The position numbers were made by a program, and so were the translations under genes. From a bacterium HR17 (GTDB lineage: Bacteria > Armatimonadota > Fervidibacteria > Fervidibacterales > Fervidibacteraceae): a stretch of DNA of 60,027 nt. Location: contig BEHT01000021.1 in assembly GCA_002898575.1 (NCBI GenBank), positions 1-60,027 on the forward strand, in the 5' to 3' direction. Below, piece after piece: positions 1-60,027 of this stretch; position 1 is the first letter of the stretch; every line of letters begins with the position of its first letter. The notes under the pieces are model-generated. The model had not been told where the DNA came from, ran no database searches, and worked only from the letters and a program-made list of their open reading frames with translations.

Positions 1-341
1 GTGCCGCTGTGTTGGAAGAAGGCGACAAAGTGACGTTCCTGTATCGGATCGTGCCAGGCGGGACGGACCGCAGTTACGGCATCCAGGTGGCGCGGTTGGC
101 GGGGTTGCCTGAGCGGGTCGTGGAGCGGGCGAAGGAGATTTTGGTGACGCTGGAGAGTAACGACCAAAAAGTCATCACGCCCCCCAAAACGGCGGCGCAA
201 TTCATCGCAAAGCCCGTGCAATTGCAATTGTTTGAGTTTGCGCCCCATCCCGTTTTAGAACGGCTCAAGGAAATTAACCCCGACGAACTGACGCCCCGTG
301 AGGCGCTGGCGCTCCTTTACGAACTGCGGCGGCAATTGTGA
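1..341 (+). CDS. mutS: DNA mismatch repair protein MutS, C-terminal end (5' truncated by window)
   Basis: Only the last ~112 codons are present; the frame is open to the left edge. The segment EEGDKVTFLYRIVPGGTDRS followed by YGIQVARLAGLP is the conserved end of the MutS ATPase domain, just after the Walker B and signature region. The following VVERAKEIL helix and the terminal helix ending in LLYELRRQL belong to the MutS C-terminal clamp and dimerisation region. MutS recognises mismatches and uses ATP to recruit MutL. The stop codon overlaps the start of the histidine kinase (GTG at 338), so the two are probably translationally coupled. Family assignment is secure; nothing can be said about the N-terminal domains. 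Confidence 0.93.
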   Translation, partial: AAVLEEGDKVTFLYRIVPGGTDRSYGIQVARLAGLPERVVERAKEILVTLESNDQKVITPPKTAAQFIAKPVQLQLFEFAPHPVLERLKEINPDELTPREALALLYELRRQL

Positions 342-1486
342 CCCCGTTTGGTCCTGCCCCTTTAAGCCTTTCCCGCCTTCGTCCGATATGGGCATCGGAG
401 GGATTGGGTGTGGCACGAGACCGCCGATTTATGGGCGTTATCGCCGTCGTCGCAGGATTGCTTGCCGTCACTTTTTGCGAGCGCCAGTGGGGCGCTAACG
501 CCCCGCTGTGGCAACTCTACCTCATCCCTGTCGCCGCCGCCGGCATGTTCGCCGAGGTGACAGGCGGCATCGTCGCGGGGGTGGCTGCCAGTTTACTGTT
601 AGGGCTGCTGTCACCCGTCGCCCGCACTTGGGACGGGAGCGCTTTGCTCGGTTGGCAGATGGGTTTCGTGTTCCTCGGCGGGCTCATCGGTTATTTAAAG
701 CGACAAGCGGAATTGCAGCGAGAGGCAAAGGAGCAACTGCGCCGCCAGCAGGAATTGCGCGAAGCGCTGACGGATTTCCTCGTGCACGACTTGCGTTCGC
801 CCCTGACCAATGTCATCAGCGGGTTGGAAACGCTGAAACTGGCGCTGCAAGACCAAATTGCCCCTGAAGACGCCGAACTGCTGGAACTGGCGCTCATCGG
901 GGCGCAACGGTTGCTTACGATGGTCAATTCGTTGCTGGACTTGCGCAAGATGGAAGAGGGGAAATTCCCGCTTTACCTCAAGGAGTTTGTGCCTGACGAT
1001 GCCGTGACCGAAGCGGTGCGGCAGGTGCAACTGTGGGCAAAGCAAAACGGCGTCATCGTGCGCACAGAGTTAGCATCAGATTTGCCAGCGATGGTCGCTG
1101 ACCGCTGGGTGCTCATCCGCGTCCTCGTCAACTTGCTAAGCAACGCCTTGAAATACACGCCGTCGGGCAAGACGGTCACGGTGTGGGTGGAAACGCGCGA
1201 TGACGGCGTGCATTTTGCAGTCGCCGATGAAGGTCCGGGCATCCCAAAGGAGTATCTTGACCGCATCTTTGACCGTTTCGTGCAGGTGGAAGCCCGTAAA
1301 GCCGGCGCAGCGGTCGGGACAGGGTTGGGATTGACTTTTTGTAAGATGGCAGTGGAAGCGCATGGCGGGCGCATTTGGCTGGAAAGCGAAGTGGGCAAAG
1401 GCACGACGGTGCATTTCGTCCTTCCGCTCACCCCTCACCCTGCGCCGACGCCGGTGGCGCCTGTCTCGCAGGCTGTCCCCTCGTAG
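338..1486 (+). CDS. membrane-bound sensor histidine kinase
   Basis: A 382-residue kinase. About four hydrophobic segments lie between residues 30 and 120 (one begins FMGVIAVVAGLLAV), followed by a charged linker helix. The HisKA phosphoacceptor box is VHDLRSPL, with His at residue 150. The ATPase domain has an N-box (NLLSNALKYTP, about 265), a G1 box (DEGPGIP, about 299) and a G2 box (GTGLGL, about 328). The tail after residue 360 is Pro/Ala-rich and probably disordered. No separate sensor domain such as PAS or HAMP is apparent, so the membrane part itself may sense. The start is a GTG overlapping the mutS stop; a GTG at 410 and an ATG at about 431 are alternatives that keep all membrane segments. 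No response regulator lies next to it, so it is an orphan kinase here. Confidence 0.9.
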   Translation: MTPFGPAPLSLSRLRPIWASEGLGVARDRRFMGVIAVVAGLLAVTFCERQWGANAPLWQLYLIPVAAAGMFAEVTGGIVAGVAASLLLGLLSPVARTWDGSALLGWQMGFVFLGGLIGYLKRQAELQREAKEQLRRQQELREALTDFLVHDLRSPLTNVISGLETLKLALQDQIAPEDAELLELALIGAQRLLTMVNSLLDLRKMEEGKFPLYLKEFVPDDAVTEAVRQVQLWAKQNGVIVRTELASDLPAMVADRWVLIRVLVNLLSNALKYTPSGKTVTVWVETRDDGVHFAVADEGPGIPKEYLDRIFDRFVQVEARKAGAAVGTGLGLTFCKMAVEAHGGRIWLESEVGKGTTVHFVLPLTPHPAPTPVAPVSQAVPS

Positions 1487-1565
1487 CACCCCGCCCGACA
1501 GAAGAGCAGACGGCGATGCTAAACTTGAGGTAGCCTGACGGCTTCAAGCGGGCAGGTGACCTGTC

Positions 1566-3206
1566 GTGGCGACCTCCCAATGGACGGAGGTGGAAGCGTT
1601 TGCCGCCGTCGTTGAACAAGCCGTTCGGGCAGCCTTGGGCGGGCGGCGGGTTGACCCCGAAACTTTTCGGGAGTTGCTTATGGAAGGGCAATTGGCAGTT
1701 TATGACGCCCTCCAACAGATAGCGCCAGTGACGGCTGACATTCACCAGCAGGTTTTCCGTGTCGTTTACCGGCACATCCGCCGCATTTTACCGAACTATC
1801 TCCCTCAAACCGCTGCACTGCCTGACGACGAAGGACGGGCTGCTTCTGAGGGAGAGTTGACGGCAGGGCGCGGCTTGACCGAGCCGCAAGCCGAGCGACT
1901 GACACCCCTTGTGATGGCGGTGTTGTTGGCGTCTGCCCCTCCTTCCGAACGGCTTTATGTCCTGCACACCTTGCTGGATTGGGACAAACCGCCCCGCTAC
2001 AGTCAGACGCGATTGCGCCATCGGTGGGCAAAGTTAGATTGGATGCGATTGCTGACAGGGCACGGACGCCCCTCTGAAAGGCAGGAACTCTTTGCACTGC
2101 TTTGTGCCCACGCGCAAAGAGGTAATGACCGAGAACGGGAACTTGCCGGTTTTGCCTTAGCCGTCTTGTCAGTGCAGGACGCTGCCCCGATGACGACGCT
2201 GACAGCCGATGCCGTAGCGGCACTGCTCCACTCCCCGCACCCCGTTCACCAGTTGCTGGGGCTGTGGGTGACCTTGGCGCAACAAAAAGGCGCGTGGCTA
2301 TCGCAATGGCTCCAATCGTTGGATTTCAGCGTCATGGGGACAGTTTTGGAGTCGCGTTACACCCGCCCAAAAGACTGCCTTTGCCTCGCTCCTTGCTCGC
2401 ATTATTATCCGCCTGACCATTTACAAGTTGTTCCGGATGGAGCAACGGTAGCCGTCGTTGTGGAAGGGCTAACGCAAGTGGCGCAGGCAGGGAGGCAGCG
2501 ACTGACATGGACGGTGCGATGGCGGGGGCGGTTGCTGGCGAAGGTGGCAGGCTTGTATGCCCGCTGCTTGCCTGAGATTTTGAGCGTGTTCCACGATGTC
2601 CCCTCCCACCGCTTCAGCGCGATGCTGCAGACAATTGCGTGGGCACGCGCCGACCCTCAGAAGGCGTCAGAGCAGGCGACGGAATGGTTGCCGAAGGGCA
2701 CGACGCTTTTGGAACGGATTTTGCGGGGGCTGCGGTCGCCCGAACCGATGGAACGCAGCGCCGCCCTTTATGCCGCTCGCGGGTTACCCGCTGATGAACG
2801 CTTGGTGGCGTTGCGACACGGCTTGAAAGACGGGCTGGTATTTGTGCGCTTTGCGGCGTTGCGCCCGCTGGACGACGGCAACGCTTATACGGATATGGAG
2901 CGGGAATTGCTCACGCCTCACGAACACAAACACTTTTTGCACCGTTGCATCCTCAACACGATGGCGCGGGCGGATTTGGAACGGGCGCTGGAAATCGCTA
3001 AGCGCATTTATCTGGGGCGCGAGAAAGAGATGTGGAAGAAAGACGCATGGCTGCGGCACGATGCGGGTTACCTGTTGTTGGAGGGCGTGGTGCGACTGGG
3101 GCGACGCGACCTTCTGGAAACTTTCCATCAAGTCATTGCCTACGAACCCCATCCGTCCCCCTTTGTGCTCCTCCCCGCCGTCCAGGCTTTGCGCCTTGAA
3201 GATTAG
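1566..3206 (+). CDS. uncharacterised protein with HEAT-like helical repeats
   Basis: A 546-residue cytoplasmic-looking protein with no signal peptide or membrane segment. I do not recognise the family. The sequence is rich in Leu, Ala and Arg helices. From about residue 375 onward it shows repeat-like helix pairs (LERILRGLRSPEPMERSAAL, then LRHGLKDGLVFVRFAALRPL) resembling HEAT or Armadillo repeats, which usually form protein-binding solenoids. A short Cys/His-containing stretch (DCLCLAPCSHYYPPDH, about 270-285) could be a metal site but does not match a known zinc finger. The start is GTG preceded by an AGGTG-type ribosome site. It stands alone between the kinase and a prepilin gene, so context gives no function. 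Confidence 0.7.
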   Translation: MATSQWTEVEAFAAVVEQAVRAALGGRRVDPETFRELLMEGQLAVYDALQQIAPVTADIHQQVFRVVYRHIRRILPNYLPQTAALPDDEGRAASEGELTAGRGLTEPQAERLTPLVMAVLLASAPPSERLYVLHTLLDWDKPPRYSQTRLRHRWAKLDWMRLLTGHGRPSERQELFALLCAHAQRGNDRERELAGFALAVLSVQDAAPMTTLTADAVAALLHSPHPVHQLLGLWVTLAQQKGAWLSQWLQSLDFSVMGTVLESRYTRPKDCLCLAPCSHYYPPDHLQVVPDGATVAVVVEGLTQVAQAGRQRLTWTVRWRGRLLAKVAGLYARCLPEILSVFHDVPSHRFSAMLQTIAWARADPQKASEQATEWLPKGTTLLERILRGLRSPEPMERSAALYAARGLPADERLVALRHGLKDGLVFVRFAALRPLDDGNAYTDMERELLTPHEHKHFLHRCILNTMARADLERALEIAKRIYLGREKEMWKKDAWLRHDAGYLLLEGVVRLGRRDLLETFHQVIAYEPHPSPFVLLPAVQALRLED

Positions 3207-3328
3207 AGCCGAAAGGCGAGGTGCCTGCGAGCCAATTGCTTTTTTGTCGTAACAAAAAGTGCCCCCAAATTGCAACACTCGCGCCCATTGGTTGACGGGA
3301 GACAAAGGTCACAAAGGAGGGATGTCAG

Positions 3329-4318
3329 ATGCTGCGGCGAAACTTAGGGAGGCATATCGCGGCGATGCAACCCCTAAAGTCGTTGCGTGTCGGTTTCACT
3401 TTGATTGAATTGCTGGTAGTGATCGCGATCATCGCGATCTTGGCAGCAATTCTGTTTCCCGTGTTCAGCCAAGCGAGAGCAAAAGCGAGGCAAGCAGCGT
3501 GTCTCAATAACTTCAAGCAGGTCGGGACAGCGATGCTACAATACACGCAAGACTACGACGAATGTTTCCCTTACAACCGCTTTTACGGTCCACGCGGGGC
3601 AGCGTTTCAGAACTGGAAATACGGGCTCTTTCCCTACATCCGAAACTTACAGGTTTACGAGTGTCCGGAAGCGCGGGCACAAATCGCGCGCATGTTGGGC
3701 GATACCCAGCGTCCTTGGCGCGGCTCTCCGATGGACGAAACTTGGGCGCATTGCAATCTCAACTCACCGTGGTATACGGGTGACCCGCTGTGCACTGTCC
3801 CACAACAGGCAAACCTTTGGTTCCCGCGCGGTTACACAGTTAACGGTGCCGTTTTCAACTTAGCCGCCAGCGTGCTCGGTTGGGCGAACCCCCCGCGCCA
3901 TCAAGCGCAACTGCAAGTTCCCGCAGAGACCGTTTGGCTGCAGGATGGGCGCAACTATGAACCGGACACAGGTCCTTGGGTGTCGGTGCGATGCTGGTGT
4001 CCGCCGCCGGGCGATTCCGTGGGCGGTGATGTGCCCGAACCGTCGTCACCGTGCGGCTTCGTCCGGCAGTACGGCTGGCTCATCAATCACTTGAAAGGGG
4101 TCGTCTTCGCCTACGCCGACGGGCATGCCAAATGGACGCGGCTGGCGTTAGCGATTGAGCGGAACGATTGGAAGTGGGCGTGCCTACAACGACCAGGCGA
4201 GCAAACCTTTCATCCGCCAGGCGTTCAGGACTACAGTCCTGCATCCTGCGGCGGCGTCCCTGATGCTTCCGCCTGCCGCTCCTACGCGGCAGGTAACATA
4301 GCGGCGGAGTATAGATAA
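3329..4318 (+). CDS. prepilin-type pseudopilin with H-X9-DG C-terminal motif
   Basis: A 329-residue protein. A basic leader is followed by the type IV prepilin cleavage and methylation motif ([19 protein letters not shown], about residues 23-41; cleavage expected after the Gly). Next comes the family block ending in QDYDECFP. Near the C-terminus [10 protein letters not shown] is the DG-containing motif typical of the DUF1559-like group, which is expanded in Armatimonadota and Planctomycetes. Such proteins are thought to sit at the cell surface or in type II secretion-like fibres; the ligand is unknown. AAAGGAGGG just upstream of ATG 3329 fixes the start. The last ~30 codons contain a hairpin repeat (4272-4293) and a low-complexity Ser/Ala/Gly tail, so the natural C-terminus may have been altered. 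Confidence 0.9.
4272..4293. repeat. 8-bp inverted repeat inside the 3' end of a prepilin gene
   Basis: CCTGCCGC and GCGGCAGG form a perfect 8-bp stem around a 6-nt loop, about 25 nt before the stop codon of the prepilin gene. It resembles in size and GC content the other hairpin insertions in this window (11303, 28294, 50131). It could instead act as a transcription attenuator at the gene end, but no T-run follows. Confidence 0.45.
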
Positions 4319-4366
4319 GCAGTCACGACAAGGGTCGTCCAATTGCGCCTCAAAGAGGTGACCGCA

Positions 4367-4582
4367 ATGCAGCGGTTCGTGCCGTTGTGGCAATGGGTGG
4401 TCATCGTCTTCGGGTTGTTCGTTCTTCTCATCGGCGTGGGGCGTTGGGTTTACAACCGCATCGTCATGAGTAGGGCATTGCCTCCTGCCTCCCCCAAAGA
4501 GGCAGTGCAGGAGTATCAAGAGCAGGTGCTCGGATACCCAGCAAGGCAACCGACCTCACGCCCCACTGCTCCGCCCCGTTGA
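4367..4582 (+). CDS. small single-pass membrane protein
   Basis: A 71-residue protein: a short N-terminus, one strong hydrophobic helix (residues ~8-27, WVVIVFGLFVLLIGVGRWVY) and a polar Pro/Thr-rich tail ending in TSRPTAPPR. ATG 4367 is preceded by AGAGGTG at good spacing, and the gene sits between a prepilin and a DapA-like gene on the same strand. No family is recognised. A single membrane anchor with a disordered tail would fit an accessory or scaffold role, but that is speculation. It could be a chance reading frame, though the ribosome site and membrane helix argue for a real gene. Confidence 0.55.
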   Translation: MQRFVPLWQWVVIVFGLFVLLIGVGRWVYNRIVMSRALPPASPKEAVQEYQEQVLGYPARQPTSRPTAPPR

Positions 4583-4668
4583 CAGGATTTTCATAGACGA
4601 AAGCGAGCAAACCAAGTCCTTCTGACCCCGCCAGCGACAAAATCCGTCTACTGAGGGGTGACGCAGCG

Positions 4669-5568
4669 ATGCTGCGGGGCATTGTTCCGCCGATGGTGAC
4701 ACCGTTTGATGAGAGCGATGAAGTGGACGAACACGGGTTGCGGGCGGAGACGCAATTTATGTTGAAGGCCGGCGTTCACGGCTTGGCAATTTGCGGAAGC
4801 ACAGGTGAAGGGCACACCCTTTCGCCTGATGAAACACGCCTCGTCACCGAGATTGTCGCTGATGAAGTCAATGCCCACGCGTCAAGAACAGGAGGGCACT
4901 CTATCCCCATCATCGTCGGCGTAATCGCCAACTCCACTCGCCAAGCACTTCGTCACGCCAACGCCGTTCGCGATTTGCCTGTTGCAGCGTTAATGGTCAC
5001 ACCGCCACATTACCTCTTCACGCCAAGCGAGGCGGAAATGTTCGCTTACTTCCGCGCTATCGGCGAAGAAACCGGTTTGCCCGTCCTCGTTTACAATGTC
5101 GTGCCTTGGGCTTACTTGAGCGCCGACGCTTTGGTGAAGTTGATGTCGGAAACGGCTGCGGTCATCGGTGTCAAGCAAAGTGCTGGCGATTTGCACGCGC
5201 TGGCGTGGCTGTTGACAAATTTGCCTGAAGGCAAAGTCGTTTTGAGCGCTGTTGACGATTTGCTTTACCCCAGTTTCCTTTTGGGCGCTCACGGGGCAAT
5301 TGCAGGTCTTTGCACCGCTGCACCGCATTTGAGCGTTCGTCTTTGGAACGCCGTTCAATCCAGTGACCACGAAACAGCGTCGCAATGCCATCGCAGGTTA
5401 TTGCGAGTGTGGCAAGTGCTCCATGCCCCAAACTTTCCTGCCTGCGTCAAAGCAGCGTTGATTTTGCAAGGCGTCCCCGTAGGTCGTCCCCGTCGCCCGT
5501 TGGAGCCATTGACCGATGCGGAAATTGACCGCTTGCGAACTGTCTTGCAAAATGAATTGGGTGAATGA
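4669..5568 (+). CDS. dihydrodipicolinate synthase/N-acetylneuraminate lyase family aldolase
   Basis: A 299-residue class I aldolase of the DapA/NanA superfamily, a TIM barrel that forms a Schiff base with pyruvate or a related keto acid. Visible signatures are the GSTGEG loop (residues 43-48), Tyr142 in VLVYNVVPW and the Schiff-base lysine Lys169 in GVKQSAGD. The family includes lysine-pathway DapA, sialic acid lyase and several sugar-acid dehydratases or aldolases. The GST rather than GTT loop and the lack of lysine genes nearby make true DapA less certain, so no symbol is given. The stop at 5566-5568 lies one base before the rdgB start, so the two genes form a tight pair. Confidence 0.88.
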   Translation: MLRGIVPPMVTPFDESDEVDEHGLRAETQFMLKAGVHGLAICGSTGEGHTLSPDETRLVTEIVADEVNAHASRTGGHSIPIIVGVIANSTRQALRHANAVRDLPVAALMVTPPHYLFTPSEAEMFAYFRAIGEETGLPVLVYNVVPWAYLSADALVKLMSETAAVIGVKQSAGDLHALAWLLTNLPEGKVVLSAVDDLLYPSFLLGAHGAIAGLCTAAPHLSVRLWNAVQSSDHETASQCHRRLLRVWQVLHAPNFPACVKAALILQGVPVGRPRRPLEPLTDAEIDRLRTVLQNELGE

Positions 5569-5569
5569 G

Positions 5570-6172
5570 ATGGGTCGGCTGCTGATTGCGACGACGAACA
5601 AAGGGAAGATGAGGGAAATTTCGGCGCTGCTGCGAAATGAGCCGATGGAAATCGTCACGCCCGATGAACTGGGCATCGTTCTGGACTACGAGGAGATAAG
5701 TGACGACATTCGTTTGGTTGCTCGCGAAAAAGCAATTCACGCGTGGCAAAAATCGGGTTTGCCATCTTTGGCGGAAGACACGGCGTTGGAAGTGGATGCT
5801 TTAGGTGGTCTGCCTGGTGCAAGGGCTAAAGTGTTTTTCGGCGAAAATGTCTCCGATGCGGAGCGATGGAAAGGATTGCTTAAGTTGCTGGAAGGTGTCC
5901 CGATGGAAAAGCGGACGGCGCGTTTTCGGTGCGCGATGGCTGTGGCTTTTTCGGAAAACGAAGTGCTCGCAGCCGAAGGGGTGTTAGAAGGCGTTATCGC
6001 CACCGAACCGCGCGGGGTTGGTGGGTTCGGTTATGACCCCGTCTTTTTCGTCCCTTCATTGGGCAAAACTTTGGCGGAGTTGAGCGTTGAGGAGAAAAAC
6101 GCCATCAGCCATCGTGCCCAAGCGTTACGAACCCTGCTGCCTCACATTCTGCAAAGGTTGGGAAAAATGTAA
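5570..6172 (+). CDS. rdgB: RdgB/HAM1 family non-canonical purine NTP pyrophosphatase
   Basis: A 200-residue cytoplasmic enzyme that hydrolyses dITP, ITP and XTP to the monophosphate, keeping deaminated purines out of nucleic acids. Family motifs are all present: TTNKGKMREI near the N-terminus, SLAEDTALEVDALGGLPGA in the middle with the metal-binding acidic residues, GVGGFGYDPVF, and SHRAQAL near the C-terminus. ATG 5570 gives the usual MGRLLIATTN beginning. Translation probably couples to the upstream aldolase, whose stop ends one base before. A hairpin follows the stop and separates it from the converging dioxygenase gene. Confidence 0.95.
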   Translation: MGRLLIATTNKGKMREISALLRNEPMEIVTPDELGIVLDYEEISDDIRLVAREKAIHAWQKSGLPSLAEDTALEVDALGGLPGARAKVFFGENVSDAERWKGLLKLLEGVPMEKRTARFRCAMAVAFSENEVLAAEGVLEGVIATEPRGVGGFGYDPVFFVPSLGKTLAELSVEEKNAISHRAQALRTLLPHILQRLGKM

Positions 6173-6173
6173 A

Positions 6174-6221
6174 GGCACACACTGACGCACCCGATTCCTT
6201 TCAGGCGCATCAGTATGTGCC
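6174..6221. terminator. putative bidirectional terminator hairpin between convergent genes
   Basis: GGCACACACTGA and TCAGTATGTGCC pair over 12 positions with one mismatch, leaving a loop of about 24 nt. The element lies just after the rdgB stop and before the 3' end of the dioxygenase gene on the other strand. No strong T-run follows on either side, so Rho-independent action is uncertain. Confidence 0.5.
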
Positions 6222-6252
6222 GTTTCAACAGAGTCGGTGTCCTCGCGTTCGT

Positions 6253-7074
6253 TCACCTTAGGCGTGGGAATTTGGGTTCGCCTTTGCCGACATAGCGTGC
6301 CCGCTCAGCGTTGATGAAATCCAGAACCAGCGCCCAGCGTGGCTTGTCGGAAGTGTTGGGTGCTGAGTAGTGCAATGTCAGACCATCATGGAAGGCGACA
6401 TCGCCTGGCTGCGCTTCTACGACGACTGCCTTGTTGGTGTCCACCTTGCTCATGTCCGCCGCCAAATGCCCCAAGCCATAAGTGTCAACATGAGCCGTCG
6501 TGATGTTGCCGAGTTTGTGGCTGCCTGGGATGTATTGCATGCAACCGTTTTCCAAAGTCGCTTCGTCCAACGCAATCCACGCAGCGACATGGATGTGCGG
6601 TTCATCTTTGGGCTCAAAGGGGAAGTAAGGCAAATCTTGATGCCACGGCTTCTCTACGCCGATCTTGGGTGGCTTGAGCATCGCTTTATCGGCAAAGAAC
6701 CAGATGGCAGAAGTGCCCAACAAATCTTCCACGATGTCCAGCAACTTCGGATTGCTCACAAATCGTGTCAACACTTCGTCGTGCCCGAACAAGTTCCAAA
6801 CTTTGCGGGCGGCATGGAGCGGGTCATCGGGGATGTATTTGCCTTGAGCCACTAACGGCTCTAACTGAATATGCACGCCGTCATGGGTCACGGTGTCTTG
6901 CTCGGGCTTTTGCCCTTCCCGCAGCATCCGCAACCCTTCACGGATATAATGGGCGAGGCGTTCTTTGACAGCGGCAATTTCATCGGGTGAAAACAGTTCC
7001 CGCACGACGAGGAAGCCGTCACGCTCATACTGCTCGCGCTGCTCCGCTACCAGCGCTTTGAGCGTCACCATCAT
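6253..7074 (-). CDS. phytanoyl-CoA dioxygenase (PhyH) family protein
   Basis: A 273-residue Fe(II)/2-oxoglutarate-dependent oxygenase-like protein. The N-terminal YERDGFLVVRELFSPDEI is the typical PhyH opening. WHQDLPYFPF supplies the HxD half of the metal facial triad, and HDGLTLHYSAPNTSDKPRW carries the distal His and the Arg that binds 2-oxoglutarate. Bacterial members hydroxylate varied small molecules, and the substrate cannot be read from sequence. AAAGGAGGTG lies 6 nt before the ATG; a second ATG directly follows. It is transcribed divergently from an AraC-type regulator, which is a plausible controller. Confidence 0.9.
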   Translation of the reverse strand: MMVTLKALVAEQREQYERDGFLVVRELFSPDEIAAVKERLAHYIREGLRMLREGQKPEQDTVTHDGVHIQLEPLVAQGKYIPDDPLHAARKVWNLFGHDEVLTRFVSNPKLLDIVEDLLGTSAIWFFADKAMLKPPKIGVEKPWHQDLPYFPFEPKDEPHIHVAAWIALDEATLENGCMQYIPGSHKLGNITTAHVDTYGLGHLAADMSKVDTNKAVVVEAQPGDVAFHDGLTLHYSAPNTSDKPRWALVLDFINAERARYVGKGEPKFPRLR

Positions 7075-7173
7075 CGCACACCTCCTTTGCCGTCACCGTT
7101 GTTGCGGGCGCCCTTCAAGGGAGTTCTTGGCAGGTATAAAACGCCGCGTCGTTTTTTCCAGGCGCACCACCGA

Positions 7174-7197
7174 TTGCCGCTATAATTCATGCGGCAA
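7174..7197. promoter_or_regulatory. inverted repeat around a TATAAT box upstream of the AraC-type gene
   Basis: TTGCCGC and GCGGCAA form a perfect 7-bp inverted repeat, and the 10-nt spacer begins with TATAAT (7181-7186), a consensus -10 element about 30 nt before the AraC-type start codon. No good -35 box is seen at 17 bp, as expected for an activator- or repressor-controlled promoter. A dyad over the -10 would suit autoregulation. Confidence 0.45.
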
Positions 7198-7214
7198 AAG
7201 GGGGCAAATCCGCA

Positions 7215-8144
7215 ATGGCGGAAGCGGACAAAGTTTTGTCGGAACCGGAACGCCCGACAATTGCCCCGATGACCGTAGTGCGGACAGATTTCCCCGCCTA
7301 TCCGACTGCCGAGGCGCTGCGGGAATGGAATTGGGTGTGGGAGACGATGGCAGTCGCTTTCCTGCATGCCCGCCAGCATGAATGTCTGCCTCATTGGCGC
7401 ATCGCACCCCGACGATTGCCCAATGCCATCTTGTTTTTCGTTCATGCGGGACGAGCAAAGTGGCAAGTCGGCGAAATCAGCGTCATCGCTCAACCTCACG
7501 ATGTTTTGCTCATCCCCGAAAATGTCGTGCACGCCGCTGAGCACATGCCCGAACGCCGATTTTGTGTCAGCGCCGTGCATTTCACGGCACGGCTGTTTGA
7601 AGTCGTGGATGTTCTGTCGTTGCTCGGTTACCCCTTTCATGTTCCCAGTATGCCGCAAGTGCAAGGGAGCATTGATGAACTGTTGCGTCTGTCGGCATGT
7701 CAACCGATGGGATGGCGCCGGCGAGGGGCAGCGTTGGTCACTGAAGTGATTTTGCAGATTGCCCAGGAGCGCCCTAACCTTCTACACCCGATGGGTTCGC
7801 CCCTTGCCGTCAAAGCCTTCAAAGTTTTGCGCCCTGCCTTGCAGTTCGTTGAAGACCACCTGTCGGACAAAGTGAGCGTGGCGGAGATGGCACAACTGGT
7901 GATGTGCTCGCAGCGCCATTTACGCCGGCTGTTTCACCAAATGGTCGGGATGACGCCTAAGCGGTGGTTGTTGGAGCGTCGCTTGCAACGGGCGGCAACG
8001 CTGCTCACGCAAACAGATTTACCCGTCAAAACCGTCGCCGCTGAGTGCGGCTTTGACGATTTGCCCCACTTCAATCGCACCTTTCGGCAGCGCTTCGGGC
8101 AGTCGCCGACGCAATATCGGCGCGCCGCACTGAAAGCGCTATGA
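7215..8144 (+). CDS. AraC family transcriptional regulator
   Basis: A 309-residue regulator. The N-terminal ~150 residues look like the cupin-type ligand-binding domain of AraC proteins (AILFFVHAGRAKWQVG, then the QPHDVLLIPENVVHAAE strand). The C-terminal ~100 residues hold two helix-turn-helix units, VSVAEMAQLVMCSQRHLRRL and LPVKTVAAECGFDDLPHFNR, ending in the family signature RTFRQRFGQSPTQYRR. Such proteins usually activate sugar or secondary metabolism genes in response to a small ligand. AAGGGGGC precedes ATG 7215. The divergent dioxygenase and the following sugar-phosphate isomerase-like gene are candidate targets. Confidence 0.93.
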   Translation: MAEADKVLSEPERPTIAPMTVVRTDFPAYPTAEALREWNWVWETMAVAFLHARQHECLPHWRIAPRRLPNAILFFVHAGRAKWQVGEISVIAQPHDVLLIPENVVHAAEHMPERRFCVSAVHFTARLFEVVDVLSLLGYPFHVPSMPQVQGSIDELLRLSACQPMGWRRRGAALVTEVILQIAQERPNLLHPMGSPLAVKAFKVLRPALQFVEDHLSDKVSVAEMAQLVMCSQRHLRRLFHQMVGMTPKRWLLERRLQRAATLLTQTDLPVKTVAAECGFDDLPHFNRTFRQRFGQSPTQYRRAALKAL

Positions 8145-8165
8145 GCGGGCGCAACATGGCGCGTC

Positions 8166-9314
8166 CTACGGCTCAAGGGCTTGCGGGAACAGTTTAAAAA
8201 CTTCCAACGGCTCGGCGCCGACGCACTCAAAGTGGTGGGGTTGCGTCGCCGCTGAATAGCCGACGAAAAATTCGTCGCCCGCTTTGATGGGCAATCCGTT
8301 CAGGCGCCCCTTGCCCCGCCAAATGAGCAAGGCATAAGGGTCGTGCTCGGCGCTCTCAAAAACGCCCGTGACAACCGACCGCTTGCCGCTGAACTTCGGG
8401 GTGACGGTCGGCGGAAAAATCCACCACTCTTGCCCGCCCCTTTGGCGCGTTTCGGCAACAGGTTGCGGGATAAGCCGACAGCGTTCCAGCAAATCGGGGT
8501 CTTGCGCCGTCACATAGTCCACGAACTGCAGCGCTGTCTCCAAGTCGGGAAAGCCAGGGTGAATTTGCTGCGGGCTGAGAGGGCGACCGTCGCTGTGGGT
8601 TTCCAGTAGTGTGTAAACATCGCTGGGCTGCTGGACTTCCAAACAAAGGGCAGTGCCAGGACGATGTGGCACGCCGGCGGGTGTAAAGAAGCCCTCGCCG
8701 CAGCGCTGCAGGTAAACAGGGGACAGTTCCAAAACGCGGTCGCGCCCTTTGCGGATGGCGTTGAGCAACTCTTTGGCGTCCACGCCTCGCTGCAAGCCGA
8801 CATGGGTGTAAGGGCAAACGCCTTTGGGTGCATCCAGAAAGTAGTAGGCTTCGTCCTTACCGAAGCGGTGCCCCACAAAAAATTCGGGATGCCGCTCAAC
8901 ATCGTCGTCGCGGGCGTGGAAGTGGAAGACAATCGGTTCGGCAGGGTCAAGGATTTTGGTCAGCAACCGAAATTCGCCCCCGTGGGCACGATAGCGTTCC
9001 GCACCCAACAGTGTTTCGCCGAACCGCTGCAAGACATCCCGCAAAAACACAGCACCCGCCGACGGTGGCAACTGAACTTGGCTGAGCCCTTCGCCCCTGA
9101 TGGGGTGCGGGTTGTGGGCTTCCACGCAGGACGCGATCCAGCGTTCGGGGACAAACAGTTTGGTGCGCGGGTTGAAAGTGCCGCCTGCGACCTTGCTCAA
9201 TCCTAAACGCCCGCCGTCCTTGTAAAAGCGCCGCACATAAGTCGGGCGCAACTTCAAGATACCACCCGTGCGGTCAATTTGCCGTTGAACGGCGCTTTCC
9301 CAACGCTCCAGCAT
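8166..9314 (-). CDS. mannose-6-phosphate isomerase-like cupin protein
   Basis: A 382-residue two-cupin protein resembling class I phosphomannose isomerases, which interconvert mannose-6-phosphate and fructose-6-phosphate using a zinc ion. Supporting segments: FRLLTKILDPAEPIVFHFHA (metal-binding His pair near residue 130), HRFGKDEAYYFLDAP (metal-binding Glu) and GEGFFTPAGVPHRPGTALCL (second cupin, with the zinc His). The family is diverse and the N-terminal ~90 residues match no standard ManA that I know, so a different sugar or sugar phosphate is possible. AAGGGGGTGG lies upstream of ATG 9314. It converges on the AraC-type gene with a 21-bp gap. Confidence 0.75.
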   Translation of the reverse strand: MLERWESAVQRQIDRTGGILKLRPTYVRRFYKDGGRLGLSKVAGGTFNPRTKLFVPERWIASCVEAHNPHPIRGEGLSQVQLPPSAGAVFLRDVLQRFGETLLGAERYRAHGGEFRLLTKILDPAEPIVFHFHARDDDVERHPEFFVGHRFGKDEAYYFLDAPKGVCPYTHVGLQRGVDAKELLNAIRKGRDRVLELSPVYLQRCGEGFFTPAGVPHRPGTALCLEVQQPSDVYTLLETHSDGRPLSPQQIHPGFPDLETALQFVDYVTAQDPDLLERCRLIPQPVAETRQRGGQEWWIFPPTVTPKFSGKRSVVTGVFESAEHDPYALLIWRGKGRLNGLPIKAGDEFFVGYSAATQPHHFECVGAEPLEVFKLFPQALEP

Positions 9315-9445
9315 AAACGACCACCCCCTTCAGCGCACCAACCAGTCAAATCGCCGGGATGCCAGCCAGCGCCTCTCAGCGAGACAGCGATGCCTCACGG
9401 CTCCATAAGCGAGTTTTGCGCCGCCAAGTTGGCTGATGCGGGCGG

Positions 9446-11176
9446 TTATCCCCCCCTTGCCGCAGCCGTTGCGCGTGCCGCCCGTTGCAACAACTCGCGG
9501 GCGTGCTGTAGCGAGGTCGGCGTCACCTGTTTGCCTGACAGCATCCGCGCTACTTCCTGAACGCGGGCGTCACCGTGCAGTGGCGTGACGACGACGCGGC
9601 TGCGTTGACCGTCGTCGACCTTCCTCACTTGCAAATGCCAGTCTGCCAGCGCAGCAATTTGGGGCAGATGGGTGACGCAAAGGACTTGGGCGTAGCGGGC
9701 GACTTCCCGCAACTTTTCGCCGACAGCCTCCGCCGTCCGACCGCCGATGCCGACATCCACTTCGTCAAAGACCAAGACAGGGATTTCGTGGGTGCGAGGC
9801 AAACTGGCTTTGAGCGCCAGCATCGTCCGTGCCAGTTCGCCGCCTGAGGCAATTTTCGCCAGCGGCTTCAACGGTTCGCCAGGATTGGTGGCGATCAAAA
9901 ACTCCACGCGGTCAACGCCGTCCCGTCCGAAGGCAACGGTTCCGTCCGGCAGCGGCAGTCCGTCGGGGTCGGGCAGGTGGTTAATAGCGACCTTGAACTT
10001 TGCGCGCTCCATCATTAAGGCTTTTAGGTGCGCTTGCACCGCCTTTGCCATCCGCTCGGCTGCGTCATGGCGGGCTTCTGACAGTTCGCGCGCGACTTCC
10101 GCTAGCACCGCTCGCAGCCGGTCGCGTTCCTGCTGCAGCCGCTCCAGGTGCTCTTCACTGGACTCCAACCGCTCCAGTTCGCGGGTGATTTCAGAGCGGT
10201 AGCGCAAGATAGCGGCGATGTTATCGCCATATTTGCGTTTGAGTCGGCGCAGTAAATCCAGCCGACTTTCCACTTCTTCCAGCCGGTCGGGATCAAACTC
10301 CAGCGTGCGGGCGTAGCGCTCCAGTGCAAACGCCACTTCTTGAGCGCTGTCCATCGTTTGCATGAGGGTTTCGTGCCACGCCTGCAATGCGGGGTCAAAG
10401 TCGGCGACTTCCTTGAGGGCATGCAGTGCGTCGCCCAACGCGTCCAATGCGCCGCCGTCGCCGGTCAATCGGTCCACCGCGCGCCCGATGCGCTCGGCGA
10501 TGCGCTCAGCGTTCACGAGCCGCTGGCGTTCCTGCACCAACTCTTCTTCCTCACCGTCGCGCAGGTTAGCGCGGTCAATTTCATCGGCTTGATAGCGCAG
10601 CAAGTCCAGCCGTTGGATGCGTTCCCGCTCGCTGCGCTGCAGGTCTGTCAGTTCACGCTCCACCTGTTGCAGTTGGCGGTAGAGCGCTATGTAGCGTTCT
10701 TTGAGCGCCGTCACCGTTTCGCCCCCGAAGGCATCCAGAAACCGCAAGTGGTTGGCGGGGTCAAGGAGCGATTGGTGCTCGTGTTGCCCGTGAATGTCCA
10801 ACACGGCTTTGCCGATCAGGCGGAGCATGGCGAGGGTGGCAGCGCGACCGTTCAAACGGCACCGGCTCCGTCCCGACCGATGCAGTTCCCGCGCGACGAT
10901 GAGGGTGTCGTCGTCCAACTCTACACCCAGTTCAGCGATAACGGCGCGCACCTGCGGGCAAGTGCCCAGGTCAAAAACGGCTTCCACCAGTAGCGTGTCA
11001 GCGCCCGTGCGGATGAGGTCAGGGTCACCCCGCTCGCCGACAAGGAAACTGAGGGCGTGGATGATGATGGATTTGCCCGCACCTGTTTCGCCCGTCAGCA
11101 CATTGAAGCCCGGCTGGAAAGGCACCTGCACCTCGTCAATGACGGCGAGGTTACGGATGAGCAACTCGGTCAGCAT
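9446..11176 (-). CDS. recN: DNA repair protein RecN
   Basis: A 576-residue SMC-like ATPase for double-strand break repair. It opens with LTELLIRNLAVIDEVQVPF and the Walker A GETGAGKS. Long coiled-coil arms fill the middle (Arg/Glu/Leu-rich heptads). The C-terminal half carries the ABC signature (LAKIASGGELARTMLALKA) and Walker B (IPVLVFDEVDVGIGGRTAEAV), then VTHLPQIAALAD. The start at ATG 11176 gives the standard RecN N-terminus and has AGGGTG upstream; an upstream extension in frame looks unrelated. It is divergent from uppP, with a repeat-bearing intergenic region between. Confidence 0.95.
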   Translation of the reverse strand: MLTELLIRNLAVIDEVQVPFQPGFNVLTGETGAGKSIIIHALSFLVGERGDPDLIRTGADTLLVEAVFDLGTCPQVRAVIAELGVELDDDTLIVARELHRSGRSRCRLNGRAATLAMLRLIGKAVLDIHGQHEHQSLLDPANHLRFLDAFGGETVTALKERYIALYRQLQQVERELTDLQRSERERIQRLDLLRYQADEIDRANLRDGEEEELVQERQRLVNAERIAERIGRAVDRLTGDGGALDALGDALHALKEVADFDPALQAWHETLMQTMDSAQEVAFALERYARTLEFDPDRLEEVESRLDLLRRLKRKYGDNIAAILRYRSEITRELERLESSEEHLERLQQERDRLRAVLAEVARELSEARHDAAERMAKAVQAHLKALMMERAKFKVAINHLPDPDGLPLPDGTVAFGRDGVDRVEFLIATNPGEPLKPLAKIASGGELARTMLALKASLPRTHEIPVLVFDEVDVGIGGRTAEAVGEKLREVARYAQVLCVTHLPQIAALADWHLQVRKVDDGQRSRVVVTPLHGDARVQEVARMLSGKQVTPTSLQHARELLQRAARATAAARGG

Positions 11177-11302
11177 CCGCATCACCCTGCACGCACGGCA
11201 ATTGGACACATTGATTTTGGCGCCATGTCGGAACAAACGGACGGTGTCCATCGCTTTGCGAATAGCGGCGTTGGCTGCGGGGCGCAACAATTCAGATGTT
11301 GC

Positions 11303-11364
11303 TCGGAGGGCGGCTCTCTGAGCCGCCGAAGGAAGAGCGGCGCGTCAGGAGACGCGCCCTCCGA
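11303..11364. repeat. structured 62-bp repeat, copy 1
   Basis: The element begins TCGGAGGGCG and ends CGCGCCCTCCGA, so its ends are inverted repeats. Two internal hairpins sit between them: GGCGGCT-CTCTG-AGCCGCC and GCGCGTC-AGGA-GACGCGC, separated by a purine spacer. Folded RNA or single-stranded DNA would give a three-stem cloverleaf or cruciform. A near-identical copy lies 16 bp downstream. It resembles REP/BIME elements of other bacteria; no transposase gene accompanies it. Confidence 0.85.
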
Positions 11365-11380
11365 GGTGCCGAAAGTTCGT

Positions 11381-11441
11381 TCGGAGGGCGGCTCTCTGAG
11401 CCGCCGCAGAAAGAGCGGCGCGTCAGGAGACGCGCCCTCCG
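11381..11441. repeat. structured 62-bp repeat, copy 2
   Basis: Second direct copy of the element at 11303, with the same terminal inverted repeats and both internal hairpins. It differs mainly in the central spacer (CGCAGAAAG instead of CGAAGGAAG), which is outside the stems. Preservation of stems with spacer change suggests that the secondary structure matters. Confidence 0.85.
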
Positions 11442-11528
11442 GGACATTGCTGAAAAGAAAATCCAACAAAGCCCACAAGGGCGACTTTTCTGACACCTCC
11501 TTAGGTGCGAAAGGACGGATGGCAACAG

Positions 11529-12344
11529 ATGACACTGTGGGAAGTGACGCTGCTGGCGGTTGTGCAAGGGCTCACAGAGTTTTTGCCCGTCTCCAGTTCG
11601 GGGCACTTGGCGCTGGTGGAACACTGGCTGCAGATTCCGTCCGCACAGCGGCTGCCCGTGTCGGTGCTGTTACACTTGGGGACTTGGCTGGCGCTAATCG
11701 TCTATTTTCGGCGGGATTTGGTGCTGATGGTGCGAGGTATCGTCAGCAATGACCTGCGGGGGCGCCACCTGTTGGCGTGCGTTTTGCTCGCCAACGGCGC
11801 GACAGCGGTTTTGGCACTGTCATTGCAAAAGGCGGTAGAACATGCCTTCGCATCACCCCGTTTCGTCGCCCTGTTTTGGGGGCTGACAGCGTTGCTGCTG
11901 TTCACCAGCGAGGCGTGGTCTAACCGACCGGGACAAACCGATCGCCCCTTGGATTGGCGCGTCGCCCTTGCTGTCGGGTTAGCGCAGGGGTTAGCAGTGT
12001 TTCCGGGGCTATCGCGGTCGGGGACGACGATCGCGACGGGGTTGTTCTGCGGCTTGGCGCGGGAGGCAGCGGGGCGGTTCGCCTTTCTCGTCGGTATCCC
12101 TGCCATCTTGGGCGCCAATTTGGTGGAAGCCCGCGACATCAGCACGCTGCCAGCCTCTTATGGCGCCCTTGCCTTTGGGGTCGTTGCCGCGTTCGTGGTC
12201 GGCTATCTCTCCATTACATGGACACTGGCGGCGGTTCGCAACGCCCGTTTGCGCTGGTTCGGTGTCTATTGTCTCATCGCGGCACTTGTTGCGTTAGCAA
12301 CCGCGCCGTCGGCGGTCTTTGTGGCTAAGGTGGTGTGTCGGTAA
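11529..12344 (+). CDS. uppP: undecaprenyl-diphosphatase UppP (BacA family)
   Basis: A 271-residue polytopic membrane enzyme that dephosphorylates undecaprenyl diphosphate, recycling the lipid carrier for peptidoglycan and glycan synthesis. The two catalytic signatures are GLTEFLPVSSSGHL at the N-terminus and FPGLSRSGTT near residue 160. About seven to eight hydrophobic helices are visible. ATG 11529 is chosen because it gives the standard TLWEVTLLAVVQGLTEF opening and has AAGGAC upstream. Its 3' end overlaps mreC on the other strand by 20 bp. UppP and MreBC both serve cell-wall synthesis, though they are transcribed convergently. Confidence 0.95.
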   Translation: MTLWEVTLLAVVQGLTEFLPVSSSGHLALVEHWLQIPSAQRLPVSVLLHLGTWLALIVYFRRDLVLMVRGIVSNDLRGRHLLACVLLANGATAVLALSLQKAVEHAFASPRFVALFWGLTALLLFTSEAWSNRPGQTDRPLDWRVALAVGLAQGLAVFPGLSRSGTTIATGLFCGLAREAAGRFAFLVGIPAILGANLVEARDISTLPASYGALAFGVVAAFVVGYLSITWTLAAVRNARLRWFGVYCLIAALVALATAPSAVFVAKVVCR

Positions 12345-13170
12345 GGACAATGACTTCGTGGAGGTTACGGTCGTGGGCAAAGGGGCGAACCCAAACGGTC
12401 GGCGGTTCGGTGCGCCCATCTACACGCACCACCTCACCAACGGGAATGTCGGGAGGGAACACACCGCCCAGCCCGGAAGTCACCAACCGCTCCCCACGAC
12501 GCGGTGTAATGTGCCGGGACAGGTGCACCAGTTCTAACCAGCGCCCACCCGTGCCTTTGACGATGCCGAACACGCGCGGGACGCCGCTCAAAGCAACGCC
12601 CACGGCGCTGCGGCGGTCCGTTAACAGCAAGATGACGCTGTGATGGGAGCGGACTTCCCAAACCCGTCCGGCAAGCCCTCGGTGGCTCAAAACAGGGGCG
12701 TTGGGCGTCACACCTTCTGCACTGCCTTTATTGATAATGGCGGTGCGATACCAGTTGCTGCCGCCGATCGCAACGATTTCCGCAGCCAAATAAGGGTGCC
12801 GCAAATCTTGACCGAGGTCCAACAATGTCCGCAACCGCTGGTTCTCTTCAGCGAGGCGGCGCAGGTAAAGGTTTTCTGCTTCTAACGCGGCGACGCGGCG
12901 TTGCAGGCGCTGCAACCGGAGGGCGGCGTCGTCGCTTGACAGCAATGTGTTAACCCATTGCCGTCCCCAGTGCCACATGTGCGTCGCTGTAGAAACAATC
13001 CGCATACCCGCCGCCCCTAATAGACCGGTCACTGGCGGGAGGGCGAGGCGGCTTAACGCGATAACGCCGAGGACACCTGCGGCGAAAAAAGCGCCCCAAA
13101 TGAAGGCTTTAATTAGATTGGCAATGCCAGCACCCGAGTCGGTGCGCGTTACGCCTCTGCGCGTTGCCAT
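12325..13170 (-). CDS. mreC: rod shape-determining protein MreC
   Basis: A 281-residue protein with an N-terminal membrane helix (about residues 20-45, AFIWGAFFAAGVLGVIAL). A coiled coil follows at ~80-115 (LQRLQRRVAALEAENLYLRR), then the periplasmic beta-rich MreC core with AEIVAIGGSNWYRTAIINKG and GLAGRVWEVRSHHSVILLLT. MreC links cytoplasmic MreB filaments to the wall-elongation complex. It lies 28 bp downstream of mreB, in the usual mreBC order. No mreD follows; the operon ends here against uppP. Confidence 0.93.
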   Translation of the reverse strand: MATRRGVTRTDSGAGIANLIKAFIWGAFFAAGVLGVIALSRLALPPVTGLLGAAGMRIVSTATHMWHWGRQWVNTLLSSDDAALRLQRLQRRVAALEAENLYLRRLAEENQRLRTLLDLGQDLRHPYLAAEIVAIGGSNWYRTAIINKGSAEGVTPNAPVLSHRGLAGRVWEVRSHHSVILLLTDRRSAVGVALSGVPRVFGIVKGTGGRWLELVHLSRHITPRRGERLVTSGLGGVFPPDIPVGEVVRVDGRTEPPTVWVRPFAHDRNLHEVIVLTDTPP

Positions 13171-13198
13171 GCCTTTCGTCGCCCCATGGGAAGAAAAG

Positions 13199-14239
13199 TT
13201 AACCGGCTCGTCCGTTTATCGCTCGTTCTAACAGGTTGATGTCCTCCACCATGCGTCCGGCACCGAGAGCCACGCAAGTGAGCGGGTCATCGGCGACGCG
13301 GACGGGGATGCCTGTTTCTTGATGGAGCCGTCGGTCTAACCCTCGGAGCAATCCCCCTCCACCGCACAACACGATCCCACGATCCATAATGTCTGCCGCC
13401 AGTTCAGGTGGTGTTTGTTCCAGCGTCAACTTGACGACTTCCACGATGTGGTTCACTGGTTCGGCGATGGCTTCGCGGATTTCTTCGCTGCGCAAGACGA
13501 CGCTTTTGGGCAACCCCGTCACCAAGTCGCGTCCCCGCACCTCCATTTGCAGTTCCTTTTCCAACGGGTAGGCTGAGCCGATGCGGATTTTGATTTCCTC
13601 CGCTGTCCGTTCACCGATGAGCAAGTTGTAAGCCCGTCGGACATAGTTCATGATGGCTTCATCAATCTCGTCGCCTGCGACGCGGATGGTGTTGGCGACG
13701 ACGATGCCGCCCAAGGAAATGACCGCCACTTCGGTGCTGCCACCGCCGATGTCCACGACCATGCTCCCGACAGGTTCCATGACAGGCAAGCCCGCTCCGA
13801 TCGCAGCGGCAAACGACTCCTCCACGACATACGCGTCCACGGCGCCGGCTTCCTTTGCTGCTTGGCTGACAGCCCGGCGCTCTACTTCCGTCGCGCCCGA
13901 GGGGATCCCGACGACGACGCGCGGGTAGACCATGTATTGGCGCCGATGGACGCGATGAATGAAGTAACTGAGCATCTGCAAAGTTGTCTCGTAGTCAGCG
14001 ATCGTGCCGTCCTTCAACGGGCGCCGGGCAACGATGCGCCCTGGGGTGCGTCCGACCATCCGTTTGGCTTCTTCGCCGACGGCGCAGATACGCCCCGTCT
14101 CGGTGTCAACGGCAATGACGGATGGCTCCCGCAGCATGATGCCTTTGCCCTGCATGTAGACAAGGGTGTTGGCGGTGCCCAAATCAATACCCAGGTTGCG
14201 GGAGAAACCGCTCAACAAGCGTCGGATGTTTTTGAGCAT
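13199..14239 (-). CDS. mreB: rod shape-determining protein MreB
   Basis: A 346-residue bacterial actin homologue that polymerises under the membrane and guides rod-shaped wall growth. Visible landmarks are the phosphate-1 loop [12 protein letters not shown], the second phosphate loop [14 protein letters not shown] with its Asp, and the adenosine motif [15 protein letters not shown] short basic N-terminus ([13 protein letters not shown]) may aid membrane contact. GAGGAGGG lies at good distance from ATG 14239. It sits 12 bp downstream of radC and directly upstream of mreC, the common radC-mreB-mreC order. Confidence 0.97.
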
Positions 14240-14251
14240 GGGAAACCCTCC

Positions 14252-14947
14252 TCATAACAAACCGCGTTCCCGCAGACTGACGAAAGTGCCGTCACCGATG
14301 ACCAGATGGTCTAAAACCTCAATGCCCAGCAATCGTCCGGCGTCCACCAGTTGGCGTGTCAACGCGATGTCTTCAGGGCTGGGGGTCGGGTCACCGCTGG
14401 GATGGTTGTGGACAAAGATGACCGCCGCAGCGCTCTGCCGAATAGCCTCCTTGAAACACTCGCGTGGATGGGCTAAGGACGCTGAAAGCGTTCCCACAGA
14501 CACTGTCACTACATCCAACACTTGGTTGCGAATGTTCAGCAAAATGACTTTCAGGTGCTCGCGGTCTAAGTAGCGCATCTCAGACATGACCAGCCGCGCC
14601 GCGTCAGCGGGGGCATGCACGAGTGGTCGTTCGGTGCGCCCAGCGTCAAAGGCGCGGCGTCCTAATTCCAAGGCGGCTTTGAGTTGACAGGCTTTTGCCA
14701 TCCCCACACCCTTCACTTGTGCCAACTCCGTCAAAGCACAGCGCCACAAACCGCTTAATCCGCCAAACTGCAGGAGTAGCCGATGGGCGAGTTCCAACGC
14801 CGTCGCTTCCTGAGACCCCGTGCGCAAGATGATAGCGACCAACTCGGCATCGGACAACGCAGCCGCACCGTAATCCGCCAACCGCTCACGGGGGCGTAGT
14901 TCTCTGGGCAACTCTTTCAGCGTGTAACGGACTCGTTCCGCCGCCAT
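14252..14947 (-). CDS. radC: RadC family JAMM-domain protein
   Basis: A 231-residue protein. The N-terminal part contains the family LPRELRPRERLADYGAAALS segment and a helix-hairpin-helix (LAQVKGVGMAKACQLKAALE). The C-terminal MPN/JAMM domain carries the metal site HNHPSGDPTPSPED. Despite the name, a DNA-repair role is doubtful for this family; a metal-dependent peptidase-like fold is certain but the substrate is unknown. The start is placed at ATG 14947 (AAERVRYTLKELP), which fits homologues; an ATG 39 nt upstream is an alternative. It is the first gene of the radC-mreB-mreC operon. Confidence 0.9.
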   Translation of the reverse strand: MAAERVRYTLKELPRELRPRERLADYGAAALSDAELVAIILRTGSQEATALELAHRLLLQFGGLSGLWRCALTELAQVKGVGMAKACQLKAALELGRRAFDAGRTERPLVHAPADAARLVMSEMRYLDREHLKVILLNIRNQVLDVVTVSVGTLSASLAHPRECFKEAIRQSAAAVIFVHNHPSGDPTPSPEDIALTRQLVDAGRLLGIEVLDHLVIGDGTFVSLRERGLL

Positions 14948-15024
14948 GCCCGACCACGCTCCCTCACACGACCTGAACCGTCCCAAACTATAGCGCGTCC
15001 TGCCATCCCTGTCATGCGTAAAGG

Positions 15025-15038
15025 TTGACCTTTGTCAA
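15025..15038. promoter_or_regulatory. short dyad in the nuoB leader
   Basis: TTGAC-CTTT-GTCAA is a perfect 5-bp inverted repeat about 85 bp before nuoB, in the 172-bp divergent region shared with radC. It could be an operator or overlap a -35 box. There is no second line of evidence. Confidence 0.2.
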
Positions 15039-15119
15039 GGGCGAGGGAGCCGTCGGTGCGCTATCCTTTGATGTGGAGCATCGCACCGGTGATGTCTCCG
15101 AATAGGAGGCGACAACGAC

Positions 15120-15767
15120 ATGCATGACCGCCGACGCGAAGCGATCTGGGTGCCAGAAATCCCAGGGCAACCCGTTTTACCGCCCGAGATGCGTCAACAG
15201 AAACTGGAAATCGTCACGACCCGTCTGGACTGGGTCAAGGAGATTGCCGATCGCGTTCTGGGCAAGACACCGTTGCCCAAAGCCTTCAACTGGGCGCGGG
15301 CAAGTTCGCTCTGGTATATGACTTTCGGGCTGGCATGCTGCGCCATTGAAATGATGGCGACTGCCGGACCGCGTTACGACTTTGACCGCTTCGGCATGAT
15401 TCCCCGTGCGACGCCCCGCCAAGCGGACTTGATGATCGTCGCGGGCACCGTCACCTACAAGATGGCGCCGCGCGTGCGGGTGCTGTATGAACAGATGGCG
15501 GAACCCAAGTATGTCATTGCGATGGGCGTCTGCGCAACCAACGGTGGTCCGTTCTACGACGCCTATTCGGTGCTCAACGGCATTGACAAGGTTATCCCTG
15601 TAGATGTCTATGTCCCTGGCTGCCCGCCGACGCCCGAGCAACTGTTGTGGGGTGTGCGTTTGCTGCAAGAGAAAATCAAACGGGGCGGACGCGTTGACCC
15701 TGATGCGTTGACCCGTGAAGAAATGGACAAAATCCTTGTCGGTGTGACCCCGCGCGGAGGAGCGTGA
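15120..15767 (+). CDS. nuoB: NADH-quinone oxidoreductase subunit B (NuoB)
   Basis: A 215-residue complex I subunit that holds the terminal N2 [4Fe-4S] cluster next to the quinone site. The four ligands are present: the adjacent pair Cys73-Cys74 ([11 protein letters not shown]), Cys138 (GVCATNGG) and Cys168 ([10 protein letters not shown]). The [20 protein letters not shown] segment is also characteristic. The N-terminal ~35 residues are an unusual extension. ATAGGAGG lies before ATG 15120. It pairs tightly with nuoI (7-bp gap), while the other complex I genes are not in this window. Confidence 0.96.
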
Positions 15768-15774
15768 GAGACCA

Positions 15775-16545
15775 ATGACAGTGGCACCGCCACCGACCCC
15801 TGTTAAACCGTCTTTTTGGACCGAGTTGTGGGACACCGTGACGAGCCTGCTCAAGGGTTTAGCCGTTACAGGCGCCAACCTTTGGCGGGTCGTCGTGCAG
15901 CGCCAAGCCACGACCATCACTGAGCCGTGGGGTGCCCGCCCCATCGCCTTGCGCTATCGCGGCACCATCGGGTTGACCATTGACCGACGGACTGGCAAGG
16001 AAAATTGCATCGGTTGCCTCGCCTGCGAACGCATCTGCCCCGACCATTGCATCCACATTGAAACCGTGGACGATAAACCCGGTCACAAAGGGAAATACCC
16101 CGTCGTCTTCATTATAGACAACAACTTGTGTAGCCTCTGTGGCTTGTGTGTGGAGGCATGTCCGGTACCCGCCTTGATTCACACAGAGATCTGGCAGGTA
16201 GGCGGTTATTCGCACCGGCATCTGGTCTTTGATAAGCAACGGCTGTTGGAGGTTGGGGAATGGCAACAGGAAAAGTGGATCCGTGCGGGGCTGGGACCCG
16301 TTGAACAGGTGGTCGGGAAAAAATCCATGCAAATGACCGACGAGGAGTGGCAGGCAGAAGAGGAGAAGAAAAAAGCCGCTGCCGCTGCCCGTGCCCAACG
16401 CACCGCACCGGCGCGCGCCGCGGCGAAGCCAGCCACAGAGACGACTCGCCCGACGCCGGCGAAGGAAAAGCCTGAACAGGTGGCGCAACCTCAACCGTCT
16501 TCCGCCACCGAACCTGAAGACGGCGGACAACAACAGGCAACTTGA
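15775..16545 (+). CDS. nuoI: NADH-quinone oxidoreductase subunit I (NuoI), with long C-terminal tail
   Basis: A 256-residue ferredoxin-like complex I subunit carrying clusters N6a and N6b. Two CxxCxxCxxxCP motifs are intact: Cys78/81/84/88 (CIGCLACERICP) and Cys119/122/125/129 (CSLCGLCVEACP). The N-terminal ~60 residues include the amphipathic helix that contacts the membrane arm. From about residue 190 a low-complexity tail rich in Ala, Pro, Lys and Glu runs for ~65 residues. Typical NuoI proteins of 160-200 residues lack it. The tail is probably disordered; its role is unknown. Confidence 0.95.
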   Translation: MTVAPPPTPVKPSFWTELWDTVTSLLKGLAVTGANLWRVVVQRQATTITEPWGARPIALRYRGTIGLTIDRRTGKENCIGCLACERICPDHCIHIETVDDKPGHKGKYPVVFIIDNNLCSLCGLCVEACPVPALIHTEIWQVGGYSHRHLVFDKQRLLEVGEWQQEKWIRAGLGPVEQVVGKKSMQMTDEEWQAEEEKKKAAAAARAQRTAPARAAAKPATETTRPTPAKEKPEQVAQPQPSSATEPEDGGQQQAT

Positions 16546-16623
16546 TGCGAGATACGCTGAGATACATCCGCGAGGCTTTGAGCGCTGCTTCATTAGTTAC
16601 GCTTTGCGTGGGGTCGCTGTCAT

Positions 16624-17496
<873 letters not shown>

Positions 17497-17520
17497 CGTC
17501 GTTCCCTCCTTCACCGGTTT

Positions 17521-17537
17521 ACCCGCTTGATGCGGGC
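17521..17537 (-). promoter_or_regulatory. leader hairpin upstream of prepilin gene (copy A)
   Basis: Read on the minus strand, GCCCGC-ATCAA-GCGGGT forms a 5-6 bp stem with a 5-nt loop. It starts 42 nt before the prepilin start codon, with AAGGAGGG in between. The same arrangement, with one loop change and AAAGCCCGC at its left end, occurs before the prepilin gene at 39770. Confidence 0.5.
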
Positions 17538-17722
17538 TTTGTCCCTTGCCGATTACATTTTACCTGCCACAATTAAGCCGCAAATTAAAACGCGGTTAGG
17601 ACGAAGTTAAAGTCGGTGTCAATGCCCCTACTCTGTGAGATAAAGCGTTGAGCGCCGTCGCCCAACATCTTAGTGCGCCAAAATTGCGATGGTCAACGCT
17701 GCGTCGTAAAGGGGGATGCTGC

Positions 17723-20503
17723 GTGGACGCGTCTACTTTTCCGACGGCTTACGACCCAAAGGAATTGGAAGAGCGCTGGTACCGGTTTTGGGACGAGCGT
17801 GGCTTCTTTTACGCTGAAGTGGACGACCCGCGCCGCAGTTTTTGTATCACTATCCCGCCGCCCAATGTGACGGGCTCGCTTCACATGGGTCACGCCCTCA
17901 ACCACACCATTCACGATGTCGTGGCGCGTTACAAACGGATGAAAGGCTTCAACGTGCTCGTCGTGCCCGGCACCGACCACGCCGGCATTGCCACACAAGT
18001 CGTCGTGGAAAAGGAACTGGCGAAAGAAGGCAAAACCCGCTACGACTTGGGGCGTGAAAAGTTTTTAGAGCGCGTCTGGGCGTGGAAGGAACAGTATGGC
18101 GGCATCATCCTGCAACAGATGCGCCGACTCGGTTGCTCCTACGACTGGCGGCGCGAACGCTTCACGATGGACGCCCGCTACGCCCACGCCGTGTTGGAAA
18201 CTTTCCTCCGCTTGTGGAACGAAGGGCTTATCTATCGCGGTTACCGCATCGTCAACTGGTGCCCGCGCTGCCTGACGGCGCTGAGCGACCTTGAAGTGGA
18301 ACGCAACGAGGAAGGCGAACCGGGGCAGTTGTGGTTCATCCGCTATCCGCTGAAGCGGGATGGGAGAGCGAGGGACGAGTTTATTGTAGTGGCGACGACA
18401 CGCCCTGAAACGATGTTGGGTGACACAGCCGTTGCCGTTCACCCCGACGATGAACGCTACAAGCACCTCATCGGTGCGACGGTTATCTTGCCGCTGGTGG
18501 GGCGCGAAATTCCCGTCGTCGCTGACCCCGCCGTTGACCCCGCGTTCGGCACGGGCGCCGTCAAAGTCACACCCGCTCACGACCCTGCCGACTTTGACAT
18601 TGCGGAGCGACACGGGTTGCCTAAAGTGTTGGTCATAGACGACGAAGGGCACATGGTCAATGTGCCCGAACGGTTCAACGGCTTAGACCGCTTCGCAGCG
18701 CGCGAGGAAGTTGTCAAGGCGCTGCAAGAGCAAGGGTTACTGGAACGAGTGGAAGACTACCGCGTGCCGCTGGGGCGCTGCTATCGGTGCGACACGGTGA
18801 TTGAACCGTTGTTGTCGCTGCAATGGTTCGTGCGGATGAAACCGCTGGCGGACTTAGCGTTGCAAGTCATCCGAGAGGGCAAAATCCGCTACTTGCCCGA
18901 ACGCTTCGCCCGCTTGACGATGGAGTGGCTGGAGAACATCAAGGACTGGTGCATCAGCCGCCAGATTTGGTGGGGGCACCGCATTCCGATTTGGTATTGC
19001 CTTGAGTGCAATGCGGGCAAATGGGAACTGAAACGGTGGGGAAGCGAAACGCGCTACCATTTCGCTGAAGACGCCAAAGCCTTCGCCGCCATTGAAGCGC
19101 CCCAACGCTGCCCTGACTGTGGGAGCGCCAACTTGGTGCAAGACCCCGATGTGCTGGACACCTGGTTTTCATCCGCTATTTGGCCCCACGCCGTTTTGGG
19201 CTGGCCTGACGACACCCCCGAACTGCGTAAGTTTTACCCGACCGACTTGATGATCACGGCGCGGGATATCCTTTACCTTTGGGTCGCCCGCATGGTCATG
19301 ACGGGCGTGAAGTTCGCCGGCGACATCCCCTTCCGCACCGTCTATGTGCACCCGACGGTGCTGACTCGCGAAGGCAAGCGGATGAGCAAATCGCTCGGCA
19401 CGGGCATTGACCCGTTGAACTTGCTGGACAAGTACGGCGCCGATGGGTTGCGGTTTGGACTCATCGTGCAGGCGGAAGCGGGGCAAGATTTGCGCTTCCA
19501 CGAAGAGCGGCTGGAGATGGCGCGCAACTTCGGCAAAAAGTTGTGGAACGCCACACGGTTCATCGTAACAGCAGGGGACATGGGACAAGGGACAGGGGGC
19601 ACTGCCCAGAAGTTTGACCTGTCCCCTACCCCTCGTCCCCTTTCCCTGCCTGTCCGTTGGATTTTTTCGCGGCTACACAAAACCGTCGCGCAAGTCAACG
19701 CATGGATGGACGCTTATGAGTTGGCGGACGCCGCCAAAGCCATCTACAACTTCGTCTGGGACGAGTTTTGCGACTGGTTCGTGGAAATCAGCAAACCCGC
19801 AATGCAACGGGACGAAGGAGGCGGTGCGGGGGACGAAACGGCAAAGGAGTATCGTTGGGCACTGGTGACGGTTTTGGAGACAGCGTTGCGTCTCCTGCAC
19901 CCCTTTATGCCCTTTGTGACCGAGGAACTCTGGCAACGGCTGATGAGCGCAACGGGATGGGGGATAGGGGACGCAGGACAGGCACTGATGGTGGCGAAGT
20001 ACCCTGAAGCCGATGAGCGATTTTACGATGACGCTGCAGAGCGGCAGATGCAGTTTTTGATTGAATTGGTGAGGCGTGTGCGTGCCGTCCGAGCAGACCT
20101 GGGCATCCCGACAGCCAGGGTGGACATCGTGCTGGCTTGTGCCGACGAGATCACCCCGCAACTTGTCCGCGACAACATGTGGTGGCTGCAATTTGTCGGG
20201 CGCATCAACGAAGTGCAGTTCGTTCGCTTCGGCGAAACGGTGCCGCAGGCAATTTCCGAGCCGGTGGACAGCACTGAGGTGTTCGTTCCGCTAACGGGTT
20301 TAGTGGACATCAGTAAGTTGCAAGAGCGCTGGCGGAAAAGGTTAAGCGAACTGACGAGGGAACTGGAGCGGGTGCAAGCGCGACTAAACAACCCACAGTT
20401 TGTGGAGCGGGCACCTGAGGAAGTTGTGGAAGCGGAGCGGCGGCGCTTGATGGAACTGCAGGCGCAACGGATGGCTTTAGAACGACGCCTTCAAAGCCTT
20501 TGA
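17723..20503 (+). CDS. valS: valyl-tRNA synthetase
   Basis: A 926-residue class Ia synthetase charging tRNA-Val. Motifs in order: PPPNVTGSLHMGHALNHT with the HIGH-type HMGH, the editing domain including VVATTRPETMLGDTAVAV, the GKRMSKSLGTG KMSKS loop, an anticodon-binding helical domain, and a C-terminal coiled coil (ERWRKRLSELTRELERVQAR) usual for ValS. GTG 17723 is chosen because GGGGG lies 8 nt upstream and DASTFPTAYDPKELEERW is the normal beginning; an upstream TTG is less likely. Two Gly-rich stretches (GDMGQGTGGTAQKF at about 614-627 and TGWGIGDAGQALM at about 746-758) look like repeat insertions at surface loops. Confidence 0.96.
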   Translation: MDASTFPTAYDPKELEERWYRFWDERGFFYAEVDDPRRSFCITIPPPNVTGSLHMGHALNHTIHDVVARYKRMKGFNVLVVPGTDHAGIATQVVVEKELAKEGKTRYDLGREKFLERVWAWKEQYGGIILQQMRRLGCSYDWRRERFTMDARYAHAVLETFLRLWNEGLIYRGYRIVNWCPRCLTALSDLEVERNEEGEPGQLWFIRYPLKRDGRARDEFIVVATTRPETMLGDTAVAVHPDDERYKHLIGATVILPLVGREIPVVADPAVDPAFGTGAVKVTPAHDPADFDIAERHGLPKVLVIDDEGHMVNVPERFNGLDRFAAREEVVKALQEQGLLERVEDYRVPLGRCYRCDTVIEPLLSLQWFVRMKPLADLALQVIREGKIRYLPERFARLTMEWLENIKDWCISRQIWWGHRIPIWYCLECNAGKWELKRWGSETRYHFAEDAKAFAAIEAPQRCPDCGSANLVQDPDVLDTWFSSAIWPHAVLGWPDDTPELRKFYPTDLMITARDILYLWVARMVMTGVKFAGDIPFRTVYVHPTVLTREGKRMSKSLGTGIDPLNLLDKYGADGLRFGLIVQAEAGQDLRFHEERLEMARNFGKKLWNATRFIVTAGDMGQGTGGTAQKFDLSPTPRPLSLPVRWIFSRLHKTVAQVNAWMDAYELADAAKAIYNFVWDEFCDWFVEISKPAMQRDEGGGAGDETAKEYRWALVTVLETALRLLHPFMPFVTEELWQRLMSATGWGIGDAGQALMVAKYPEADERFYDDAAERQMQFLIELVRRVRAVRADLGIPTARVDIVLACADEITPQLVRDNMWWLQFVGRINEVQFVRFGETVPQAISEPVDSTEVFVPLTGLVDISKLQERWRKRLSELTRELERVQARLNNPQFVERAPEEVVEAERRRLMELQAQRMALERRLQSL
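19571..19650. repeat. GGGACA-type repeat inserted in valS
   Basis: A G-rich arm with several GGGACA units (GGGGACATGGGACAAGGGAC, then AGGGGGCACTGCCC) is followed by a C-rich arm with the complementary units (CCTGTCCCCT, CTCGTCCCC). Together they could form a long imperfect hairpin. It stays in frame and encodes a Gly/Thr/Pro-rich loop. Related units occur in the lipid enzyme at 22801 and 25040. Confidence 0.6.
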
Positions 20504-20566
20504 GACGACATTTATGACGACATTTATGTCGTCACGATGCACATAACTCGTCAGGGGGTGGCAGTT

Positions 20567-21403
20567 GTGTTCGTTGGGTTGTTGACCGCTCCGTTTCGGG
20601 GCAAATCGCTCAAGGACATCGTGCGGTTCGCCGATGAGCATGCATTTGGCGGTTTGGAGGTCGTGACCGGCGTTGGCAGCGGGCATATTGACGCCGCACA
20701 AGTCCTCAAGGATAAAGGGCGCAGCGTAAAACGGTTGCTGAAAGGCACGGGCGTGCACATCACAGCGTTAGCCCGCTACGGCAACCCGTTGGAAGCGGAT
20801 CCGCAAAAGCGGGACGCTTTTCTGTCCGAATTGCGCGCCGTCATCGACGCCGCCGAAGTGCTGGAAGTGCCCGTCGTTTGCACGCTGGCAGGGTTTCCCC
20901 TGCCGGGCAAGACGAAGATGCAAACGATTGAGCAAGATGTGCCGTCGGTGTTCGCGCCGCTGTGCGAATACGCGCAAAAGCGGGGCGTCAAGATCGCGTT
21001 GGAAAATTGGTTCGCGACCAACCTGCAAGGGTTGCACCATTTTGAGCGGTTGTTTGAGGTCGTGCCCCACGAAAACCTGGGGCTCAACTTTGACCCGTCG
21101 CACCTTGTCCATCAAGACATTGACTACATCGCTGCCGTGGAACGGTTCGCCTCGCGCATCTTTCACACTCACGCCAAAGACACTCAAATTTACGAGCACA
21201 AACGCCGCTGGCTGGGCAACTACGAAAGCGGTTGGTGGCGCTATGTCATTCCCGGTTACGGCGTCATTGACTGGGGACGCTACATCGGGACGCTGCGGCG
21301 CATCGGTTACGACGGCGTTTTGTCTATTGAGCATGAAGACACTGCATTTCCCGTAGAGGCGGGTTTCCTCAGGGGCAAAGCATATTTGAGCCAGTTCGTT
21401 TGA
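20567..21403 (+). CDS. sugar phosphate isomerase/epimerase (xylose isomerase-like TIM barrel)
   Basis: About 278 residues of the AP endonuclease 2/xylose isomerase-like superfamily. Supporting segments: LLTAPFRGKSLKDIVRFADE (first barrel strand), VKIALENW with the metal-binding Glu, LGLNFDPSHLVHQDIDY (Asp and His ligands), IFHTHAKDTQ (His ligand) and YDGVLSIEHED (final Glu). Metal-dependent sugar isomerisation or epimerisation is likely; the substrate is unknown. GTG 20567 has GGGGGTGG at 5-nt spacing and gives a family-like N-terminus (FVGLLTAPF); an ATG at 20537 would add 10 residues and lacks a ribosome site. Confidence 0.85.
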   Translation: MFVGLLTAPFRGKSLKDIVRFADEHAFGGLEVVTGVGSGHIDAAQVLKDKGRSVKRLLKGTGVHITALARYGNPLEADPQKRDAFLSELRAVIDAAEVLEVPVVCTLAGFPLPGKTKMQTIEQDVPSVFAPLCEYAQKRGVKIALENWFATNLQGLHHFERLFEVVPHENLGLNFDPSHLVHQDIDYIAAVERFASRIFHTHAKDTQIYEHKRRWLGNYESGWWRYVIPGYGVIDWGRYIGTLRRIGYDGVLSIEHEDTAFPVEAGFLRGKAYLSQFV

Positions 21404-21426
21404 CGCTGAAAAAGGAGGGACGCGCT

Positions 21427-21789
21427 GTGCCGAAACCTCGTGACTTTGACGAACTGCGCCGCATGCTGGCAGAGCAAGGCGAAGAGGATTTGGCAGAGTC
21501 CATCTTGCCGCTATCGGAATTGGCGCCACCGGATCTGCTGGAACAAGTGCCCGCCCTCAAAAACTTGGCGCTGGTCGCTATAACCGAGTTGACCGACGGA
21601 GAGTTGGAGGACATGGCGGCTGATTGGGACGGAGAAGGCGGGGAAGAAGGGGAGCCGCCCAACCCCGTTGAGATGCGCCGCGTTATGGGCTTGCCCAACC
21701 TGATTGAGAAAGCGTCCATGTGCGATTTGATGCCCCTTGAAGGTTTGCTGGAATGGCTACGCGCCAACGGCGTGCGGTTTGAGGGGTGA
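21427..21789 (+). CDS. uncharacterised acidic protein
   Basis: A 120-residue protein beginning at GTG 21427, with AAAGGAGGG 8 nt upstream. It is rich in Glu, Asp and Leu and consists of predicted short helices (FDELRRMLAEQGEEDLAESI, PLEGLLEWLRANG). A Gly/Glu-rich acidic loop (WDGEGGEEGEPPN) lies in the middle. No family is recognised and there is no membrane segment. It ends 10 bp before the four-domain lipid enzyme and starts 23 bp after the isomerase, so it is probably in the same operon. Acidic helical character allows a partner or carrier-like role, but no phosphopantetheine site (DSL) is present. Confidence 0.65.
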   Translation: MPKPRDFDELRRMLAEQGEEDLAESILPLSELAPPDLLEQVPALKNLALVAITELTDGELEDMAADWDGEGGEEGEPPNPVEMRRVMGLPNLIEKASMCDLMPLEGLLEWLRANGVRFEG

Positions 21790-21799
21790 AGGCGCCGAG

Positions 21800-24700
21800 A
21801 TGGGTTGGGTGCGAGCATTTTATGCGGGCAAGACGCTGCTGGTGACGGGCGCAACAGGCTTTCTGGGCAAAGCGCTCGTGGAAAAAGTCCTGCGGGCATT
21901 GCCTGAGGTCCGTAAGGTTTACCTGCTCGTGCGGGGCAAACGGTTGCCTGACGGTTCTTGGCTAAGCGCGGAGGAGCGCATGAAGCAGGAATTCTACCGT
22001 TCGGCTATCTTCACCACCTTGCGCCGTCGCTACCAAGACCGCTTTGACGCTTTCCTCGCGGAAAAAGTCGTCGTGCTGGAAGGTGACCTGGCTTTTGAAC
22101 GGTTGGGTTTAGACGCCGCAACTTTTGATGCTGTCGCCGCTGAAACCGATGTCATCATCAACAGTGCCGCCGTCGTTTCTTTTGATGAACGGTTGGACAA
22201 AGCGCTGCACCTCAACGCGTTGGGCGTTTTGCGCATTTTGGAGTCGGCAAAGCGGGGGCAAGCGTTGAGGGTTCAACAGGGCAAACCTGCCCCGATTTTC
22301 GCCCATATCTCCACCTGCTATGTCTGCGGCGTCCGCAACGGCGTCGTCCCCGAAACGCCGCCTGACCCGACAGGCGTGGACGAGGAAATCGCCCAACTGC
22401 TCCAGTTGTGTCGCAATGTGGAGGAGCAGGCGGTCGACGATGACGCACCGCCTCCCATCCGCGAGCGGGCGGTGCGCGAAAGCATGGTGGAAGAAGGCAT
22501 GCAGCGCGCTAAGGCGCGGGGCTTCAACGACACCTACACTTACACCAAGTGGCTCGGCGAACGGTTGCTCGTTGCGCACTGCGGCGACATCCCAACGCTC
22601 ATTTTGCGCCCCGCCATCATTGAAAGCACGCTGCGCGAGCCCGAGCCTGGCTGGATTGAAAACCAGCGGATGGCAGACCCGCTCATCATCGGCTTCGCCA
22701 AACGCCAACTCATTGACTTCCCTGGCAACCCCGATTGCGTCGTGGACTTAATCCCTTGCGACTTCGTGGTCAACGCGGTGCTCGCTGCTATCGCAGCGCT
22801 GGGACAGGAGACAAAGGACAGGGGGCGAGAAACCTCGCGTCTTGTGCCTCACGCCACCCGTCTCATCGTTATCCAGATCGCCACCAGCACGCAGAACCCG
22901 CTGACGCTGCGGGAAGTCGTGAAGTGGTGTGTGGAATACTTTGAGCGCCACCCGCTGTTGGATCGGGACGGGCGCCCGATGACCGTTAAGCCTTGGACGC
23001 TGCCGCCGTTGGACAAGTATTGCCGCCGGCTGGAACGGCAAAAACGGTTCGTGGAGTGGCAGGAGCGATTGGCACAAACGCTCGCCTTTTTGCCCGCTGC
23101 ACGGCAATGGCAGCGCCGCTTGAGCGTGCTCAAAGCGGCGTTGGAGCGTCTGGAGTATTTTCTCGGCATCTATGCACCCTACACTCACTTCAAAGCCCGC
23201 TTTGCGACCGACACGATGCAGCGCCTTTGGGCGCACATGGACGAAGACGACCGACGGGCGTTTTTCTTTGATGTCACGGCAATTGACTGGCGCCATTACT
23301 TGCAAGATGTCCATATCCCCGGTTTGAAGCGCCACATCTTACGCATCGCCGAAGACGAGGGAGCAGCCGACACTATCCAAACGCTTCCCGATTTGCTTGC
23401 CCACACTGCCGCTCGTTTTCCCAACAAAGTCGCGTTGCAACGGAAGGGACGCAAGGCACAGGGCGCGGAACGGGAAAGCGAATGGGTGCGCTACACCTAC
23501 GGCGAACTGCATCGCTTGGCGCAAACGAACGCGGCACGGCTACAGGCGTTAGGTGTCGGGCACACTGACCGTGTGGTCCTGTGTGGTGATAACTGCCCTG
23601 AATGGGTCATCGCTTACTTCAGCGCGTCTTATGCGGGCGCAACGGTCGTGCCCCTTGACCGCCAATGGCGCCCTGACGACCTCGCTGCCATCGCTCAATT
23701 TGTGGAAGCCAAAGCCGCGCTCGTCAGCGATAACCTTGCCGACACCGTCAGGCGCGCTTTGCGCCAAGTGGGGCTTGACATCCCTGTGCTCCCCTTCAGC
23801 GCCCTGACCGCAACCGTTGACCTTGCATCACCTTCCATATCCCGTCCCGCGCTCCCCGCACCACGCCCGGACGATATTGCCTCCATCATCTTCGTGACAG
23901 GTCCGAGTGTTGAGCCGCGCGGGGCGATGCTGACACACCGCAACTTTTTGAGCGACCTGCGCGCCATCGTGAAAGTGCTGCCGCCGATGCACAGCGACCA
24001 CTTTTTGAGCCTTTTGCCGTTGCATCACGCTTTTGCCTTCACGGGCGAGTTGTTGGTGGCGCTGTGGGCAGGCGCGACCATCACTTACCCCGAAAATTTG
24101 CGTTCGCGCACCGTGTTGGAAACGATGCGGGAAGTGGGCGCTACAGCCCTCATCGGTGTCCCGCGTGTCTTTCAGATTTTGCACGACAGCATCCATGCAG
24201 AAGTGCGGCGACGGGGGCGATGGGCGTGGCTGACCTTCCAGTCGCTCAAAAAGTTCAGTCTATGGGTGCGACGCCTCACAGGGCAAAACCTCGGACGGCA
24301 ACTTTTTGCGCCAGTGCATCGGCAGTTTGGCAACAAACTACGGGCGCTCATCAGCGGCGGTGCGGCTTTACCGCCCCACATCTTTGACGACTTCACAGCG
24401 ATGGGGTTTTTGCTCTGCGAAGGTTACGGGTTGACCGAAGCAGCCCCTGTCGTGACCGTCAACCCGATGTATCGTCCCAAACGCGGCTCCGTCGGCAAAC
24501 CGTTGCCCGGCGTGGAAGTCGTCATCGCCAACCCCGACGAACGGGGTGTCGGGGAGATTTTGGTGCGCGGTCCGAACGTTTTCGTCGGCTACTTCCGCAA
24601 CCCCGCAGCGACGGAACGGATGTTGCGAGACGGTTGGCTGCATACAGGTGATTTGGGGCGCTTTGACCGCGACGGCTACCTTTACATCACAGGGCGCGTA

Positions 24701-26116
24701 AAGGATGTCATCGTCACAGCGGCGGGCAAAAATGTTTACCCCGAAGAGTTGGAGCGTCATTTTGCGAGCATCGCTGGTGTCAAGGAAGTTTGCGTCGTCG
24801 GTGTTTGGGACGAAGAGACGATGGGCGAACGCCCCCATTTGGTCGTCGTGCCCGAACCCCAATGGGCGAGCACGCCCGAACGGTTGCGCGAGTTTGAGCA
24901 ACGCCTTCGGCAAGAAGTGCAGCGCCGTTCGCAATCGTTGCCGTCTTATCAACGCATCGCCCACATCCACATCGTCCCTGACGAGTTGCCTAAAACCGTT
25001 GCGTTAGCCCCCGACCGCGCCGCTGTCCGCACAATGGTCGTGGGACAAGGGGCACAGGACAGAGGACAATTTCAACACATTGCCGCCCCTAAGCCCAACG
25101 CCTCAAAGTCCTTTCTTGCCCTTGTAGACCAACTGGTGACCGTCATCGCGCACTTGACGAAGCAACCGAAAGAGCGTATCGCTGAGACAGCGCGGATGGA
25201 TGAACTCGGCATTGACTCGCTGTTGCGGGTTGAGTTGACGGCACTGTTGGAGATGCGTTTCCGCGTTTCGCTGCCCGAAAGTGCCATTGCCGAGGTGCAA
25301 ACGGTGGGCGAGTTGGCGGAGTTGCTGGCGGAACGGTTGGGCGGTTGGGTGCCTGAATCGGTGACGCCCGAAAATGGGGCGGCGTTGTTCGTCAGCCGAT
25401 TGTTGCAACCTGAAACCCGTAAGGAAGCCGAACGGTGGTTGCGCGCAACGAAGTTTCAAGTATGGGTGCGCCGCTTGACCCAAACCCTACTGACCCGCAT
25501 TTATGAGCGCTGGTTCGCTTTTGAAGCGTGCGGTTTGGAAAACTTGCCCGCCTCAGGTCCGTTCATCATTGCCGCCAACCACGCATCGCACATGGACACG
25601 GGCGCCGTCATCGTCGCGTTGGGTGAACGGGCAGAAGGGTTGTTCGTTTTGGGCGCCCGCGACTACTTTTTCAACACGCGGCTTAAAGGTTGGCTCTTTC
25701 ACACCTTCCTGCGGGTCGTGCCCTTTGACCGCACGGTCAACCCGTTGGAAGGGCTGCGTATCGCAGCGGCAATTTTGCGAGCGGGTTACCCGTTGCTTAT
25801 CTTCCCCGAAGGAACGCGGTCGGTGACGGGTAAGTTGCAACCTTTCAAACCCGGCTTGGGGTTGCTGGCAGTTGAGACAGGCGTGCCCGTCGTGCCCGCG
25901 CTGATTGAGGGAACTTTTGAAGCGCTGCCGAAAGGGCGATGGTTGCCCCGCAAAAGTCGTATCCGCGTCACCTTCGGCGAACCTATCAAAGCGGAGATGT
26001 TGGTCGCGGACCGAACAGTTCTGGCGGAAATTCCGCCATCGGAGCGGCGGGAACTGTATCAGCGCCTGACCGACGAAGTGCGCCATCGCCTCAGCCGCAT
26101 GGGAGGTGCCCTATGA
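21800..26116 (+). CDS. four-domain lipid enzyme: fatty acyl reductase, acyl-AMP ligase-like, acyl carrier, PlsC acyltransferase
   Basis: A 1438-residue fusion. Residues ~10-480 are a male-sterility-type fatty acyl reductase: NAD(P) loop TGATGFLG (14-21), catalytic YTYTK (about 244). Residues ~525-1075 resemble AMP-forming acyl ligases: GYGLTEAAP (about 875) and HTGDLGRFDRDGYLYITGR (about 948) are present. However, the ATP loop is degenerate (FVTGPSVEPRG at about 697 instead of the usual SGTTGxPKG), and the C-terminal catalytic Lys region reads LPKTVALAPDR with no GK. Residues ~1100-1180 are an acyl carrier domain (LGIDSLLRVEL, Ser1140). Residues ~1240-1438 are a PlsC-type acyltransferase (NHASHMD, His1261/Asp1266; FPEGTRS, 1335-1341). 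A role in making fatty alcohol, ether or unusual acyl lipids is likely. The start at ATG 21800 follows GGGGTGAAGG. Confidence 0.88.
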   Translation: MGWVRAFYAGKTLLVTGATGFLGKALVEKVLRALPEVRKVYLLVRGKRLPDGSWLSAEERMKQEFYRSAIFTTLRRRYQDRFDAFLAEKVVVLEGDLAFERLGLDAATFDAVAAETDVIINSAAVVSFDERLDKALHLNALGVLRILESAKRGQALRVQQGKPAPIFAHISTCYVCGVRNGVVPETPPDPTGVDEEIAQLLQLCRNVEEQAVDDDAPPPIRERAVRESMVEEGMQRAKARGFNDTYTYTKWLGERLLVAHCGDIPTLILRPAIIESTLREPEPGWIENQRMADPLIIGFAKRQLIDFPGNPDCVVDLIPCDFVVNAVLAAIAALGQETKDRGRETSRLVPHATRLIVIQIATSTQNPLTLREVVKWCVEYFERHPLLDRDGRPMTVKPWTLPPLDKYCRRLERQKRFVEWQERLAQTLAFLPAARQWQRRLSVLKAALERLEYFLGIYAPYTHFKARFATDTMQRLWAHMDEDDRRAFFFDVTAIDWRHYLQDVHIPGLKRHILRIAEDEGAADTIQTLPDLLAHTAARFPNKVALQRKGRKAQGAERESEWVRYTYGELHRLAQTNAARLQALGVGHTDRVVLCGDNCPEWVIAYFSASYAGATVVPLDRQWRPDDLAAIAQFVEAKAALVSDNLADTVRRALRQVGLDIPVLPFSALTATVDLASPSISRPALPAPRPDDIASIIFVTGPSVEPRGAMLTHRNFLSDLRAIVKVLPPMHSDHFLSLLPLHHAFAFTGELLVALWAGATITYPENLRSRTVLETMREVGATALIGVPRVFQILHDSIHAEVRRRGRWAWLTFQSLKKFSLWVRRLTGQNLGRQLFAPVHRQFGNKLRALISGGAALPPHIFDDFTAMGFLLCEGYGLTEAAPVVTVNPMYRPKRGSVGKPLPGVEVVIANPDERGVGEILVRGPNVFVGYFRNPAATERMLRDGWLHTGDLGRFDRDGYLYITGRVKDVIVTAAGKNVYPEELERHFASIAGVKEVCVVGVWDEETMGERPHLVVVPEPQWASTPERLREFEQRLRQEVQRRSQSLPSYQRIAHIHIVPDELPKTVALAPDRAAVRTMVVGQGAQDRGQFQHIAAPKPNASKSFLALVDQLVTVIAHLTKQPKERIAETARMDELGIDSLLRVELTALLEMRFRVSLPESAIAEVQTVGELAELLAERLGGWVPESVTPENGAALFVSRLLQPETRKEAERWLRATKFQVWVRRLTQTLLTRIYERWFAFEACGLENLPASGPFIIAANHASHMDTGAVIVALGERAEGLFVLGARDYFFNTRLKGWLFHTFLRVVPFDRTVNPLEGLRIAAAILRAGYPLLIFPEGTRSVTGKLQPFKPGLGLLAVETGVPVVPALIEGTFEALPKGRWLPRKSRIRVTFGEPIKAEMLVADRTVLAEIPPSERRELYQRLTDEVRHRLSRMGGAL
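22801..22829. repeat. GGGACA-type insertion in the lipid enzyme, copy 1
   Basis: GGGACAGGAGACAAAGGACA followed by GGGGGCGAG encodes the hydrophilic stretch GQETKDRGRE in the acyl reductase domain, between two conserved helices. The unit matches the repeats in valS (19571) and at 25043. It stays in frame and would lie at a surface loop. Confidence 0.5.
25042..25071. repeat. GGGACA-type insertion in the lipid enzyme, copy 2
   Basis: GGGACAAGGGGCACAGGACA followed by GAGGACAAT encodes GQGAQDRGQ. It lies between the ligase-like domain and the acyl carrier domain, where a linker is expected. It shares the GGACA core with copies at 22801 and 19571. Confidence 0.5.
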
Positions 26117-26314
26117 GCATCAACACATCTGTCTTTTTCCGCCCCGCCTTCACCGATTACCGATTCGGCACACCCTGGTCCTCATCGCCCGCCGCAAAGG
26201 GACCGCACTCTCCGCTGATTTATAGAGGCGCGTGCGCTAAAATGAGCGCGACTTTCGGGAACCCCGCCGGGAGATTTCACCTACCTTGCACGACTGTCGC
26301 GAGGAAAGGAGTGA

Positions 26315-27058
26315 ATGTTCGTGCATCGGGGCTTCACGCTGGTGGAGTTGCTGGTGGTAGTGGCGATCGTGGCAGTGCTGGCGGCAATGCTGTTGCCCGT
26401 GTTGAGCCGGGCACGGGAAAGCGCCCGCAAAGCGGCATGCCAGTCTAACTTGCGGCAAATCGGGACAGCGTTCCGCCTTTACGCCAGCGATTACGACGAA
26501 CTTTATCCGTGCAACGGCGACCGCAATTTGTGGATGGGACGCAACTGGCGTGTTGTCATCCAAAGTTATCTGCCAGGCGGACGAACGCAGAGTTTACCGC
26601 CCGGCTATTCGCAACCCATTCAGGTGCAGCACAGCGATGTGTTGTTGTGCCCGTCCGACGATCGTGCGGTGCAAGTGTGGGAGCGGACTTCCTACGCTTA
26701 TTCGGCGACTTTTTTCCACACACCCGCTCAGATCAATGGTCTCGCCAACGCCGTGCAAGGGAGCAGTTGCGCCAACTGGCAGGTGATCGTCGGGGCGTTG
26801 CAGAGTGTGCCGCCGATCCCGCAAAGTGAGGCGGCGGTCGCCTTTCCCGCACAAAAAGCGCTGAGCGCCGAATGGCTAAGCAATCACGACAAATTTGCGG
26901 GGGATTGCGGTTTCTGGAGCTGGGACGGCAGCGCCAACTACTTGTTTGCCGACGGTCATGTGAAGTTTCTGCGGCGCCGGCAAATCCGCCCGGCTTGGGA
27001 CGGGCTGCCCGACATCAACCTGACTCGTGACGGCGTTGCCGGCACCGATTTGCCTTAA
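26315..27058 (+). CDS. prepilin-type H-X9-DG pseudopilin
   Basis: A 247-residue protein with a very short leader before [19 protein letters not shown]. The family block [20 protein letters not shown] with ASDYDELYP follows, and a C-terminal [11 protein letters not shown] motif closes it. AAAGGAG precedes; ATG 26315 is 4-5 nt away, while GTG 26321 has more usual spacing and would begin directly before HRGFTLVEL. Cleavage is expected after the Gly. The next gene on the strand, 84 bp on, is a DUF6785-type membrane protein. The same pairing recurs at 58637-60027, suggesting a working unit. Confidence 0.9.
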
Positions 27059-27142
27059 CACGGGCGCTTGCAAATTTGTGATAAACTTGCCCTCTGAGCG
27101 CGCAAAAAGTTGCGGTGAACGGCAAGGGGCGATTTGAGCGCG

Positions 27143-29185
27143 ATGACGCAACCCGTTGCGACTGTAGCGGCGGCGCCGTCGGAGCAGGTGTGGCGGTTAG
27201 GACGGCTCGCTTACTTGTGCGGGTTCGCCCTTGTGCTCACCTGGCTAGGCGGCTGGTGGATGAAACAAGCCGAAGTCGTCGTGTTAGCGACGCAAATCAC
27301 GGAATCGGTCCCCCCTATTCCTGCACTGGGCGCATTGTTTCTGCTGTTGGCGGTTAACGCTGTGTTGCGTCGGTGGTGCCCACCGTTGGCGCTGTCGCGT
27401 CAGGAAATTTTGCTGATTTACGCTTTCTGCACAGTCTCTGTGGCGATTCCAGCCTGCGGCAGTTTGCGTTTCGTGTTGTCGCTCATAACTTACCCGATTT
27501 ACCACGCACGCATGTCGCCAGAGTTGCGGCTAGACCTAATCACTCCTTACATCCCCGATTGGCTGGTGCCTAAAGAGTTTGCCCTCATTCGTGACCTTTA
27601 TTTGGGGCGGGCAGGTGCCGAAGCGGTCTTGACCCGTTGGCAATGGGGTAACTACACCGTCCCCGTTGGCTTGTGGGCGGTCGTGCCGTGGCGGGAGTGG
27701 GTGTTGCCGATCCTCGCGTGGACGACTTTTTTCGGTTTGTTCTGGTTGGCGTTGTCAGGCATGGTCGGCGTCTTTGAGAAACGCTGGCGTGAGCACGAAC
27801 GGTTGGTGTTCCCGCTCCTTTATTTGCCGATGCGAGCGACGGAAGAAACGCCGCCCAGCGGTTTGCCCTTGTTCTGGCGCGACCCATTGATGTGGTGCGG
27901 GTTTGCCCTGTCAGCGTTTTACAACGCGCTTAACATGCTCAACGCCTTTTTCCCGCAGATGCCTGCACCGGGCAAGTTTTACGATTTCGGGCAATTTTTC
28001 ACCGCCCCGCCGTTGGATGGGCTGCGCCCGTTGGTCTTACATTACCGTCCTGAAGTCATCGGCTTGGGTTACCTGATGCCCCTTGAGGTCGCCTTTACTG
28101 TTTGGTTCTCTTACGCGCTGTTCAAGGTGGAAGCGCTTATCGGGCGGGCGCTGGGATGGCAATTTGCGGGCTTTCCCTTCACGCAGGAGCAGGGCTTAGG
28201 CGCCTACCTGACGATGGCGGTCTTGCTGATTTACGCCGCCCGCCACTACCTGCGCGATTGGGGCAGGCGCTTGTTGAAGGGCACAAACGGTGGCGAGGAT
28301 GCCTTGCATCCTCGTGAGGCGTTCTCGTGGTTGTTCATTGGCGTAACTGGTTGTTTGGTGTTCATGACGATGGCAGGGATGGACGGGCGCGTCGCCGCCC
28401 TTTACTTTGGGCTGACGCTGTTGGTCGCGTTGGTTTACGCGCGCATCCGTGCCGAAGTGGGCGCACCGATGGTGTGGTTGTTCCCCTACTACCAGCACAA
28501 AAAGGTCATCCTTTACACGCTGGGCACCAGTCGGTTGATGGGATGGGGCGGTGTGCGGAGCATGACAGCGTTCGCTGTGTTCACTTTTTTGGCACGCGGC
28601 TTTTTCCACTCATACACCGCCACCCAATTGGAAAACATCCAACTCGGCAGCCGCGTCGGTTTTTCACCCCATTTGTGGGTGCGGTTCAGCGTCGCTGCCG
28701 TCGTCGTCGGGGTGTTGATGGGCTTCTACTTTCACTTGACGCCTTACTACGCCAAAGGCGCTGTTAATTTGCGAGAAGGAGGGATTTGGGGGCATTGGAT
28801 TTCCGTCAGCGAATACAACGCTGTCGTCAGCGCGCTGAGCAGCCCACTGCCGCCCGATGTGCCCCGCATCATCGCAACGATATGGGGCATCGGCGTGACG
28901 CTGACATTGGGGGCATTGCGGTTCGCTTATGCGGGGTCACCGTTTCATCCGTTGGGATTTGCGATTGCGGGCGCTTACGGTGATTTAGTGTGGTGGTCAT
29001 TTTTGGTCGTTTGGGTCGTCAAGTTTTTCGTCTTGCGGTACGGCGGCGGGAGGGCGTATCGGCGAACGGTGCCACTGTTTTTGGGCTTTGCCTTGGGGCA
29101 TTATTTAACGGCAGGGGTTATCTGGGGGATGATGTCGGCGACGGGCAAAGCGCCCTTCCAGCGTTACGCCGTTTGGTTCGGCTAA
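27143..29185 (+). CDS. DUF6785-type polytopic membrane protein
   Basis: About 680 residues with roughly 14 hydrophobic segments, the first at about residues 20-40 (LAYLCGFALVLTWLGGWW). Features of this Armatimonadota/Planctomycetes-type family include LSRQEILLIYAFCTVSVAIP near the N-terminus, a periplasmic loop with ITPYIPDWLVPKE, an EKRWREHERLVFPLLYLP stretch, and a C-terminal YARIRAEVGAPMVWLFPYYQ. Function is not established; the shape suggests a transporter or membrane enzyme. ATG 27143 is used; a TTG at 27134 is closer to the AAGGGGC ribosome site and may be the true start. The 28294 hairpin lies in a cytoplasmic-looking loop. Confidence 0.8.
   Translation: MTQPVATVAAAPSEQVWRLGRLAYLCGFALVLTWLGGWWMKQAEVVVLATQITESVPPIPALGALFLLLAVNAVLRRWCPPLALSRQEILLIYAFCTVSVAIPACGSLRFVLSLITYPIYHARMSPELRLDLITPYIPDWLVPKEFALIRDLYLGRAGAEAVLTRWQWGNYTVPVGLWAVVPWREWVLPILAWTTFFGLFWLALSGMVGVFEKRWREHERLVFPLLYLPMRATEETPPSGLPLFWRDPLMWCGFALSAFYNALNMLNAFFPQMPAPGKFYDFGQFFTAPPLDGLRPLVLHYRPEVIGLGYLMPLEVAFTVWFSYALFKVEALIGRALGWQFAGFPFTQEQGLGAYLTMAVLLIYAARHYLRDWGRRLLKGTNGGEDALHPREAFSWLFIGVTGCLVFMTMAGMDGRVAALYFGLTLLVALVYARIRAEVGAPMVWLFPYYQHKKVILYTLGTSRLMGWGGVRSMTAFAVFTFLARGFFHSYTATQLENIQLGSRVGFSPHLWVRFSVAAVVVGVLMGFYFHLTPYYAKGAVNLREGGIWGHWISVSEYNAVVSALSSPLPPDVPRIIATIWGIGVTLTLGALRFAYAGSPFHPLGFAIAGAYGDLVWWSFLVVWVVKFFVLRYGGGRAYRRTVPLFLGFALGHYLTAGVIWGMMSATGKAPFQRYAVWFG
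28294..28314. repeat. 9-bp perfect inverted repeat inside the DUF6785 gene
   Basis: CGAGGATGC-CTT-GCATCCTCG is a perfect 9-bp stem with a 3-nt loop inside coding sequence, encoding part of GGEDALHPREA between two membrane segments. Its compact GC-rich form resembles the hairpins at 4272 and 50140. It may be chance, because the encoded residues are plausible for the family. Confidence 0.45.
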
Positions 29186-29213
29186 AATGTTGCCTTGAAA
29201 GGGGGAAGCCACG

Positions 29214-30110
29214 ATGGCGGCGGAAACGACACTGCCGCAATGGCTGTGGCGATCGCGTCAAGTCGTTCCAAAACCTGTCGCGTTGCCCTCTCAACCCGCT
29301 GAACCTTCGGCACATTTCTTCGTAGATTTTCCCTGTGTCGTGCGCTACGAAGGGGCATGGTGGCTGTTTTACACCGTCGCGGATGGGCAACACCAACGCA
29401 TCGTGGCGGCTGTCAGCGATGACTTGCACACTTGGCAACATCCTAAGGTCGTGTTGGACAAGGGGGCAAAGGACCAATTTGATGCGGCGGGGGTGGCTGC
29501 GGCGTGGGTGCTACGGCACAACGATTTGGACGAACCCCTTCCCAAGTTGCGGCGGGGCATGTTTTGGTTAGCCTACCGCGGACACGCAGCGGACTCGGTG
29601 ACAAGCGCCATCGGGTTGGCGTTTTCGTCCGATTGGAACCGATGGCAGCGATTTGACGGCAACCCGATTTTGACGGTGCATGGCGGCGAACCGTGGGAAC
29701 AAGCGGGCTTACAAGACCCCTGCCTCCTGGAACGCGACCATCTGTTTTGGCTGTTTTATGTCGGTCGCAACGACCGCGCGGCTGTCGGGCTGGCGTTGTC
29801 TACGGACTTTTTGGTGTGGTCGCGGGATTTAGAGAACCCGCTTTTGCGTTCCGAAACCGATTTGATCGGGCGCCCGTTTTGCGTCCGCTATCAGCGGCGG
29901 TGGTGGATACTGGTGGGCGACGGGGAAGGGTTACGCGCCGCAAGTTCTGACGACCTGCGCCATTGGCGGTGGTTGGACGAACCGCCCCTGACTTTTGAGG
30001 GGCTAACGCGCATCGCAAACCCGTATTTGTTCTGGTATGACGGCAAGTTGTGGCTCTTCTTTTCAGCAGAACAAGACGGGCGAAGACAGATCTTTTGCGT
30101 CGCGCTTTAG
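29214..30110 (+). CDS. five-bladed beta-propeller glycosidase-like protein (GH43/GH32/GH130-like)
   Basis: A 298-residue protein built of repeated blades, each with an aromatic W-x-FY pattern: GAWWLFYTV, GMFWLAYRG, HLFWLFYVG, RRWWILVGD and GKLWLFFSA. Alternating DDLHTWQ, SDWNRWQRF, TDFLVWSRD and DDLRHWRW turns are the hallmark of GH43/GH32-type propellers. DFPCVVRYEG, near the start, holds a candidate catalytic Asp, and GLQDPCLLE a second acid. No signal peptide is seen, so it probably acts inside the cell on small glycosides, or as a phosphorylase-like enzyme. The gene starts 28 bp after the membrane gene stop with AAAGGGGGAAG upstream, and likely shares its transcript. Confidence 0.75.
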   Translation: MAAETTLPQWLWRSRQVVPKPVALPSQPAEPSAHFFVDFPCVVRYEGAWWLFYTVADGQHQRIVAAVSDDLHTWQHPKVVLDKGAKDQFDAAGVAAAWVLRHNDLDEPLPKLRRGMFWLAYRGHAADSVTSAIGLAFSSDWNRWQRFDGNPILTVHGGEPWEQAGLQDPCLLERDHLFWLFYVGRNDRAAVGLALSTDFLVWSRDLENPLLRSETDLIGRPFCVRYQRRWWILVGDGEGLRAASSDDLRHWRWLDEPPLTFEGLTRIANPYLFWYDGKLWLFFSAEQDGRRQIFCVAL

Positions 30111-30121
30111 GTGGCGGTGAC

Positions 30122-30616
30122 ATGAACTGCCCGCGTTGTAACGCACCTGACACGCAGGTGATTGACTCGCGCTTAATTGAAGACGGTGCAGCCGTGCGAA
30201 GACGGCGGCAGTGCTCTCGGTGCGGTTTGCGTTTTACGACCCATGAGCGCCTCGTCCGTCACTCCCTTTGGGTCATCAAAAAGGACGGGCGGCGAGAGCT
30301 GTTTGACCGTCAAAAGGTAGAGTTGGGCATGATGAAAGCCTGCGAAAAGCGCCCCGTTACCCCCGAACAAATCCGCCGCGCTGCCGAAGAGATTGAGTTA
30401 GCGTTGCAAGGGCGGGGCGTTCGGCAGGTCACCTCCCGAGAAATTGGCGATATGGTCATGGCAAAACTGCTGGAACTGGACGATGTCGCTTACATCCGTT
30501 TCGCTTCGGTTTACCAAGAGTTTGACGATGCCCGACGGTTTGCCGAAGCCTTAGCGGCGTTGCAAAAGCGCAAACGCCAACGCCGCATCAGGCGGCGTCG
30601 CACGCGGCGCAAATGA
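30122..30616 (+). CDS. nrdR: transcriptional repressor NrdR
   Basis: A 164-residue regulator of ribonucleotide reductase genes. The N-terminal zinc ribbon has the expected cysteines (NCPRCNAPDTQVIDSRLIED and RRRRQCSRCGLRFTT). It is followed by an ATP-cone domain (LWVIKKDGRRELFDRQKVEL through VAYIRFASVYQEFDD). The C-terminal ~20 residues are Arg/Lys-rich (RKRQRRIRRRRTRRK), more basic than usual. ATG 30122 begins the standard NCPRCN; the upstream gene stop is 9 bp before. No ribonucleotide reductase genes are in this window, so its targets are elsewhere. Confidence 0.96.
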   Translation: MNCPRCNAPDTQVIDSRLIEDGAAVRRRRQCSRCGLRFTTHERLVRHSLWVIKKDGRRELFDRQKVELGMMKACEKRPVTPEQIRRAAEEIELALQGRGVRQVTSREIGDMVMAKLLELDDVAYIRFASVYQEFDDARRFAEALAALQKRKRQRRIRRRRTRRK

Positions 30617-30624
30617 CGCCGCGT
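30602..30624. terminator. hairpin over the nrdR stop codon
   Basis: ACGCGGCG and CGCCGCGT form a perfect 8-bp stem around CAAATGA, whose TGA is the nrdR stop. It lies in the 22-bp gap between convergent nrdR and rsfS, so it may end transcription from both sides or protect the 3' end. No T-run follows. Confidence 0.5.
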
Positions 30625-30638
30625 TGACTGCGTGGCGC

Positions 30639-31016
30639 TTACACGAATGTTTCTGCCCGCAACGCGCCTTCTATCCATGCGCTACGGGGGGCGGCTGCCC
30701 AGAGGGTCTCCAAATCGTAGTAGTCGCGCAGGTCGGGGTTGAAGAGGTGAACGAGCACTTCGTCGGCGTCCAAGACGACCCAGTTGGAACGGGCTTCGCC
30801 AGACCGCCGCACGATAATGCCCAAGTCATGTTTCGCGCGCAACTCCATCTCTTCAGCGACGGCTTCAATATGCAGGGCGTTCTCGCAAGTGCCCAAAACG
30901 AAGTAGTCGGCGATAGGCGTCAGCCCTTTTACCTCCAAGACGACGATGTCGCTGACTTTTTTCGCATCGGCGATGCGACAGAAAAATTCCGCCTTGTCGC
31001 GAGCGGTTAACACCAT
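30639..31016 (-). CDS. rsfS: ribosomal silencing factor RsfS
   Basis: About 125 residues. Members bind ribosomal protein uL14 and block subunit joining when nutrients are scarce. Signatures: KVSDIVVLEVKGLTPIADYF, then CENALHIEAVAEEMELR, SNWVVLDADEVLVHLFNPDL and RDYYDLETLWAAAP. ATG 31016 is favoured because GAGGTG sits 9 nt upstream; an ATG at 31025 lies too close to it. It is downstream of nadD on the same strand (46-bp gap), the usual nadD-rsfS order. Confidence 0.94.
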   Translation of the reverse strand: MVLTARDKAEFFCRIADAKKVSDIVVLEVKGLTPIADYFVLGTCENALHIEAVAEEMELRAKHDLGIIVRRSGEARSNWVVLDADEVLVHLFNPDLRDYYDLETLWAAAPRSAWIEGALRAETFV

Positions 31017-31062
31017 GCATGCCATCACCTCGTTAATGCGGTGAGGGGTCTTCCCACACCGC

Positions 31063-31638
31063 TCACTCTTTGTAAAGCCCGTGTTTGGCGATGTAGTCGC
31101 ACACGGGGTCTGGTGTCAGGTAGCGGATGGGCTCACCCGTCCGCACCCGCTGACGAATGAGGGTGGACGAAATGTCCATGCCGGGAATGGACAGCGGGAT
31201 GATGCGCGCTCGGTAGGATGAGGGCAACCGCTCTAACTGGCGCAAATCGTAACCGGGACGGGTGACGGCGATGAACTGGCAGAGGGCGACCAACTCGTCG
31301 CTGTCTTTCCAAGTGAGGATTTCCAGCACGGCGTCGGCACCCGTGATGAAAAACAACGCCGCACCGCTCCACTGCTGAGCGAACAAGCGCACCGTGTCCA
31401 CCGAGTAAGACGGACTTGGGCGGTCAATCTCCACCCGCGACACGGCAAAGAAAGGGTTGCTAGCCGTCGCCAAGAGGGTCATAGCGTAGCGATGCTCGGC
31501 AGGGGTGACAGCGTAGGGCTTTTTGTGGGGGGGTAACCCGCAAGGGACAAAGACGACACGGTCCAGTCGGAACCGGAAACGGGCTTCCTCGGCAGCGACC
31601 AAATGCCCGTAATGGATAGGGTCAAAAGTCCCGCCCAT
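31063..31638 (-). CDS. nadD: nicotinate-nucleotide adenylyltransferase NadD
   Basis: A 191-residue nucleotidyltransferase joining nicotinate mononucleotide to AMP in NAD synthesis. GGTFDPIHYGHL is the ATP-binding T/HxGH motif, VPCGLPPHKKP is typical of NadD, and SSTLIRQRV is the C-terminal ISSTxIR motif. The first ATG (31638) already starts at MGGTF and has no ribosome site near it. GGAGGTGG lies at 31663-31670, and an in-frame ACG at 31656 would be correctly spaced and give ERIGIMGGTF, the usual N-terminus. An ACG start is therefore possible. It lies upstream of rsfS on the same strand. Confidence 0.94.
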   Translation of the reverse strand: MGGTFDPIHYGHLVAAEEARFRFRLDRVVFVPCGLPPHKKPYAVTPAEHRYAMTLLATASNPFFAVSRVEIDRPSPSYSVDTVRLFAQQWSGAALFFITGADAVLEILTWKDSDELVALCQFIAVTRPGYDLRQLERLPSSYRARIIPLSIPGMDISSTLIRQRVRTGEPIRYLTPDPVCDYIAKHGLYKE

Positions 31639-31785
31639 GATGCCGATGCGCTCCGTGTGCGACCACCTCCGTCGCTTTCAATTTTGCCACACCCTCAAGT
31701 GGTCCGCCCTATAAAGGCGGCAGGGAGCATCCGAAAGTCGGTTTGAGAAGGGCACAAAAACGCAGTCGGCAAGGAGGTAAATCCG

Positions 31786-32040
31786 ATGGAACGAGATGTC
31801 CGCTGCCCGCGCTGCAAGGTGGCATTTGTGTCGGAAGACGACTGGTCGTTGAATTTCTGCCCGCTGTGTGGCTTGGACTTGCGCCAACAGACTTGTCAAA
31901 TGTGCGGCGCGACGCTGCCCAGTTGGCTCCGCGCCCACACAGCGAACGGTGAAGAGTTCATGCGGGTGCGGTTTTGTTTCGTTTGCGGCGCCGCTTTGCC
32001 CGTCCCTGACCTCCAACTGACGGATACACTTTCGCAATAA
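31786..32040 (+). CDS. small zinc-ribbon protein
   Basis: An 84-residue protein with three paired-cysteine knuckles, CPRC and CPLCG near the N-terminus, CQMCG in the middle and CFVCG near the C-terminus, arranged as in double zinc ribbons. AAGGAGG is well placed before ATG 31786. No enzymatic domain is present. Such proteins may bind nucleic acid or act as adaptors; the function is not known. The gene stands alone between divergent nadD and nth, with its own leader of ~100 bp. Confidence 0.75.
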   Translation: MERDVRCPRCKVAFVSEDDWSLNFCPLCGLDLRQQTCQMCGATLPSWLRAHTANGEEFMRVRFCFVCGAALPVPDLQLTDTLSQ

Positions 32041-32104
32041 CCCGTGCCAAATTAGTCGGCGAGCGGTAAGCGAAACTCGTTCGGGGGTCAGGAGGATGCC
32101 AGCG

Positions 32105-32770
32105 ATGGCGTCGAAAAAGGTGCCAAGGAAAGGGCATGCCGCTTTTCGCGCCTTGTATCAAGCGCTGCGACGGGCGTACCCGCAAGCGACCACCGAACTC
32201 GTCTGGCAAAACCCTTTCCAATTGTTGATTGCCACCATCCTGTCCGCGCAGACGACGGACAAAAAGACCAACGAAGTCACGCCCGTTTTGTTCGCCCGTT
32301 ACCCTACGCCCCATGCGCTGGCGGCAGCGGACCCTGCTGAAGTGGAGGCCATCGTTCGCCCGCTGGGCTACTACCGCCAGAAAACTCGCACCATCATCGC
32401 CGCCGCCAAGATGTTGGTGGACCGTTTCAACGGGGAAGTCCCCCGCAGCATGGACGAACTGCTGCAGTTGCCAGGGGTGGGGCGCAAAACAGCGGCGATC
32501 GTGTTGGGCACCGCCTTCGGAATTCAGGAGGGAATCCCAGTGGACACCCATGTCCAACGCGTCGCCCAGCGGCTGGGTTTGACCCGGCAAAAACAGCCGG
32601 AAAAGATTGAGCAGGACTTGATGGCGCTGGTGCCTCGTAGGGAATGGACTTGGTTTGGACACGCGCTGACTCTGCACGGGCGCTATGTGTGCCTCGCCCG
32701 TAAGCCCAGATGCAACGAATGCGTCTTGGAGCCCTACTGCGCTAAGGTCGGCGTCACCCAGCCGTCTTAA
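32105..32770 (+). CDS. nth: endonuclease III
   Basis: A 221-residue DNA glycosylase/AP lyase removing oxidised pyrimidines. The helix-hairpin-helix LPGVGRKTAAIVLG carries catalytic Lys128, and VDTHVQRVAQRLGL carries Asp147. The C-terminal [4Fe-4S] loop has the CX6CX2CX5C pattern (CLARKPRCNECVLEPYC). ATG 32105 is preferred because AGGAGG lies 9 nt upstream, whereas the ATG at 32096 overlaps that site. The stop overlaps the converging dsbD stop by 4 bp. Confidence 0.96.
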   Translation: MASKKVPRKGHAAFRALYQALRRAYPQATTELVWQNPFQLLIATILSAQTTDKKTNEVTPVLFARYPTPHALAAADPAEVEAIVRPLGYYRQKTRTIIAAAKMLVDRFNGEVPRSMDELLQLPGVGRKTAAIVLGTAFGIQEGIPVDTHVQRVAQRLGLTRQKQPEKIEQDLMALVPRREWTWFGHALTLHGRYVCLARKPRCNECVLEPYCAKVGVTQPS

Positions 32771-34452
32771 AGGGTGCCGCTTCGCCTTTGCACCACCGCT
32801 TCCAACCGCTTCAAAAACTGTTCGGGCGGCTCAAACCCTTCCAGCCGCAAGTCCTTGTGCTCCTTCCCATCAGGTCCAATGAACACAACGGTCGGCAACC
32901 CCCGCACGCCGAAGCGCTGCGCCGCTGCGTTGGCGACAGGGTCTTTGCCCGTCGTCATGTCCACCTGCAGCGTGACGAAATCGCGCAGCCGCGCTTGAAC
33001 GCGCGGGTCGCTGAAAGTTTTATGCTCTAACTCTTTGCACGCCAAGCACCATGTCGCCCAAAAGTCAATGACAACGGGTTTGCCCTCGGCGATAGCGCGT
33101 TCCAACGCTTGGGGTGTGTAGGGTTGCCACGGGTGCTCACCCTTCAGCCAACCGAAGGCATATGCCGTCTGAACGCCGAAATAGATCGCCGCTCCCAACA
33201 GCACGACGCCGAAAAAGCGATTGACCCACACATTCCATTTGCCGCTGCGCAGCTTTTGAGCGGCTCCGACAAACACTGCCAGCAACAGGTAAGGTAACCC
33301 TAGCCCCAACGACAGCGTGACGAAGAGTGCAAAGAGCGTCAGGGCGTCCAGCAACGGGGCGGCTCCCAACAGGGCGATGACGACCGGACCGACGCACGGC
33401 GCTGCGACGACACCGATCAGCAGCCCCATCAAAAACGCTCCCACCAACTTCAGGGCAAACTTGGGGGCGCTGACTAACTGCACGCCCGTTTGAAACCCTT
33501 TTGCCGCTGACTGGGGTGTCATGAACTCAAAAGCGCCAAACATGCTCAACGCCAGCACGAACAGGACGACGGTGACTGCCAGCAACACCCACCCGTTTTG
33601 CAGCACTGCGCCGAACATCGTGCGGGTCAGAGCGGCGACCAGTCCTAAGGTCGCATACATCGTCACCAGCCCCAACAGGAATGCTGCGCCCAGCAACACA
33701 CGCCGCGCCAAAACCCCTTCCGCTTGCCGACCGAAGTAGCCGATAACGACGGGCACCATCGGGAACACACAAGGGCTCAAGTTCATCAGCACGCCGCCCA
33801 AAAACACCAACACCAGCCCCCAAAACAAATGGCGTCCCGAAAGGGTGTTGGCGATCAGCCCGCTCAACCCGCCTGCCGCCGGAGCGTTTTCGGTCGCCTT
33901 CTGCGGTTGCGACGGGCTACCTTTGAGGTCGGGTGGCAAACCCTTGAACACCTCTGGGTTAGCGGGCTTAACCGGCGCATTGGGCGGCACAACTTCCGCT
34001 GGCACCGTTACGGTCAGGGTGCGGGGCGGAAAACACGCTTTGTCGTCGCAGGCTTGGTAACGCAATCGCAGCGTCAGCGTGTATTTGCCGGGCTTAACGC
34101 CTTTTTCAGCGCGGAGCAACACAGCAAAGGTTTGTTTCCCCTCGTAAAGCGGCAACTTCTGCCCCAGTACCTCTTTCGTCACCGTCGGCGGATACCAAGT
34201 CCGCACGAGGGTGAAGCCCTTGGGTGCCTCAACCGTAAGGGTCGTGGCGATGAAGCCCTTGGGGGGATTCGGGGCTTGCAAATGGTAACCCTCTTTGATG
34301 TCGGCGACCAGCGCGACGCGGAAGGTGCTCCCCTGCCGCACCTTGTCCACATCCAGAAAAGCACTGCCTTTAACGGTCTCAGGGGCTCTCAGTTGCGCCC
34401 CGACAACGCCTGACAACACCAACAACCCCAGCCAAAGGACACTTCGGCGCAT
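32767..34452 (-). CDS. dsbD: thiol:disulfide interchange protein DsbD
   Basis: A 561-residue membrane protein passing electrons from cytoplasmic thioredoxin to periplasmic partners. Signal peptide (RRSVLWLGLLVLSGVVGAQ); periplasmic alpha domain to ~200 with a Cys-containing CDDKACFPPRTLTV; eight-helix beta domain with the redox cysteines in LSPCVFPMVPVVIGYFGRQ and APCVGPVVIALLG; and a C-terminal thioredoxin-like gamma domain with CLAC in WATWCLACKELEHKTF (about residue 470). ATG 34452 has GAGGTG upstream. Its nearest upstream same-strand gene, 138 bp away, is the glutaredoxin-like probable selenoprotein, so thiol redox genes cluster here. Confidence 0.94.
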   Translation of the reverse strand: MRRSVLWLGLLVLSGVVGAQLRAPETVKGSAFLDVDKVRQGSTFRVALVADIKEGYHLQAPNPPKGFIATTLTVEAPKGFTLVRTWYPPTVTKEVLGQKLPLYEGKQTFAVLLRAEKGVKPGKYTLTLRLRYQACDDKACFPPRTLTVTVPAEVVPPNAPVKPANPEVFKGLPPDLKGSPSQPQKATENAPAAGGLSGLIANTLSGRHLFWGLVLVFLGGVLMNLSPCVFPMVPVVIGYFGRQAEGVLARRVLLGAAFLLGLVTMYATLGLVAALTRTMFGAVLQNGWVLLAVTVVLFVLALSMFGAFEFMTPQSAAKGFQTGVQLVSAPKFALKLVGAFLMGLLIGVVAAPCVGPVVIALLGAAPLLDALTLFALFVTLSLGLGLPYLLLAVFVGAAQKLRSGKWNVWVNRFFGVVLLGAAIYFGVQTAYAFGWLKGEHPWQPYTPQALERAIAEGKPVVIDFWATWCLACKELEHKTFSDPRVQARLRDFVTLQVDMTTGKDPVANAAAQRFGVRGLPTVVFIGPDGKEHKDLRLEGFEPPEQFLKRLEAVVQRRSGTL

Positions 34453-34589
34453 CGGTATCACCTCGTCAGAACGGTCAGCCACCTGCCGACGGCTGCCATG
34501 TCTCATAGACGCAGCCGCACCGCGAACCGTTCCCCGAGGGGCGAGGGCGTAACGCCATCCCCGACGCCACGCGCTCGCCTGCCCATCCC

Positions 34590-34826
34590 TCACGAAAGCC
34601 CCAACGCCTTGGCAAGTTCGTCAGGCTTGAAGCCGACGATGACGGTGCCGTCAATGATCGTCACGGGCACCGCCCGAATGCCCATTTTCCACAACTCATC
34701 CATTGCTTGCGGGTCGTCCGAGACATTCCGTTCAGTGAACGCGATGCCCTTCTGAGAAAGCCACGCTTTCTCTTGAGCGCATGCCCCTCAACCCTTCGCC
34801 GTGTAGATGACGACTTGCTTTGCCAT
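34590..34826 (-). CDS. probable selenocysteine-containing glutaredoxin-like protein (UGA at codon 13)
   Basis: Read through the TGA at 34788-34790, the frame gives 78 residues. It begins AKQVVIYTAKG, then TGA-Gly-Ala-Cys, so residue 13 and Cys16 form a UxxC redox motif in the position of the glutaredoxin CxxC. The rest is a typical thioredoxin fold of the glutaredoxin/NrdH type: QEKAWLSQKGIAFTERNV, and AVPVTIIDGTVIVGF with the cis-Pro. GGAGGTGA lies 6 nt before ATG 34826, and the stop is at 34590-34592. A perfect hairpin follows the TGA (next entry). The gene begins 17 bp after the Gfo/Idh gene ends and precedes dsbD. A Cys-to-stop mutation is the alternative, but the intact frame and hairpin favour selenocysteine. 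No sel genes are in the window. Confidence 0.8.
34754..34772 (-). promoter_or_regulatory. candidate bacterial SECIS element
   Basis: On the minus strand, GAGAAAGC-GTG-GCTTTCTC forms a perfect 8-bp stem with a GUG loop, inside the coding frame (residues 19-25). The loop begins 23 nt after the TGA. Bacterial SECIS elements, as I recall the published consensus, have a short apical loop with an early G or GU, 16-37 nt after the UGA, on a stem of 4-16 bp. All these criteria are met. This site would bind the SelB elongation factor. Confidence 0.75.
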
Positions 34827-34843
34827 CAGCGGTCACCTCCAGC

Positions 34844-35890
34844 CTAAAGTTTTGCATCGCGTCTGTCGTCCAACAACTCCGCTAAGTCCACCCACTGGTG
34901 CCGTCGCGCACTTTCAATGGCCCCGAACACCATCGCCAAAGTCCGCAGGTTATCGCGGGCGCTGCATTCGGGCTCTCGCTTCTCCCACACCGCCGTCACG
35001 AACTCCGTCAAAACACCCTTCGTGTCTGCAAATTCTATCTCGTCCAACGGCAATTCTTGTTGCACGACTTGGTCGCCAGGGTGCGAACGGGTATAAATCA
35101 AGCGTCCATCTTCCCAAGTCAAGCTGCCCCGTTCGCCCTCAATGCGCCAATCACCCTGCCAGTGGGTCATCTTCCCGACGCTGCAGCCCAGTGCGTGATG
35201 GGTGACGACGATGTTGCCCTCAAACTCAAACACGACGGTGTGTCCGACATCGCCCTTGTGCCACCCCCACGGAGCGTTCCAAGTGTGTGCCCATACCCGT
35301 AGCGGTTCGCGCCCCAGCACAAACCGCAGCGTGTCAAAGTGGTGCACCGCCATCTCAACCAGCAGAGCGAAAGGCATTTCTACATAGTGCGCTCCTCTGC
35401 CCCAAGGGCGATAGAAGCCGACGACCACCGTGTTAACCGCGCCCAAGAAACCCTCCGCCAACAATCGGTGTGTCGTGCGGGGCAAGGCACCGAAGCGGTA
35501 ATTTTGCGCGACCATGTAAGGCACTTGGGCTTGCACAACCATCGCGACGATGCGTTTTGCTGTCACCCAATCAGCCCCCATTGCCTTCTCCGCCAACACG
35601 GGCAGACCGTGCGCCAGCGCCGTTTCCGCAATGCGTTCCCGCACCATCGGTGGCGTCACATCCAGCACGAAATCCGCGGGCACCGCTTCTAACGCGTCCT
35701 CCAGCGACGCGAACAGTTGCTCATCCCGCAACCCCCATTGGGCTTTCGCTTGTTCCCGCCGTTCAGCGATGGGCTCTACACACGCTACCAGCGTCACCCA
35801 ATCGCCCATTTGTTGACACACTTGCAACCAATGCCGTCCCCGATTGCCCAGCCCGACCAAAACGCACCGCAATGGTTGCCGCTCACTCAC
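34844..35890 (-). CDS. Gfo/Idh/MocA family oxidoreductase
   Basis: A 348-residue NAD(P)-dependent sugar dehydrogenase-like protein. The Rossmann nucleotide loop is VLVGLGNRGRHWLQV. VLAEKAMG contains the EK pair of the family, and HHFDTLRFVLG lies in the C-terminal dimerisation and substrate domain. GDVGHTVVFEFEGNIVVTHH is typical of members acting on sugars or inositols. The substrate is unknown. Its ATG overlaps the stop of the upstream glycosylase gene by 4 bp, and the selenoprotein candidate starts 17 bp after its stop, so all are likely co-transcribed. Confidence 0.9.
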   Translation of the reverse strand: MSERQPLRCVLVGLGNRGRHWLQVCQQMGDWVTLVACVEPIAERREQAKAQWGLRDEQLFASLEDALEAVPADFVLDVTPPMVRERIAETALAHGLPVLAEKAMGADWVTAKRIVAMVVQAQVPYMVAQNYRFGALPRTTHRLLAEGFLGAVNTVVVGFYRPWGRGAHYVEMPFALLVEMAVHHFDTLRFVLGREPLRVWAHTWNAPWGWHKGDVGHTVVFEFEGNIVVTHHALGCSVGKMTHWQGDWRIEGERGSLTWEDGRLIYTRSHPGDQVVQQELPLDEIEFADTKGVLTEFVTAVWEKREPECSARDNLRTLAMVFGAIESARRHQWVDLAELLDDRRDAKL

Positions 35891-36546
35891 TGCCTTTGCC
35901 TCCTTTCACTTTTCCCTTCCCGCAAATGGCTGACGAAAGCGACAAACGGTGTGCGCCGCAAATAAAACCGCAACGGCAACTCTTTCGCCACCGTCACGCC
36001 GACACGCAGCGTGACCGCGACGGCGTCCTCGGTCAACTCAACCGGCGTCGGCGCTTCTGCAATCCACAAGCGTTCACCTCGCGTTAAATCCCATCCGTCC
36101 AACGTCCGATCAATCACCATCGCTTTGCACAGTTTGCCCGGTCCCGTCGTCGGCAGCGGATCATCGCGCCCTAAGTTGCGCCCCATCAACCCTAACCCCT
36201 CCGTCGGCATCAACGCCCGAAGCAATACCGCGCTGGGAACGCCTTCGGGTTCGGTGACGGCGTTTAAGCAATGGACTTGGTGGATGCGGTAAACATACGC
36301 ACGCCCGGCGGGACCGAACATCGTTTTATTGCGCTCGGTTTTACCCCGATAGGCGTGATTGGCAGGATCGTTGCATGCCAAGTAGGCTTCTGTTTCCACG
36401 ATGATGCCTGCCATCACGCCGTCCGCCGTTTCGCGCACCAACACCTTGCCCAGCAGCGCTTTGGCGACGGTGACAGGGTCATGCTCGTAAAACGCTTGCG
36501 GTAACGGTGGATAGTGTTCTGTCTTGCGCCTCATCGGCTCGCTCAC
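35887..36546 (-). CDS. DNA-3-methyladenine glycosylase (AAG/MPG family)
   Basis: A 219-residue base-excision glycosylase removing alkylated purines. Family landmarks: VAKALLGKVLVRE, then IVETEAYL with the catalytic Glu, DPANHAYRGKTERNKTMFGP, GRAYVYRIHQVHCLNAV and TGPGKLCKAM. The length is normal for bacterial AAG. Its start overlaps the end of the DUF1028 gene by 4 bp, and its stop overlaps the start of the Gfo/Idh gene by 4 bp, a tightly coupled operon. No functional link among the three products is obvious. Confidence 0.94.
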   Translation of the reverse strand: MSEPMRRKTEHYPPLPQAFYEHDPVTVAKALLGKVLVRETADGVMAGIIVETEAYLACNDPANHAYRGKTERNKTMFGPAGRAYVYRIHQVHCLNAVTEPEGVPSAVLLRALMPTEGLGLMGRNLGRDDPLPTTGPGKLCKAMVIDRTLDGWDLTRGERLWIAEAPTPVELTEDAVAVTLRVGVTVAKELPLRFYLRRTPFVAFVSHLREGKSERRQRQ

Positions 36547-37493
36547 CGCACCATCTTCTCAAATTTGGGGTCGCCACGCAAGGATTTCAAGTCCTCATCG
36601 CGTTGCGCTAGTGCCTTCAGTGCAGGATCGCATTGTAACGCCCCTTCCAGCGCCCTCAACGCTGCTTCTTTTTGTCCCAGCAGCGCCAAGTAACGCGCCA
36701 AGTCGTAATGCAGCGCTGCTTGCTCAGGGAACCGTCGGACGGCAGCGCGCAACACTTCTGCCGCTTTTTTCAAATCGCCTTTGCGCCGCCAATTTGATGC
36801 TTCCGAGAGGCGCGCCCAAGCCAACTTGATTGCTAAAATTCGCTTGAGTTCCTTGACAGGTTCAGGGTGGTCGTCAACCCGCAGGTCAATGTAGCGGTCG
36901 TTAAAGCCGCCGTAACCTGCTCCTTTGCGAACAACCAAAATTGCAGCGCTTTGTTTACCGCGAGCATCACCGCCAGCCTCTTCGCCTGCCTCCAGCGCTG
37001 CCATCAACCGCTCAGCCAATTCGCCTTTTGCTTCCTGAAAGGCTTTTGCCATTGCCTTGACAACTTGTTCACCTGCCAAAATGTTCCCTTGCACAGCGAA
37101 GCCTTTCCCGACGATGTGACCAGCCCAAGGCAAACACTTTTTGCCCGTGAAGGCTGCTGCCCGCCCTTTCGCGTCAACGATGCCGACTTGACGAAGTTCG
37201 CGGTCTTTATCGTTCGCAAGTAACTGTTTCAGCACTTGGCTCGGGGTCATTCCCTTTTTGAGCAGTGCCAAACCTTTCGGACCGAAGGTTGTGTTGGCGA
37301 AAGATTGAGTGGCAATTGCGCCGACACCCGCTTGAGCGTAGGGCACGACAGCACCGACCGCCAGAAACTTGGATGCAACTGCGACACCCAAATCCCCTGT
37401 CTTGGGGTCAAAAGCGACGATAGAAAAAGTTCCCGTCAAATCAACCTGCGGTTGACAGAAGGTCAAAACCGTTAAACCAAGCCAATACGCCAT
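36543..37493 (-). CDS. DUF1028 protein with TPR-like C-terminus, probably exported
   Basis: A 316-residue protein. A hydrophobic N-terminus (AYWLGLTVLTFCQPQVDLTG) looks like a short signal peptide. Residues ~20-220 are a DUF1028 domain, an Ntn-hydrolase-like fold of unknown activity: TFSIVAFDPKTGDLGVAVAS, then AQAGVGAIATQSFANTTFGP and FAVQGNILAGEQVV. The C-terminal ~90 residues form two or three TPR-like helices (EQAALHYDLARYLALLGQKE). The new N-terminal Thr after cleavage could act as nucleophile, as in other Ntn proteins, but this is inference. ATG 37493 is favoured; an in-frame upstream extension lacks family character. Confidence 0.85.
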   Translation of the reverse strand: MAYWLGLTVLTFCQPQVDLTGTFSIVAFDPKTGDLGVAVASKFLAVGAVVPYAQAGVGAIATQSFANTTFGPKGLALLKKGMTPSQVLKQLLANDKDRELRQVGIVDAKGRAAAFTGKKCLPWAGHIVGKGFAVQGNILAGEQVVKAMAKAFQEAKGELAERLMAALEAGEEAGGDARGKQSAAILVVRKGAGYGGFNDRYIDLRVDDHPEPVKELKRILAIKLAWARLSEASNWRRKGDLKKAAEVLRAAVRRFPEQAALHYDLARYLALLGQKEAALRALEGALQCDPALKALAQRDEDLKSLRGDPKFEKMVR

Positions 37494-37507
37494 CTCAATC
37501 GCCCCCT

Positions 37508-39475
37508 TCAATAGGGCTTGACAAGGTTGAGTAAGGCTTCGGCACAAGCACGGTCAGTGACGAGACAGTTGAATAAGTTGCCCTTGAAAGCGGCGAGGAC
37601 GGCAGCGGCTTTGTGAGCGCCGCAGGTGACAGCGACAACAAGTTTGCCTTGTCGCACCCACCGCTGTAATTGGCGCAGCGGCAAAACGGTCACATTGGGT
37701 GAAAGGTTACGGCAAAGAGGTCGTCCATGATCATCAAAAGGTTGGTTAAGCACCGTGCCAACGGCTGTGCTTATTTGTTCTGGACGAAGTCCCATTACTG
37801 TTTGCAGATAGGTTCGCTCATCGTTGTCCAAAACTCCAACACCTACAAAAATTGCGTCCATATGAGGCGCAAGGTGAGGCTGCCATAGACGACAACTAAT
37901 GCGTTCCGAGCCACCTGTGTCAAAACATCGCATCGCGACAGAATGGAGAAGGTGAGCACTGCCGGCGGAGTAGGTGATTTTGTGTGATGGTCCGCTGTGC
38001 AGAGCCCAAAAAGTCAGCGAACGCAATTGGGGCAGAGTTTCAAGTAAGTGAGGAAGTTGTAAGGCTTCCGTAAAAGCACGCATTGTCCGCCCAGCGCCAA
38101 TGCCGACGGAAAAATACTGAGCAGTCTTGAGCCATTCCATCAGGAGTTGTGCGGCGGCTTCTCCGACGCTGTGGTAAACCCATTCATCTCTCGCAGGCTG
38201 AACGACGCGCACTTCCAAAAGGTGCAAGTGTCGTAAAAGTGCCATTTCCAAATCCAACCAATGAGTCGGTTGCGGGAAAGGGTGGATAACCTGCACCTGC
38301 AACAAAGGTTTACTGGTGTCCGTTGACCACTGGGCTTCGTGCAGGAGGCGACTGACTGTGTGCGGGTTCAGTTTTAACCTATGGGCAATTTCTTGATGAG
38401 TGCGACAGCGGTCTGTTGCAGCGAACCGCAAATGTGCAGCCCAAAAGCGTTGTCGGTATCGCTGCCATGTCTTGTCGCTTTGGTCATGGTCGGTTACTTT
38501 GAGCCTTTGCAAAAGGGCTTGAGCACACTCCTCATCGGTCACAAGAGTGTTGAAAAGCAAACCACCAACCCGTTGAGCGCGATAAATCGCCAATAACGCA
38601 TCGGCAGCCTTGCATCCGCCCGCCAAAAGTGCAACTGTTTTTCCGTTCCGCACCATCGTCCTCAAAACAGAAAGCGAAATTGTTTTGCCATGACGGATAT
38701 GATAGCCAGCGGGTGGCAACCCATCGGAGCAAAACCGATACAAGAGCATCTCAGCGACAGGTTTTGACATTGCAGGAGAGGATGTTGGAGAACATTCGCT
38801 GCTTCGTAGCGGTTTAACCGCAATGAAGCAATAATCCAACTTTTCAGGGTCAGCATAAGCAGGGTCAAGATAACCTTCCCAAAGGGACTTAACAGGAGTT
38901 CCAACACTACCCGAACGCCAATTCCACCGATAGCGAGCAATCGCTTCGCTGACAATGCCCTCTGCTGTAAAGCCAAACTGTTCAACATCCAGACGGCTCA
39001 AAGCGTAAAGACGCAGCGTGATATCTGCAGCGAGCAATGACGGCAACATCATTGCCATCACAGCAACTGCACGACCATCTGACAATCCAATCCCTTGGCC
39101 GTTTTGAAAGCGTGGGCAAAAAGTCATCGCTGCCGCCAAACCCAAGTAGTCATCCAATGAAGCAGGATCAACGGTGCTCATTGATGGTATAATGATGGCT
39201 TCCGTGATACCTTCAAGGGCTTCGCAAAGTCGGCTTGACAAAGTTTTGCAAGTTGGTGGGGCAATGGTGACAGAAAGGAGCGTGTCAGAACGAGGATCTT
39301 CAAGAGCACGAGCGATGAACCGGCGCAGTTGCCAAACTGACCAGTCACGATAAGGCAAAAGTGCCCGCAAGCGTTGGAGCAATTCTTTGGGTTGATGAAG
39401 TCCTAAAGCGTTTTTGAGATAAATGACACGATACAGTTCCCTCCAACTCACCGCAGACATTTGTCTCCGTCTCAT
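37508..39475 (-). CDS. double sugar-binding-domain transcriptional regulator (SorC-type)
   Basis: A 655-residue protein with two sugar-binding domains flanking one helix-turn-helix. The first domain (about 1-320) ends in KTVALLAGGCKAADALLAIY and GGLLFNTLVTDEECAQALL. The HTH is THQEIAHRLKLNPHTVSRLL (about 358-377). The second domain (about 395-655) ends KLVVAVTCGAHKAAAVLAAF and LFNCLVTDRACAEALL. Each end block is the SorC signature, so an extra sensor has been fused ahead of a normal SorC regulator. ATG 39475 has GGAGGGG upstream. Two palindromes (39515, 39534) lie just upstream. The first domain may bind a different effector from the second. It is divergent from a prepilin gene. Confidence 0.85.
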   Translation of the reverse strand: MRRRQMSAVSWRELYRVIYLKNALGLHQPKELLQRLRALLPYRDWSVWQLRRFIARALEDPRSDTLLSVTIAPPTCKTLSSRLCEALEGITEAIIIPSMSTVDPASLDDYLGLAAAMTFCPRFQNGQGIGLSDGRAVAVMAMMLPSLLAADITLRLYALSRLDVEQFGFTAEGIVSEAIARYRWNWRSGSVGTPVKSLWEGYLDPAYADPEKLDYCFIAVKPLRSSECSPTSSPAMSKPVAEMLLYRFCSDGLPPAGYHIRHGKTISLSVLRTMVRNGKTVALLAGGCKAADALLAIYRAQRVGGLLFNTLVTDEECAQALLQRLKVTDHDQSDKTWQRYRQRFWAAHLRFAATDRCRTHQEIAHRLKLNPHTVSRLLHEAQWSTDTSKPLLQVQVIHPFPQPTHWLDLEMALLRHLHLLEVRVVQPARDEWVYHSVGEAAAQLLMEWLKTAQYFSVGIGAGRTMRAFTEALQLPHLLETLPQLRSLTFWALHSGPSHKITYSAGSAHLLHSVAMRCFDTGGSERISCRLWQPHLAPHMDAIFVGVGVLDNDERTYLQTVMGLRPEQISTAVGTVLNQPFDDHGRPLCRNLSPNVTVLPLRQLQRWVRQGKLVVAVTCGAHKAAAVLAAFKGNLFNCLVTDRACAEALLNLVKPY

Positions 39476-39514
39476 GGTATCGTCCCCTCCTTTAGCAGAC
39501 ATTGTAGCGTTGCT

Positions 39515-39544
39515 GCAAATTTTGCGCATCCCTGCAAAATTTGC
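39515..39544. promoter_or_regulatory. tandem palindromic operator candidates
   Basis: GCAAATTTTGC (39515-39525) and GCAAAATTTGC (39534-39544) are separated by 8 bp. Each is itself a near-perfect palindrome of the form GCAAAWTTTGC, and the two are reverse complements. Centre-to-centre distance is 19 bp, about two helical turns, so two dimers could bind one face. They lie 40 bp upstream of the regulator's ATG, where autoregulation is expected. Confidence 0.6.
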
Positions 39545-39726
39545 TGTGCCCTTCCCTTCACCTGTTGACTTGCAGGATTTCCAAGCCTTCAAATCTACTA
39601 CAAGCAGCGTTGAAGTGATGAATTTAACACAAGCGCTGTCTGAGGAAGTTGACCTTAACCTTGCCTTAACCGAAATTTGACTTCGGTCTAATAGCGGCAA
39701 GCAAAAATGTTGTTGACAGATGAAAA

Positions 39727-39743
39727 GCCCGCGTCAAGCGGGC
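39727..39743 (+). promoter_or_regulatory. leader hairpin upstream of prepilin gene (copy B)
   Basis: GCCCGC-GTCAA-GCGGGC forms a perfect 6-bp stem with a 5-nt loop, preceded by AAA and followed by AAAAAG and AAGGAGGG. It matches the leader hairpin of the prepilin gene ending at 17496 in sequence and distance to the ribosome site. Confidence 0.5.
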
Positions 39744-39769
39744 AAAAAGTTCAGAAGGAGGGAGTCAAG

Positions 39770-40540
39770 ATGAAACAGCGAGAACTGATGCGTGACAGGA
39801 AGGAAGTTCGCGGAGTTGTCTCTTCGGTTTACTTCCGTGTCGGCTTCACCTTGATTGAACTGCTGGTAGTGATCGCGATAATTGCGATCCTGGCAGCGAT
39901 CCTGTTTCCCGTGTTCAGTCAAGTGCGCGAGAAAGCAAGAGCGACGGCATGTTTGAGCAATTCCCGCCAAATCGCTTTGGCGGTCGCGCAATATTCGCAA
40001 GACTACGACGAACGCATGCCTTTGTATAACCCGACGTATTGTGTTCACTGGTTAGGCGACAGACTGTGGGGGGCGAATGCTTGTGGTGGTATCAACAATT
40101 ACGGGGCATTGCAGCCCTATGTCAAAAATCACCAAGTTTTTGATTGCCCATCTACTCGCATGTGGCATATGGGAAATTACTTGCTGTTGCATCTGTGGGC
40201 AGGGGGAGGCTCGTTGCCGACACCACCTGTGCCTTTAAGCCAAATTGATGAACCTGCCACAACTGCAGTTGGCGTTGAACCGATTAAAGACCCAACCCCT
40301 GCTTGTTCCAACAGCCCATGCGATGGGCGTTGGTTTGGAATCGGTTGGAAAGTAAGCGATAATCCGCCAACGGTAAGGGCATATTTCCCTCGTTGGGGGT
40401 TTCACCATCAGGAGGGGCAAAATCTCGTCTTCGTTGACGGACACGCCAAGTGGTTCAAGCAAGAAAAAGCGCAAGGCGACATCTTGAACAATGCATTACT
40501 CATTTCGCCCCGCAAAAATGTAACGCAAGTCTTGAATTAG
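39770..40540 (+). CDS. prepilin-type H-X9-DG pseudopilin
   Basis: A 256-residue protein. The charged leader ([18 protein letters not shown]) is longer than in most paralogues and leads into [39 protein letters not shown] follows, and [11 protein letters not shown] is the C-terminal DG motif. AAGGAGGG at proper spacing supports ATG 39770; an in-frame extension upstream has none. Divergent from the double-domain regulator, and followed by a series of glycan-active genes on the same strand, so it may be the surface component of a glycan-use locus. Confidence 0.92.
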
Positions 40541-40598
40541 GACGGCGCATTAGTCAATCAAGGTGCGTTGCCGTTCGTTGCAATGAAGGGGGCAAAAT

Positions 40599-41304
40599 AT
40601 GGCGATGGGGAAGGTAATGGTTTTTTTGACCTTGATGGCGGTAGTGACGGGCAATCCCATCTTTGCTGCCACTTATATCGTGGACATTCAACATCCCAAA
40701 GCATCAGACACCAACCCTGGCACACCTGAACTCCCCTTCAAAACCATCAGCAAAGCCGCTGAAGTGGTTCAAGCGGGCGATACAGTTATCGTCAAGGCTG
40801 GTGTTTACCGAGAAACAGTCAGGATGCAAAGGGGAGGCACACCGCAAAAGCCCATCGTGTTCGTCTCTGAACCGATAGGTAGCGTCATCATCAAAGGCTC
40901 AGAAATTATCGGCGGTTGGGAAAGGACGAATGCAAACATTTGGCGCAAAACCGACTGGCAATGGGCAGGTAAGTTAGGAACTCAAACCGGTCGTGACTTT
41001 GTGTTTCGGCGTGAACAAGTTTTCTGTGACGGCAAACCGCTAAGGCATGTTGAGCAAAAAGAGCATCGGATTATGCGCGAGTGGATGCAAATGTCCGACG
41101 GCTAAAAGCATTGGGCTTCAATGCCGTCAGGCTTTTGGGAGAATGTTTTTGCTGAGAGCGACACTTGTCATCCCGTTTGCCAAAGGATGGCACTACCGCA
41201 AGTTGGATTTCTCATTGCGCCATTTTGAGGAAGGAGCTGTGCAGGGGAAAGTAACAATTGAGCCGACTGAACCACTTTTTCTCATGGTCATTGAACGACC
41301 GTAG
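40599..41304 (+). pseudogene. gene-fragment cluster: beta-helix N-terminus plus glycosidase remnants
   Basis: ATG 40599, with GGGGG upstream, opens a signal peptide (KVMVFLTLMAVVTGNPIFA) and a DUF1565/right-handed beta-helix start (TYIVDIQHPKASDTNPGTPE and LPFKTISKAAEVVQAGDTVI). It breaks at 41105 after ~165 residues, while whole family members are several hundred residues. In another frame 41083-41154 reads VRRLKALGFNAVRLLGECF, typical of a glycoside hydrolase first barrel strand. A third frame to 41304 reads LVIPFAKGWHYRKLDFSLRH, a beta-rich C-terminal fragment. The three pieces cannot make one protein; they look like residues of two or three deleted genes. Confidence 0.65.
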
Positions 41305-41331
41305 CCGAGCGAAACATGGGGTGAATGCACA

Positions 41332-44300
41332 ATGAGACAACGATGCTCAGCGTTCGCTCTTCTGCTCATTTCAGTAACATGCTTGACAGGAGTGATGGCA
41401 ATGCAAAAGGAGCAAAAGTTCGTCGTCCCTGAAAGTGGCAAGGTGGCGGTGTGGGAAGCGGAGAAAGCGCTCATGTTAGGTTGGCAAGTTATCCCACACG
41501 ACGGGGCAAGTGGCGGCGCTTTCGTTGAACCTACCGCTGACCAGCCCAAGCCTGTCTTGAAGTTTCGCTTCAAAGTGGATAAGCCAACGACCATCAAAGT
41601 TTTTCCCCTTTGGTGGCGACACGGTGAACAAAAAACTGCTGTTCGGTTCCCATCGCAAGTGCCTTACTTGCGCATCCAGCAAATGTTTGAGATGGCATAT
41701 CCTGACCCGAAAAGCGTCACTCGGTTGCCTTTCGCCATCCCTGCCCGCTTCGGTCCTGACGCATTAGATGGTGACGGCGAGCGATTATTTTTCACTGCGC
41801 CTGAGGTAGGTCGCATCGGTATCGTGGATTTGTCAACGGAGCGCATTATCGGCAGCATTGAAGTTGGCGGTTACTTGACAGACTTGATCCTTGACCGCAA
41901 CTTGCATCGCCTTTTCGTTGCCGATGGCATGAACAATCGCATAGTAGTGTTGGAGGCTCAACAGGGCACGAGAGTCGCTGAAGTCCCTGTGCCTGAACTG
42001 CCTTACTCGCTGGCTCTTCATAACGGTCATCTGTTCGTCGCTTGCATGATGGCGAAAAAGGTGGTCGTGCTGGAAACGAAAACGCTGAGAAAAGTGCACG
42101 AGATTGCGTTGCCGTTGCCACCGCAGCATGTTGAAGTGAGGGGTGGGCAATTGCTCGTCTGGCTTGTTCCCGCTGCTTACGATGCTAAAACGCTGACGGA
42201 AACTGAACCAGACCGATTATCGTTCTATCCGCAGCATGTTTTCCCCGAAAATGCATATGAGCCACCTTGCGTTTGGCAAACGCTGAGAGCATTGCAAAAA
42301 GGTGGAGTTGTGCGGTTGTTCAATCGCGTCAGCAGTTTTGGCAGTTTATGGGATGGGCGTTTCCATGTTGAGCCACAGGTTGCCGTCGTGAGAGCGGGAA
42401 ATAAACCGACTCAGTTGCGCATCCAATGGACACTTAACCCGTCTCAACCGCGTGAGGAGGTGTTGGACATCGCAGCGCTCGTCGGCGAAGTGAATGACCA
42501 AGAAGCGTTGCCCGACCGATACTGCGTCGCTGACGGCAAATTCTTTTTTACGCTGCCTTCTTTGGGCAAAGTTGTTTGCCAACCCCTTGAACCTGATGCA
42601 AAGCCCATTTTGCTGGACATCGGCGGTCACTTGACAGATATGACAGCGTTCAGCGATGGCTTTTGGGTGGGCTATCGTGGTTTTGGTGCGATGAGCGGGA
42701 AACCTTTGGACAAAGGTGAGCCATTCGGGGTGCCAATGGGAAAGTATGTGGATGTATGCCTGAGCTTCTTCCCATCGCCTGACATTGGGCGAGTTTACTC
42801 CCCTGATAGCAACCATTACCCAGCAAAGGTTTATATCGCCGACAGCCAAAATAACCGAATCATCGTCGTTAACCCACAAACTTTGCAGGTTGTCAAGAAC
42901 ATCCCTGTAGGCGAGATGCCTATCGCTTTGAACCTGTTTGGGCTTGATTTGTTCGCCACTTGTCGCAAAGGGCAAGAGGTGCTGGTCGTTGATGTGCGCT
43001 CCGATGAAATTGTGCGCCGATGCAAATTGCCTGCTGAGCCAATCTACGCCGATGTCGCCAAGTTTCAACCGTCATACACTGCTACGGAATTTCGTCCACC
43101 TGCCGAAATTGACGATGCGCCCATTTGGTATGTCGCCCACTTCCACCCACTCGCTTTTCGGCTCAGTGATTTCCAGCAGACACAAACCGATGAACTTACG
43201 CTCGTTGATGCTATTCTTTACCGCAGTCGTCAGAGGTTTGTTTGGACAGATGCACAAGGCAGAGAGCATCAAGCCTTCGCCGATAACATGCATACCATCC
43301 GCTTTGATAGTGAGCGTTGGTTGGATGTCAGCGAAGTCACCGACCCGAAGCGCCAAACTGAACCTGCTCAACTCCGTTCGGGTGATGTGCCGGGCACGAT
43401 CACTATTGCGGTTGACGGTGGTGTTGAACACGACTGGATGCGAAACATTTGGATGACGCCGAACGAGCGACGCTTTTTGATCAACCCACCCCAGCATTTG
43501 TGGCAACAAGGCATTGAACCTTTCAGCGAATTCGCCAAGGTTTTCCATGAGTGGAATGCGCCCGCCTTTATGGTGGGTGCAGGAGAACATGTCTTGACAG
43601 TGACAGCGCATAGCCCTTATGCGTGCCTTGACGGTTTGCTGGTCTGGCGGACTTTGGAACGGACAGTGCAAGCACAACTTTTCGGAGCAACTGATGACGC
43701 CGTGAACGATACGCTATTGCCTGCCAGCGTTTTCGCTTCCGATGAACCTGTACAATTCCGCCTCCGCCTATACGCTCAAACTGTACAGCGATTGCGTTGT
43801 CAATGGCAAGTGCTTCACCCAGTTGATGGTATGGTGGCATCTGGTAAATTGACTCTGGATGTGCCTGTAGGCAAACAACGAGAAGTGCTCATCACTCCAC
43901 CATTACATAGGACAGGTTTGTTCACTTTGCGGGTGCAATTGCAATCGGACGAAGGCACATTGCTTTTGGAACGGGTTTTCCTTCGTTTACCGAAGTTGAC
44001 GCATCCCCGTTTGCTATGCCGACCCGAAGCATTGCCTATTATCCACAGGCGTATCGCTCAACATCGGGAACTCTTTCGGCGTTGGCGGTCATGGTTGGAA
44101 CAGCATATTGACGATGCAGATTTCCTGCCAAAGGATTGGACGAGCACGGGGCAAAACTTGGGCGTGGAGTTGGCAAAGTGGCGAGCAATCGCTTGCCTCT
44201 TCGTTGAGTGGGCAATGCCACGAGCCGACGGGCAAAGACCGTTGCTGCAAAAGTTGCTACCGATGCTCAAAGGGCGAGCCAGCGTCAGCGGATGGAGTAG

Positions 44301-46047
44301 TTTCCAGGCGGACTTTCAATTTGGTGGGGCATTAGCAGTGCTTTACGACTTCGCCATCGCTATTGACAAAACTTTTGCGACGACAGCGAAAGCGCAACTG
44401 CAGCCGTCGCTGTTTTTGGAGCGGGCATTACCTGAAACGCTGATGTTGATGGACGAACCGCTGACGCCAACGATGCGGATGGTTCTGAGCAGACACGCTA
44501 TCATGCTGGACAACTATTTGCGCTACTTCGCAGCGCATCAAGGTCAAACGGGCGGGATGCTGTGGCAAGGATTGGGTTCACATTGTCAATGCGCTTTGCA
44601 CTCTATCGCCAGAAGTTTGCTCTTTTGGGGTAACTTCCTTGACGATTTATCCTTTTTGCGGGATGTTTTCGGCAAACTTTACACGCACCTAAATTATGCT
44701 TTGCCCAAGTTTGACCACGATGGCTTCTTAGCGAAGGGAGGTCTGGGGGGCGACCATCCTGGAACGCCTGGCATTGACCCGAAAATTGGGACACTGCCAA
44801 TGCGCTGGCTGTTGGCACACCTGACGGGCAAACCGATGGAACGAGCCTTGCACGATTTGCAACCGTTGATACAGCAATTGGAGCGAGGAACTGAAGCGGA
44901 AGCGATGCGGTTGCTCAGCGAAGGGGCAAATTTCGTTGCGCCTTTACTGTTGGCACTGGGCATTTACGAAACACAAAATTCAACGCTGCAATGGAGCGAA
45001 TTGCCGACAAGTCTGTGCTTTGAAGGCGAAGGGGTAGTGTGTTTGAAGTCCGATTGGTCGCCGACAATGACGGACATTTGCTTTGTTAGTGGGGTCCGCG
45101 ATGTCGCTTACCGCACGCAACCCAATCACCTGCAAATTTTCAAAGCGGGTCGGGTGCTCTTCGGCACGCCCGTCCATATTGTTGACCACGGCACGCCGAC
45201 ACCATCGTGGGCAAATGCTGTTGTCATCGGCGAAGGGTTGCCAAAAGAGTGGGCTGTAGCGATGGGTTATGCCCGTATGGACGAACGGCGCATCGTTAAC
45301 CGTTTTGCGCCTGAAGCGTTGTCCTATGCGCTGCGGGATTTTCGGCGGACAGGAATTGAACCAGAGAGTTATAGGGGCTGGTTTGCAGGGGGGCATGCAG
45401 GACCTGGCATCTACGACTTGACACTTCATTCCCACACGCGGCACCCCTTCATTTCGCAAGGGGCAATCGTAGCCTTTGCGACGCACACGGATTTTGACTA
45501 TGTTGCAGGCGATGCGACTAATGTTTGGCGAGTTGAAGAAGTGAGGGAAGTTTATCGGCAAGTTGTTTTCATCCGACCCGACATCCTCATCGTCTTTGAC
45601 CGCATCAAGTTGAGGCAACTGCGCCCGACGCAATGGTTAGCATCCACAGCACCCGAAGTGCGGATTGATGGTCGGAAGTTTCTCATCGTCAACCGTGATG
45701 CTTTTTTGCAAGGCATTGTTTTGTTGCCTGAGCAAGCGAGCATTGAAGCGTTGGGCGTGCAAACTTTTGCAGGTGGGCGAAAACAAAATCGGCTGCGCAT
45801 CACACCTAACGCACCATCGTTATCGGTCAACTATTTGGTTGTGCTTCAGACAGGCATCAGAGAAACCACACCGTTGGACGCGGAATTGGTCACGGAAGGG
45901 GAGATGATTGGAGCGAAGGTTCGTATCAATGGTCAAACCGTTACGACGCTTTTTCGCCTTGATGGGGCTGTTGGGGGTGAAGTGCGATTTGAGCGAAAGG
46001 GGCAAGAGCAGCGTTATTGTCTTCCTAACGATGGCTTGTGCGAATAG
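41332..46047 (+). CDS. secreted beta-propeller plus heparinase II/III-like protein
   Basis: A 1571-residue exported protein with signal peptide (RQRCSAFALLLISVTCLTGV). Residues ~120-560 are YVTN/YncE-like propeller blades (LHRLFVADGMNNRIVVLEAQ, KVYIADSQNNRIIVVNPQT, VVKNIPVGEMPIALNLFG). Residues ~560-870 are beta-sandwich linkers. Residues ~880-1200 are an alpha-helical toroid (HPRLLCRPEALPIIHRRIAQ). Residues ~1220-1480 are heparinase II/III-like beta sheet (SDWSPTMTDICFVSGVRD, VAYRTQPNHLQIFKAGRVLF, HPFISQGAIVAFATHTDFDY). It is likely a lyase or binding protein for acidic polysaccharide. The fusion of propeller and lyase-like parts is unusual. No frame break is seen. Confidence 0.8.
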   Translation: MRQRCSAFALLLISVTCLTGVMAMQKEQKFVVPESGKVAVWEAEKALMLGWQVIPHDGASGGAFVEPTADQPKPVLKFRFKVDKPTTIKVFPLWWRHGEQKTAVRFPSQVPYLRIQQMFEMAYPDPKSVTRLPFAIPARFGPDALDGDGERLFFTAPEVGRIGIVDLSTERIIGSIEVGGYLTDLILDRNLHRLFVADGMNNRIVVLEAQQGTRVAEVPVPELPYSLALHNGHLFVACMMAKKVVVLETKTLRKVHEIALPLPPQHVEVRGGQLLVWLVPAAYDAKTLTETEPDRLSFYPQHVFPENAYEPPCVWQTLRALQKGGVVRLFNRVSSFGSLWDGRFHVEPQVAVVRAGNKPTQLRIQWTLNPSQPREEVLDIAALVGEVNDQEALPDRYCVADGKFFFTLPSLGKVVCQPLEPDAKPILLDIGGHLTDMTAFSDGFWVGYRGFGAMSGKPLDKGEPFGVPMGKYVDVCLSFFPSPDIGRVYSPDSNHYPAKVYIADSQNNRIIVVNPQTLQVVKNIPVGEMPIALNLFGLDLFATCRKGQEVLVVDVRSDEIVRRCKLPAEPIYADVAKFQPSYTATEFRPPAEIDDAPIWYVAHFHPLAFRLSDFQQTQTDELTLVDAILYRSRQRFVWTDAQGREHQAFADNMHTIRFDSERWLDVSEVTDPKRQTEPAQLRSGDVPGTITIAVDGGVEHDWMRNIWMTPNERRFLINPPQHLWQQGIEPFSEFAKVFHEWNAPAFMVGAGEHVLTVTAHSPYACLDGLLVWRTLERTVQAQLFGATDDAVNDTLLPASVFASDEPVQFRLRLYAQTVQRLRCQWQVLHPVDGMVASGKLTLDVPVGKQREVLITPPLHRTGLFTLRVQLQSDEGTLLLERVFLRLPKLTHPRLLCRPEALPIIHRRIAQHRELFRRWRSWLEQHIDDADFLPKDWTSTGQNLGVELAKWRAIACLFVEWAMPRADGQRPLLQKLLPMLKGRASVSGWSSFQADFQFGGALAVLYDFAIAIDKTFATTAKAQLQPSLFLERALPETLMLMDEPLTPTMRMVLSRHAIMLDNYLRYFAAHQGQTGGMLWQGLGSHCQCALHSIARSLLFWGNFLDDLSFLRDVFGKLYTHLNYALPKFDHDGFLAKGGLGGDHPGTPGIDPKIGTLPMRWLLAHLTGKPMERALHDLQPLIQQLERGTEAEAMRLLSEGANFVAPLLLALGIYETQNSTLQWSELPTSLCFEGEGVVCLKSDWSPTMTDICFVSGVRDVAYRTQPNHLQIFKAGRVLFGTPVHIVDHGTPTPSWANAVVIGEGLPKEWAVAMGYARMDERRIVNRFAPEALSYALRDFRRTGIEPESYRGWFAGGHAGPGIYDLTLHSHTRHPFISQGAIVAFATHTDFDYVAGDATNVWRVEEVREVYRQVVFIRPDILIVFDRIKLRQLRPTQWLASTAPEVRIDGRKFLIVNRDAFLQGIVLLPEQASIEALGVQTFAGGRKQNRLRITPNAPSLSVNYLVVLQTGIRETTPLDAELVTEGEMIGAKVRINGQTVTTLFRLDGAVGGEVRFERKGQEQRYCLPNDGLCE

Positions 46048-46248
46048 GCGCAATCACAAGCGTGTATGATAATCGGTAGGCACATCTTTTTGATTTGACA
46101 CACCCCTCCCGAAAATTTGGGCATCATTTTGAATTGCATAATTCGTGCTGTGTTGGACGATGTAATTCTAAAGACGATGGACTAGCAGGGTTTGAAGGCT
46201 TGCGTTGCAGGTTTCTCTGCAAAGTCATTTTGAGCGAGGTGAAGAGAT

Positions 46249-48057
46249 GTGCTTGAGGTCAAAGATTTCCTTGCCCGCACTTTTGTCAACCCATCGGAAT
46301 TGACGATACGAGTGCAGCGTCTCCTTGAGCCGTTGCTCAAAGCCCCTGCGACAGCGGTGTCTAAAACGAATGAAGGGATGCAGTGGTGGCAGAAGACGGC
46401 AACACAAATGCGCCAGACCCTTTTGGAGCAAGTAGTATTGCGCGGTGTCCCTCAGCAATGGCAGCAAACTCCCCTCAAAGTGGAGTGGCTGGACACTTCA
46501 CTAGGCAACGGCTATCGCATTCGTAAGCTCCGCTACCAAGCCATCCCTGGCTTGTGGATTCCCGCACTCCTTTACGAGCCAACAATTGTCAAGCCATCAA
46601 CGCCGGCAGTGCTTTACCTGATAGGGCATGACAGTAAAGGCAAATCATCTGTTTACGCTCAAACTTTTTGCATTAACATGGCGAAGCGGGGCGTTTACGC
46701 TCTTAACCCTGAATGGTTTGGATTTGGGCAACTGGCACATCCCGAACTGGAACACGGGTGCATGAACCAATTGGATTTGTGCGGCGTGCGTGGCGTTTCG
46801 GTTTTCTATCTGAGCCTTAAGCGTGCTCTTGATGTGTTTCTTTCCTTGCCCCATGTTGATCCCAAACGAATTGGCGTGACGGGTTTATTGGGTGGGGACC
46901 GGACACACCTTGAACGGCGTCAGCAATTTTATCGCCGCGAACACATGGAAGAAGAAGCGAAAAAGGCGGCGGAGCTCGGCTACAAAGCCCTTTACCTTGA
47001 CTCTGGTTGGGACACCTCTCTCGCTTCGTCAATTTGGGCGGATGACCGATTGGGAAAGCAGAAAGATTTTGTGAAGATGCTGAAAGAACGCTACGGATTG
47101 TCATTAGCGCTGCACACGCCGCTGGCAGGTTGGTGCGATGTCAACGCCTACCCAATAGAGGCGAGGCGCAAAAGCAAGGACGGGCAAGTTTTGCCGTCGC
47201 TGTGCAGCGCTGCACCTGCTTACTTGCAAACGAAAGCAAAACGGTTGCTCAAATTGTGCGAAGATGGAGCAGTGTTTTTGATGTTTGACGGCAGCGCCTT
47301 CACGGGCGAATGCTACTACGCAACGCACGGTCATTCGCTGCCGTTGACGCGTCACGAGCATTGCCTTGTCTATCTCAAACTGACGCAAATTGTCAAGTGC
47401 AAGTTCCCGAAAGTGTTGATTGAGTTGCACGCCCCAATTGTGGCAGGCGTTACGGTTCGTTATGCCCCGACTTACTTTTTGCACAGTCTGCCTCACTCCT
47501 TTGATGAGTTATGGGGCTACGAGTTCATGTGGGACCCGATGGACGATTTGCTTAGCGGTCGGGCGTTGAGCCTTTACTATGTCCGCCTCGCCTACGACAT
47601 CCCAATTTACCTTCACATTGACCTGTGCAAAGACAACGAACATGCGCTGATATTTTGGTGGTATGCCAGCACTTGTCAGCATTTGGGTGTCGGCGGCAAG
47701 CATCCCGCCCCTAAAGTTTGGGAAGCGCACAAAAAAGCGATGCGAACTTACCGACGAATCAAACGCTTTTACACTCAAGGCAAACTTTACGAGCTTGACG
47801 AGACGGTGCATGCCCATGTTTTGCGAGACCGAAAACTTAAAACCAGAAACTCGATAGCCGTGCTCAGCATCTTCAAGTTGGCAACGACGGAAGTGGAACG
47901 GGAAATTCGATTTAAGCCAAGCGACATTGGGCTTCCTGATAACTTGCGCTTGCATTGCATCGGTGTTCCCTACCATCAAAAGGGCAGTGAGGTGACGCTT
48001 TGGGTCCGGCTGCCAGCGCTTGGTCATCAACTGGTGGAAGTGTTGGTAAGCAGATAG
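46249..48057 (+). CDS. chimeric protein: truncated alpha/beta-hydrolase esterase joined to glycosidase-like domain
   Basis: 602 residues. Up to ~216 it is an acetylxylan esterase-like alpha/beta hydrolase (LWIPALLYEPTIVKPSTPAV, then ALDVFLSLPHVDPKRIGVTG). At the nucleophile elbow the expected G-x-S-x-G reads GLLGG; TTG stands where TCG would give the Ser (codon 214). The esterase then stops, and from DRTHLERRQQ (217 on) a different protein follows: EAKKAAELGYKALYLDSGWD and VFLMFDGSAFTGECYYATHG resemble alpha-galactosidase-like (GH36-type) barrels. The catalytic Ser, Asp and His of the esterase are absent. GTG 46249 has GAGGTG upstream. Probably a deletion fusion of two neighbouring genes; the second half may still work. 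Confidence 0.7.
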   Translation: MLEVKDFLARTFVNPSELTIRVQRLLEPLLKAPATAVSKTNEGMQWWQKTATQMRQTLLEQVVLRGVPQQWQQTPLKVEWLDTSLGNGYRIRKLRYQAIPGLWIPALLYEPTIVKPSTPAVLYLIGHDSKGKSSVYAQTFCINMAKRGVYALNPEWFGFGQLAHPELEHGCMNQLDLCGVRGVSVFYLSLKRALDVFLSLPHVDPKRIGVTGLLGGDRTHLERRQQFYRREHMEEEAKKAAELGYKALYLDSGWDTSLASSIWADDRLGKQKDFVKMLKERYGLSLALHTPLAGWCDVNAYPIEARRKSKDGQVLPSLCSAAPAYLQTKAKRLLKLCEDGAVFLMFDGSAFTGECYYATHGHSLPLTRHEHCLVYLKLTQIVKCKFPKVLIELHAPIVAGVTVRYAPTYFLHSLPHSFDELWGYEFMWDPMDDLLSGRALSLYYVRLAYDIPIYLHIDLCKDNEHALIFWWYASTCQHLGVGGKHPAPKVWEAHKKAMRTYRRIKRFYTQGKLYELDETVHAHVLRDRKLKTRNSIAVLSIFKLATTEVEREIRFKPSDIGLPDNLRLHCIGVPYHQKGSEVTLWVRLPALGHQLVEVLVSR

Positions 48058-48208
48058 GCATCCTGCTCCGCTTTACTGCAAGGAGGAGTTCATCTTTGGT
48101 GTCAATGTTTGACAAGTAAGGGGCAGTGTGTTATCGTGTTACGGAGATTGGGGCTGAAAAATTACCCAACAAAGCAAAATTCGTTGAGAGTTGAGGTGAA
48201 AACGAGCG

Positions 48209-51200
48209 ATGTTGTGGAGGTGGCTCATTGTGGCGACAGTTGCTGCTTCAGTGTTGGCAGGAATGGCAAGTGCGTCAACGGGTTTCGTGCCGAAACCCGA
48301 ACATCCCCGTCTCGATTTTGAGCGAACTCAATGGCTCAATTTGAACGGCGTTTGGGAGTTCGCCTTTGACCCCAACGATGTCGGCATCAATGAGCGTTGG
48401 TTCGCACCTGACACCAAACCTTTCCCCCTTCGCATCGTCGTTCCCTTCCCGTGGGAAAGCAAACTTAGCGGAATTGAGCGGAAGGACTATAAAGGTGTCG
48501 CTTGGTATCGGAGAACTTTCACTGTCCCGAAAGATTGGCGAGGAAAGCGAATTTGGCTTTGTTTCGGCGCTGTTGATTGGCACGCAACAGTCTGGCTCAA
48601 CGGCGAAAAAGTCGGCGAACATGAAGGAGGCTACAGTGAATTTCGCTTTGACATCACCGATAAAATCCGTTTTGGCAAACCGAACCTGCTTGTCGTTCGA
48701 GTCGTTGATTTCACCGACCATGAAACCCCTATCGGAAAGCAAGTTGAGTGGTGGTATACGAGCACAAGTGGGATTTGGCAAACTGTCTGGCTTGAAGCGA
48801 CAGGGCAAGTGTGTGTCAAAAAGTTCCGCATCATCCCACTCGCTGACAAAAATCATGTGCCAACAGGCGAAGTGCAGTTTGAGGTTTGGTTGGATTGGGG
48901 AGAAAGGGACAAGACGAGAGAAGCAGTCACCGTTGAAATTCGCTCGCCAGAACGAAAATTCCATGCCGTGCAAGCGAAAGTCGCTGCTGGACAGGAAAAA
49001 GTGACCTTAAAGGTCAAAGTCCCTAACCCGCGATTTTGGACGCCTGAGAACCCTTCCCTTTACAACGCCGAAATTGTCGTCTATCCTGCATCCCGAACCC
49101 AACAACCTGCACTTGACATTGTTCGCACCTATTTCGGCATCCGCACGATTGCGTGGGGTAGATATGCGGGCAGCCAACACAGTTTCGTGTTGCTTAATGG
49201 CAAACCCATTTACATTCGCGGCGCTCTTGACCAATCCTTCAACCCCGATGGGATTTACACAGCGCCGAGCGACGAGTTTTTGCGCCGCGACATTGAATTG
49301 GCGAAAGCAGCAGGCTTCAACATGCTCCGAATTCACATCAAAGCGGATGAACCCAGAAGGTTGTATTGGGCGGACAAACTCGGGATACTCATTCAACAAG
49401 ATGCCCCCTGCTTTTACCGCATCAGCGAACGCGCCCGCCAAGCCTTTGAAAAAACACTGCGGGACATGATTGAGCGCGATTTCAGTCACCCGAGTATTTA
49501 TTGCTGGACTGTGTTCAACGAAGAGTGGGGCATCGGGAATTTGCGAACAGCGCCACGAGAACACCGAATTGATTGGGTGCTGAAGATGGTTGAACTTGTC
49601 CGCCAACTTGACCCAACTCGGCTCGTTCAAGACAACACAGGTTGGGCTCATTTGGTCACCGATTTGAATTCGTTCCACTGGTATGGTCGCGATGTTGATG
49701 GTTTTCGGCAACACTATCGGCGCATCAACGATGAACGCATTAAACCCGGCGACGATTGGAACTACATCGCAGGTTACAAGCAACGAGGCGAACCTTTTGT
49801 CAACAACGAATTTGGATATGTCGGCGCAGGCGATGGCGATAGCGATTGGAGTTGGGGCAACCTGTTCGTTGTGAACGCAATGCGAGCCTGCGACAAACTC
49901 GTCGGCTACACTTACACCGAGTTGACAGATATTGAGTGGGAACACAACGGGGTTTACGACTACGACCGAACACCCAAAGAGTTCGGCTACGATTTCTGGG
50001 CACCAGGCATGACAGTGCGGGATGTCTTTGCCGAGGATTTCCTTGTGTTGGATGTGCCAGCAATCAAATACGCCAAACCCGGCGAACAAGTTAAAGTGCC
50101 CGTCCTGTTTAGTCACATGAGTGGCAAATTGGAGGGCGAGGCTCCTGCCGAGCCGAAACTAACTCTAAAGTGGCAAGTCCGCTGGCTTGACAGATTTGGT
50201 AATTGGCATGAAAGCAAAGTTCAGTCTCGCAAATGCTCAAAAACGCCTGCTTACAAACTCACACCTCTCGGCGAGATTTCGTTCACATTGCCAAATGAGC
50301 CATCACTCGTCACCCTCGTTGCTTGGCTGGAAGACGCCAAAGGCAAGCGAGTGCACATCAACTACACACAATGGTGGGTGCGAGAGGAAAAAGAAGTGGC
50401 TCGTGCTGAACTTGTTGACAAAACCACATTGGCCCTGCGGTTTTCTCCAAACGACTGGGCTGAAAGCAAATTCAGCGAACTTGACATGCCAGAAGTGCCT
50501 ATTGACGGCAAGCATTACGGGCGAGGGCATGGTTTCGTTGAGTATCGGCTCAAGTTGCCTGAAGGCGTGGATTTGAGTAAAGCACAAACGCTAACGCTCA
50601 TCTGCGAAGTTGCAGCGAAGGCTGGACGCGAAAAAGTTGATTGGGCTGAACGAGTTAACCCTCAAGATTACCCGCAAACTGACGGCAAAAAGTTCCCGAC
50701 GACCGTCGAAGTTTCGCTCAACGGTGTGAAGGTTACGACTTGGGAATTGCCCGACGACCCTGCCGACGCTCGTGGTGTGCTCTCGCATTGGCGCGGGATT
50801 GAACGGGGCTCTTACGGCTACTTGATGACAGCAGAGATCAACTTGAACTCGCCCGAAGGAGTTGCAATTGTCAATAGGTGGCGTGAGACGGGACAATTAG
50901 TCATCAGGTTCACTGTGTCTTGGAACGCTGTCCATCGTGGCGGTTTGGCGATTTACGGCGAAACTATGGGCTGCTATCCTGTTGAGCCAACGGTTTTGCT
51001 GAAGTTCACTGAACCATTACCGTTGCCTGTAGGCTGGAGATCTCACGAGGCTGTCGCCGTTGAAAGTTTCCGCGAACGGTTGCAAGTTGTTTTGCCCTCA
51101 GCGCAGAGAGGCGGGGCTCAATGGCGATACACGACGGAGAGACCGCCCGAAAATTGGACGCAACCCGAATTTGATGATAGCGGCTGGAAAATTGGCACTT

Positions 51201-51529
51201 CAGGCTTTGGCAGGCATGGGACGCCCGGTGCCATTGTTCGGACAGAGTGGGCGACAAGCGACATCTGGTTGCGAACGAAAGTGGTGATGCCCAAGTTGTC
51301 GCCTAATGATGCTGTATGGCTTGAGGTTCACCACGACGAAGATTGCGAGATTTATGTCAATGGCAAATTGCTTTGGAGCGAGAGGGGTTACCTTACCCGC
51401 TACAAGATGGTTCGCTTAAGTCCCGAACAAATCGCTTTATTCCGCGAAAGCGAAAACATCATCGCCGTCCACTGCCGTCAAACCGTCGGCGGTCAGTTTA
51501 TTGATGTGGGAATTGTGTTAATGCGATAG
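48209..51529 (+). CDS. GH2 family glycoside hydrolase, secreted
   Basis: A 1106-residue enzyme with signal peptide (LWRWLIVATVAASVLAGMAS). Sugar-binding jelly roll: LNLNGVWEFAFDPND, WYRRTFTVPKDWRGKRIWL, VDWHATVWLNGEKVGEHEGG. Then an immunoglobulin-like domain and the TIM barrel: FNMLRIHIKADEPRRLYWAD, acid/base Glu438 in VFNEEWG, and candidate nucleophile Glu571 in YTYTELTDIEWE. The last ~120 residues form another carbohydrate-binding jelly roll (PENWTQPEFDDSGWKIGTSG, LEVHHDEDCEIYVNGKLLW). Likely a beta-galactosidase or beta-glucuronidase type exoenzyme; the sugar is not decided. A repeat-derived peptide, EGEAPAEP, interrupts a linker (50131-50155). Confidence 0.9.
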   Translation: MLWRWLIVATVAASVLAGMASASTGFVPKPEHPRLDFERTQWLNLNGVWEFAFDPNDVGINERWFAPDTKPFPLRIVVPFPWESKLSGIERKDYKGVAWYRRTFTVPKDWRGKRIWLCFGAVDWHATVWLNGEKVGEHEGGYSEFRFDITDKIRFGKPNLLVVRVVDFTDHETPIGKQVEWWYTSTSGIWQTVWLEATGQVCVKKFRIIPLADKNHVPTGEVQFEVWLDWGERDKTREAVTVEIRSPERKFHAVQAKVAAGQEKVTLKVKVPNPRFWTPENPSLYNAEIVVYPASRTQQPALDIVRTYFGIRTIAWGRYAGSQHSFVLLNGKPIYIRGALDQSFNPDGIYTAPSDEFLRRDIELAKAAGFNMLRIHIKADEPRRLYWADKLGILIQQDAPCFYRISERARQAFEKTLRDMIERDFSHPSIYCWTVFNEEWGIGNLRTAPREHRIDWVLKMVELVRQLDPTRLVQDNTGWAHLVTDLNSFHWYGRDVDGFRQHYRRINDERIKPGDDWNYIAGYKQRGEPFVNNEFGYVGAGDGDSDWSWGNLFVVNAMRACDKLVGYTYTELTDIEWEHNGVYDYDRTPKEFGYDFWAPGMTVRDVFAEDFLVLDVPAIKYAKPGEQVKVPVLFSHMSGKLEGEAPAEPKLTLKWQVRWLDRFGNWHESKVQSRKCSKTPAYKLTPLGEISFTLPNEPSLVTLVAWLEDAKGKRVHINYTQWWVREEKEVARAELVDKTTLALRFSPNDWAESKFSELDMPEVPIDGKHYGRGHGFVEYRLKLPEGVDLSKAQTLTLICEVAAKAGREKVDWAERVNPQDYPQTDGKKFPTTVEVSLNGVKVTTWELPDDPADARGVLSHWRGIERGSYGYLMTAEINLNSPEGVAIVNRWRETGQLVIRFTVSWNAVHRGGLAIYGETMGCYPVEPTVLLKFTEPLPLPVGWRSHEAVAVESFRERLQVVLPSAQRGGAQWRYTTERPPENWTQPEFDDSGWKIGTSGFGRHGTPGAIVRTEWATSDIWLRTKVVMPKLSPNDAVWLEVHHDEDCEIYVNGKLLWSERGYLTRYKMVRLSPEQIALFRESENIIAVHCRQTVGGQFIDVGIVLMR
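50131..50155. repeat. REP-like hairpin inserted within the GH2 gene
   Basis: The segment begins GGAGGGCGA and contains the perfect hairpin GGCTC-CTGCC-GAGCC (50140-50154). It encodes EGEAPAEP, in frame, between two beta domains. Its GGAGGGCG start and following GGCTC hairpin parallel the first half of the 62-bp element at 11303, so the two appear related. Confidence 0.65.
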
Positions 51530-51562
51530 GCATCGTCACTCTCACTTTAGTAATCAACGGCA

Positions 51563-52597
51563 CTACTCGTAATAACTCCCGACTGGAAAGGGTTCACCTT
51601 TTTGCAGTGCTTCAAAAATCTGTCTGGCAGACATTCGCACAAATTTGTTAGGGTCATTTAGAAACGCTTGAACGACAGGCAATGCTTGAGGGTCTCCAAT
51701 CGCACCCAGCACACTAAGGAGCAAATCAATACGCCAGTATTCCTTGACCTGATCACGCTTTCTGTGATAGTTTCTGAGATGTTCTGACACTATCGTGACA
51801 ACTTCCCCATTGTCGTCTTCGTCTGCCAACGCTTGCGCATCGCATATCCTTTCCATCGTTCCCGATTTTGCTGTTAGGAGGCGATGAAGGAGCACTTTTA
51901 TCCTTTGTCGCTTGCTCGGTATCTTGCTCAGTTCTATCTTCAATCTGGACGGGTAATCCAAATCAAACCTGAACCACCTTTCAACATCCCTTAGGGCGTT
52001 TTCATCATAACCCTTCTTCCTCATGGTGGCAATCAGGTCAGCAACATGGCGCAAAATCCAAATATATCCGCCTCTATGCGCCTCGTTTATCTTCTGCTCC
52101 TCAGTTACCCCATGATTGAGTTCCGAGGTATTGACATTAAATTTTTCGAGAAAGGATTTCACAACTTGCCGGGGGTCACGAGATGAGTTTAGAGATCCTA
52201 TCCGTGCAATTGCTGCTTTGAAAGTTATGAGGGGCTTCATATCTGTTAAGCCCCTTGTCCATGCCTTTTCGTCCCATTTTCGCTCCAGTTCTTTCAATCT
52301 TCCCAATGCTTCTTTTGCTTCCAATCTTCCTAAAGCGAGAGCAGCCGCAGACTGGACTCGGGGATCGGGATCCTCAAGTGCCTTGATGAGTTCAGGGATA
52401 CGATGCCTTGCTCCTTTCATACCCCATTGTCTAAATTTAGCGATTTTGCGTGCCTGTGCTAACATCTGTTGTGCCCTTAACGGCAAGTGCTCTTGTGCCA
52501 AGCAGTGTTGCCATTGCACCCATCCGAGTAAGACGAACAAAGTTACTAACAGCAATGTCCGTCCTGTAATGACCACATTTACCCAAATAACTTGCAT
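51563..52597 (-). CDS. exported HEAT-repeat protein A
   Basis: A 344-residue protein with an N-terminal hydrophobic export signal (GRTLLLVTLFVLLGWVQW). Repeat-like helix pairs follow: GARHRIPELIKALEDPDPRV with QSAAALALGRLEAKEALGRL, and near the C-terminus LSVLGAIGDPQALPVVQAFL with NDPNKFVRMSARQIFEALQ. The pattern (E/P-L-I..L.D..P.VR..AA.ALG) is the HEAT/PBS type. It is 40-50% similar by eye to HEAT protein B over its whole length. A scaffold or binding role is likely; no catalytic motif. Between the two lies a remnant of the upstream partner gene, showing tandem duplication. Confidence 0.75.
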   Translation of the reverse strand: MQVIWVNVVITGRTLLLVTLFVLLGWVQWQHCLAQEHLPLRAQQMLAQARKIAKFRQWGMKGARHRIPELIKALEDPDPRVQSAAALALGRLEAKEALGRLKELERKWDEKAWTRGLTDMKPLITFKAAIARIGSLNSSRDPRQVVKSFLEKFNVNTSELNHGVTEEQKINEAHRGGYIWILRHVADLIATMRKKGYDENALRDVERWFRFDLDYPSRLKIELSKIPSKRQRIKVLLHRLLTAKSGTMERICDAQALADEDDNGEVVTIVSEHLRNYHRKRDQVKEYWRIDLLLSVLGAIGDPQALPVVQAFLNDPNKFVRMSARQIFEALQKGEPFPVGSYYE

Positions 52598-52611
52598 GGT
52601 TGCGTCCCTCC

Positions 52612-52752
52612 TTATCGGACTAATATTGCGACTTCAACAGGGGTGAAATACCATGACGGTAATCCATGGTTTAACCCGTGTCCATCCGCCCAATCTTTAC
52701 CCTTATCTCCAAGGACACCCTTTTCATGGTGGGAGCAGTAGAGTTCTTTGTC
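52612..52752 (-). pseudogene. remnant: C-terminal end of a metallopeptidase-like gene
   Basis: On the minus strand this reads NDKELYCSHHEKGVLGDKGK followed by DWADGHGLNHG. It matches the end of the larger gene at 53897 (DEELYCSLQEYGKFGDKTKD, then WADDHGLNYGG). Nothing of the rest of that gene lies between HEAT B and HEAT A. The pattern is explained by duplication of a (partner gene + HEAT gene) unit followed by deletion of most of the second partner. Confidence 0.7.
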
Positions 52753-52837
52753 ATTGGTGAGTATGGCAAATTTTAGCACCGATACGCGAATGATTAACCG
52801 CCAGCGAATTGGATGCAGCCTGGCTTCAGTGTTAGGG

Positions 52838-53851
52838 CTAATATCCCAACGCATCCGGAACCGGAAATACTTCCCCCTTCCTTAAACTTTCCTCAACTCG
52901 CAATGCCTTCGTCCTGACGAATTGGTTAGGATCATTCAGGAAAAGTCGAACCACCGGCAGAGCCTTAGGATCACCTAAAGCGCCAAACACATGAAGTAAC
53001 ATCTCAATACGCCAATATTCTTTAACTTTTTCGCGATTTTGATAAATTTGAAGAAGGTGTTTGGAGACAATTTCCCTCACATCATCACCCCCCTCGTCGG
53101 CTAATGCTTGGACATCATAATAGCGCTCCCTTGTCCCTGATTTTGCCGACAGGATGCGCTGAACGAGCAGGTTGACCCTTCTTTGCCTGCTTTTAATCTT
53201 GCTAAGTTCCAACTTCAATTTGCAAGGGTAATCCAAGTGGAAATTGAAAGAACGCTCTAAGTTACTTAAAGCCCTTTCATCATATCCTGCTTGACGCATT
53301 GTTGCTATCAGATCAGCCAATTCCCGTAAAATTAGGACATACTCCTCCATCAATACTCGTTCCCACATTCCCATTACCGAACGATTAAGAGCATCAAGGC
53401 TAATACCTCCGCACCGGTCAAGGAACAATTTTACGATTCGACTTGGGTTATGTCCTGATTTCATTGCCTCTATCCTAGCAACGGCTGTTGTAATGCTTAC
53501 GAGGGCATGCATTTCGTTAGTTCCTAATCCAGTTGACCAGGCTTTTTTGCTTAATTTTTGCCCCTCCTCTTTAAGAACCTCTAAAGCCTCTTCAGCCCGC
53601 AATCGTGCTAACGCCTTAGCAGCAACAACTTTAGTATACGACATTCCTTCCCGTAACGCTCTTATCAATTCAGGAATCTTCTCTTTTTCACCTTTAATCC
53701 CCCATTGCCTTAATTTGCCCATTTGTCGCAATCGCTGATGTGCTTGTTCCAAAAAAGCGGAACGATGCACTGTCTGCTGGCAGAAGCCGAAGTATACAAG
53801 TGACCAAGAGACTAACACAATGAACGCAGCAAATTTATGGATCCTCAGCAT
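52838..53851 (-). CDS. exported HEAT-repeat protein B
   Basis: A 337-residue paralogue of HEAT protein A with its own export signal (FAAFIVLVSWSLVYFGFC). Matching blocks include QWGIKGEKEKIPELIRALRE, VAAKALARLRAEEALEVLKE, LADLIATMRQAGYDERALSN and LHVFGALGDPKALPVVRLFL with NDPNQFVRTKAL. It lies 45 bp downstream of the interrupted metallopeptidase-like gene and is probably on the same transcript. As in protein A, the helical repeats leave no sign of enzymatic function. Confidence 0.75.
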   Translation of the reverse strand: MLRIHKFAAFIVLVSWSLVYFGFCQQTVHRSAFLEQAHQRLRQMGKLRQWGIKGEKEKIPELIRALREGMSYTKVVAAKALARLRAEEALEVLKEEGQKLSKKAWSTGLGTNEMHALVSITTAVARIEAMKSGHNPSRIVKLFLDRCGGISLDALNRSVMGMWERVLMEEYVLILRELADLIATMRQAGYDERALSNLERSFNFHLDYPCKLKLELSKIKSRQRRVNLLVQRILSAKSGTRERYYDVQALADEGGDDVREIVSKHLLQIYQNREKVKEYWRIEMLLHVFGALGDPKALPVVRLFLNDPNQFVRTKALRVEESLRKGEVFPVPDALGY

Positions 53852-53896
53852 GCTTAATCCCTCCTTACCTTACATTTTCCCATTTTGTTGTAGGTT

Positions 53897-55570
53897 TCAA
53901 CGCACGCAGATCAAACAAGGCTTTTGACCTCCATAATTTAATCCATGGTCATCTGCCCAATCTTTGGTTTTATCGCCAAACTTGCCATATTCCTGTAAAC
54001 TACAATACAGTTCCTCATCAAAGGAATAAGTTGGGGGTTTGGGCACTTCTACAGAACTTAAGTCGAAAGTATTTGGATTGTTTGGGTTTAATCCCGCTTC
54101 TATTTCTCTTTGATCTGAAACTCCATCTCCATCGCTATCTACCCATCCTGGCTGCTGGCTTTCTTCCCAGAGAATCTTATGCGTCTTTTCGTGAATAACC
54201 GCCCGCACAAACGCATCTATGGCGCGAACATGTTCGAAGTCAACAATGTTTGAAGATGTGATATACCATGTAGTCCAACATCCTCTCTCCCCTTCAACCG
54301 TGCCTTCCCACACATCATCACTGATGTAAACATGTTGATCCCCTGGGTAGTAGAAAGATCGGGCATTTTTGCCCATAATACTCCATCGCACCCCGAAACG
54401 AACTTCTGGGTCTGGATGAGCTTTCCAGTAGTAATAAAACCAATTAGGCGTTTTAAACATTGGTAGTGGATTTGGCCACCCTTCCTTCTCGCCTTCCCAG
54501 AAGGCATATCCCCATGCTGCTGATACATCCTCTGGATGCTTATTGCCAGTTGCAGGGAAGAAGATTTCAATTTTTGCGGCATGAACATCCTGACCATTGA
54601 AGGTTAAAATCACCCATCTTTCACCAAAGTCGGAATTATCCAATGGCAATGTCTCACCACCAAATGCAAGTCCCTCTCTTACCACAAACCATTGAAGCAA
54701 ATCTTCATTTGGTTCAAAGCCTGAGATGACAGTTGCTGAGACTGGAATCACCAACCTCACATCATTTTCTTCAAACCTCTCCCAATACACAAACTCATTA
54801 TCCCCAACTTCTGGGACTCCCAAAGGGTCAACCCCTGATAGGACAACAATGCCCACTCGTGCTTTAGCGGAAGCACTTGCGATTCCAAATCCCACTGCTT
54901 CACAAGAAATGTTGCCATCAAACCTCACTTCCTCATCGCTATATCCTGAGACAATGTTAACTGATTTAATAACTCCATCCCGTTTGAAGTCATACTGCTC
55001 CGCGTGAGGCTAGGCTTCTGACACCCCTGCTCCCGCTGAAGCAATGGGTGTTGTGACAGTTCCATTAGCATACCCCGAACCCTCTAAAGATGCCCCTACC
55101 CATGCCTCACTAAACTCCACAAAACCCAGAGATGAAGGCAGAGTCGCATCCTCAGAAAGTGTTTCAGGATCTGGCAATGTAAAGAGAAAGCGAAAAATTG
55201 TCTTCATCCATGCCAGCAAACTAATTCGTCCATAGGGATTAAGCTCCTCAGGACCGCCCTCTGTTACCCCTGCACCAATCTCAAAAACACCTGACCCCTC
55301 TGGGTGGATGGAGAAGGGAATATCTCCACTTTCATCGTGATTGTTGGAGGTGTTGTTGAGGGAGAAACTGATACCTCCCCAATCGTCAAAAAGATAAGAC
55401 ACTTGTCCCCCACCCGTATCAAAGATTTGGACAGAAAGCCTTGAGGAAACTTGCGTTCCACTAACTTGATTGAGTCCATAAACTTTTATTGCGAGAGGGC
55501 AAAACAAGACAAGTGTAATAAGCCACCAAATTCGGCGAAGTTGCGTTACCCTTCGGTGAAATGATTGCAT
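53897..55570 (-). pseudogene. exported metallopeptidase-like protein interrupted by one in-frame TAG
   Basis: The frame opens at 55570 with a basic, hydrophobic signal (RRIWWLITLVLFCPLAIKVY), then Gly/Ser-rich beta sequence to ASAGAGVSEA. TAG (55010-55012) follows, and the same frame continues as PHAEQYDFKRDGVIKSVNIV to 53897 without another stop. The second half holds VIHEKTHKILWEE (HExxH zinc-peptidase type), then DSDGDGVSDQREIEAGLNP (calcium-binding thrombospondin-3-like repeat), and a C-terminal CSLQEYGKFGD block repeated at 52612. A start within the second half (GTG 54928) lacks a ribosome site, so this is one gene of ~557 codons. Nonsense mutation or read-through is unresolved. Confidence 0.65.
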
Positions 55571-55736
55571 CTCTTATTCCCCCCAATTCAATTGGAAACC
55601 TCACTACGCTTAAATAGCACACACATGCTTGCTTGTAAATAGTAATTTTAGGCAATTTTAAGGACAAAAATGAGGTTTTTGAGGAATTGTTGTCAAACCA
55701 TTGGCAATCAGTTTGTTGATTTGGGCATAATGGTGC

Positions 55737-57375
55737 TCAGGTAGTTGCCTGTTTCAGAAGTGCTTCAGCCGTTCGGCGGTCGGCGATGAGACAGTTGACT
55801 AAACCGCTGCGACAAGCAACGAGTGCTGACATCGCTCTTTGAGGATTAGCGACCAACCCGATAACAGGGGTGCCCCGCCTTACAGCAAGGCGAACGGCTT
55901 CCAGCGAAACAGAACCTAACGCTTGACTAATGTCACCATCAACGGGTTGTCCAGTCACATCAAAAGGTTGCGAAAAGAATAAACCGACGGCTTTGTCAAG
56001 ATTTGAAAGAACGATGCCCCTGCTTTGCAAAACTTGTCGGTTCTGTTCATCCACAGCGCCTATGCTGGCAAAAATGGCGTCCAATTTTTCAACGACGGCG
56101 TCACCTTCAAAGGAACGGCAGCACACTCTTTTGCCTAATTCGCTTTCGTGGCAACGGATGGCAACGGCGTCCAAGATGTCATTGACGCTCGCACTCCATA
56201 GCGATTTTCGGCGAGTACGACCGTGCAAGGCGTAAAATTCCAACCGTTCAAGTCTGGGGAAACGCGCCAACGAATGGGGCAAATTCAGCGCTTCAACAAA
56301 AGCCCGAATTGCCCGACCGCCATCTAAGCCAACGGCAAAGCGACCTGCTTCGTTCAGCCATTCCAGCAGAAGTTGAGCGGCAGCGTGTCCGACAGCAAAA
56401 TATGCCCATTCACCTCGTCCCACTTCCACAACCCGCACTTCTTTTAGACCTAAAGTTTGCAAGAGGGCAACTTCCAAATCCAAAATGGGCATTGGTTCAG
56501 GCATTTGGTGGAAAAACTTTCAATCGCACCATAGGGGAAGAAGTCTCGTTGCCGTAAAGGGATTCGTCTAACAACTCGCTTGCCAACTCCCTGCTTATGT
56601 TCAACTGCTTGGCAACCTCACTGCGATGCTCAAGGTGAGGCGTCGCAGCAAATTGAAGATGTACAGCCCAAAATTTCATTCTCTCCCTTCGCCACTGCAA
56701 ATTTTCTGCAACAATTCCATCGTGGTGCTGCTGCGCCATTCGCAGCAACGCATTTGCGCAACTTTCGTCGGTGACCAAAGTGTTAAAGAGTAAACCACCT
56801 GCCCGTTTGGCTTGGTAAACTGCCCAAACGGCTCGGGCTTTCTCTTCACCACCCGCAAAGAGCACAACGGTCTTGCCTGACCGAACCGTCTCCCTCAACA
56901 AGCCCAACGAAATCGTTTGCCATCGCTTGGGCTGAACAGGAGCGATTGGTGGTAACCCATCAGCACAAAAAAGATGCCCCAGCAATTCAGCAACAACGCC
57001 AGTTCGCTTTGCTGCTGCGACATCAAAGCCTAACTCTTGCGCGTGGTCAAAGAGCAATTCGCCTGCCTGCAAAATTCCGACTTCGACGACAACGAAATCA
57101 AGTGGGATGATGGTCACGGAAAGCATCGTGCTGGCACGAGGGTCAGTGAGAGTTCGCTCTATCAACCTGCGCAGACGGCGTTCTGACCAATGCGAATAAG
57201 GCAGCAAAGTTTTCAGTAATTTCAGCAAATCTCTGGGGCGCAAAGGATAAGGCACAAACTTAAAGTGCAGAACGCGATAAAGTTCTCGCACTGTCAAAGG
57301 CGCTGCTCTTTTTGCCGATGGTGAAGCCACTTTTGTGCTTGCCTTATTAGTAGAAGTTGCGCTACGAGCCTTCAT
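55737..57375 (-). pseudogene. second double sugar-binding-domain regulator, frameshifted
   Basis: A paralogue of the regulator at 37508, read from ATG 57375. The first part holds LTVRELYRVLHFKFVPYPLR, KTVVLFAGGEEKARAVWAVY, GGLLFNTLVTDESCANALL and the HTH HRSEVAKQLNISRELASELL. It stops at 56497. The second half is in another frame (ILDLEVALLQTLGLKEVRVV to GLVNCLIADRRTAEALLKQ). Alignment to the paralogue places the break at a run of five T in AAAGTTTTTCC (about 56507-56511); one T fewer restores a full protein. The first sugar domain is also ~110 residues shorter than in the paralogue. An ATG at 56504 overlaps the stop, so two-part expression is possible. No good ribosome site is seen there. 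Confidence 0.7.
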
Positions 57376-57747
57376 ACCTCCCACTCCCTTTAGGCGACAT
57401 TTTTCCGCACCATCGGGAATTTGTCGCCCATTAATGCTCTCTCTATTTACGCTAAGCCTTATTGCCCTGATAATTATCATGGCACCGCAAGCTGGTCTGA
57501 GAAAGGAGGGTCTAAAGACGCTTTGGACAAAGTGTCGCTGCTTTGACTTCGTTACGGCTGAGTTGGTCACGAGTGGGTCAGTGGTCCGGGAAAAGCCACT
57601 GTTCCGACACATCTCGTTGCTGAGCCGGTTCAAGTTTAATGCGGTGTTAATGAACCTTTGAATTTGGTTAACCGCGAGGGGCTAAAAATTGGGACGGAGA
57701 GAAAACTAAAACTTGGGCTAACAAATTTAAGGAAGGAGGGATTGGCG
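57376..57747. other. divergent intergenic region, second regulator to prepilin
   Basis: A 372-bp gene-free stretch. It contains a perfect 12-bp palindrome (57468-57479), a CAGTGG/CCACTG inverted repeat (57580-57601) and, at its right end, AAGGAGGG for the prepilin gene. The operator pattern GCAAAWTTTGC of the first regulator region is not present. Confidence 0.5.
57468..57479. promoter_or_regulatory. palindromic operator candidate
   Basis: TGATAATTATCA is a perfect 12-bp palindrome in the divergent region, 93 bp upstream of the second regulator's start. It is AT-rich and lies in the kind of position a regulator dimer would bind. It has no repeat in the first regulator's region. Confidence 0.4.
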
Positions 57748-58434
57748 ATGCGCCAAACGAAAAATGGTTTTACTTTGGTAGAGCTGCTCGTCGTGATTGC
57801 TGTTATTGCTATATTGGCGGCGATTTTGTTCCCAGTTTTCAGCCAAGCACGACGGCGTGCCCTGTTAGCACGTTGTCTCTCCGAAACCCGCCAGATTGGC
57901 CAAGCCGTTCTCATGTATGCTCAAGACTATGACGAAATAATGCCGCCTGTCCAAAACTACTACAACCCTGACACCAACTGGGGTTTTATCGCCCTCATAC
58001 CTTATCTCCGCAATGACCAGGCATGGGATTGCCCTGTCTGTGACCCTCTTGCTGAAGGCTATGTGAGTATTCGTTTTAGGGTTAGCATAGATAAACGCTT
58101 GAATGACTGGATGTCATGGACGTGTCGGACAGGTTCATCCCAGTGTGTGTTCAGGGCGAAGTCTCTTGCGCATTGTATGAATCCGGTCTTGTTTTTTGTC
58201 GTCTCAGATCGCCACTGGCTAGGGACGCATCATGTCGTTGCTGACTCACAAACCGAACGCCTAATAGCCGTAGCCCCAATGGCTTTTGCGGATGGGCATA
58301 TTAAGGCAGTACGCATTTATTCGGCTTATGACCGAATGAACTGGCCTATCCCCTACCATTGGGACTTCCCCAATTGTCATTGGGCAACTGATCCGCTGTT
58401 GGTCGAGGATTATAGCCGTTATGGTGGTCTTTAA
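57748..58434 (+). CDS. prepilin-type H-X9-DG pseudopilin
   Basis: A 228-residue protein. Short leader (RQTKN), then [19 protein letters not shown] and the block RCLSETRQIGQAVLMYAQDY. Near the C-terminus APMAFADGHIKAVRIYS is the DG motif, a little diverged from the other members. AAGGAGGGATTGGCG precedes ATG 57748. It is divergent from the second double-domain regulator, repeating the arrangement seen at 37508-40540, and is followed by another, broken prepilin gene. The many cysteines (CPVC, CRTGSSQC) may form disulfides after export. Confidence 0.9.
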   Translation: MRQTKNGFTLVELLVVIAVIAILAAILFPVFSQARRRALLARCLSETRQIGQAVLMYAQDYDEIMPPVQNYYNPDTNWGFIALIPYLRNDQAWDCPVCDPLAEGYVSIRFRVSIDKRLNDWMSWTCRTGSSQCVFRAKSLAHCMNPVLFFVVSDRHWLGTHHVVADSQTERLIAVAPMAFADGHIKAVRIYSAYDRMNWPIPYHWDFPNCHWATDPLLVEDYSRYGGL

Positions 58435-58636
58435 GGAGTTCAAGAGGATCAGACTATATTGGGTTATCGCCGGGTAACTTTAAGGGTGCGAGATACATGA
58501 AACAGCAAAAGTCAACACTTGACAGAAATAAAGTTCATGGATCTGACCCTTTGGTTTGTTTCTGCATTGGCTCCGCTTTAGTTGACCATTGGCGTTAGGG
58601 AAATTACCTAATCCTTCTGAGAGGAGGTTGATGGCT

Positions 58637-59503
58637 ATGCACAAAGCGTTCACCTTGATTGAGTTGCTGGTGGTGATAGCCATTATTGCTGTTCTGGCGG
58701 CGATTCTGTTCCCCGTGTTTAGCGCGGCAAGGGAGAAAGCCCGACAGTCAGCCTGTTTAAACAACATGAAGAACATTGGACTGGCTCTTCTGCAGTATAC
58801 GCAAGACTACGATGAGCGATTTCCGTTCTATCGCACCCCTTGCGCTCTTTTCGGGCGTTTCGCTTCAAGAGGCGGAAGATATCAAGCAGGAGGATATCGC
58901 GGTGCCCTGCAATAGTATGAAGCTATTGAACCCTACACTCGAAACCGTGATGTCTTCCGCTGTCCTTCTGCTCGGCTTCGGTGGCAGTGGAACGCTTCTT
59001 GTTATCCTGCCACACAAGGACGAACCAATTTTCCGGTCAACTACGGGTTTAATGAGCTCGTTCATAATGATCATCCTGACGGTTCCAGATACAGTCTCAT
59101 TTTTGGTCGCTATGGTAGCCAGGCGTCTTTAAGATACCCCGCCTCCTTCGTTGTTATCGCTGATCACTGGAATACTTTCCTTTACTCTTACTGTGCCGAT
59201 CGTGATTTAAGGGTAAATGTTCGTATCGCTTTCGCTAACGGAAACCCATGGGAGTATATCGGCACTTGGACAATAACAGACCCAGAAGGTGGCGTATTGG
59301 GCGGAGGATGTGGATGTCCAGCGGCCGTCACGGCACGCATACCAGAGACAACTTGGCAAAATTGGCCACGCCATTTAGCAGGGGCAACTCTCACTTTCGG
59401 TGATGGACATGCTAAGTGGTTCCATTGGAGGAACATCAAATCCAGAGCCTATGGGGGCACCTTAATGTTTGGTCCTATCCTAGCAGGATTTGATGACGAT
59501 TAA
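58637..59503 (+). pseudogene. prepilin-type H-X9-DG protein interrupted by one in-frame TAG
   Basis: GAGGAGG lies 9 nt before ATG 58637 (3 nt before another ATG at 58631). The frame begins [20 protein letters not shown] and runs through [20 protein letters not shown] to GGYRGALQ, where TAG (58913-58915) falls. The same frame continues as YEAIEPYTRNRDVFRCPSA, VVIADHWN and finally TLTFGDGHAKWF, the C-terminal family motif, ending at 59503. The complete product would be about 288 residues, normal for the family. A CAG-to-TAG change is the simplest cause. TAG is used as an ordinary stop elsewhere in this window, so general reassignment is unlikely. Confidence 0.8.
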
Positions 59504-59536
59504 TAACGAAGCTTCAGCATATGGGGTTGAGGGCTC

Positions 59537-60027
59537 ATGCTTTACTCTCACCAGAACGCTATCCGTTGGGCCTTATTATTGTCTTTGAGTATCTTTTTTC
59601 GTCGCAGCGGTTAATTTGTGGATTTATCACATGGAACTCTTTACAGGCGCAAGTAACATTGCGGGTGGTAATCCGCCCGTGCCTGCTTTACTCGGCTTGT
59701 TATTAGTAACTCTCCTGTTACGGAAACCTCTGCACTTGACCGAGTCTGAACTTATTGCCTTTTACATCTTTAGCGTTATGTCAATCATTCCTGCCATGAG
59801 TGGCGGGGTTAGGGCTTTCTTCCCTGCTTTGACCGTTCCCGGTTATTTCGCACAACAAACTTATCCCCTTATTCTTAGGCATCGCATTGGGGCACTATTT
59901 AACGGCTGGAATGTTATGGGCAGGATGCTTGCGCCCCTTGTTGAAAGACTGGTGGCCGTTTCCCTTTCGCATAGGGTTTGATTGATCCTTGACTATGGAT
60001 GCGTTCATGGGGCGGCTAACGAACAGA
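59537..60027 (+). pseudogene. DUF6785-type membrane protein, N-terminal part, frameshifted and cut by window end
   Basis: ATG 59537 opens LYSHQNAIRWALLLSLSIFF and then hits a run of six T (59594-59599). One T fewer would join it to VAAVNLWIYHMELFTGASNI in the next frame, a typical membrane start for this family. That frame continues with LLGLLLVTLLLRKPLHLTES and ELIAFYIFSVMSIIPAMSGG, matching the DUF6785 protein at 27143, and stops at 59981. The final ~45 bases show no continuation in that frame, suggesting a second lesion. As at 26315, it follows a prepilin gene. The rest lies beyond the window. Confidence 0.65.

Follow-up and report, generated by a model that had tools for sequence, protein, structure and literature searches.

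The window analyzed here (the whole stretch of DNA, 60,027 nucleotides in length) carries on its minus strand a frame of 78 codons plus a stop, at positions 34826-34590, that begins with ATG (34826-34824) and terminates in TGA (34592-34590). Inspection of the sequence revealed a Shine-Dalgarno element, GGAGGTGA, at 34840-34833 on the same strand, 5' of the ATG. The sole internal stop of the frame is a TGA at codon 13 (34790-34788), which is followed by codons for Gly-Ala-Cys. When TGA is translated as selenocysteine (Sec; U), the product is MAKQVVIYTAKGUGACAQEKAWLSQKGIAFTERNVSDDPQAMDELWKMGIRAVPVTIIDGTVIVGFKPDELAKALGLS. A sequence-only reading had proposed a complete glutaredoxin-like frame of 78 codons with a ribosome site, in which a single in-frame TGA occupies the position of the first Cys of CxxC; the coordinates, the Shine-Dalgarno element, and the Pfam match described below all agree with this. 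That reading also held that the gene would escape ordinary gene callers, and the frame is indeed missing from a standard six-frame scan for open reading frames of at least 60 aa. Because standard gene callers stop at a UGA codon, the gene would be missing or truncated in annotation.

Two genes on the same strand flank the frame. The upstream neighbor, encoding an oxidoreductase of the Gfo/Idh/MocA family (34844-35890), ends 17 nt before the glutaredoxin start, and dsbD (32767-34452), with its DsbD_N, DsbD_TM, and thioredoxin domains, lies 138 nt downstream. The longest open reading frame for dsbD starts at a GTG at 34593 (32767-34593) and overlaps the glutaredoxin stop; the ATG at 34452, just before a signal-peptide-like stretch, is more likely to be the true start. 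Of the thiol-redox setting suggested earlier for the gene, the adjacency to dsbD stands and the link is positional only; in two related genomes, G002 and G004, an orthologue of the upstream gene (69-70% identical) is followed by neither the glutaredoxin gene nor dsbD. Similarly, no dsbD was recognized by eye among the large open reading frames around the other TGA homologues.

Homology to glutaredoxins spans the whole 78-codon frame. The Pfam Glutaredoxin model (PF00462) matched residues 5-63 with an E value of 8.6e-16 and a score of 58.3 bits, above the gathering cut-off of 22.9. Among NCBIfam models, the best matches were to YruB (TIGR02196; 73.3 bits, cut-off 88.55) and NrdH-redoxin (TIGR02194; 63.6 bits, cut-off 85.75), both of which match all ten TGA homologues described below, followed by Uxx-star (NF041212; E value 1.5e-16, 60.3 bits, cut-off 66). 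Each score falls below the cut-off of its own model, and no current NCBIfam model accepts the protein. The Uxx-star families (NF041212, with NF041114, NF041211, and NF047338) are likewise small and glutaredoxin-like, and in them Sec replaces the first Cys, but the protein encoded here retains the second Cys and scores far below the cut-offs of Uxx-star families 1 to 3. An AlphaFold2 model built from 24 related sequences had a mean pLDDT of 94.9 and matched Grx and NrdH structures, consistent with a thioredoxin fold.

The closest characterized protein is Grx1 of Clostridium (Alkaliphilus) oremlandii (structures PDB 7c10 and 7c12), a native selenoprotein with U13 and C16 (PMC4479559, PMC7642778). 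The two proteins are 46% identical over 76 residues without gaps, and Grx1 is the best solved match of the AlphaFold2 model (TM 0.92, rmsd 0.9 Å). Sec at residue 13, as predicted here from the TGA codon, a resolving Cys at residue 16, and a Leu-Ser pair at the site encoded by the SECIS arm are common to both, so that the Sec13/Cys16 arrangement, end-to-end homology, and fold of the Grx1 type are all found in the present protein. The proteins differ in active-site motif (UPXC in Grx1 and U-G-A-C here) and in the phylum of the host. Glutaredoxins with a UxxC motif have appeared in catalogues of bacterial selenoproteins from the mid-2000s onward (PMC1794560; reviewed in PMC13188914); these share with the present case a PF00462 domain, the UxxC motif, and a Sec-decoding host, and the present case differs from them by species and lineage only. 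Because Grx1, whose Sec has an identical residue number, is already characterized, the protein does not represent a new kind.

The host genome, a draft of 75 contigs that is 96% complete, encodes full-length SelB (409 bits), SelA (581 bits), a tRNA-Sec with a UCA anticodon (78 bits), and SelD (L015:1435 onward; G000:C2:7112-8038). The use of Sec by the host, which had been supposed from the window, is therefore borne out by the presence of selA, selB, selD, and tRNA-Sec(UCA) in its genome. The selD gene itself contains a TGA within the motif SPKGGUACK, at the known Sec/Cys site of SelD, and is thus itself a selenoprotein gene. Given this machinery and the TGA in selD, UGA recoding is available to the host, and two or more of its genes probably make use of it.

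It is conceivable that UGA instead specifies a different amino acid, whether throughout the genome in the manner of genetic codes 4 and 25 or through a suppressor, for example a cysteinyl selC*-like tRNA bearing a UCA anticodon. A second tRNA-Sec-like tRNA with Cys features is present in the genome, as such a scheme might predict, but its anticodon is GCA and not UCA. The only UCA tRNA in the scanned loci is tRNA-Sec itself, which is accompanied by SelA, SelB, and SelD. Furthermore, TGA does not serve as a regular sense codon, because the glutaredoxin frame ends in TGA and long genes of the window, such as a 1571-aa frame at 41332-46047, are free of it. Assignment of the codon to an amino acid other than Sec is accordingly very improbable.

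Homologue searches yielded 38 homologous loci. At the position aligned with the first residue of the CxxC-like motif, where the earlier reading had proposed to see whether relatives carry Cys or Sec, TGC or TGT was found in 28 loci and TGA in the other 10. The ten TGA loci come from seven genomes in all, namely the host genome, three genomes of the same phylum (two of them multi-copy), and three Chloroflexota records. Extending the search to 291 genomes of the phylum added four TGA relatives from three further assemblies. The TGA codon is kept among loci that are only 35-51% identical, and residue 13 and Cys16 account for two of the three invariant columns in an alignment of 24 sequences.

Bacterial SECIS elements are stem-loops located directly after the UGA codon, with a G in the loop. 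The distance of a hairpin found downstream of codon 13 (34772-34754, minus strand) fits this rule. It consists of a perfect 8-bp stem, GAGAAAGC and GCUUUCUC, closed by a GUG loop; the stem follows a spacer of 15 nt from the UGA, exactly as the sequence-only reading had described, and the loop starts 23 nt downstream of the codon. Taken singly, the hairpin is no more than suggestive. It is only moderately unusual relative to dinucleotide shuffles (z = -2.2), and synonymous recoding of the gene reproduces it in 0.4% of trials in that register and in 5% anywhere in the allowed range. Across the family, whose rows are related to one another, the case is strong. A hairpin of 7-8 bp occupies the same spot in 10/10 TGA loci and in 0/28 Cys homologues, and in exact register the TGA loci form 7-8 base pairs compared with 1-5 for the Cys loci. 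In nine of the ten TGA loci, a three-base loop opening with GU lies 23 nt downstream of the UGA; the tenth (L020) has a 7-bp stem and a 5-base loop containing GUA. Nine further, diverged loci carry this TGA together with the hairpin, a recurrence that cannot be explained by chance. Among the TGA relatives from the wider search, a 7-8-bp hairpin was present in G237 and in one of the two relatives in G245, and a 6-bp hairpin was present in G136; in the TGA relative L089, the hairpin is weak, at only 4 bp.

The pattern of substitution in the stem supports its interpretation as a SECIS element, a reading made earlier from the single gene and now upheld by covariation in the TGA homologues and by absence of the hairpin from the Cys homologues. 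Over the 8-bp stem in the ten TGA loci, 96% of cells are paired, whereas shuffles give 82% and slid versions 36-60%. Both sides of the pair are changed in 11 cells, a count that was reached in 0/500 shuffles and exceeds all slid controls. RNAalifold recovered the helix unprompted, and a SECIS covariance model applied to the host genome gave the glutaredoxin gene as the only confident match; the next match (E value 0.27) was dropped, there being no glutaredoxin frame. No Rfam family matches the hairpin. The hairpin might be a by-product of coding for a conserved protein helix, with no SECIS role, and for this gene alone the frequency of matching stems among synonymous recodings (0.4-5%) and the modest fold z-score would allow it. 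Such an origin is exceedingly unlikely in view of the division between TGA and Cys loci and of covariation that reaches a silent base: at the second position of the stem, the middle base of one codon lies opposite the third, silent base of Ser24, and the two are paired in 10/10 TGA loci (as CG, UA, or AU). In addition, the 3' arm codes for Leu-Ser, which is present in 10/10 TGA loci and 1/28 Cys loci and is thus kept almost only together with the hairpin.

The gene could also be a pseudogene, a Cys-type glutaredoxin disabled by a point mutation of TGC or TGT to TGA. Cys homologues are the commoner form in the sample (28/38), and the nearest relatives at the level of genus, family, and order are without the gene. 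It is missing from the three other searched genomes of the order-level group in which Sec machinery is present (G002, G003, and G004), and hence a substitution test has no near-identical orthologue to draw on. Decay would scatter lesions, but the remainder of the frame is intact behind a good ribosome site, the TGA is kept despite the divergence of the loci that bear it, and the hairpin is preserved by compensatory changes. There is, in consequence, scarcely any likelihood that the frame is a disabled remnant. An error in one base of a Cys codon, which might be entertained for a draft of 75 contigs judged from the assembly alone, is extremely improbable, since the TGA codon occurs in seven assemblies of the first set and three from the wider search, most TGA loci have a hairpin that Cys homologues lack, and the host genome holds a complete Sec machinery.

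Taken together, these data indicate that the gene almost certainly encodes a small selenoprotein glutaredoxin, similar to C. oremlandii Grx1 and of NrdH/YruB-like type, in which UGA is read as Sec (CDS, 34590-34826; UGA codon, 34788-34790; SECIS hairpin, 34754-34772). The frame, its homology, the conservation of the codon and of the SECIS element, and the full Sec machinery were established computationally, and from these we infer actual Sec incorporation, enzyme activity, partners, and an electron donor. Grx1 provides a direct model for the mechanism (PMC4479559, PMC7642778). The hairpin just past codon 13 would bind SelB carrying Sec-tRNA-Sec(UCA), and the ribosome would then place Sec at the UGA without stopping. 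In the resulting UxxC active site, Sec13 would act as the attacking selenolate and Cys16 as the resolving thiol, and the product would act in the cytoplasm to reduce disulfides or bonds of a similar type. By analogy with the family, the oxidized glutaredoxin may in turn be reduced by glutathione or by an enzyme resembling thioredoxin reductase. The proposed partner of Grx1 is the selenoprotein MsrA (PMC4479559, PMC7642778). MsrA was not found in the present host genome and is unlikely to fill this role here, so the partner probably differs from that of Grx1.

In a phylogenetic tree, the glutaredoxin lies near a Dehalococcoidia sequence (support 95/79), and horizontal gain of the gene is possible. 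Sec forms are intermixed with Cys forms in the tree, a pattern that would be expected if Cys/Sec exchange recurs; seven label changes are needed, two of them forced by well-supported branches, and such switches are not firmly countable because the alignment is short (78 columns). In one genome of the same phylum that is 88% complete and has three TGA copies (G024; L031, L052, and L056), selA, selB, and tRNA-Sec were not found above cut-off. A match of EF-Tu strength is also absent from it, and the assembly is therefore probably incomplete. Tentatively, and with the balance lying slightly against so broad a statement, the TGA homologues may constitute a widespread, mainly Sec-containing glutaredoxin subfamily that extends over two or more phyla and has a near-invariant SECIS element of its own (8-bp stem; GUN loop, 23 nt downstream of the UGA), which imposes Leu-Ser on the protein; the present glutaredoxin may act with a partner that is not MsrA and is possibly linked to the adjacent DsbD.

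The second match to the tRNA-Sec family in the host genome (55.9 bits) lies on the minus strand at L007:1501-1591 (G000:C22:52032-52122) and has a GCA anticodon, a T discriminator, and a long variable arm. Judged by these features, it looks like a selC* tRNA-Cys of the kind described by Mukai and co-workers, which a review lists from Firmicutes, Thermodesulfobacteria, Nitrospirae, and Proteobacteria (PMC7609411). Approximately 20 nt after it, also on the minus strand of L007, is a gene for a CxxC protein of the Rdx (SelW-like) family, MAKLSVRITYCVPCGHQ... (Pfam Rdx, 4e-18). The pairing of a selC*-like tRNA-Cys with a thiol-redox gene may merit a look.

The general picture of selenoprotein biology is unchanged by these results. 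What they would add is that Sec glutaredoxins, and the use of Sec generally, reach a host of the Fervidibacteria lineage. The family-wide hairpin is a tight signature that would be usable to find further Sec glutaredoxins. It also implies that an RNA signal shapes the protein, Leu-Ser being kept in the Sec forms and mostly lost in the Cys forms.
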